DNA of 27,229 nucleotides. It comes from a virus. This document shows positions 1-27,229 of the stretch, in pieces (within the stretch, counting starts at the first letter, position 1; each line of letters opens with the position of its first letter). The notes below the pieces were generated by a model, which saw only the letters and a program-made list of their open reading frames with translations, did not search any database and was not told the DNA's origin. A program made the position numbers and the translations under genes. The stretch lies in IMG/VR virus record IMGVR_UViG_3300029309_000285, positions 1-27,229 of that record. One strand, 5' to 3'.

Positions 1-129
1 GCATTTTGGATAATTTTTTCTTTTTTCTCCACCACTTCTTCCACACTTCGGGTATGAGCCATCCGATTTTTTGTTTGCAATATCGACCCAGTTTTCCTTT
101 ACCCATGATCTTAAACCTTTTTCGGCCAT
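1..129 (-). CDS. Small basic Cys-containing phage protein (DUF5872-like), C-terminus cut by window edge
   Basis: The frame opens at an ATG at 129 and runs without a stop to position 1, giving 43 codons. The start reads MAEKGLRSWVKENWVDIANK and is followed by a SYPKCGRSGGE segment and a basic stretch. This matches my memory of the DUF5872-like proteins of phages and algal viruses, whose function is unknown. The residues Trp, Cys-Gly-Arg and many Lys suggest nucleic-acid or metal binding, but that is inference. The start has only a weak purine-rich leader. It follows the stop of the next gene upstream by one base, so it belongs to the same leftward operon. Confidence 0.6.
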   Translation of the reverse strand, partial: MAEKGLRSWVKENWVDIANKKSDGSYPKCGRSGGEKRKNYPKC

Positions 130-130
130 G

Positions 131-397
131 TTAAAACTTCTTGGTTACTTTACGTCTATCCTTCATGATACCACCACAACCTTTTGCTATACCACCTTGA
201 GCATAACTTGAAACCATTTTTCTAGATTGTGATACGTCGTTAACAGAACCACCACCTGCTTTTTTATTTCTTTTTTTACCACCTGGTGTAACTTTACCTG
301 AACATACTGCTGATGCATACATATTAGCATATGCAGACGGATAAACTTTAAATTTTCTTTTTGCTGCTGCTTTACCTTTTGGACATAATTTAGCCAT
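131..397 (-). CDS. Small basic protein with KGKAAAKRKFKVYPSAYAN motif (DUF5872-like)
   Basis: This 88-aa protein begins MAKLCPKGKAAAKRKFKVYP. The segment with PSAYAN and a Cys shortly after is a motif I remember from many phage and algal-virus proteins of unknown role. The C-terminal half is rich in Gly and Lys and contains YAQGGIAKGCGG, a variant of the Gly-Gly motif also present in larger proteins of this operon. I chose the ATG at 397 because AAGGAGA stands 6-7 nt before it; a TTG six bases upstream would lie inside the ribosome-binding site spacing. The start overlaps the stop of the 46-aa gene by eight bases (ATGGCTAA), which suggests translational coupling. Confidence 0.7.
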   Translation of the reverse strand: MAKLCPKGKAAAKRKFKVYPSAYANMYASAVCSGKVTPGGKKRNKKAGGGSVNDVSQSRKMVSSYAQGGIAKGCGGIMKDRRKVTKKF

Positions 398-530
398 ATA
401 CAATCTCCTTACATGCAGGACAACTTTTTCTAAATCTTAAATGGGATGGACAATGTTCTGGTTTTACTTCTTCTTGTAAAACTACAACTTCTTTTTTCGG
501 AGTAAATAAATTTTTTATCCAGTTCCACAT
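390..530 (-). CDS. 46-aa protein with a Cys/His zinc-binding pattern
   Basis: This short gene begins MWNWIKNLFTPKKEVVVLQ and ends with CPSH, eight residues, then CPAC. The C-x2-H-x8-C-x2-C spacing is typical of a small zinc knuckle or ribbon. Its ATG overlaps the upstream stop by one base (TAATG), and its stop overlaps the next start by eight bases, the usual packing in this operon. Residues 1-10 are amphipathic rather than a clear membrane segment. No function can be assigned. The overlaps on both sides and the clean Cys/His pattern make it probably real despite its size. Confidence 0.6.
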   Translation of the reverse strand: MWNWIKNLFTPKKEVVVLQEEVKPEHCPSHLRFRKSCPACKEIVYG

Positions 531-982
531 TATTTTTTTCTTTCCTTTAATCCTAGTTTACCATCTTTGATAACAACATCAGATTCCATAACTTTTTTGT
601 ATTTTGGAAATTTCTTTTTAGCAGCTCCGTGTGCACCTGTAACACCAACAGCTACTGCTGTTCCAGCGCCTATAGCTTTACGTTTAAGTTTTCTGTCTCT
701 AGAACCTATTTTTTTTATTCTTTTGTCATAGGTGTCTTGAATTTTACTTAAATCTTTTACGTGAGGTTGCGTCCTTGATTTCATTTTCATTTGAGTTTCA
801 GGAGAAGCACCTTTTTTAGCTTTATCTAAAGTTTTAACGGCTGACTCAAAAGTCTTTCTTCGTTCTGACAATCTTGTAGCTGGTTTTACACTTTTTATAG
901 TTCCAGCTTTTTTGCTAGCAGCACTTTTTAAAGCTTTACCAAAACCTTTTACAGCTACGCCAATACCTTTTAATACGGCCAT
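530..982 (-). CDS. Lys-rich basic protein of unknown function
   Basis: A 150-aa protein with very high Lys content, beginning MAVLKGIGVAVKGFGKALKS. The N-terminal 25 residues form a glycine-containing amphipathic or hydrophobic helix. The middle is charged and probably helical. A second hydrophobic patch (AIGAGTAVAVGVTGAHGAA, roughly residues 102-120) could insert in a membrane. The pattern suits a small virion-associated or ejected protein, but I recognise no family. It lies in the late operon between the holin-like gene group and the DUF5872-like genes. The start has only a weak AGG leader. Its stop shares one base with the next ATG. Confidence 0.65.
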   Translation of the reverse strand: MAVLKGIGVAVKGFGKALKSAASKKAGTIKSVKPATRLSERRKTFESAVKTLDKAKKGASPETQMKMKSRTQPHVKDLSKIQDTYDKRIKKIGSRDRKLKRKAIGAGTAVAVGVTGAHGAAKKKFPKYKKVMESDVVIKDGKLGLKERKK

Positions 983-986
983 GTTA

Positions 987-1451
987 TTACCTATTTATTT
1001 TTCCAGACTTCTTAGCTTTAGAACCAAACTTACCATAAGACTCATCTCTGCTAGCTTTTAATTCTTTAGCAGTTCTTTTCTTTTTAACTCTCATAGCGAT
1101 TGATTCATCTTTTCTATCTTTGTAGCCTTGTTGTTTATGGTTTTTAATATTGAGCCCCATTGTTCTTTTTTTTCCAACTTTGCCACCATCTTTAAACATC
1201 TTGCCACCTTTCATACCCATGTCATTTTTGTAGTAACCAGACATCATATCTTTTCTAGCAGTAGACATTCCACCGCCCATTTTTTTGACTCTGCCACCTT
1301 TTTTCATAAAGCCCATTTTGTTTCTGACTTTAGTTGGTAGTTTAGCAAGACCTGGATTTTTTTCTTTATCTACAGATTTTAATGCTTTACCACCTTTTGC
1401 AAGAGCCTTTCTTGGCTGTGCAACTTGTGTGTTAAATCTTCTATTTGCCAT
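987..1451 (-). CDS. Gly/Lys/Met-rich basic protein with repeated GG(R/K) motifs
   Basis: This 154-aa protein is extremely basic and low in complexity. The central region (about 50-95) repeats short units such as KKGGRVKKMGGG, GMKGGK and KDGGKVGKK, which echo the GGR motifs in the two large proteins next to the terminase. No enzymatic motif is visible. Such proteins in marine phages are unannotated; a DNA-condensing or virion-internal role would fit the charge but is inference. The start at 1451 has a strong GGAGG leader, and its first 11 bases overlap the end of the holin-like gene, so the two are probably translationally coupled. Confidence 0.7.
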   Translation of the reverse strand: MANRRFNTQVAQPRKALAKGGKALKSVDKEKNPGLAKLPTKVRNKMGFMKKGGRVKKMGGGMSTARKDMMSGYYKNDMGMKGGKMFKDGGKVGKKRTMGLNIKNHKQQGYKDRKDESIAMRVKKKRTAKELKASRDESYGKFGSKAKKSGKINR

Positions 1452-1836
1452 TTTTATTTCCTCCGTTTCTAAAAATTTGCGTTCCCTTTATACCATAAAT
1501 ACTCGCAACTACAAGGATCCAAAGATTTGTGAACCATGACGGGAGCTGTGAGAACATCTCGAAGAACAATTTTACTTTGTCCATCGCAGATGGGTCATCC
1601 GATATGACTGCCCAAGCGAGCACCAACACGGGCAAACTGAGAATTATTAAAACGGCCTCGTCCTTCCAGTCTGATTGTCTAGCTTCTAAAAGTTTTCCCT
1701 GGTATTGTTCTTCACCTTGGGCCATCTTAGTAGCATGCATTAGCTGTGCTTCTGACATTGCCATCTTCGTTCTCTGCTTGTTAGCATAAATCTTACTTCC
1801 AGCAGAAACGGCTAATTTAATTGCCGATAACCACAT
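1441..1836 (-). CDS. Small membrane protein, holin-like (3-TM holin resemblance)
   Basis: The 131-aa protein has an N-terminal amphipathic helix (MWLSAIKLAVSAGSKIYANK), a charged linker ending in SDWKDE, a clear membrane segment (about 61-79, AVLIILSLPVLVLAWAVI), a short loop, and a second hydrophobic segment (about 102-117, FTNLWILVVASIYGI). The W-K-D-E motif before the first segment, followed by an LP/P-containing helix, resembles the 3-TM holin-type proteins of marine phages and gene-transfer agents. A holin would permeabilise the inner membrane at lysis. No endolysin is next to it, so the role is inferred from topology only. It lies downstream of the portal and overlaps the next gene by 11 bases. 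Confidence 0.6.
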   Translation of the reverse strand: MWLSAIKLAVSAGSKIYANKQRTKMAMSEAQLMHATKMAQGEEQYQGKLLEARQSDWKDEAVLIILSLPVLVLAWAVISDDPSAMDKVKLFFEMFSQLPSWFTNLWILVVASIYGIKGTQIFRNGGNKNGK

Positions 1837-1839
1837 GAT

Positions 1840-2019
1840 TTAATACCAAGTTGCTGTTTTATCTTTGTTAGCTAGCATTCTTTTCGTACCTCTAACCTTT
1901 TCTTTGTCTCCAGTAGGTATAACGTTTCTTGCTCTCTTAACGTTAGCCTTACTTCTTGGATCATACTCAAGATTTTGGCTAGGGATAGACATTTGCTTCG
2001 CTTTTTTATAGTTCATCAT
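1840..2019 (-). CDS. 59-aa basic protein of unknown function
   Basis: An open frame fills the gap between the portal gene and the holin-like gene. It starts MMNYKKAKQMSIPSQNLEYD and ends KDKTATWY. AAGG stands about 10 nt before the first of two ATGs. The protein is Lys/Arg-rich without Cys or hydrophobic segments and is predicted soluble. I recognise no family. Its placement in a row of tightly packed late genes, its ribosome-binding site and the absence of any other explanation for the 180 bases support it as a gene. A small virion or connector protein is possible but unsupported. Confidence 0.6.
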   Translation of the reverse strand: MMNYKKAKQMSIPSQNLEYDPRSKANVKRARNVIPTGDKEKVRGTKRMLANKDKTATWY

Positions 2020-2036
2020 AATGTTTTTACCTTATA

Positions 2037-4535
2037 TTATCTTTTAGGTCCTTTCAAGATTTTAACATCAGCCATTTTCATCATATCGTTCTGTATTTTG
2101 CCGGCTTGAGACATAGCTTGCTTTGTTAACGACGTATCAGCTCGTAATTCTGCTAATTCTTCGTTCTGTTCTAGCTTATCTTCTGTTAAATCTCTATCTT
2201 GAACCAATTTTGCTTTGTCAATATTGATTCTTTCGTCATCATATTGTTTTTTACGCTCATTTTCCATCGCTCTTAGGTCAACTTCACGTGATTTTAGTTT
2301 TAATAACGGGTCATTGTCAAAAGTAGAGGTAATTTTCTTCTCTTCTTTCATAAAATCTTCCGTCATTTCAGCAATCAACACAGCTTTTCTTGCTTCAACT
2401 GCTTGTGACATGACTTGTAGCTCGTTTGCAGCTTGTGGATTGTTAGGTGCCATCTGTTGTAGCTGTTGCATTGTCTGTAATTGCTCTCTAAATTCTAGTT
2501 GAATCTGTTCTTGAGCCATCAAACTAATGTGTTCTAGTATATTTTTTTGTAACGCAGCCATGACTGGTGGATTATTTCTAACCATATTCGTTGCCATAAA
2601 GTTTAAATGCGAAGTTATGTGTGCTCTATGGTCTTGACCAGGAAAAGCTTGGAAAGGTTTGCCTGCAAGTGCATCAATATTTTCTAACGCTGGGTCTTTT
2701 GGTGCATTAGGAGCAGGTGGTGGTAATATTGAGTCAATATTTTTTACACCAATTGCTTCGTACATGTTTCGATAAATATTATACATGTTGTGCATTCCAG
2801 GATTTGCTGTTGCAAGTTGTAATTCTGTTTGTGCAAGTGTAATTCTTTGCGACATAGAGAATATATTTGGATCTGCAACAGGAATAATATCTACTCTGTC
2901 ATCAAAATCTAATTGTTTAATTGTTCTTGCACCACCAACAACATCAAATGGATATTCTGGTGGTAAATATTTTGATACAATGTTTGCAAGTAATCTAAAT
3001 TCTTTTTTCATTGCAGCATATAATCTTTTATGTATTGCTGACATTACACGTGAACCACGTTCTAATAATGCAATCGTAGTTCCAACTGCTGCACCTTGAT
3101 TACCATCACCCACTTGCATTTCTGCAATGCTCGCGAATCTTTGACCAGCTTGTACAACAATACCTAATAATTGTAATAATGTTGGAGATGGTTCTTTGTA
3201 TGGTAATGGAAAGAATGCATCACGTAAGCTACCACCTGGTGCGTCGACATCCTTAAACTCACCGGGCTGTATTGGGGCAGCTTCATCTTGTACTCTCACT
3301 CCTCTTTGTTTAAATCCTGCAGGTAAATTTGATAACGTTCCTGCATCTAATAATTGACGGAGAGCAGACGTTGCCGTTCTGCTCAATCCGCCAATCATAT
3401 GAATGAGTCCGAAACCATAAAATCCTAGTCCTGGCAGAAATTTGAAGTGGACGAAGTATTGGATTTTATTTTTCTTCGGATCATCGGGCGCATAGTTCCT
3501 TCTGATAGAAAGAACTGTTCGGGTACTTTCATCGATAGTTACGATGTAGGGAAGTTTAATACCAGTCGGCTGACCGTCTGCTCCTACTTCCTCAAAACCT
3601 TCAAGGTCAAGATTAACATGACATTCAAGTAAAGTATAAACTGCTTGTGGTTTACCTGTAGCTTTAGTCCCTTCCAGCTCACGTTCTTTTTTAACAACGG
3701 GGTTTGTTTCAACCCGGCCCGGAGGTCCTAAATCTACATCACGGTAAAAACCAGAAACTTGTTGCTTACGCAATTCGTTCTCTGGCATTTTTATGACATG
3801 AATTATTGACTGTGCATCATCTAATGAGGTAGCTGTGTACGGTACAACTAATTCGTCGGCAGGAACAAATTTTGAAACTGCTCTTGCCATTGTTTGGTCA
3901 TAATAAATTTTTTTAAATGTTGATCCAGCTAATGGTAAATGAAATAACATAGAATCAAACTCTGGTTCGTATTCTTCCATCTCGTCCATAACAAGATAGT
4001 TCATGTAATCTTTTACTCTTTGTGCCTGTAAATCATTTGCTGGTGTTTGTACTCCAACAACTTGTGTTCTTACAGGACCATCACCTGGTAGTAATTCTTT
4101 GTAAGCTTGCGCTTGAAATTGTGTAACAGCTTCTGCTAGTACAGGGTGCGTGGCACCTGAAGCTCCTTGAAATGGTTCTGATCTATCTTGATACTTAAAT
4201 CCTAAAAGATCTAAACCATCACGATAACTTTGCTCCCATTCTTTTCTAGATGCTTTGTAATCGTTGTAATCACCAACCATATCATTACCAATCGGTTCTA
4301 AAATATCGTCGGGTAAAATATCTGCTAGGTTATCAAAATGATTTTCTGTTCCAGGTACATTTATAGCTCCCGGTTCAAAGTCAATTGTTGCGCCGCCATC
4401 TTCTTCTGGGGTAACCTCTATCGGTCCTTTTTCTACTTCCTCCTCTTTAACACTAACTTCTTCGATCTCCTCATCTGTTGGAATATCGAGTTTTGTTCTT
4501 GTGTTACTAGGGAGTCCTTTATCTATATCTGCCAT
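2037..4535 (-). CDS. Portal protein (head-tail connector)
   Basis: This 832-aa protein forms the dodecameric ring at the capsid vertex through which DNA is packaged and ejected. The N-terminal 90 residues are acidic and probably disordered. The region from about 100 (YRDGLDLLGFKYQDR, then FQGASGATHPVLAEA) matches portal proteins of marine tailed phages that I remember, including the LLPGDGPVRT segment. The C-terminal part (about 690-830) is Gln/Glu/Lys-rich with long helices, as in P22-type barrel portals. The length is also in the P22-like range. AGGAG lies 5 nt before the ATG. It follows the terminase and two glycine-motif proteins, as expected for a packaging/head module. Confidence 0.85.
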   Translation of the reverse strand: MADIDKGLPSNTRTKLDIPTDEEIEEVSVKEEEVEKGPIEVTPEEDGGATIDFEPGAINVPGTENHFDNLADILPDDILEPIGNDMVGDYNDYKASRKEWEQSYRDGLDLLGFKYQDRSEPFQGASGATHPVLAEAVTQFQAQAYKELLPGDGPVRTQVVGVQTPANDLQAQRVKDYMNYLVMDEMEEYEPEFDSMLFHLPLAGSTFKKIYYDQTMARAVSKFVPADELVVPYTATSLDDAQSIIHVIKMPENELRKQQVSGFYRDVDLGPPGRVETNPVVKKERELEGTKATGKPQAVYTLLECHVNLDLEGFEEVGADGQPTGIKLPYIVTIDESTRTVLSIRRNYAPDDPKKNKIQYFVHFKFLPGLGFYGFGLIHMIGGLSRTATSALRQLLDAGTLSNLPAGFKQRGVRVQDEAAPIQPGEFKDVDAPGGSLRDAFFPLPYKEPSPTLLQLLGIVVQAGQRFASIAEMQVGDGNQGAAVGTTIALLERGSRVMSAIHKRLYAAMKKEFRLLANIVSKYLPPEYPFDVVGGARTIKQLDFDDRVDIIPVADPNIFSMSQRITLAQTELQLATANPGMHNMYNIYRNMYEAIGVKNIDSILPPPAPNAPKDPALENIDALAGKPFQAFPGQDHRAHITSHLNFMATNMVRNNPPVMAALQKNILEHISLMAQEQIQLEFREQLQTMQQLQQMAPNNPQAANELQVMSQAVEARKAVLIAEMTEDFMKEEKKITSTFDNDPLLKLKSREVDLRAMENERKKQYDDERINIDKAKLVQDRDLTEDKLEQNEELAELRADTSLTKQAMSQAGKIQNDMMKMADVKILKGPKR

Positions 4536-4543
4536 TTATACTC

Positions 4544-6895
4544 CTATGTATTTGTAACATAATATTTCAAGTTTTCCAACCCTTGTGGGTTAGGTCCTGA
4601 CTCTGGTGGAATTGCATCTGGCTTACGTATTCCAGCTATACCACCACCTGCCATATTAGCGACACCTCCTGCATTTGCAATTGCTTGCATTTGATCATTC
4701 TCTTTTACGATGTCTTGTATTTGTCCATAATTTAAACCAGTGTCTTCAACAGTTAAATTTTGACTTTTTAACATCGTATCAATTTCTTCAGGAGTTATTG
4801 TTGGAAACGCTCGTTCCATTTCTTCCATTCTTTTTTTTCTTCTTAATCTATCCGCATACTCACCTTGTGCCATAAATGGTGCTTTTCTTCTACCACGTTC
4901 TGCCATAGCAAACTCTTCTCCTCGTTCCATCTCTTTTGCACGCTCTGCTTCTAAATCTATTTGTGTCTTTGGTCCTAATATATATTTATTAATATAAGAC
5001 TCACCTAGTGCTTGTTTGATAGGCATACCCTCCATAAATTTATTTGCAGCAACACCACCTTCAAAAATTAATTCACCTGCTATTGCAGCAGGACCTAAAG
5101 CATTTTTTAAAAACAAAGCAGTTCTACCACCTTTAGCTGCAAGTTTACCTAACTTACGAAGATTAGCTTGATCACCTGGTGAATACTTTGTTACATCGCC
5201 TCTCAACTTTTGTACACCTTTAGTTAAACAAGTAGCTCCATCTTGAAACCCAGTTCGGCCACCACTACCTAAACCAGGACAACCTAGTCTTTTTAAAATA
5301 TCCTTTGCCTCTTTAGATGCAAATGCTTTTAATTGTTTTTTTGCTCCAACAGTTCCTTTAAAACCTTTTTGAAATTCAGGAGACATCGTTAGTTTTATAT
5401 TTTCTATTAATTCTTGTTTAGCAGTTCCTGGATTAGTATATCTACTTAAATCATATTTTACTTTATTGTCTGTATATGCAAGTTTTTTTGTTTTAGGATC
5501 AAAACTAAAATCAGCATAGTTATTTGTTTTTAAATTAAATTCGTCAATAAAATCTTGTACTTTATCTGGTCCTATTTTTCCTGCTTCGTATTGTTTCATT
5601 AATCTAATTAATGGGAGATCAAACACATCTCGTTTCATTAAATTAAAACCTCTTGTTGTAAACTGACCTTTTAATAAATAATTTCTAGGTAAATACTTAT
5701 AGTCTTTTCCAAATTGTTTAGCTAACGTGTGTTCAAAATTAACACCACCAAATATTTGATTAAATTTTTTATCTCCTAATGCATAATTAATTTTGTTAAC
5801 AGCACTATCTACTTCTCCTCTTCCTTTTAAAAAATTTTCTAATTGATCTGAAACACGTTTAGCGGTGCTAGCCCCAAGTCCAAATGCTTTACCTGCTTCT
5901 TTAGGTCTTGTTTGTAAATTTGTTAAAATTGTATCTAAAGATGCTAGAGGTTGTCTGACACTTTGAAACGATACAATATGACTTTCTGGAATACCTAGAC
6001 CTCTTAAACTATTTCTTGCTACACCTCTATGAACACCTCCATATGTTTGTGTGTTGCCAGATGAATAAGATTTTATAAAATCAAAATCCTCTAACAAATT
6101 ACCACCATCTTTTTTTAATCTTTGAACAACACCTTCTGGTCCTAGCTCTTGATACTCACTTACATTGTCATAAATATTTTTAAATAAATTTTTAAACTTC
6201 TTTTGAACTTTAGGATTATTTTGAATCATAGAAGCTTTAAATATTTCTTCTTCAGAAAACCCTTTTTTAAAAGAAAAAATATCTCCACCCTGTAATCCTG
6301 TTTTACCTGTATTTTGCAAACCATCAATGTTTGATAAATACACTCTTGTATCTCCAGCTTTACCAAACAAAGCATCTTTCTTACTTCCTAATTTATGTTT
6401 AAAATGTTTTTCGTATGCTTTTATAAAGTCTTTTGGATTTTCGTGGTTTTTACCATTGTCAGCTATCCATTGTAATCTTTCACCAATTGGTGTAGCTTGA
6501 TAATTCTTTCTTCTAGTTTCTATATTTCTTGCTACTATTTCAGGATCTTTCATAGGAGAAACAAAATCTTTTCCTACAGGTCTTGATACTCCAGGTGAAC
6601 CTTTACCTACTGGCACACCTTTTAGTCTTCTTCTTACATCAGATTGAATTTTTTCTTTATCACCATAAACACGTTTACCAGGTTCTTTTTGTTTTGTATC
6701 AGGAACATCAGCATAGCTGTCATAGCCATATTTTTTTGCAGACTCTTCTAAAAGTTTTAATTGTTTGGGATCAGTTATTCTTTGTTTAAAATAATCTTGA
6801 CCTCTCCCACCATTATCAAAACCAATACGACCACCATCTGCCATCTCTACTACATCATCTTCGTAGAGAAATAATATTTCATCTATTCTGTCCAT
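4544..6895 (-). CDS. Large protein with repeated GGRxGF motifs, probable virion/ejected protein
   Basis: A 783-aa protein of unknown function between the terminase and portal genes. Three copies of a glycine motif stand out: MADGGRIGFDNGG (18-30), GSGGRTGFQDG between Cys539 and Cys556, and MAGGGIAGIRK (748-758). Residues 595-625 are hydrophobic (LFLKNALGPAAIAGELIF) and 645-695 are a charged helix likely to form a coiled coil. Around 385-423, NFEHT, RNYLLKG and RGFNLMKRD recall the His/Asn spacing of beta-beta-alpha metal nucleases, but weakly. Hydrophobic and helical segments at this size suit an ejected or internal virion protein. Its ATG shares a base with the upstream stop (TAATG). Confidence 0.65.
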   Translation of the reverse strand: MDRIDEILFLYEDDVVEMADGGRIGFDNGGRGQDYFKQRITDPKQLKLLEESAKKYGYDSYADVPDTKQKEPGKRVYGDKEKIQSDVRRRLKGVPVGKGSPGVSRPVGKDFVSPMKDPEIVARNIETRRKNYQATPIGERLQWIADNGKNHENPKDFIKAYEKHFKHKLGSKKDALFGKAGDTRVYLSNIDGLQNTGKTGLQGGDIFSFKKGFSEEEIFKASMIQNNPKVQKKFKNLFKNIYDNVSEYQELGPEGVVQRLKKDGGNLLEDFDFIKSYSSGNTQTYGGVHRGVARNSLRGLGIPESHIVSFQSVRQPLASLDTILTNLQTRPKEAGKAFGLGASTAKRVSDQLENFLKGRGEVDSAVNKINYALGDKKFNQIFGGVNFEHTLAKQFGKDYKYLPRNYLLKGQFTTRGFNLMKRDVFDLPLIRLMKQYEAGKIGPDKVQDFIDEFNLKTNNYADFSFDPKTKKLAYTDNKVKYDLSRYTNPGTAKQELIENIKLTMSPEFQKGFKGTVGAKKQLKAFASKEAKDILKRLGCPGLGSGGRTGFQDGATCLTKGVQKLRGDVTKYSPGDQANLRKLGKLAAKGGRTALFLKNALGPAAIAGELIFEGGVAANKFMEGMPIKQALGESYINKYILGPKTQIDLEAERAKEMERGEEFAMAERGRRKAPFMAQGEYADRLRRKKRMEEMERAFPTITPEEIDTMLKSQNLTVEDTGLNYGQIQDIVKENDQMQAIANAGGVANMAGGGIAGIRKPDAIPPESGPNPQGLENLKYYVTNT

Positions 6896-8088
6896 TATTC
6901 ACCTAACATTCTAGCAATACCACCGCTAGCAAAATCTCGTTTTACATTTTTCTTAATGCCAACAAATTCGTCAAGGTTTGATGTACCTGTGGTAATACCT
7001 TCTTCAAAACCTTTTGAGTAAGATCCATCAGGACCAGCTTTGTAAACCATTTCACCATCAAAGAACTCATCTACTCCACCACGTGGATTTACCTCATCTG
7101 GTAAATTTTTTCTTAAATAATAATCTGCAGGCATACCTTGATCAGTGTCAAATCTTACACCCACACTACCTGTATCTAATTCGTAATCTAATTCTAAATC
7201 TTTTCTTGTTGGGTGATTGTATGTTTGAATTCTATCTGATTCTTTTGTTAACTTACCTTCTTTCATAATTTTATTTACTAATGGTGCAAAGTGCTCTGGC
7301 ACTCCCATTGCATTTGTTTTAGTTACTGTTTCTACAACTGCCTCAGCAGCTTGTGATCTTGGTTTAAATATATTTATTAATCCTGCTTTAAGTCCAGCAA
7401 TACCTGCTGCACCAGCTCCCATCATTTTTAAAAATGCTCTACGTCCCATACCACCAGCCATAAAACCTGCACGTCCTCCATCTGCCATGTCATCTGGATC
7501 TGGCATATTTCTAAATCTATTTTTAGATAAACCATCATAGGCTTGATCATAAAAATCCATTTGTTCTCTAACATCTAAATCATCATAAACTTTACCAGCT
7601 CTTTCTGCTAAATCTTCTGCAACTAAAACTGCATCAGTTTTTCTGTCACCAGAAAATCCTGGTGATACGTTGTCAATCGACTCATCTATAAATTTTTGTC
7701 TTATTTTAATTTTTTCAACAGTTTCTTTGTTGCCTCTATTTAATCTTTCTAAAATCTCTGCTTCTGTTTCTACAACTTCCTCACCACCCATAATTTTAGA
7801 TCCTGGTTTTATTTTTCTACCCTTCATATCCATGATGGTCGCTAGCTGTTTTAGAGCTTTATCTTTTTGTTCTTTGGTTTGTTTTTTACTAGCGTCGATT
7901 CTATTTAGAATCATTTTTAATTCTGGTTCTGATTTTATAATTCTTGGATCATAACCACTACGAACTAATTTTTCTGTGATCATAGACTCTTGAAAGCCTG
8001 TTTGCATCTGTCCTGGTAGTTTCGTGATCCCTGAACCTTGGTCCTTGGACAAGAGTTTAATTACAAATTTTCTAATGATCGGTGTCAT
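6895..8088 (-). CDS. Glycine-motif protein with an internal twin-arginine-like segment
   Basis: A 397-aa protein directly after the large terminase. The first 200 residues are charged and helical. At 201-213 it has MADGGRAGFMAGG, the same motif as its neighbour. This runs straight into GRRAFLKMMGAGAAGIAGL (215-233), which looks like a twin-arginine (Tat) signal (RRxFLK plus a hydrophobic Ala/Gly stretch), followed by SQAAEA. The last 150 residues look globular (VGVRFDTDQG, YYLRKNLPDE), and the protein ends ASGGIARMLGE. I recall similar C-termini in marine phage proteins, but no described function. It shares one base with the terminase stop and one with the next start. Confidence 0.65.
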   Translation of the reverse strand: MTPIIRKFVIKLLSKDQGSGITKLPGQMQTGFQESMITEKLVRSGYDPRIIKSEPELKMILNRIDASKKQTKEQKDKALKQLATIMDMKGRKIKPGSKIMGGEEVVETEAEILERLNRGNKETVEKIKIRQKFIDESIDNVSPGFSGDRKTDAVLVAEDLAERAGKVYDDLDVREQMDFYDQAYDGLSKNRFRNMPDPDDMADGGRAGFMAGGMGRRAFLKMMGAGAAGIAGLKAGLINIFKPRSQAAEAVVETVTKTNAMGVPEHFAPLVNKIMKEGKLTKESDRIQTYNHPTRKDLELDYELDTGSVGVRFDTDQGMPADYYLRKNLPDEVNPRGGVDEFFDGEMVYKAGPDGSYSKGFEEGITTGTSNLDEFVGIKKNVKRDFASGGIARMLGE

Positions 8089-9572
8089 TAATAATAATTC
8101 CTTTTACGAGCCTTTGAGTTGTTTTCCATAACGTAATCTTCTGGGTGTTGTAATAACCCGCCCTGCCTAAATCGCATGATAGCTTGTGTAGTAGAATCTA
8201 CAAAGTCGTCATGATCTCCAAATGGAAATGCAGCACATTCCTCGATTACTTCCTCGGCAAACTTTTGTTCTGGCGCCCATATCATTCCAGACTCAAAAAG
8301 TGGTGCGCATGCATTTACCCTTGCATGTTTATCATTTCCTTTGCTCGGTGTAAAGTTAACAACTGGTATATCCATTTGCCTTAACTCGTACGTCAAAGGT
8401 AAACCTGATGCCTTTGATTCTACTATAACTGTCTCTGGTTTCCAATAAGAATATTGCTCTAAAGCCATTCTTCTTAACTCTGGAAACTCATATCTGCCTT
8501 TTATAGCGTCCAATAACAGGAGTTGTGGTGGTCCATCCTCTTCTGGATACCACAATCCCCATGTTGTTATTGCACTGTAATCAGCTGTCTCCTTTTTTAA
8601 AAATGCTGTGTCGTAGCTTTGTATGACATGATAGAGTGGTGGTATATCCTCTGAATCATACTTCATCCACCATTCTCGTTTTAATATTGCACCTTCTTCA
8701 CTGGTTGGTTCTTGCATCCATTGTGCATTCCATTTACCAACCGGTAGTGTTGCTTTTACCTTTTCTAATTCTTCTAGTTTCCAATATTCAGGCCATACTG
8801 GTTTTGCTTTGTCTGATCCTTGGTCCATGATTGCTGGAAACTCGACCACGTGCCATTGATCAGCTTTCGCTTCTTTTTGATTTGCAAGAAGCATACCTGT
8901 TAAATCTTTTGTAGACCAACGTGTCATAACTAAAACGATCTTGGCTCCAGGTTGCAAACGTTGTCGTGGTCCTGATGTATACCAATCATAAGCAGACTCC
9001 ATGGCAGTCGGAGATAGTGCGTCTTGCTCCGAGTGTGGATCGTCAATGATTAATAAGTCAGCACCCCGTCCGGTGATGGCACCGCCGACACCTGCTGCGA
9101 AGTATTCGCCACCTTGTGCTGTTTCCCACCTACCAGCGGCTTTACTATCTTCTTGCAGTCTTGTTTGAAATATCTTGTGATACTCTTCAGAGTCAATTAA
9201 GTTCTTGGCCTTACGTCCAAAACGAATAGCTAATTCACCTGTGTGCGTTGCTTGTATAATTTTTAATTTTGGATTACGGCCCACCATCCATGCTGGCAAA
9301 AGGTAAGACGCAAATTCTGATTTGGTGTGCCTTGGTGGCATATTTATAATCAAACGATTTATTTCACCCGTTGCAAGTTTATTAAATTTTTCTGCTATGT
9401 GCCTGTGGTGGGACCCCTCTACAAATTCTGGCCACACACATTTTACAAAAGATAGAAAGTCACTCTTTGCTTTTGACTGTATCTTTTTTTCAGTAAGCAA
9501 GAGCTGCATTTGTTTAAATGTTTTTCTTACGTCTGATGGAAGTTTGTTTATATCTACTTTATCTACATTCAT
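8088..9572 (-). CDS. terL: Terminase large subunit (ATPase and nuclease)
   Basis: The 494-aa protein drives DNA packaging into the procapsid and cuts the concatemer. In the ATPase domain the Walker A-like MPPRHTKSE is at 78-86, Walker B LLIIDDPH at 173-180 and the coupling motif VMTRW at 215-219. The RNase H-like nuclease domain shows SYDTAF (Asp321), VIVESK (Glu385) and HDDFVDS (Asp455/456). Length and motif order are normal. The ATG at 9572 has no Shine-Dalgarno sequence; a perfect (A6T6)2 tract occupies that place. The small subunit is not adjacent: it lies about 4.7 kb away on the other strand. Downstream genes follow with one-base overlaps. Confidence 0.95.
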   Translation of the reverse strand: MNVDKVDINKLPSDVRKTFKQMQLLLTEKKIQSKAKSDFLSFVKCVWPEFVEGSHHRHIAEKFNKLATGEINRLIINMPPRHTKSEFASYLLPAWMVGRNPKLKIIQATHTGELAIRFGRKAKNLIDSEEYHKIFQTRLQEDSKAAGRWETAQGGEYFAAGVGGAITGRGADLLIIDDPHSEQDALSPTAMESAYDWYTSGPRQRLQPGAKIVLVMTRWSTKDLTGMLLANQKEAKADQWHVVEFPAIMDQGSDKAKPVWPEYWKLEELEKVKATLPVGKWNAQWMQEPTSEEGAILKREWWMKYDSEDIPPLYHVIQSYDTAFLKKETADYSAITTWGLWYPEEDGPPQLLLLDAIKGRYEFPELRRMALEQYSYWKPETVIVESKASGLPLTYELRQMDIPVVNFTPSKGNDKHARVNACAPLFESGMIWAPEQKFAEEVIEECAAFPFGDHDDFVDSTTQAIMRFRQGGLLQHPEDYVMENNSKARKRNYY

Positions 9573-9596
9573 AAAAAATTTTTTAAAAAATTTTTT
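9573..9596. repeat. (A6T6)2 self-complementary tract at the terL start
   Basis: Directly before the terminase ATG there are two consecutive A6T6 units, 24 bases identical on both strands. Phased A-tracts bend DNA. The tract replaces the ribosome-binding site, and its U6 runs could also pair with A6 in the mRNA leader. A role in terminase expression or in local DNA shape at a packaging site is inference. Confidence 0.8.
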
Positions 9597-9752
9597 GCAC
9601 CACTTTAATTCTTCAAAACGTTTTTACCAGCTAAAACTCTGTAAATCAAGCAATACAACCTAGAGTAGTGGGACCCCTTTTTACAAAATGGGGGATCGCT
9701 TTTTAAGAAGTTTGGATTTTGTGTTTCGGGGTGGTACCTCTATGAAGGGGGA
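9597..9752. promoter_or_regulatory. Non-coding leader region upstream of terL
   Basis: No convincing gene is seen here. Reading leftward, TTGATT, 17 nt and TAAAAA near 9609-9640 could be a weak promoter for terL. A CCCC...GGGG inverted repeat around an A/T-rich core lies near 9674-9693. The 11-mer GTGGGACCCCT at 9668-9678 recurs inside terL at 9408-9418. Several G-runs (GGGGG) are unusual for this genome. A packaging signal is conceivable but not shown. Confidence 0.3.
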
Positions 9753-9776
9753 GCCCAGGCCCGTTAGGGCCTGGGC
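9753..9776 (-). terminator. Strong GC hairpin after the small late genes
   Basis: GCCCAGGCCC and GGGCCTGGGC form a perfect 10-bp stem with a GTTA loop, starting 7 bases after the stop of the gene ending at 9784. On the minus strand it is followed by CTCCCCCTTC, not by a U-run, so it is not a textbook intrinsic terminator. It could stabilise the 3' end of the upstream message or pause RNA polymerase before the terL leader. Confidence 0.5.
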
Positions 9777-9783
9777 AAGAGAG

Positions 9784-10014
9784 TTAATCTAACAAGACCA
9801 TATAAGCTTTCGCATTGTGTTTCATAAACCAATCTAAATTCTTACGCATTGAGTTCCAATGCTTTGAGTGTCCTGTGATCCCAGACTCTTGATCATCGAT
9901 CGTTGCCTGTAGTTCATCAAGAAAGATTTGGTCATGTCGCTTTGCTTCTTCTGGTGTTAGCATAACAGATTCGCCGTTGAATCTGTTCTTTCTTTCTTCT
10001 GTTCTTTCTGTCAT
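9784..10014 (-). CDS. 76-aa acidic/helical protein of unknown function
   Basis: The protein begins MTERTEERKNRFNGESVMLT and continues with PEEAKRHDQIFLDELQATIDDQES and a C-terminal helix ending in KAYMVLLD. No known domain is recognised. I prefer the ATG at 10014 because a near-consensus promoter (TTGACA, 17 nt, TATATT) ends 7 nt upstream, which predicts a transcript beginning at or next to this codon. A longer form from the ATG at 10044 (86 aa) would overlap the preceding stop by eight bases (ATGCTTGA) and is also possible. The gene ends just before a strong hairpin and is the last small gene before the terL leader. Confidence 0.6.
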   Translation of the reverse strand: MTERTEERKNRFNGESVMLTPEEAKRHDQIFLDELQATIDDQESGITGHSKHWNSMRKNLDWFMKHNAKAYMVLLD

Positions 10015-10021
10015 ATCCTTG

Positions 10022-10050
10022 AATATATAGGATAAGTCAAGCATTGTCAA
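10022..10050 (-). promoter_or_regulatory. Sigma70-type promoter, likely leaderless transcript
   Basis: On the minus strand, TTGACA (10050-10045), a 17-nt spacer and TATATT (10027-10022) form a near-consensus promoter. The -10 box ends 7 nt before the ATG at 10014, so transcription should start at about the A of the start codon. The spacer carries TATCCTA, shared with other promoters of this window. It overlaps the end of the upstream zinc-finger gene. Confidence 0.6.
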
Positions 10051-10342
10051 TGTTGTTTTTATATTCAAGATTCCACATACTAGCACCCTTTACAGGGTCC
10101 TTGATAGGTGTTTCGAGCGCCTTTGGTCTTGGGGCTATTGCAATGACTTGTTGCCAATGTTTATAAAAGAAATCAGTATAACACATTTGACTACAGAACA
10201 CAGACCAGACAGAATTTTCATTCCAGGAAGTTTGTCCAATCTTTCTAGTTCTTAGTACTTTGTTTCCTTTGCTACCTCTTATTCTGTCAACTGTTTTATT
10301 TGTGTGGCAACTCGGACCGTGACACCATTTAAAATTACTCAT
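10037..10342 (-). CDS. Cys-rich small zinc-binding protein
   Basis: A 101-aa protein starting MSNFKWCHGPSCHTNKTVDR. It has CHGPSCH near the N-terminus and CSQMC about 40 residues later, followed by an aromatic helix (YTDFFYKHWQQVIAIAPR). The four-Cys plus His arrangement suggests a treble-clef or MYM-type zinc fold. I remember closely similar proteins (with IRGxKGxKVLRTRKI) in uncultured marine phages, unannotated. I chose the ATG at 10342 over a TTG 18 bases upstream because it overlaps the stop of the 48-aa gene by eight bases (ATGAGTAA). A nucleic-acid-binding or regulatory role is inference. Confidence 0.7.
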   Translation of the reverse strand: MSNFKWCHGPSCHTNKTVDRIRGSKGNKVLRTRKIGQTSWNENSVWSVFCSQMCYTDFFYKHWQQVIAIAPRPKALETPIKDPVKGASMWNLEYKNNIDNA

Positions 10343-10481
10343 ATCTTGGCAACCCCCCAAATATCATTGTTATACTTAAAAACAATAACAATACTGAAAC
10401 AATTAAATGTGATGTATGGAATGCGATAATCAAACTTAGTTGCGCCATTACTACACCTAATAATAATAAAAGTAATTTCAT
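10335..10481 (-). CDS. 48-aa two-segment membrane protein
   Basis: This short gene begins MKLLLLLLGVVMAQLSLIIA and consists of two hydrophobic segments (about 2-20 and 26-43) joined by FHTSH, ending GGLPRYE. It is too short for an enzyme. Small hairpin membrane proteins in phages include holins, antiholins and host-membrane modulators, but nothing selects among these. The ATG shares one base with the upstream stop (TAATG), and its stop lies inside the next start (ATGAGTAA). The two overlaps and a clean membrane topology argue that it is expressed. Confidence 0.6.
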   Translation of the reverse strand: MKLLLLLLGVVMAQLSLIIAFHTSHLIVSVLLLFLSITMIFGGLPRYE

Positions 10482-10666
10482 TAGTGCCTCACTTTCCAAG
10501 ATGTAGTCGCAGTTCTATAATTGTGTGCGTCTAAATCATAATAAACATAATAAGGGACACCTTGTTTTGATACCCCATATCTGCTTTTTTCGTCGTGTTT
10601 GCCTTTACGAGTAATATGTTTTTTGTGCTTACTCGCCCAATAAGTTATATAAAATGTTTTAGTCAT
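10481..10666 (-). CDS. 61-aa basic, Tyr-rich protein of unknown function
   Basis: The protein begins MTKTFYITYWASKHKKHITR and contains a central charged region and VPYYVYYDLDAHNYRTATTSWKVRH at the end. The alternation of aromatic and polar residues at the C-terminus suggests two or three beta strands, as in a small barrel or WYL-like fold fragment, but no family is recognised. A purine-rich AAGAGAGAAA leader precedes the ATG. It is the first gene after a promoter whose spacer is filled by an 11-bp palindrome, so it probably heads a short operon of four small genes running to 9784. Confidence 0.55.
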   Translation of the reverse strand: MTKTFYITYWASKHKKHITRKGKHDEKSRYGVSKQGVPYYVYYDLDAHNYRTATTSWKVRH

Positions 10667-10686
10667 ATTTATTTCTCTCTTTCTGT

Positions 10687-10719
10687 CCCTATCCTATATT
10701 AAATAGGATAGGGTGTCAA
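10687..10719 (-). promoter_or_regulatory. Promoter with built-in 11-bp palindromic operator
   Basis: On the minus strand TTGACA (10719-10714), a 17-nt spacer and TAGGAT (10696-10691) form a promoter for the gene starting at 10666. CCCTATCCTAT (10687-10697) and ATAGGATAGGG (10703-10713) are perfect inverted repeats separated by 5 nt and cover the spacer and -10 box exactly. A dimeric repressor bound here would block RNA polymerase. As RNA it is not followed by a U-run, so a terminator is less likely. Confidence 0.6.
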
Positions 10720-10722
10720 TAG

Positions 10723-11700
10723 TTAATTTACACTTTCTGCATTATTTTTTTCGTATAATAACCTCGCTTTTATTTTATCTGCTCTTGATACATTTTTGTT
10801 TTTCATACCCTTAATTCTTTCTGCAAGATTTTTAGGATTATAAATTACAAGTCCTGTACTATTAGTTCTGATTATTTCTGCGTCAGTAATATTTAAACCA
10901 AGTTCTGTTGCAAGTTCTATTGCCTCGTCTAAATATTTATAACCTTTTAAACCAAGTTTAATTTCTTTCATTTGATCTAAAACAGATTTTATCCATTTAT
11001 AATGCGACATAACAAAATTACCTTTTTGTGCTTTCCACTCTTGCAACATCATAAATTCTTCTTTAGTACAAGCGATTGACCTATCTCTACAATAATCTCT
11101 ACCAATTAAATCTAACTGATATTTTTCGTTCCACTCTTTACCATAGCCACTATCACTATCGCCAAGATATTTATTATTGTTGTCAGCATATTTTGTTTTG
11201 TGTGGGTTGTCGTTTTTACCCTCTTGTTCAATCAAAATATCTGGGTTGCAATCTTCCTGTGCTTTTAGTTCATCTCTAAACAAAGCATAACCATAATCAT
11301 TATCTGAATTATGAGAATAATTGCTATTAGTATCAAAGCTACCATTTAACTTAAAGTCAAAATGTTTTTCAATTTGTTTTTCTCTCATTACAGGATTATT
11401 GTCATAATCTCTTTCTTCAACCTCGCCCATATAATGAAAATGAAAACAACTATCTTTTGCAATAGTATTTACATTTTGAAATTTATTTTGAAGATACCAA
11501 GCTTTCTCAACATCACTTTCAGTATAATGTCGTCTAACGATATTCTTGGCAATATCCCAAGCTTTATCATTTAGATCAATTTGTTTTCCTTTGAGTTCAT
11601 CATACTTTTGTTTTTCTTGCGTGTCCTCTTGTTCCAAGTGTACTCGCATACGATTTGCTATCTTATTACGATACTCTTGGTTTAGTCTTATTCTAGTCAT
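10723..11700 (-). CDS. 325-aa protein of unknown function (weak resemblance to Nmad5)
   Basis: The protein starts MTRIRLNQEYRNKIANRMRV and continues as a long charged helical region to about residue 60. A Cys/His-containing stretch (DSCFHFHY), a low-complexity Asn/Asp/Tyr part (about 120-195), CNPD, and a C-terminal helical domain with KSVLDQMKEIKLGLKGYKYL follow. The opening resembles phage Nmad5 proteins (proposed nucleotide-modification-associated), but the match is from memory and weak. I chose the ATG at 11700 because AGAGGAC lies directly upstream; the frame is open 22 codons further. The gene is the first leftward gene from the bidirectional promoter at 11738-11776. Confidence 0.6.
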   Translation of the reverse strand: MTRIRLNQEYRNKIANRMRVHLEQEDTQEKQKYDELKGKQIDLNDKAWDIAKNIVRRHYTESDVEKAWYLQNKFQNVNTIAKDSCFHFHYMGEVEERDYDNNPVMREKQIEKHFDFKLNGSFDTNSNYSHNSDNDYGYALFRDELKAQEDCNPDILIEQEGKNDNPHKTKYADNNNKYLGDSDSGYGKEWNEKYQLDLIGRDYCRDRSIACTKEEFMMLQEWKAQKGNFVMSHYKWIKSVLDQMKEIKLGLKGYKYLDEAIELATELGLNITDAEIIRTNSTGLVIYNPKNLAERIKGMKNKNVSRADKIKARLLYEKNNAESVN

Positions 11701-11737
11701 TTGTCCTCTTTCTTTTTTATTTGTTTGCATTGATTTG

Positions 11738-11776
11738 AAATTATCACTTGACAAAAGGATTGTCAAGTATTATATA
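11738..11776. promoter_or_regulatory. Symmetrical bidirectional promoter with palindromic operator
   Basis: Rightward: TTGACA (11748-11753), 17 nt, TATATA (11771-11776). Leftward: TTGACA (11766-11761), then TAATTT after 17 nt (or GATAAT after 15). The two -35 boxes are the halves of a perfect inverted repeat, ACTTGACAA / TTGTCAAGT with 5 nt between (11746-11768). Each -35 lies inside the other promoter's spacer, so only one polymerase can bind at a time. The rightward arm would start the structured RNA at about 11783; the leftward arm drives the 325-aa gene. Confidence 0.65.
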
Positions 11777-11921
11777 GGATTAACTATTTGTTAAGTTAAG
11801 TTAAACCACCTCTGGCAATTGTAAGACCTCGTTTCTGGTTTCCGGTCGATAAACTTGTCAACCAGTGGGACAACTTCTAGTTGTGGTTTGGGATTATCTC
11901 TCCCACGTTTCTACAACTAGA

Positions 11922-12019
11922 ACTGATCCCTGGACATGTGGCACTGGATACAGTGATAGGCCCTGGCCGGCTAGTAAACAATAGACTCCGGGCCTCATTC
12001 CATATGTCCTGGGATCAGT
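11922..12019 (+). repeat. Long-stem domain 1 of the structured RNA
   Basis: Arms 11922-11941 and 12000-12019 form a 20-bp stem (ACTGATCCCTGGACATGTGG on the left). The only non-Watson-Crick positions are T-T at pair 10 (11931/12010) and G-T at pair 17. The interior holds CACTG-GATA-CAGTG (11942-11955) and a second hairpin closed by AGGCCC/GGGCCT (11958-11963/11990-11995), giving a three-way junction. Confidence 0.7.
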
Positions 12020-12074
12020 GTGAGAAGAGTTTGATCAACTCGTGATGGCCCGAGGCGGGCGCTCTACACTGATC

Positions 12075-12138
12075 ACTGATCCCTGGTTTCTTCCATATAC
12101 TAGCTTAACCATGGAGGCGGGAGAAACCTGGGATCAGT
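12075..12138 (+). repeat. Long-stem domain 2 of the structured RNA
   Basis: Arms 12075-12094 and 12119-12138 form a 20-bp stem starting ACTGATCCCTGG, with T-T at pair 10 (12084/12129) and T-G at pair 18. The upper half (GGTTTCTTCC) differs from domain 1 on both arms while pairing is kept. The apical loop is 24 nt. It is preceded by an extra ACTGATC copy. Confidence 0.7.
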
Positions 12139-12247
12139 CATTAATGACTGTGAGAGTAAACACTATAACACGGCGGGCGCTTAAGGGATCCCCGAATGTT
12201 GACTGAAGGACAGGGCGTCAACCCCCCGCGTAGCATAGTGACTGATC

Positions 12248-12370
12248 ACTGATCTCTGATCTCATTGTTCGACCGGTGAGTTCCTGCGATATGCTTACAA
12301 CTCGCAAGGTTGTAAGGTCCTCGAAAGAGCGCAGAGGAAACGTACAAGTTCGATGAGATCTGAGATCAGT
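12248..12370 (+). repeat. Long-stem domain 3 of the structured RNA
   Basis: Arms 12248-12267 and 12351-12370 form a 20-bp stem starting ACTGATCTCTGATC, with T-T at pair 10 (12257/12361) and T-G at pair 19. Pair 8 is T-A instead of C-G, a compensated change against domains 1 and 2. Inside are CTTACAAC/GTTGTAAG with a 7-nt loop (12294-12316), CTC-GAAA-GAG with a GNRA tetraloop (12320-12329), and a TTCC-TGCG stem with a bulge. An extra ACTGATC precedes it. Confidence 0.7.
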
Positions 12371-12446
12371 TGTGATTACAGGCGTGGCAGCAAGCAGAAG
12401 CTGTAATTGAGAATGCTACGTTGCGCGACAGCTGGTCTATTGTGGC

Positions 12447-12469
12447 CCGGGGCTCTTCGGTGGTTTTTT
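12447..12469 (+). terminator. Terminator-like hairpin with T6 at the end of the structured RNA
   Basis: CCGGG and TTCGG around a GCTC loop (12447-12460, two G-U pairs) are followed by TGG and six Ts (12464-12469). It could end the rightward RNA before the GP88 promoter. The stem is short, so its strength is uncertain. The TAATCACA that closes the last domain overlaps its end. Confidence 0.45.
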
Positions 12470-12487
12470 AATCACAGCAACAGGCCG

Positions 12488-12522
12488 CAAGCTCCAAGCT
12501 GCAAGCTTCAAGCTTGACAAGA
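12488..12522. repeat. Heptamer array 1 (CAAGCNN, 4 units)
   Basis: CAAGC starts at 12488, 12495, 12502 and 12509, exactly 7 nt apart, with variable last two bases (TC, TG, TT, TT). A degenerate CAAGA follows at 12518. The final unit supplies part of the -35 box of the GP88 promoter. The same unit forms the larger array after GP88. Confidence 0.85.
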
Positions 12523-12542
12523 AAGGATTATAGGATTATAAA
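12514..12542 (+). promoter_or_regulatory. Promoter of the GP88 gene, likely leaderless
   Basis: TTGACA (12514-12519), a 17-nt spacer containing TAGGAT, and TATAAA (12537-12542) form a near-consensus promoter. Only GGATGT separates the -10 box from the ATG at 12549, so the transcript should begin at or very near the start codon. The -35 box is built from the last heptamer unit, which links the array to expression of the gene. Confidence 0.65.
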
Positions 12543-12548
12543 GGATGT

Positions 12549-13151
12549 ATGAATACTAAAGAAGCATTAAAAATTATAGGCGGCAGCCTGAGCAAACCTT
12601 CAAAGATGCCAGGATGGTCAATAGGTTTACCAGCCAAGGAATGCAAGACAGGCGGCAAGCTGCAAGCGGTCCCCGGTTCAGTATGTTATGACTGCTACGC
12701 ATTAAAAGGTTGTTACGTGTTCAAGGTTGTTCAGGATGCACAGTACCGGAGACTGGCAGCCATCAAGAGCCCGGAATGGGTTCAGGCCATGGCACACCTA
12801 ATCAATAGCAAAAAGCCGGATGTATTTCGATGGCATGACAGCGGAGACGTCCAGGACCCTGAGCACTTAAACAAAATTTATCAAGTTTGCAGGTTAACAC
12901 CTAGCAAGCGTCACTGGCTCCCGACTCGTGAAGCATGGATCAAAGCTCACCTGACAGGCAAGCCAGACAATTTAGTCATACGATTTAGCGCGCCCATGGT
13001 AGACCAGCGGGCGCCTCAGTCGTGGCCCAACTCTTCAGAGGTGGTTAGTTCAGGGGCCAGCTGTCCAGCTGCAAAACAAGACAATGAATGCCGTGACTGC
13101 AGGGCCTGTTGGGACAGCTCAATTAAAACAATTTCATATGGGAAACATTGA
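12549..13151 (+). CDS. GP88-family protein
   Basis: The 200-aa protein matches the 'gene product 88' family named after mycobacteriophage L5 gp88. Family hallmarks are LSKPSKMPGWSIGLPA (14-29), an N-terminal cysteine group with CYDCYALKGCY (about 46-56), FRWHDSGDVQD (about 93-103) and RHWLPTRE (about 121-128), with further Cys near the C-terminus (CRDCRAC). The Cys set suggests bound metal or an iron-sulfur cluster, but the activity is unknown. It stands on the plus strand between leftward genes, looks richer in G+C, and is flanked by CAAGC heptamer arrays; two further CAAGC units 7 nt apart occur inside it at 12656 and 12663. This suggests that it came in as part of a cassette. Confidence 0.85.
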   Translation: MNTKEALKIIGGSLSKPSKMPGWSIGLPAKECKTGGKLQAVPGSVCYDCYALKGCYVFKVVQDAQYRRLAAIKSPEWVQAMAHLINSKKPDVFRWHDSGDVQDPEHLNKIYQVCRLTPSKRHWLPTREAWIKAHLTGKPDNLVIRFSAPMVDQRAPQSWPNSSEVVSSGASCPAAKQDNECRDCRACWDSSIKTISYGKH

Positions 13152-13152
13152 C

Positions 13153-13347
13153 ATGTGGCATCACCCAAAATATTATAAAGAATTACGAAAGCTACGTAAT
13201 AAACTGGATCAGGCCATTAGCAAACCCGACACTCGCGAAGTCGTTGATAGCGTGCGCCCTGATCCGGGCCTCAAGCCCCAAGCTTCAAGCGACAAGCATC
13301 AAGCTGCAAGCCACAAGCGCCAAGCTTCAAGCTCCAAGCCCCGATAA
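13153..13347 (+). CDS. 64-aa protein whose C-terminus is encoded by the heptamer array
   Basis: It begins MWHHPKYYKELRKLRNKLDQ, one base after the GP88 stop, and continues through a charged helix into repeats of the type KPQASSDKHQAASHKRQASS, which are simply the translation of CAAGCNN units (7 nt repeated three times gives 7 residues). The first 40 residues look like a genuine helical peptide; the tail looks accidental. No clear ribosome-binding site is present, but re-initiation after GP88 is possible. A start 15 bases upstream inside GP88 would give MGNID first. I consider it a plausible but unproven gene. Confidence 0.4.
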   Translation: MWHHPKYYKELRKLRNKLDQAISKPDTREVVDSVRPDPGLKPQASSDKHQAASHKRQASSSKPR

Positions 13348-13385
13348 ATACAAGCGACAAGCTTCAAGCCCCAAGCTGCAAGCTC
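13272..13385. repeat. Heptamer array 2 (CAAGCNN, 15 units)
   Basis: CAAGC begins at 13272 and then every 7 nt to 13335 (10 units). A 9-nt interruption (CGATAAATA) follows, then five more from 13351 to 13379. The pentamer is invariant in all units while the last two bases vary widely (CC, TT, GA, AT, TG, CA, GC and so on). This is not what copy-slippage of a simple repeat gives; it looks like spacing-constrained binding sites. The plus-strand ORF ending at 13347 and the minus-strand VRR-NUC gene ending at 13327 both terminate inside it. Confidence 0.9.
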
Positions 13386-13698
13386 CTTGGAACTTGAAAC
13401 CTTCCCCTAAAAGTTCATTGATATACCTTCCCTCAAAAAGTTTTATGGTACCAGGACCGAGGGCCTGGACCAGGATAAAAGTATTCTGTGGGTGCCTCTC
13501 ATGAAACGCAATTTGATGTGGGCTGAAACGTATCTTGTTGCCCTTTGTTGTCTTTAACTCTACTGTGAAAAAGGTGCCAGAAGTATTGTAGCCCAATAGA
13601 TCAGGAGTCCCATGTAAGCTAATATTTTCAAGTCTAATCCAAGATATTTCTGGTATAGATTTACGAAGATTTTGATAAAGTTTAGCCTCTGGACCCAT
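13327..13698 (-). CDS. VRR-NUC domain nuclease
   Basis: The 123-aa protein has the layout of stand-alone phage VRR-NUC (PD-(D/E)XK superfamily) nucleases: ARLYQ-like start (EAKLYQNLRK, 4-13), HGTPDLLGY (29-37, catalytic Asp33), FTVELKTTKGNK (44-55, Glu47 and Lys49), SPHQIAFHER (59-68) and FILV (74-77). It probably acts on branched or nicked DNA during phage replication or recombination. The last about 20 residues (CSLGLEACRLYLSGLGA) are translated from heptamer array 2 and lie beyond the domain, so the array appears to have extended or replaced its original end. No Shine-Dalgarno is evident at the first possible ATG. Confidence 0.8.
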   Translation of the reverse strand: MGPEAKLYQNLRKSIPEISWIRLENISLHGTPDLLGYNTSGTFFTVELKTTKGNKIRFSPHQIAFHERHPQNTFILVQALGPGTIKLFEGRYINELLGEGFKFQGACSLGLEACRLYLSGLGA

Positions 13699-13727
13699 GT
13701 GTTTTTCGAGCCAACGTTGTCATCCAT

Positions 13728-13967
13728 TTAGTAGTCCTTCAATAGTTTATCTGGCAAAATAATACTAGAAGGTTTTTCTGTTTTGATTACAAGTCTGTGA
13801 GCTGTATGCCCTTTGTGTCCAAGAATTGGTTGTGTATTTTCTTGCACTTCCATTCTTTTAACTTCATGTAGCTTTCCATCTTTCTCTACAAAGATCACAG
13901 CATTTTTAACTGCGTCTGATCCTTCTGTAAAACTAGAAAGGAATTGTTGTAAGTCTTGTACTCTCAT
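13728..13967 (-). CDS. 79-aa protein of unknown function
   Basis: It starts MRVQDLQQFLSSFTEGSDAV and then shows alternating hydrophobic residues (AVIFVEKDGKLHEVKRMEV) and GHKGHTAHRLVIKTEKPSSI, a pattern that suggests a small beta-rich fold after one helix. No family is recognised with confidence. The ATG overlaps the upstream stop by four bases (ATGA), so the coiled-coil protein and this one are probably translated together. Both are read leftward from the divergent promoter beside the small terminase gene. Confidence 0.6.
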   Translation of the reverse strand: MRVQDLQQFLSSFTEGSDAVKNAVIFVEKDGKLHEVKRMEVQENTQPILGHKGHTAHRLVIKTEKPSSIILPDKLLKDY

Positions 13968-14266
13968 TTTCTTAATCTATTAATTGTGTTTGACAGATCT
14001 TTTATAAGTTGTTGTTGCTGTTCTACTCTCGACTGAAGAGCTTCCACCTGCCCAGCCTTTTCTTTGTACTGCCATGTTTCTTTACGCAATTCTTGATTAA
14101 GCTTTTTGTGTACTTCGTCAATTGATTCTAAATCAGCGATACGAGCCTTTAACATTTCGATTTGTTTTGTCAAGTCGTGATCCCCTCTATCATCAAATTT
14201 ATGTTCTACTTCGCTTTCATATGTCATATCTTCTCCGTGTTCTTTCTTGTATTTATACATCTTCAT
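13964..14266 (-). CDS. 100-aa coiled-coil protein
   Basis: After a charged N-terminus (MKMYKYKKEHGEDMTYESEV), residues about 33-98 form one continuous heptad-patterned helix with Leu, Ile and Val at core positions and many Gln/Glu/Lys, a clear coiled coil. Such short phage coiled-coil proteins can be regulators, scaffold-like factors or partners of larger proteins; nothing identifies this one. The start at 14266 lies 11 nt after the -10 box of a good promoter and has no Shine-Dalgarno; an ATG two codons further is an alternative. It is divergent from the small terminase gene. Confidence 0.65.
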   Translation of the reverse strand: MKMYKYKKEHGEDMTYESEVEHKFDDRGDHDLTKQIEMLKARIADLESIDEVHKKLNQELRKETWQYKEKAGQVEALQSRVEQQQQLIKDLSNTINRLRK

Positions 14267-14272
14267 GTTGGC

Positions 14273-14306
14273 TTGAATTATTACACAAAATATCCTATAC
14301 TGTCAA
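14273..14306. promoter_or_regulatory. Overlapping divergent promoters of terS and the coiled-coil gene
   Basis: Plus strand: TTGAAT (14273-14278), 17 nt, TATACT (14296-14301), only 7 nt before the terS ATG. Minus strand: TTGACA (14306-14301), 17 nt, TAATAA (14283-14278). Each -35 box overlaps the other's -10 box, so the two promoters exclude each other. TATCCTA lies at 14292-14297. The terS message should be leaderless. Confidence 0.65.
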
Positions 14307-14308
14307 TT

Positions 14309-14830
14309 ATGGGTTTACCAAAAAGACTTACAGAAATGCAAATGAGATTCGCCGAGTTATTAGTATTCGGTGATGAACACGGACCTCTTACTAAAACAGA
14401 AGCTGCAAAGCGTGCTGGGTATAGTGAGAAGAACGCAAGATTTGAAGGATCTAGTCTTACCAGTCCCAAGAAACATCCTCTTGTTGTAAAATACATAGGT
14501 GAATTACGAGAAGAACTTTTACGTAAGCATGAAGTTACTTATGAAAATCATGTAGCACAACTAGGTAAAATCAGAGAGGGCGCTTTGAGGAAAGGTGCTT
14601 GGAGCGCAGCTGTAAACGCTGAAACAAATCGTGGAAAGGCAGCAGGATTATACATAGACAGAAAAATAATAAAAACAGGTAAACTAGAGGACCTGTCAGA
14701 ACAAGAGTTAGAAGCAAAAATGAAACAAATTTTAGACGACTACTCACAGATAATTGATGTGACTCCATCTACAACTTCTGAATCTTCTTTACCCACTGGC
14801 GAGGAATCATCGTCCGATCCCCAAAAGTAA
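14309..14830 (+). CDS. terS: Terminase small subunit
   Basis: The 173-aa protein starts MGLPKRLTEMQMRFAELLVF. It has the N-terminal helix-turn-helix-type region of Terminase_2 small subunits (TKTEAAKRAGYSEKNARFEG, about 30-49), followed by PLVVKYIGELREELLRK and a central helical oligomerisation part (VAQLGKIREGALRKGAWSAAVNAE). A Ser/Thr/Glu-rich tail ends it. It recognises the packaging site and activates TerL. It is on the plus strand, about 4.7 kb from terL and opposite in direction, which is unusual. Its last 62 bases overlap the minus-strand gene ending at 14769. The start is fixed by the promoter placing transcription at this ATG. Confidence 0.85.
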   Translation: MGLPKRLTEMQMRFAELLVFGDEHGPLTKTEAAKRAGYSEKNARFEGSSLTSPKKHPLVVKYIGELREELLRKHEVTYENHVAQLGKIREGALRKGAWSAAVNAETNRGKAAGLYIDRKIIKTGKLEDLSEQELEAKMKQILDDYSQIIDVTPSTTSESSLPTGEESSSDPQK

Positions 14831-15065
14831 TTCCATCTTCATCTTTATCATAACTTGCAAATAACTTTACTGACTCTTTGTCTTTCGAATACAACCAACC
14901 CTCATTCACCGGCGTTGCTAGTTTCATCTTGTCGAATTCTTTTTCGTTTGCCCACCCGCTGTCGCTTACGCAATCGATCCACTCGACTCTTACCTTTGGA
15001 TAAGGCAGTTCGTCTACGCTTGGCGGATTTATATTTAGTTTTCTTTTTATCTTTTTTCGAGGCAT
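14769..15065 (-). CDS. 98-aa phage protein of unknown function
   Basis: It begins MPRKKIKRKLNINPPSVDEL and then contains KVRVEWIDCVSDSGW, GWLYSKDKESVKLFASYD and GDRTMIPRQWVKKI. These segments match a small family I remember in many phages (a beta-barrel-like fold with W-x-D-x-x-S-D-S-x-W and IPR), with no known function. The frame is open 13 codons further, but MPRKK is the likely start. A second frame (15123 to 14902, 73 aa) overlaps it; its tail is a basic artefact of reading this gene out of frame, though its first 25 residues look protein-like. The 3' end overlaps terS on the other strand by 62 bases. Confidence 0.7.
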   Translation of the reverse strand: MPRKKIKRKLNINPPSVDELPYPKVRVEWIDCVSDSGWANEKEFDKMKLATPVNEGWLYSKDKESVKLFASYDKDEDGITFGDRTMIPRQWVKKIQKL

Positions 15066-15190
15066 AGTAATACTCTGGGTTGTGTATGCGATTGAATATA
15101 TCAAAAAAATTTTCTTCAGTCATTAGTGTTCTCTCAGATAAATTACCTCATCATTGCCAGCCTTACGCGCGCGCGGCGGCACTACTACTT

Positions 15191-15294
15191 TGGACATTAT
15201 AAAATGTCCACTAAACCAAAAAATGTCCACTAAAATGTCCACTAAATTGATCTAGAATCGTTGGTATTGCTACATAATTTTGTAAATGGACATT
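15191..15294. repeat. Cluster of TGGACATT/AATGTCCA repeats (iteron-like)
   Basis: Three copies of AAATGTCCACTAAA start at 15202, 15221 and 15233. TGGACATT in the opposite orientation occurs at 15191-15198 and 15287-15294. The first inverted copy and the first direct copy form a hairpin (TGGACATT-ATAA-AATGTCCA, with one extra pair possible). A CGCGCGCGCG run lies just left at about 15168-15177. The 225-base gap holds no gene that I can see. Iterons of an origin or operator sites are the natural readings. Confidence 0.75.
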
Positions 15295-15349
15295 ATTCCA
15301 CTTTTTTTTCGTGTTTTTTTTAGATGAGTCTAATTTATCTGTGAGAACT

Positions 15350-15574
15350 CTATAAGACTGTCTTTTTGTCTTGTGGTACATAGTATTTCCTTAAAACTGC
15401 TAGTTTATCCTCATTTGTAGCGATAATCTCTAGTTGCTTGTCAATTTCTCCAGTAATATCTATGTGTTCTGGTATAACCAGTTGCTGATCGTTGATGCAA
15501 TGTATCTTGTATAGCGCATCCTCTATGTTTGCCTCGTATCTCTTTAGAATGGTTCTAAATAATCTATCGTTCAT
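15350..15574 (-). CDS. 74-aa helical protein of unknown function
   Basis: It begins MNDRLFRTILKRYEANIEDA and is predicted almost wholly helical, with IPEHIDITGEIDKQLEIIATNEDKLAVLRKYYV in the second half. I recall similar small proteins (N-terminal M-N-x-x-L-F/Y-R-T, then a helical hairpin) beside exonuclease genes of marine phages, without annotation. The ATG overlaps the end of the exonuclease gene by 11 bases, so the products may be made in proportion and may act together. It ends next to the repeat cluster at 15191-15294. Confidence 0.65.
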   Translation of the reverse strand: MNDRLFRTILKRYEANIEDALYKIHCINDQQLVIPEHIDITGEIDKQLEIIATNEDKLAVLRKYYVPQDKKTVL

Positions 15575-16343
15575 TCGTAAAATCCTCCGGCCTTATTTCT
15601 GCCTTAATTGCCTCTTTTTCGTCAAATTTAAGTTCGTGGTACATGTCGAGGCGTTTTAAAAATTTATGTTTCCACTGTCTTAACTCATGATCCTGTATTT
15701 TAAATTCTTGATAATACAGGTCAGGTGTACAAATCATTATCACACCTTGACGAATTTGTGAACCATGCACGTAGTCATGTGCCATGGCATATGCAGCAAT
15801 CTGCAAGAAATAATCTTCTATCCATTCTTTTTGTTTGGGACGGTTAGCTTGTTTGAAGTCTGCGATAGTTTCTAAACCATTATGATTGCAAACCAGGTCA
15901 GTAGACCCAGCGTATAACCCAGGGTAATACAACGTGACTTCCGAGCCGTAATACTCTTCAACTGGCGTAAGACCAAACTCAATAACTTTTTTGGCCATGG
16001 CTTTCGCCGTCTGTCCGAGTTCTGTAAGATCATCGTAGCCAGTGCCGAGAATATGATGCTCGAGGAATTTGTGCATGGCAGTCCCCCTCCTACTAGATAG
16101 ATTCTTGATTTCTTCTGCTCGTTTTTTTCCAACTTTAGCCGTCCAGTCTTTTAAAAATTGTTTGTTTTTGGTGGCCCCTAATATAGTAGTGACAGACGGA
16201 AGTCTAGAACTATTTATATCATAAACCCTGGTCCCTGTTTCGGGGTCCGTGATCTGTGTACCGCTAACATAGGTGTACTTACCATTGTGTTTGATAGCTT
16301 TACCAATATTATGGTATTCTTGTATATCTTTATCACTCATCAT
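15564..16343 (-). CDS. PD-(D/E)XK exonuclease (Cas4/RecB-like phage nuclease)
   Basis: The 259-aa protein contains the RecB-type nuclease order: SRLPSVTTIL (46-55), SRRGTAMHKFLEH (84-96, His91), YGSEVTL (132-138, Glu135), GLYAGSTDLV (142-151, Asp149), TIADFKQA (159-166, Asp162 and Lys164) and DYFLQIAAYA (177-186, Gln181 and Tyr185). All key residues are present. It should degrade or resect double-stranded DNA ends in recombination and replication-linked processing. The first of two ATGs overlaps the upstream stop (ATGA), which supports that start. It lies downstream of the LAGLIDADG gene in the same leftward operon. Confidence 0.85.
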   Translation of the reverse strand: MMSDKDIQEYHNIGKAIKHNGKYTYVSGTQITDPETGTRVYDINSSRLPSVTTILGATKNKQFLKDWTAKVGKKRAEEIKNLSSRRGTAMHKFLEHHILGTGYDDLTELGQTAKAMAKKVIEFGLTPVEEYYGSEVTLYYPGLYAGSTDLVCNHNGLETIADFKQANRPKQKEWIEDYFLQIAAYAMAHDYVHGSQIRQGVIMICTPDLYYQEFKIQDHELRQWKHKFLKRLDMYHELKFDEKEAIKAEIRPEDFTNER

Positions 16344-16483
16344 AATTTTTTCTTTAGCTCCCGGATATAGTCCTCTTCTTCTTTACGATTATTATCTCGA
16401 ACAATCGCAGCTTGTTTACGCCAAGCCCAAGCATTAAGCTGACCAGCCCAACCCATTATCCATAAATAAAATTTTAATTTCAT
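16340..16483 (-). CDS. 47-aa small protein with aromatic N-terminal helix
   Basis: It begins MKLKFYLWIMGWAGQLNAWA, a Trp-rich hydrophobic or amphipathic helix, followed by a charged helix ending in RELKKKL. The first 20 residues could lie in or on the membrane. Both ends overlap neighbours by the ATGA pattern (upstream LAGLIDADG stop, downstream exonuclease start), which strongly suggests that it is translated. No family is recognised. A small membrane anchor or modulator would fit the structure. Confidence 0.6.
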   Translation of the reverse strand: MKLKFYLWIMGWAGQLNAWAWRKQAAIVRDNNRKEEEDYIRELKKKL

Positions 16484-16914
16484 TCTAAACTCATCCTAAT
16501 TTTATAATCATCGAGACTAACCACTTTACCATCAAACACTTGATCTGGGGTATAGTGATCTATTATCTTTTCAACCTTTTCTAATTTAGTTTTAGACCAA
16601 GGCCAAATTAATTTACATACCCTGTATGCATCTCTAAATGTACAACGCCATTTGTATTGCATCAAGTATTTTGTACCATCTTTACGTAAACCTTTTCTTG
16701 GTTTCTTGACTACAGTTCCGCAACCCAATACTTCGTGGACCCATCGTATAACCATCTCATCGGTCATGGTTATTTCCATACTAATTCGTTGTGACATGGA
16801 AGTTCGATAACCTTTACCATTGTGTTTCTTTTTCTTTTCAGGTCGTCTAGCATAATAAATACTACCCTCACCATCAAAGAGTCCTGCGATATACGCAGCA
16901 TCTTCATTTGTCAT
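16480..16914 (-). CDS. LAGLIDADG homing endonuclease
   Basis: The 144-aa protein has one LAGLIDADG-type motif near its N-terminus (AAYIAGLFDGEGSIY, about 6-20), with the acidic catalytic residue in the GLFDGEG part. It continues with a beta/alpha region carrying EITMTDEMVIRWVHEVLGCGTV and ends with a helical part. Single-motif enzymes work as homodimers and cut long sites to spread their own gene. It lies freestanding between a 27-aa membrane peptide and a 47-aa protein and is stitched in by overlaps on both sides; GAGGAAAT precedes the ATG. It is not inside an intron or intein that I can see. Confidence 0.8.
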   Translation of the reverse strand: MTNEDAAYIAGLFDGEGSIYYARRPEKKKKHNGKGYRTSMSQRISMEITMTDEMVIRWVHEVLGCGTVVKKPRKGLRKDGTKYLMQYKWRCTFRDAYRVCKLIWPWSKTKLEKVEKIIDHYTPDQVFDGKVVSLDDYKIRMSLE

Positions 16915-16987
16915 ATTTCCTCACATATATTAATACACTCATTACAATAACTGAAACCACAACACCTATAAAAAATAAACCTACCAT
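16904..16987 (-). CDS. 27-aa single-span membrane peptide
   Basis: The peptide begins MVGLFFIGVVVSVIVMSVLI and ends with a basic tail (YVRKYDK). A strong ribosome-binding site, GGAGGTTAAT, stands directly before the ATG, the best in this region. Its stop overlaps the start of the LAGLIDADG gene by 11 bases. One hydrophobic helix with a positive C-terminal end is typical of membrane microproteins. The strong initiation signal makes it more than a chance frame. Function unknown. Confidence 0.55.
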   Translation of the reverse strand: MVGLFFIGVVVSVIVMSVLIYVRKYDK

Positions 16988-16988
16988 A

Positions 16989-17240
16989 TTAACCTCCATG
17001 CTTTCCGTGCACGTACCGGCATGAAGGCAAAGGCTCCACACCTCCACGGTTACTTACCGCTTCGTCGGTTGCCGTACAGGGACTAGCGCTAGGCTTTGTA
17101 TGGACGGAGGTCCTTTTCACATCGTTATTTTTTATAATCCATCGAACTGTTGCAGTCGCTGGATCGAATCCATCAAACTCAAACTTAGTGCAGCTTGGCA
17201 GAAATACCATCGTCAATAAGATTACCATCAACAGTCTCAT
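16989..17240 (-). CDS. Small predicted lipoprotein
   Basis: The 83-aa protein starts MRLLMVILLTMVFLPSCTKF: a short hydrophobic signal with a lipobox-like LPSC, predicting lipid attachment at Cys17. It continues DGFDPATATVRW and a Ser/Thr/Lys-rich region with two Cys (SPCTATDEA and LPSCRY). I recall marine phage lipoproteins with an FDGFDP motif but no function. A GGAGAATTTT leader supports the ATG at 17240; the frame is open further upstream. It overlaps the zinc-finger gene by 56 bases. Spanin, superinfection-exclusion or surface roles are possible but not supported. Confidence 0.6.
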   Translation of the reverse strand: MRLLMVILLTMVFLPSCTKFEFDGFDPATATVRWIIKNNDVKRTSVHTKPSASPCTATDEAVSNRGGVEPLPSCRYVHGKHGG

Positions 17241-17376
17241 AAAATTCTCCTTCTGAATCACAATCCCAACACTGATGTATTGTGTCTTGTGTTTCGGTTG
17301 CAACTTTTAAATAACCGTTACCCTTACACGTAGGGCATATATGTAATGCTACTCTAGCTTTTTTTAATTTTGCCAT
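17185..17376 (-). CDS. Small DnaJ-type zinc-finger protein
   Basis: A 63-aa protein with CPTCKGNG (15-22) and CWDCDSEG about 20 residues later, the CxxCxGxG arrangement of the DnaJ central zinc domain. It probably binds one zinc ion and may bind protein or nucleic acid. It begins MAKLKKARVALHICPTCKGN. The first 23 bases overlap the end of the ribbon-helix-helix-like gene, and its end overlaps the lipoprotein gene by 56 bases, so the three genes are probably read from one message started at 17548 or so. Confidence 0.7.
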   Translation of the reverse strand: MAKLKKARVALHICPTCKGNGYLKVATETQDTIHQCWDCDSEGEFYETVDGNLIDDGISAKLH

Positions 17377-17527
17377 TTAATTTCTTCGCTTTCTCATTTG
17401 CTAATGACTCTATTGTTTTTGCTACGGACAATTTGGCGTCGGGCAATAATACCTTCGACAACGACTCCAAAGTCTTATATGTTTCTTTTGATAGAGAAAC
17501 ATTTTTATATTTACTCATGTCTGTCAT
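17354..17527 (-). CDS. 57-aa ribbon-helix-helix-like DNA-binding protein
   Basis: The sequence MTDMSKYKNVSLSKETYKTL continues with ESLSKVLLPDAKLSVAKTIESLANEKAKKL. A short strand (KNVSLS), a helix and a second helix with VAKTIESL fit a CopG/Arc-type ribbon-helix-helix domain. Such proteins are dimeric repressors or antitoxins; there is no toxin-like neighbour. AAAGGAAA lies 7 nt before the ATG, and a good promoter (TTGACA, 16 nt, TATATT) ends about 28 nt upstream. As the first gene of its operon it may regulate that operon or the divergent plus-strand gene at 17582. Confidence 0.55.
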   Translation of the reverse strand: MTDMSKYKNVSLSKETYKTLESLSKVLLPDAKLSVAKTIESLANEKAKKLNGKIKKS

Positions 17528-17554
17528 GCTTGTTTCCTTTCATTTTAAATTAGT

Positions 17555-17582
17555 AATATAGGTGATAATGTAGGATTGTCAA
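17555..17582 (-). promoter_or_regulatory. Promoter of the ribbon-helix-helix-like operon
   Basis: On the minus strand TTGACA (17582-17577), 16 nt and TATATT (17560-17555) form a near-consensus promoter. ATCCTA follows the -35 box directly. Its -35 overlaps the ATG of the divergent plus-strand gene, so the two units share control DNA. The leader to the ATG at 17527 is about 20 nt with a normal Shine-Dalgarno. Confidence 0.6.
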
Positions 17583-17794
17583 TGAAAATTTTGTTAAGTT
17601 TAGTAATTTGTTCGCAGGTAGCAGGTACTTGTTTAGAGCCATACCAATGGCCTGAAAGATTTAATACACAATACGATTGTCTGATGTTTGGATACAAAGA
17701 ATCTATAGTTAAAATGGAAGAGATAGGCAGAACTGATGTTAATCAATACAACATGTATATTAAGTTTTATTGCACTCCAGAGAATACGATTTGA
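17582..17794 (+). CDS. 70-aa protein with signal-peptide-like N-terminus
   Basis: It begins MKILLSLVICSQVAGTCLEP, a short hydrophobic leader with small residues near 14-16, followed by a soluble part with three Cys (FNTQYDCLMFGYKESI, KFYCTPENTI). It is probably exported and disulfide-bonded. I recall very similar proteins (AGTCLEPxQWPExFxTQYDCLMFGYxE) in uncultured marine phages, function unknown. It is read opposite to most genes. TAGGAT 5 nt before the ATG may act as a weak Shine-Dalgarno, or as a -10 box without a good -35. A strong hairpin follows at 17836-17882. Confidence 0.7.
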   Translation: MKILLSLVICSQVAGTCLEPYQWPERFNTQYDCLMFGYKESIVKMEEIGRTDVNQYNMYIKFYCTPENTI

Positions 17795-17835
17795 CATTGT
17801 GGCAAGATTTTGTTATGGGTAAAGTTCTTCTCAAC

Positions 17836-17882
17836 CACAATACCTATCCCCATTTTTCCCTCTTTGGGATAGGTTTATTGTG
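17836..17882. terminator. Hairpin between convergent genes (bidirectional terminator candidate)
   Basis: CACAATA plus CCTATCCC pairs with GGGATAGG plus TTTATTGTG: 8 bp and 7 bp separated by a two-base bulge, with a 15-nt loop. On the plus strand the GC core is followed by TTTATT. It sits where the rightward gene ending at 17794 meets leftward genes. The 20-aa reading frame on the minus strand ends inside it. Confidence 0.55.
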
Positions 17883-17937
17883 TTAATAAATAAACCGTTA
17901 TCGCTACAACTTCTATAATTATTATTGCTTCAATCAT
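17875..17937 (-). CDS. 20-aa hydrophobic peptide (tentative)
   Basis: A frame of 21 codons begins MIEAIIIIEVVAITVYLLTQ. It is one membrane-spanning stretch with an acidic start. Its ATG overlaps the upstream stop by eight bases (ATGATTGA), as do other small genes here, but no good ribosome-binding site is seen and its end lies in the hairpin. It may be a real microprotein or chance. Confidence 0.3.
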   Translation of the reverse strand: MIEAIIIIEVVAITVYLLTQ

Positions 17938-18076
17938 TACAAATACACCCAAACAAATACCCACTACCATCATTCATCACATGATAGTTAAATGGTGCGT
18001 CGTGATACGTGGTCAATTTGAGTCTTAAAATATCACACAAATCAAAACAATTAATCTCTTTTACCAACAATGACAT
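17930..18076 (-). CDS. 48-aa Cys-containing protein (tentative)
   Basis: It begins MSLLVKEINCFDLCDILRLK and ends YLFGCICND, with four Cys in two pairs, so metal binding is possible. The frame is open to an ATG at 18145, but that would overlap the preceding gene by 95 bases, so the start at 18076 (26-base overlap) is preferred. No family is recognised. The Cys pattern and the His-Asn-Asp-Gly-rich middle look protein-like rather than random, but confidence is limited. Confidence 0.4.
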   Translation of the reverse strand: MSLLVKEINCFDLCDILRLKLTTYHDAPFNYHVMNDGSGYLFGCICND

Positions 18077-18242
18077 ATGTTCCATCATCTGCTTTGTGAC
18101 AGGAACTAATTGATACAATCCGTCGTTTAGAATTATCAAATCCATTTGCCCACTCCTTTATTAGTTTATACCAAAGATCTTTGTATTTTGGATCTCTGGT
18201 TTTTTCCCAAAGTTTTGCTACTCGATCAATCTCTTTTGTCAT
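18051..18242 (-). CDS. 63-aa protein with KLWEKTRDPKYKDLWYKL motif
   Basis: The protein begins MTKEIDRVAKLWEKTRDPKY and continues with a basic, aromatic helix (KDLWYKLIKEWANG) and a short beta part (RRIVSISS, GTYVIVGKRD). I recall related small phage proteins with AKLWxKTxDPKYKxxWYKL, of unknown function. The ATG at 18242 overlaps the end of the upstream gene by 17 bases; an ATG five codons earlier is also open. It is the second gene of a small operon that starts at 18408. Confidence 0.6.
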   Translation of the reverse strand: MTKEIDRVAKLWEKTRDPKYKDLWYKLIKEWANGFDNSKRRIVSISSCHKADDGTYVIVGKRD

Positions 18243-18408
18243 AACGTTTTGTTCCAAACCGTATGATTTTTTTAAGACCTGGAGCTGCTAACTCTAATTT
18301 AGCGTAAGGTTTCCATGCCTTACGAATTAAGTTTAACTCTAATAAAAGAATAGCCCATTGTTTTTGTGAGATATCTTTACTTGTTATTGTTATCTTTTTT
18401 TCTTTCAT
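18226..18408 (-). CDS. 60-aa basic protein of unknown function
   Basis: It starts MKEKKITITSKDISQKQWAI and contains a helix (LLLELNLIRKAWKPYAKLEL) and a basic end (GLKKIIRFGTKRYDKRD). The ITITS...QWAILLLELNLI arrangement suggests a strand followed by a helix, as in short DNA-binding or scaffold-type proteins, but no family is recognised. A near-consensus promoter ends 6 nt before the ATG, so its mRNA is probably leaderless. The frame ends 17 bases inside the next gene. Confidence 0.6.
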   Translation of the reverse strand: MKEKKITITSKDISQKQWAILLLELNLIRKAWKPYAKLELAAPGLKKIIRFGTKRYDKRD

Positions 18409-18414
18409 ACCTAC

Positions 18415-18442
18415 AATGTAGGACTTTTTAGGATATTGTCAA
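18415..18442 (-). promoter_or_regulatory. Sigma70-type promoter, likely leaderless transcript
   Basis: On the minus strand TTGACA (18442-18437), 16 nt and TACATT (18420-18415) lie with the -10 box 6 nt before the ATG at 18408. TATCCTA occurs in the spacer. It sits just after the stop of the 48-aa gene ending at 18446 and would restart transcription for the three small genes downstream. Confidence 0.6.
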
Positions 18443-18445
18443 GCC

Positions 18446-18592
18446 CTATCTTCCCTGGCCTTTGTAGGCCTTGAATTGACGTCTTTTGTGCTTGTTCATT
18501 TTTTGTAGACTAGGATTACGTCCAATCGATGTCTTGTGAAATATAGGTTCATGTGCAACTTTTGCGTATAAACCTTTAGCTTTCTTTGCCAT
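18446..18592 (-). CDS. 48-aa basic protein (HEPIFHKTSIGRNP motif)
   Basis: It begins MAKKAKGLYAKVAHEPIFHK and ends NKHKRRQFKAYKGQGR. The protein is strongly basic with Lys/Arg clusters at both ends, suggesting RNA or DNA binding. I recall similar sequences ending KHKRRxFKAYKGQG in marine phages, unannotated. The ATG shares one base with the stop of the zinc-ribbon gene (TAATG). It is the last gene of the operon before the promoter at 18415-18442. Confidence 0.65.
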   Translation of the reverse strand: MAKKAKGLYAKVAHEPIFHKTSIGRNPSLQKMNKHKRRQFKAYKGQGR

Positions 18593-18795
18593 TACTCAGT
18601 CCACTCTTTTACAAACACATCCATGTGTTCAGGTCTAGTTATATGTGGAAGATAAGTTATTTTACCATTTATATGTTGCTGTAAATCAGCACCACAATTA
18701 ATACATCTAAACATTTCTGGTGTAAGTCCAACCAACATAGTATGCTCTTCACATGTTGGACACTTACCGTTTACAATCTCTGCCGTAACTTTCAT
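18592..18795 (-). CDS. Zinc-ribbon protein
   Basis: The 67-aa protein has CPTC (12-15) and CINC (31-34), a classical four-Cys zinc ribbon, followed by GADLQQHINGKITYLPHI. I remember closely similar sequences (CPTC...LIGLTPExYRCxxCGxDLQQxINGxIxYxPHI) across marine phages. The zinc ribbon suggests nucleic-acid or transcription-machinery contact, but no role is established to my knowledge. It sits in a run of five genes joined by one- to four-base overlaps (18446-19198), so it is co-translated with small unknown proteins. Confidence 0.75.
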   Translation of the reverse strand: MKVTAEIVNGKCPTCEEHTMLVGLTPEMFRCINCGADLQQHINGKITYLPHITRPEHMDVFVKEWTE

Positions 18796-19031
18796 TACTC
18801 TAATATTAACTTTTTTATCGACAAAGATCCATCAATATTTTGTTCCACCTCTGCCATAGATTTTATGCATTGGTGCTGTATATTTGTACCCTTCTCACTT
18901 CTCTTGGCATACCTCTTACCTTTCAAACACATTGCCATTGAAGGTTTACTTGTGTCAGGATCAATTTGAATTCTGTGTTCTTTAATTTCTCCGTTGACTA
19001 TCATAAGTAGAGCTACAACTTCTAAAATCAT
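18795..19031 (-). CDS. 78-aa protein with hydrophobic N-terminus and two Cys
   Basis: It begins MILEVVALLMIVNGEIKEHR. The first 13 residues are hydrophobic, then IQIDPD, MCLKGKRYAKR and IQHQCIKSMAEVE. The short hydrophobic start with two later Cys could mean a weak export signal and a disulfide, or a buried strand in a small fold. I recall the LLMIVNGEIKEHR start in other marine phage proteins of unknown role. It overlaps the upstream gene by four bases and the downstream gene by one. Confidence 0.7.
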   Translation of the reverse strand: MILEVVALLMIVNGEIKEHRIQIDPDTSKPSMAMCLKGKRYAKRSEKGTNIQHQCIKSMAEVEQNIDGSLSIKKLILE

Positions 19032-19198
19032 AATACCTTACCTTTGTTGGGTCCTTCTTTGATTACATACTTCTGCGTACCATTCTTACCATGTTCTACA
19101 GATTTTTTTAATTCTTTTACATAGTTCATCTGTTTAGCCTGTTTGTTCATATCAGCTATGTAATCTAAAACTTTTTTAGTAATTCTTCCCGTTGCCAT
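19028..19198 (-). CDS. 56-aa basic protein of unknown function
   Basis: It begins MATGRITKKVLDYIADMNKQ and contains a long charged helix (AKQMNYVKELKKSVEHGKNG) and ends KEGPNKGKVL. No domain is recognised. Its start lies 22 bases inside the end of the coiled-coil membrane protein gene, and its stop overlaps the next ATG (ATGA), so it is translationally coupled on both sides. The open frame has Lys-rich, AT-rich codon use like its neighbours. Confidence 0.6.
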   Translation of the reverse strand: MATGRITKKVLDYIADMNKQAKQMNYVKELKKSVEHGKNGTQKYVIKEGPNKGKVL

Positions 19199-19559
19199 TT
19201 TCTCTTACCTTATCTTTTAATGCTTCGATATCAGCTAATGCTTTTTCTAACTGTGTATTTAAAAATTCTATATTTACTTTGTTTGTAAGATTTGCCTCTT
19301 GAGTCTTTTCCATCTTCTCAACACTTTTATAAAGATCTTCCAATAAAAAATGTTGCTCCTGGTCTACGGGTACCTGTTCAGATTTTTTTAATAAATCATT
19401 TTCAAACAATTCGCGTGATGTCTCGAGCGATACTAACCTTGCCGTAAGCTCCGTGTATGCGAACACGCCGGCTGCGACGAGTAAAATTAGAGAGGCAACC
19501 GTCTTCATCGGCATCTGCACAGCAGCGGATTCTGATATATTTAAAGGTTTTTTACTCAT
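19176..19559 (-). CDS. Membrane-anchored coiled-coil protein, possible i-spanin
   Basis: The 127-aa protein has a short cytoplasmic N-terminus (MSKKPLNISESAAVQMPMKT), one membrane segment (about 21-36, VASLILLVAAGVFAYT), and a long charged helix with heptad repeats to the end. This N-in topology with an outside coiled coil is that of inner-membrane spanins, which act with an outer-membrane partner to fuse membranes at lysis. The preceding gene encodes a small Pro-rich membrane protein with the same overlap logic (ATGAGTAA). I recall close relatives in marine phages, unassigned; the spanin role is inference. Confidence 0.55.
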   Translation of the reverse strand: MSKKPLNISESAAVQMPMKTVASLILLVAAGVFAYTELTARLVSLETSRELFENDLLKKSEQVPVDQEQHFLLEDLYKSVEKMEKTQEANLTNKVNIEFLNTQLEKALADIEALKDKVRENGNGKNY

Positions 19560-19692
19560 TTATTTTTGGTTTTGGTGGAGGAATTATATAATCTTTATAC
19601 TCAATTTTCAATGGTGTGTGCTTCGCTGGTTTTACACAAAAAGCCAGTAAACATAACAAAATTATTAGTATTGCTGTAAACCTGTAGTCCAT
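19552..19692 (-). CDS. 46-aa Pro-rich membrane protein, possible o-spanin-like partner
   Basis: It starts MDYRFTAILIILLCLLAFCV, one hydrophobic segment with Cys at 14 and 19, followed by KPAKHTPLKIEYKDYIIPPP and a Lys-rich end. Small proteins with a hydrophobic leader, Cys and a proline-rich tail resemble Rz1-type outer spanins, although LAFC is not a canonical lipobox (Phe at -1). GAGGTGTAATT precedes the ATG, a good ribosome-binding site. Its stop overlaps the start of the coiled-coil protein by eight bases. Confidence 0.5.
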   Translation of the reverse strand: MDYRFTAILIILLCLLAFCVKPAKHTPLKIEYKDYIIPPPKPKINE

Positions 19693-19706
19693 AATTACAC
19701 CTCATA

Positions 19707-20351
19707 CTATTTTTTTTCCTCAATTTCGTAAAAGAATTTGTCAGTGTCTTCTGTTCGCCACTTGCTTTCATCTTCTACATTCCATTCGTTAGTTTGTACT
19801 TTCCAGTCAGGTACATTATCCTTAACTGTAAACGAAGGTATATTCCAAATTAATCTATTGTTTGGCTGTGCCGCATAGTTGCCATCATCTAACGCAAGTA
19901 TGTGAGCGCACTTATGCTCGTGCGGTATCTCTGAATGATCAGTGTCAACAATATTAGACTCTGGATGTGCAAAGTCAATAGTAAATAAATATTTACCATG
20001 ATGCCACTTCTTATCTTTACCTATGTATTTACCGGATTGTCCCTCTAAAATATCGTAAGTAGTAATAGCAGGATAATAACTGAAAGAATTCCAGAGCTCC
20101 AGTTCATCAAGCCTACGTTTAGGAACTTCTTCTGGTTTGAATCCACGTTGAATAAACGCGCTAATAGGGAGGCGATAAAAGATTGCGCCATTTTCCATAA
20201 GTGCGTGCCATAAGATAGCGCGACCTGTAATACAGCTAACACCAAAGATAATGCAGTCTTCAACTTCTCCAACATGTTTTGTAAGGTCATATAAATACTC
20301 CTTTTTTATTTGCGCGTATTGTACAGGAATATTTGCATTTAAGTAAGCCAT
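19707..20351 (-). CDS. Conserved marine phage protein (MAYLNANIPV family), unknown function
   Basis: A 214-aa protein that I recognise from many marine phages by MAYLNANIPVQYAQIKKEYL, IFGVSCITGRAILWHALMEN, LELWNSFSY, FTIDFAHPES, HKCAHILALDDGNYAAQPNN and the DKFFYEIEE end. It has no known catalytic pattern; the conserved His/Cys (HEHKCAH) could bind metal. It is always, as I recall, near replication or nucleotide genes, and here follows DNA polymerase. The GAGGTTATTTT leader fits the ATG. Nothing in the sequence tells its activity. Confidence 0.75.
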   Translation of the reverse strand: MAYLNANIPVQYAQIKKEYLYDLTKHVGEVEDCIIFGVSCITGRAILWHALMENGAIFYRLPISAFIQRGFKPEEVPKRRLDELELWNSFSYYPAITTYDILEGQSGKYIGKDKKWHHGKYLFTIDFAHPESNIVDTDHSEIPHEHKCAHILALDDGNYAAQPNNRLIWNIPSFTVKDNVPDWKVQTNEWNVEDESKWRTEDTDKFFYEIEEKK

Positions 20352-20360
20352 AAAATAACC

Positions 20361-22214
20361 TCATTTTATTGAGCCCCAATTGGGACCAGATTCATAATCA
20401 ACTTTGTTTGGAACCTCTAGTTGCACAGCAGATTCCATTATATCTTTTATCTTACTAGCTTCCAAAGGATTTACAACCGATATATCAAGTTCATCATGCA
20501 CTTGTATATGTGGTGTGATGCCCTCTCTGTGTAATTCTATCATAGCTTTTTTTGTCATGTCAGCTGCCGATCCTTGTATTAATCTGTTCAAAGCTTTGTA
20601 TGTATACGCTCTTTTGATCCCTGGTCCGTGTTCCGCGAGCGCTGCTTCGTGTGGTAATGCTTTATGAATTCCAAATTGATTTGGCTCCCACAAATGAAAC
20701 CTACACAAACGACCAAGTAAAGTTCTAATCTTACCTGAACTTTGAGCACGTTGCATAACATTATCCATAAGTTTTTTTACGAATGGCACTTTGTTATGAT
20801 ACTGTTTAAATAAATCTTCAGCTTTATCTTTAGATACACCAAGCTCTGCTTGTAGTTTATTCTTACCCATACCATAAAACAAACCAAGGTTTATAGTTTT
20901 GGCCTGGCTTCTTGGTATCTCAGCCATGTCAGCAACAATCGTGTGGAAGTCAGCATCACCTTCATGATAAGTATCTAATACTTCTTCTACACCATAAAGA
21001 TTTTGTAGCGCAGCATAGTGCACTACAAGTCTTGGCTCTTGTTGTGAATAATCAAAACAACCCCAAGTCATACCTTCTTCAGGTATAAACAAAGATCTAA
21101 TCGCTGGTCCAAGTTCCTTGTTCCGTGCTGGTATCTGCTGTAAATTTGGATTTGCGTAACTAAATCTACCGGTTACTGTACCACCCTGATCTGATCTAAG
21201 TTGGTTTATTTCAGCATGAATTCGTCCTTTATATTGATGCTTTAATATGGTATCAATAAATGTGGTATGAGCCTTGTTTATTTCACGGGCTCGGGCAATT
21301 AGTTTCACAAGTGGGTGGGCGTGATTCTGTAAAAAGTTTTTTGTAAATGATGGAGAATCTGTTTTTTCAGTTCGGTCAAATGGTAGGCGAAGTTTTTCAA
21401 AAACTTGCGCAATTGAACGTGCAGCCCATATTTGAGTATCTACTCCTGTTTCTTTTTTTACTTTTTGTAAGCATTCTTTTTCTTGTAATGATAGTTTGTT
21501 TTTTAATGCAGTCGCTGCTTCTAAATCTACACGAACGCCTAAAAAACGCATATCAACGAGGCAAGGAAATAGTTCACACTCTAATTCAAAGATAGACTGT
21601 ATATCCTGATGTTGTATTTCTTTTTTCATTTCTTGCCATAGAGCAAGAGTTAGTGTTGCATCCTGCTCGGCATACTCACCTACATACATAGCCGGTAGTT
21701 TATACATTTCAGACTTGGCATCTACACCCCAAACGTCAGCAGTTTCTTTCAATACAGCCTCATTTTTACCCTTTCCGACGTAATCCCGACCCATAGAGCC
21801 CAAATCGTATCGAAAGCGATTCTCGTCCACGAGAGAGCCAGCAATCATGGTATCTACAATATATCCGTCTATTTTAAGGCCAGCAGCCCTAATAAAACAT
21901 ACATCGTACATAGCATTATGAAATATCTTTAAAGCTGGTGTTTTTAGTACGTCTTGAAACCAACTCATTACTTTTTTCTTATCCATGTTACCACCACCTT
22001 CGTGTGCAATAGGATAATATCCAGACCAATCTTTTACAGCTACAGCTATACCTACAATCTCACCTCTACCTGTAACAGAGCCAGAGCCCATAGTTTTAAG
22101 GTTTGGATCTTTTGTTTCTAAGTCGATTGAAATTTCAGAATAATCAGATAAATCAGGAAAGTCTTGTGGTGGTATCCACTCTGTTTGTGGAGAGAATAAA
22201 GGTTTCTGTATCAT
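20361..22214 (-). CDS. polA: DNA polymerase I (family A) with 3'-5' exonuclease
   Basis: The 617-aa replicative enzyme has a DEDDy exonuclease domain: SIDLET (29-34, Asp31/Glu33), HNAMYDVCF (99-107, Asp104) and YAEQD (181-185). The polymerase domain has TVTGRFSYANPNLQQIP (346-362), CFDYSQQEPR (386-395, catalytic Asp388), the O-helix RSQAKTINLGLFYGM (435-449) and VHDELD (572-577, Asp573). The O-helix residue equivalent to E. coli Phe762 is Leu443, a variant reported as common in marine virioplankton polymerases. There is no 5'-3' exonuclease domain. The ATG overlaps the DUF3310 stop (ATGA). Confidence 0.95.
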   Translation of the reverse strand: MIQKPLFSPQTEWIPPQDFPDLSDYSEISIDLETKDPNLKTMGSGSVTGRGEIVGIAVAVKDWSGYYPIAHEGGGNMDKKKVMSWFQDVLKTPALKIFHNAMYDVCFIRAAGLKIDGYIVDTMIAGSLVDENRFRYDLGSMGRDYVGKGKNEAVLKETADVWGVDAKSEMYKLPAMYVGEYAEQDATLTLALWQEMKKEIQHQDIQSIFELECELFPCLVDMRFLGVRVDLEAATALKNKLSLQEKECLQKVKKETGVDTQIWAARSIAQVFEKLRLPFDRTEKTDSPSFTKNFLQNHAHPLVKLIARAREINKAHTTFIDTILKHQYKGRIHAEINQLRSDQGGTVTGRFSYANPNLQQIPARNKELGPAIRSLFIPEEGMTWGCFDYSQQEPRLVVHYAALQNLYGVEEVLDTYHEGDADFHTIVADMAEIPRSQAKTINLGLFYGMGKNKLQAELGVSKDKAEDLFKQYHNKVPFVKKLMDNVMQRAQSSGKIRTLLGRLCRFHLWEPNQFGIHKALPHEAALAEHGPGIKRAYTYKALNRLIQGSAADMTKKAMIELHREGITPHIQVHDELDISVVNPLEASKIKDIMESAVQLEVPNKVDYESGPNWGSIK

Positions 22215-22420
22215 TTGTAATCCCTTTCAATAATCATTTCTATAAAGTGTATTGCTTTCAATAGATCTTGTTTCTTTCCCTTGTCGCGATGTCTTATAAT
22301 ATATTTTATAGCACAGCCTTCCGGGTATAGCAATTCATTCTCTACTACAAACTTGCTCGGCTGAATTTTATATTTTTGATAGTGGCTCCCGCCATGTTGC
22401 TTGTCCCATACTTTACTCAT
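22211..22420 (-). CDS. DUF3310 protein
   Basis: The 69-aa protein begins MSKVWDKQHGGSHYQKYKIQ and contains HYQ...IQPSKFVVENELLYPEGCAIKYIIRHRDKGKKQDLLKAIHFIEMIIE, the core of DUF3310 (all-helical, phage-encoded; some are called nucleotide kinase accessory proteins, but this is not secure). The ATG at 22420 overlaps the helicase stop by eight bases (ATGAGTAA), which decides it against an upstream open start. Placement between helicase and polymerase suggests a replication or nucleotide-pool role. Confidence 0.75.
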   Translation of the reverse strand: MSKVWDKQHGGSHYQKYKIQPSKFVVENELLYPEGCAIKYIIRHRDKGKKQDLLKAIHFIEMIIERDYK

Positions 22421-23903
22421 AGTCCTCCATTGGAAAAGATTTGTCATAATCTTTTGGTCTGATGATGTGTAAATTTTCTTTTGTTCGTGTTGCACCAACA
22501 TAAAATAATCTTGTTTCATCATCTGGTTGTTTTAAATATGATCTATTAGTGTTCGTAGTTAGATCCGTTAATAATACTACGTTGTCTTCTTCACCACCTT
22601 TTACGCTGTGTATTGTAGATAATTTTATTCTTGGTTTATCATTTAAGTTTTCACCATTTCTACGCATACTACGTATGTAACTTTTTCTTCTAAAGTCTAA
22701 GTTATCAAATGCTTCATACCATACTGCATCTGTTTTAATTCCTGTGTCTGCTAAATTATAAAAACTTTCTTTTGCCATACCTTTTAAAAAATTTTTATCT
22801 GCATGCGCAGGTGACATATAACTATATATTCTTTCTATCTGTTTATAGTTTAATGGTTGTCCTTTTCTTGCAGACTCCCATTCTAATGCAGCTTCTGCTG
22901 CTTCTTTTTCTGGCATTTTTTTAAACCTGTTTTCAAAATACCAACCACGTTCACGCATTTCATCTTCTATATCTTCTAACATGTGACGTGTTCTTGTTAG
23001 CACTAGCCAATTACCTGATGACATGTTTATGTCTTTTATATCATCATGAAATTTTAAAGATCCTTCATGATCTCTTGGTGCCCATTCTTTGTATCTTCTT
23101 TTTGATACACGTTTTATTATACTAAGTGCAAAGTCATGGACCGCTCTTGGTATTCTTCTTGACTGTGTGAGATTCAATAACTTACCTGATTGTGTAATAA
23201 AAGAATCTACGTCCGCTCCTGCCCATCTAAATATTGCTTGATCATCATCACCAGCAATAAAAGAATCTTGTGTTTTATTCCAAATAGTTTTTGCCATGTT
23301 CCATTGCATCAAAGATAAATCTTGTGCTTCATCAATAAATACTACGTCAAATTTTGGAGATGCATTTGAATTTATAAATTTTAAAATCATATCATTGTAG
23401 TCAACCAAATCGTATTCTTTTTTATATCTGGCTAATTCATTTTTTAAATGTACTAAAGTATCGTAATCAACTTCTGTATTGTGCTCACCTAATTTTAATT
23501 GATGTTCTAAACTAATGTTTCGTAATTGTGCTAAATGTATTAGTCGTAGGTAGTCAGATTTTGTTGTAAACAAACCTGTCTCTTCTTGATCGTGTTCATT
23601 ATAATCTATAAATAAATTTAATTTTCTACCTAAATCCTCGTAGTGTCGTTTTTGCATAACCTGATCTTTATTAATACCTAATTTTCTAAATGCGAGCGAG
23701 TGCAAAGTTCTAAAATACGGCAGGTCATCTTCTGTGTAATTAAATTTATCCATGGCTCTTGCCTTTGCTTCGTTAGCTGCTTTCTTTGTAAATGCAAAAT
23801 AACCAATCTTATCTGGGTCAACATTCTTTAAATAATCTTGTACTTTGTTTAACAAAGTATGTGTCTTGCCTGTGCCTGGTGGTCCTAATACTATCGTTTT
23901 CAT
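22413..23903 (-). CDS. UvrD/PcrA-like superfamily 1 DNA helicase
   Basis: The 496-aa protein has all SF1A motifs: Walker A GPPGTGKT (7-14), FAFTKKAA (36-43, motif Ia), DVVFIDEAQDLS (186-197, motif II), FIAGDDDQAIFRWAGAD (215-231, motif III), NLTQSRRIP (244-252, motif IV), STIHSVKGGEEDNVVLL (about 436-452, motif V) and RLFYVGATRTKENLHI (about 466-481, motif VI). It is shorter than UvrD (about 720 aa), with smaller 1B/2B insertions. It probably unwinds the fork or works with the recombination nucleases. The start overlaps the HNH stop by four bases. Confidence 0.9.
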   Translation of the reverse strand: MKTIVLGPPGTGKTHTLLNKVQDYLKNVDPDKIGYFAFTKKAANEAKARAMDKFNYTEDDLPYFRTLHSLAFRKLGINKDQVMQKRHYEDLGRKLNLFIDYNEHDQEETGLFTTKSDYLRLIHLAQLRNISLEHQLKLGEHNTEVDYDTLVHLKNELARYKKEYDLVDYNDMILKFINSNASPKFDVVFIDEAQDLSLMQWNMAKTIWNKTQDSFIAGDDDQAIFRWAGADVDSFITQSGKLLNLTQSRRIPRAVHDFALSIIKRVSKRRYKEWAPRDHEGSLKFHDDIKDINMSSGNWLVLTRTRHMLEDIEDEMRERGWYFENRFKKMPEKEAAEAALEWESARKGQPLNYKQIERIYSYMSPAHADKNFLKGMAKESFYNLADTGIKTDAVWYEAFDNLDFRRKSYIRSMRRNGENLNDKPRIKLSTIHSVKGGEEDNVVLLTDLTTNTNRSYLKQPDDETRLFYVGATRTKENLHIIRPKDYDKSFPMEDYE

Positions 23904-24418
23904 TTCTTGTTTTTTAAATTTTCTATACGTGCTTTATCAAAAAAAGTTATTTGTCTTTTTCTTTTAACACCGGTATTGTTTTGTGAATGGGTTACCCATC
24001 TTAAATTATTATATCTATAATCTAAAGCATCTCCATTTATGTGATCTACCAATATCTTTTTTTCTGGCATATCATTTTCAATAAAAGCTTCAGCAACAAT
24101 TCTGTGCATCTGTATAAATAACGCTTGTTTATTTGGTAAAAGAATACTGGCCTTAACATAACCTATATATTCTGTAGCAGTCGTGCTTAACACTTTTAAT
24201 GTTTTAGTATTTTGAATGTATGGAAAAGCATTACCCATTTCAGGATGGTATTTGTTAAAACCACCACTTTTAAATAACATATACATTCCTTCTGGTAGTA
24301 CGCTATATGATGTTTTTTTTAACTCTCCACATTTAATTTTTGAAACATCAATATAGTCTATGTTTTTTATTTTAGTTTTGTATGGATCAAGTTCTGGAAA
24401 TAATAATTGTTGTTCCAT
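23900..24418 (-). CDS. HNH endonuclease (homing type, HNH_3)
   Basis: In the 172-aa protein the C-terminal half contains QMHRIVAEAFIE (about 102-113), ILVDHINGDALDYRYNNLRWVTHSQNN (about 121-147), the H-N-H core of HNH_3 homing enzymes often paired with NUMOD or AP2 DNA-binding parts. The N-terminal half, with beta-strand patterns, probably reads DNA. It sits between primase and helicase genes and is joined to the helicase by ATGA. There is no Shine-Dalgarno before its ATG. It may be a freestanding homing gene targeting this replication locus in related phages. Confidence 0.85.
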   Translation of the reverse strand: MEQQLLFPELDPYKTKIKNIDYIDVSKIKCGELKKTSYSVLPEGMYMLFKSGGFNKYHPEMGNAFPYIQNTKTLKVLSTTATEYIGYVKASILLPNKQALFIQMHRIVAEAFIENDMPEKKILVDHINGDALDYRYNNLRWVTHSQNNTGVKRKRQITFFDKARIENLKNKK

Positions 24419-24420
24419 AA

Positions 24421-25947
24421 TTAATATGGGTCCTCCTCTTTTAATTTTTTCTGTGTAAATTGATCTTCAGGTTTTTCAAATGTATCTACTTTCATAATAG
24501 ACGGTTTCTTTTTACCGATAACCATACGTCCCTCTTCACAACCACAATGTTCTTTCAACATTTGTTGTGTTACTTGATAGTCTTCTTTCCATTTCTTTTT
24601 AGTCAAATGTCCATGAAAGAATCTATGAAAGGTAAATACATGTTTATTATTTTCTGTATACACAGCACCATTTAAAATATCTTTTTTGCTAACACTACCA
24701 ATTGATCTTTGTAAACAATAATCTTCTAAATGGTTTGACAGTTGATCAATTCGTGATGATCCAACAGGTGCATCTACTTCTTCTACACCTTGTAATAACA
24801 TGTCAGTATACTTTTCAAACTCTTTGACTGTAATACGTGGTGGTTTTTTATTTATTTGTTTTGCAACAGTTCTTCTAAATAATCTTTGTTCCATCAAATA
24901 ATCTATGTTATCTAATTTAACTCTTTCACCATCTACGTTAACCCAATAGTATGGTTCATCTAATAATACTTTTTGTAGATCAGTCAACGATGGAAACACA
25001 GCTTCACCACCAATACCAAATTTTCTAGTTCTACATAAATTTTTATCACAGTGATTACACATCGGATCTTCATTACATTTAAAACCTAGATCTTTACCAT
25101 CGTTAAATTTTATTTTACCTTGTACAATTTTATCATCTAATGGTCCGTCAGGGTGATTAGCAAAATACTTATAATTAAACGCATTTATTTTACCTTGCCA
25201 GTTTTCTGGCCATTTACGTTTTGCATATTGTATGTATTGATAAAGTATTCTGTCTCTACCGTCTTTAATTTCGGATTGTGTTATTGATTCTAAACATGGT
25301 GGACCATCACTAAATTCAGACTCTGGTCTTTTAATAATTAATTTTTCTAGTTGATCTGGTGTAAGTTTATATAAGTCGTGTAATAAATAAAAACTTTCTA
25401 GATTAACAGCTTCACCCTGATCATTAAAGCAATATCTTGTTGTATCGTTACCATTAAAGTATGGTAAATTTAAAAAATTTCCTGTATCATCTTGCGATTT
25501 TAATTCTACTTGTTTTGGAAAAACTTCTGATCCGCCATATCCTAACACTGCACTGATAGATAATAACTTATCTCTCATAAGTTTTGCTTCTACAAATACA
25601 GCTGTAAATAAAAATACGTGTGCACCACCTGACTTTGATCTAAATACTAATAGTGGTAAGTTTAAACTTTTTATCTTATCAATTAATTTTTTGTGATCAA
25701 ACCCTGCGTAAGAGTCTATATCTATACAACCCCATCTACATGTGTTGTCATCTGTTATTGGAATAATACCAAGACTTGGTTCTTTGCCTTGTAAATGTTT
25801 GGACCACATATCATCTGCTACATACTCTCTAGTTACAAATGATTTACCTTTTATTTTTTGTCCATCTGCACCTTTCTTGTCTACGTAAGTGACACCGTGC
25901 GCACGTTCTAATCCTGTAAATATATGTTTAAATTTTTCTACTGACAT
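24421..25947 (-). CDS. AEP-type primase (TOTE-primase-like)
   Basis: The 508-aa protein carries the archaeo-eukaryotic primase core: WGCIDIDSYAGFDH (72-85, the metal-binding Asp76/Asp78 pair), VFRSKSGGAHVFLF (101-114, the S-x-G-x-x-H motif), and VELKSQ with a third acidic region. A Cys cluster around 285-300 (CNEDPMCNHCDKNLC) probably binds zinc. The C-terminal third is a helical domain without visible helicase motifs. It makes RNA/DNA primers for the phage polymerase. The ATG has no Shine-Dalgarno; instead, a terminator-like hairpin with U5 ends 5 nt upstream, which suggests control by transcription read-through. Confidence 0.8.
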   Translation of the reverse strand: MSVEKFKHIFTGLERAHGVTYVDKKGADGQKIKGKSFVTREYVADDMWSKHLQGKEPSLGIIPITDDNTCRWGCIDIDSYAGFDHKKLIDKIKSLNLPLLVFRSKSGGAHVFLFTAVFVEAKLMRDKLLSISAVLGYGGSEVFPKQVELKSQDDTGNFLNLPYFNGNDTTRYCFNDQGEAVNLESFYLLHDLYKLTPDQLEKLIIKRPESEFSDGPPCLESITQSEIKDGRDRILYQYIQYAKRKWPENWQGKINAFNYKYFANHPDGPLDDKIVQGKIKFNDGKDLGFKCNEDPMCNHCDKNLCRTRKFGIGGEAVFPSLTDLQKVLLDEPYYWVNVDGERVKLDNIDYLMEQRLFRRTVAKQINKKPPRITVKEFEKYTDMLLQGVEEVDAPVGSSRIDQLSNHLEDYCLQRSIGSVSKKDILNGAVYTENNKHVFTFHRFFHGHLTKKKWKEDYQVTQQMLKEHCGCEEGRMVIGKKKPSIMKVDTFEKPEDQFTQKKLKEEDPY

Positions 25948-25952
25948 AATTT

Positions 25953-25989
25953 AAAAACGGGCGACTCTACTCTCGCTTCGTCGCCCGTT
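25953..25989 (-). terminator. Intrinsic terminator or attenuator in the primase leader
   Basis: AACGGGCGAC (25956-25965) and GTCGCCCGTT (25980-25989) form a perfect 10-bp stem with a 14-nt loop. On the minus strand the stem is followed by TTTTT and then AAATT-ATG. It stands 10 nt after the stop of the gene at 26000-26746 and 5 nt before the primase ATG. It should reduce read-through into primase, HNH, helicase and polymerase, and sits where the ribosome-binding site would be. Confidence 0.75.
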
Positions 25990-25999
25990 ACCTAGGATT

Positions 26000-26746
26000 C
26001 TAGTAAGGAGAACTATTGCTCTCTTCAGTTCCGTGTTTAGCTTGGACTTGACCTTTGCCAACACTATCAGCAAAAGCTTTAGCCATTTCGTAAACACCTT
26101 TGTCAGTTACGGGACCAACCTTTGCAACATCCCATCCAAACCATGTTCCTTTGTCGTTCGACATTTGAACTGTCTTTAGATTATAAATGTGGCTATAAGT
26201 TGGTGGTGTAAATAAACCATTTTTACCCTGCAATTTAATACCCATCATCATTGAGTTCCATTTTCTGCTAACTTTTAATTGTGTAGCTTTCATAGATATC
26301 AATGCTGTTGCTGGGTTATCACCAAGACAAAGCACAAAATGACTAGCGGTATTATCAAGATAGTTACCATTTGGTAATCTGTCCTTGTAATCTTTGCCTC
26401 TAGTTGTTTGGCTCAAGATATCACTATCTGCCTCGTGCATCGCAACAGGTGCACCAGTGCTAGTGCCTCTGTCAGCCCACTCAATGTATTGTCTTTTATA
26501 ATGACAAGGTATGACGTTGATTTCATCATACAATTCATTAGTGACTGTATTTATTATTTTGCCGGGCTCTGCGCCTTCGACATACTTACCATCTCTTTTG
26601 TTTACCTCTGGAGATAGTTGGCCCAAAATTTTTAAGAAAGGCAACGCAAGATCTTCTTGCGATATGTTTTGAGCCCCTTGGTTTGCATCAGCTTCAAATA
26701 AATTTGTTGCTAATGCTCCTTCTTTTTTTTCTGCTACTTGGTTCAT
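26000..26746 (-). CDS. Replication-module protein, candidate ssDNA-binding protein
   Basis: The 248-aa protein is a type widespread in marine phages: LATNLFEADANQG at the start, ISQEDLALPFLKILGQLSPEV, VIPCHYKRQYIEW, LPNGNYLDNTASHFVLCLGD, ISMKATQLKVSRKWNSMMMG, GLFTPPTYSHIYNL and KGTWFGWDVAKVGPV. The beta-rich pattern with aromatic and basic residues would suit an OB-like fold. It lies just before the primase gene, and it ends in a Glu/Ser-rich tail like many single-strand binding proteins. The function is therefore suggested by context, not proven. AAGGAAC precedes the ATG by about 9 nt. Confidence 0.55.
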   Translation of the reverse strand: MNQVAEKKEGALATNLFEADANQGAQNISQEDLALPFLKILGQLSPEVNKRDGKYVEGAEPGKIINTVTNELYDEINVIPCHYKRQYIEWADRGTSTGAPVAMHEADSDILSQTTRGKDYKDRLPNGNYLDNTASHFVLCLGDNPATALISMKATQLKVSRKWNSMMMGIKLQGKNGLFTPPTYSHIYNLKTVQMSNDKGTWFGWDVAKVGPVTDKGVYEMAKAFADSVGKGQVQAKHGTEESNSSPY

Positions 26747-26747
26747 G

Positions 26748-27229
26748 TTATTTGTTCCTTTTTATTGTAGTTTTATTTTCCGAGAATACCCCGAAAAGTT
26801 CCGTTGGCATTTCTTTACCTGCCTCAATACGCTCACGGACTAACGCTTTCAAGGTCATAGGCTCTACCTTCAACTTTTGTGTCGGATCAAGCCCTTGACC
26901 TTTCGCAAGTTCAGCATAGTGTGCTGCCTTGTTATCTTCGCCACGACCAAAAGACACTGAGATCTCATTCTTAATAATATCTCCTAGTCCATTGTCACGA
27001 AGCCAGTTAAACGCCGCTTCTTTATTTGCATTTGTAATGTGTGCTTTATACGACGTAGCAACTTTAAGATGCGAACCATCTTGAAGTTTTAATTCTGATA
27101 AACCCATCTCACTCATCATAGTGGGTATAACCTCACCTGATAAACGATCTTGTTCTTTTTTTAAATCTTTTAAATTTTCTTCACTAATACTTATTCTTTT
27201 TTGTACACCTTCTAAAAGTTGTACTTGAT
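26748..27229 (-). CDS. Coiled-coil replication-module protein, N-terminus outside window
   Basis: An internal ATG at 27119 would give 123 aa, but the frame stays open to the window edge and reads QVQLLEGVQKRISISEENLK, a helix with coiled-coil pattern, before it. The gene is therefore cut by the window and longer. Downstream come GSHLKVATSYKAHITNANKEA, FNWLRDNGLGDIIKNEISV, SFGRGEDNKA and TLKALVRERIEAGKEMPTELFGVF, a combination I recall from many podovirus-like and marine phages in the replication region. No activity is assigned. It is followed at one base by the candidate ssDNA-binding gene, so the two probably form one unit. Confidence 0.7.
   Translation of the reverse strand, partial: QVQLLEGVQKRISISEENLKDLKKEQDRLSGEVIPTMMSEMGLSELKLQDGSHLKVATSYKAHITNANKEAAFNWLRDNGLGDIIKNEISVSFGRGEDNKAAHYAELAKGQGLDPTQKLKVEPMTLKALVRERIEAGKEMPTELFGVFSENKTTIKRNK

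Follow-up and report, generated by a model that had tools for sequence, protein, structure and literature searches.

A putative modular RNA of pelagiphages with conserved U-U stems and polymorphic palindromic loops that may mediate self-association

What could a noncoding stretch of phage DNA encode when one imperfect stem is repeated in it three times? The window (the whole stretch of DNA analysed, 27,229 nt) is a 27-kb virus record with genes for terminase, portal, DNA polymerase, helicase, primase and exonuclease. Its closest isolate at the DNA level is the Pelagibacter phage HTVC027P, and its source is an HTVC027P-like pelagiphage. The region carrying the stems (11783-12470) is intergenic and noncoding, has a G+C content above that of its left-hand neighbours, and the ORF search of the window found no frame of at least 60 aa between 11795 and 12548. 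It is followed by a plus-strand GP88-family gene (PF17338, phrog_1392; 12549-13151), which also stands after the array in almost every relative. Further along the window, the terminase small subunit (PF03592; 14162-14830, plus strand) lies a few kb from the minus-strand large subunit, as it does in HTVC027P, and a LAGLIDADG endonuclease-like gene (16480-16914, minus strand) scored above the cut-off of PF00961.

The initial annotation described three stems here with a U-U mismatch at the tenth pair. All three were found on the plus strand where it had placed them: module 1 at 11922-12019 (arms 11922-11941 and 12000-12019), module 2 at 12075-12138 (arms 12075-12094 and 12119-12138) and module 3 at 12248-12370 (arms 12248-12267 and 12351-12370), the last having a long branched interior that contains ACCGGT at 12272-12277. 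Each stem has nine standard pairs and T-T at position 10; pairs 11-20 follow, one of which (17, 18 or 19) is a G-T wobble, and pair 8 is C-G, C-G and T-A across the three, as had been described. The stems exceed chance, since a search of 11783-12470 for helices with 19-position arms and at least 18 standard pairs returned just these three, while 20 dinucleotide shuffles gave one match in total; within the window, matches to the foot pattern are confined to this region. Two details of the earlier description are revised here. The inner ten pairs are not wholly unrelated between stems, pair 11 being G-C in all three and pair 12 being G-C, G-C and A-T, and the helix spans 19 positions in relatives instead of 20.

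A promoter-like element, TTGACA-17 nt-TATATA (11748-11776, plus strand), is the candidate promoter of the region; it is absent from the results of the consensus promoter scan on account of the final A of its second hexamer. Its -35 box lies within a perfect inverted repeat, CTTGACAA-AAGGA-TTGTCAAG (11747-11767), which is kept in relatives and is operator-like, suggestive of a repressor site, and the block at 11705-11781 has 74-95% identity in 65 other loci. The element precedes a putative discrete noncoding RNA of ~680 nt (11783-12469, plus strand), the ends of which pair (AACCACC at 11804-11810 with GGTGGTT at 12459-12465) and which has a terminator-like site at 12447-12460 and a T run at its 3' end; the array is probably transcribed as one unit. 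Folding of the plus strand gave a minimum free energy of -262.9 for the unit (z -6.4 against shuffles); the minus strand also folds better than shuffles (z -5.8), and folding energy alone therefore cannot tell the strand. In RNA-seq of HTVC027P, gp33 and gp34 form their own cluster, high at 6-9 h (PMC12753301). Here gp33 is the GP88 gene and gp34 the small ORF just 3' of the array, so this cluster is consistent with a rightward unit including a putative array transcript, though it does not prove the latter because gp34 could be driven by a promoter of its own.

The gp34 ORF of HTVC027P, located between the array and GP88 (positions 4390-4530 of its locus, L002), carries the label Pdase_C33_assoc in the literature. 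Small ORFs like it recur 3' of other arrays, including ones reading ...INHWRWLE..., and the peptidase label looks doubtful. Additionally, a run of 7-nt repeats CAAGCTN, followed by a second promoter-like element (TTGACA-17-TATAAA), is found at 12488-12542 of the window, just 5' of the GP88 gene; both are retained in nearly every related locus, with frequent duplication inside arrays, and the repeats resemble a repeated activator site.

Relatives were sampled in two ways. Using the GP88 gene as an anchor, 80 IMG/VR loci were collected without use of the stem motif, and pattern scans, which required T-T, gave at least 320 further loci. The promoter block and the GP88 gene are kept in all GP88-anchored loci of sufficient length, the stretch from one to the other measuring ~330 to 1,200 nt. 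Hundreds of related marine phage contigs carry the U-U stem, nearly always immediately 5' of a GP88-type gene, which lies at most 2 kb downstream on the same strand in 256 of the 267 judgeable U-U loci among the matches listed. One rearranged locus (L156, 4380-5420) has U-U modules on both strands flanking a promoter, and no GP88 gene was found in its contig. The stem pattern had no match when one genome was taken for each of 84,980 species of bacteria and archaea. A DNA search of 50,697 phage records with one U-U module likewise gave no match, which indicates that the modules are too variable for a DNA search and that isolates are few.

Across relatives, the consensus stem has 19 positions: nine pairs, U-U and nine pairs. 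Among the 293 distinct oriented modules in the matches listed, pairs 16-19 were formed in 97, 96, 94 and 82%, against 44, 45, 61 and 44% expected with shuffled partners, whereas pair 20 was formed in 60% and the chance level was reached from about pair 21. Covariation is strong at pairs 15-19, and all six standard pair types were seen at pair 19 in these modules. Over pairs 8-19 of the modules listed, the transcript strand has 266 G-U against 12 A-C (22:1), pairs 15 and 18 having G-T very often, and this excess identifies the transcript strand as the folded strand, folding as RNA. The frequency of U-U was taken from the GP88-anchored, motif-independent set only, because the scan patterns fixed T-T: position 10 is U-U in 55 of 63 stems, and the remaining eight have T-A (5), A-T (2) or G-C (1), with no other mismatch. 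The motif is 5'-CUG/5'-CUG, and the C-G and G-C pairs on either side of the mismatch hardly vary. Homologues with covarying arms and a retained U-U, from which the initial annotation had expected support, thus exist. Its repeated rightward RNA module is strongly supported, and its conserved U-U holds in a weaker form, as a feature that is favoured and not essential, given the eight stems with an ordinary pair.

The initial annotation went further and preferred a model in which a protein or small ligand binds the modules at the U-U site, the heads being secondary. The restriction of position 10 to U-U or a standard pair in the motif-independent set, between almost invariant neighbours, is in favour of such binding, but the stems lacking U-U count against it and it leaves unexplained the palindromes and their compensated switching (below), so this model is judged unlikely. 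The 5'-CUG/5'-CUG motif may be a mild helix irregularity that only tunes flexibility or prevents a perfect RNase III substrate; one guess is that it gives a protein a docking place or makes the helix softer.

The strongest functional signal lies in the loops, overlooked in the initial annotation, which are self-complementary, hypervariable and compensated. The heads vary from module to module, and 122 loop clusters with <60% identity were collected among the matches listed. In 83 unrelated loops there were 34 palindromes of at least 8 nt, compared with 11.4 ± 3.2 expected from dinucleotide shuffles, and 54 loops had a palindrome of at least 6 nt (34 ± 3.9 expected). A further 39 unrelated loops, taken from other scans and without any 9-mer in common with the first set, gave 20 palindromes of at least 8 nt (6.5 ± 2.4 expected) and 30 loops with one of at least 6 nt (19.5 ± 2.9). 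With 4-nt arms, the enrichment has a z of 9 at gap 0 and of at most 2.5 at gaps 1-14, and its limitation to gap 0 means that these are not small hairpins. Spacers between U-U modules are weakly enriched (65 palindromes of at least 8 nt against 50 ± 7), and in the control gene GP88 such palindromes are depleted (135 against 172); the 6-nt count of GP88 is inflated by homologous copies, hence the reliance on 8 nt and on non-redundant sets. A perfect palindrome of at least 6 nt is lacking in 38 of the 122 unrelated loops (~31%), among them the U-U stem loop of HTVC027P.

The palindromes are also predicted to be accessible. Their mean unpaired probability is modestly higher than that of other loop bases (0.55 vs 0.47), their opening cost is lower than that of other windows of the same loop (2.87 vs 3.66 kcal/mol, P = 3e-4), and shuffling the loops weakens the predicted self-duplexes (P = 2e-6), these duplex and opening energies taking no account of three-dimensional geometry. 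Among different loops of one array there is no excess of pairing (4.96 vs 4.97 nt), which indicates that pairing would be like-with-like, and a palindrome is shared in 1.9% of unrelated loop pairs.

Comparison of related loops showed that palindromes change and remain palindromes. The palindrome slot of module 1 (11965-11972, plus strand) lies in a scaffold GCCCT-[N8]-NGTAAACAAT; the window allele, GGCCGGCT, has a GCCGGC core with G-U closing pairs in an RNA-RNA duplex, and the six other alleles (GGTGCACC, GGCTAGCC, GGTCGACC, GCCTAGGC, GTCCGGAC and GTTCGAAC) are all perfect palindromes. The apical loop of module 2, AACCATGG, presents CCATGG (12109-12114, plus strand; mean unpaired probability 0.86), and a homologue of this loop elsewhere has the compensated CTATAG. 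A slot in a further module, C (12185-12192, plus strand), holds GGGATCCC in the window and GGGTACCC or GAGATCTC in other alleles, and 23 of the 26 versions of a third scaffold, CTATTAGTG...GTGTGAAGAG, contain a palindrome. Furthermore, loops that are 90-94% identical differ only or mainly in a palindrome that is still perfect: TCGATCGA/TCGGCCGA and TCCGGA/TCTAGA (both in loops 94% identical), ACCTGTACAGGT/ACCTTGCAAGGT and CACTAGTG/CACATGTG; the module 1 alleles GGTGCACC/GGCTAGCC likewise stand in nearly identical loops. The four central bases change together at a fixed slot. Because adjacent bases cannot pair within one strand, such compensated gapless palindromes speak for pairing of one copy of the RNA with another. 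The compensation rule is not absolute, as the related loops compared include 26 with a broken or misaligned palindrome beside 16 changed yet palindromic and 25 unchanged. Substituted sites of close pairs are only mildly different in frequency inside and outside palindromes (59/843 vs 137/2705), and diversifying selection on the loops is suggested by swaps, not by rates.

Self-complementarity could also be a mutational by-product of template switching at inverted repeats (quasipalindrome correction) without selection, a process that would account for frequent compensated double changes and for the few stems with a Watson-Crick pair in place of U-U. The same correction would erase T-T and G-T, which are instead kept (T-T in 55/63, G-T at pairs 15 and 18), the enriched palindromes are gapless and unable to template a hairpin, and their four central bases switch jointly at a fixed slot; this origin is thus quite improbable. 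Constant stems with ~120 unrelated loops would likewise suit a CRISPR-like repertoire, in which the loops act as antisense or spacer-like guides that target the host or other phages. This is very improbable: guides predict no palindromes, and in 2.76 Mb of related phage DNA the loops had 18 matches outside arrays against 20 for reversed control loops, several of the 18 being probably array copies with weak feet.

Between and beside the stems, the unit has further modules. Module A (11867-11930, plus strand), with the hairpin TCTAGTTGT (11876-11884)/ACAACTAGA (11913-11921) directly 5' of stem 1, recurs in relatives with a different inner sequence. Motif D, between modules (12028-12062, plus strand), consists of GAGTTTGATCAACTC and GCCC-GAGGC-GGGC hairpins, with GAGATTGATCATCTT and GGGAC-GAGGC-GTCC as its counterparts in relatives. 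Module C (12139-12247, plus strand) is common to HTVC027P and others, 12128-12248 having 88.5% identity to HTVC027P. Module B (12371-12432, plus strand) is an H-type pseudoknot with helices 12374-12381/12401-12408 and 12383-12389/12414-12420; all of its pairs (100%) are formed in 12 distinct sequences, six pairs have changed on both sides, and its score was reached by 0 of 500 shuffles. Arrays mostly have one to four U-U stems plus recurrent modules. Two otherwise near-identical loci (L129 and L362) have the same GP88 gene and match upstream; between them one U-U module has been replaced together with the motif following it, the change beginning within the constant foot. Arrays of very close genomes gave just nine pairs for comparison, insufficient for a rate.

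The Flavobacterium-1 RNA (RF02976) is carried as a module by the HTVC027P unit (90.2 bits, cut-off 58.9), and matches of full strength were found in HTVC027P and three other related records. The array of the window lacks it, 11783-12470 having no Rfam match at permissive thresholds, RF02976 included. Elsewhere in the window, a weak RF02976 match lies at 16992-17116 on the minus strand (33 bits against 58.9; E 1.5e-4 for the stretch), and CGTGCACG lies close to the 3' hairpin of this match.

Foot-to-foot exchange of modules of ~50-150 nt, with constant feet and variable tips, recalls integron attC sites, and a folded single-stranded DNA could also explain the G-T bias. The stems might then be attC-like recombination sites and the array a cassette system, or the palindromes might be DNA-level sites of dimeric proteins for restriction or recombination. 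No single enzyme fits the palindromes, 49 of the 64 possible palindromic hexamers being used among the matches listed, and the predicted fold of the unit as a whole is much more stable than that of its shuffles and includes a covarying H-type pseudoknot. Moreover, the feet have no known resemblance to attC boxes, the evidence is of RNA type and there are no gene cassettes of the attC kind. A DNA-level explanation is accordingly held to be rather improbable.

It is proposed here, with a probability of roughly 70%, that 11783-12469 encodes a discrete, structured phage RNA array that self-associates through sequence-specific symmetric kissing loops on U-U struts. The stems and their strand, the covariation, the palindrome enrichment, the compensated slots and the module exchange are read directly from the sequence comparisons, whereas pairing between molecules and assembly of the unit RNA are what we infer from them. 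The U-U stem would be an exchangeable standard strut (9 bp, U-U, 9 bp) bearing a hypervariable head, and the heads and several other modules would expose self-complementary loops of 6-8 nt. Like RNAs may then pair through symmetric kissing loops to form dimers; as one molecule would bear several of these loops, larger assemblies could form too. Loop alleles would shift by compensated substitution and by whole-module swap between constant feet, so that the RNA of each phage lineage would recognise itself and rarely the RNA of relatives. A broader reading, natural polymorphic RNA self-recognition, is offered only tentatively: a lineage-specific, multivalent kissing-loop body (cage, network or condensate), orthogonal to those of phages competing within one cell and diversifying by palindrome switching and module exchange. 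As to the purpose of assembly, one guess is that it sequesters a host or phage factor, another that the RNA bodies of co-infecting phages are thereby kept separate.

The GOLLD and ROOL RNAs often, though not always, occur near phage tRNA genes; no tRNA gene was found in the window, and cmscan gave no GOLLD or ROOL match in the whole window (E <= 5) or in 14 related loci (E <= 0.5). Like the unit, they are strongly structured phage-encoded noncoding RNAs of ~660-800 nt with symmetric kissing loops (PMC12286853), which in the unit are predicted. Palindrome switching in OLE L9.3 and GOLLD L21a supported intermolecular symmetric kissing loops beside cryo-EM structures (PMC12286853), and the evidence for the unit is of the same kind, its loop palindromes covarying as palindromes, as expected of a homo-oligomeric symmetric kissing-loop RNA. 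The unit differs in lacking a fixed global architecture and nearby tRNAs, in its variable number and order of modules, and in palindromes that are polymorphic over most possible sequences. The dimer initiation loops of HIV-1 (DIS) and other retroviruses have 6-nt palindromic apical loops with flanking purines, to which AACCATGG of the window is similar (PMC5874298, PMC11567899). They carry one or a few fixed palindromes on a genome RNA, whereas in the unit the alleles are many and belong to a putative noncoding RNA encoded by a DNA phage. The pRNA of phi29 is a short packaging-motor RNA with loops that are complementary in pairs and not palindromic. It resembles the proposed unit as a phage RNA self-assembling by loop-loop pairing and differs from it in the absence of palindromic loops; a packaging role of the unit would be conjectural, though terminase genes are close by. 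Designed RNA nanostars, whose stem arms end in palindromic kissing loops orthogonal to one another, form condensates that are likewise orthogonal (PMC11567899) and are man-made, whereas the unit is natural; no natural counterpart was found in the literature searched. The search of freely available full-text papers gave no description of the unit. The proposed mechanism resembles that of GOLLD, ROOL and retroviral dimer loops; for the organisation, exchangeable modules with polymorphic palindromes, we know of no counterpart.

To our knowledge, few natural RNAs self-assemble, and the role of the phage ones is unexplained. The hundreds of natural variants of this unit point to selection for self-pairing and, apparently, for changed specificity, and the pattern of alleles suggests a reason for self-recognition, namely competition or co-infection, on which GOLLD and ROOL give no information. 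A version is carried by the cultured pair of HTVC027P on HTCC1062, with published infection RNA-seq, so that the idea is testable now. If true, it would give designed orthogonal kissing-loop condensates a precedent in nature, found in phages that infect SAR11, the most abundant bacteria of the sea.
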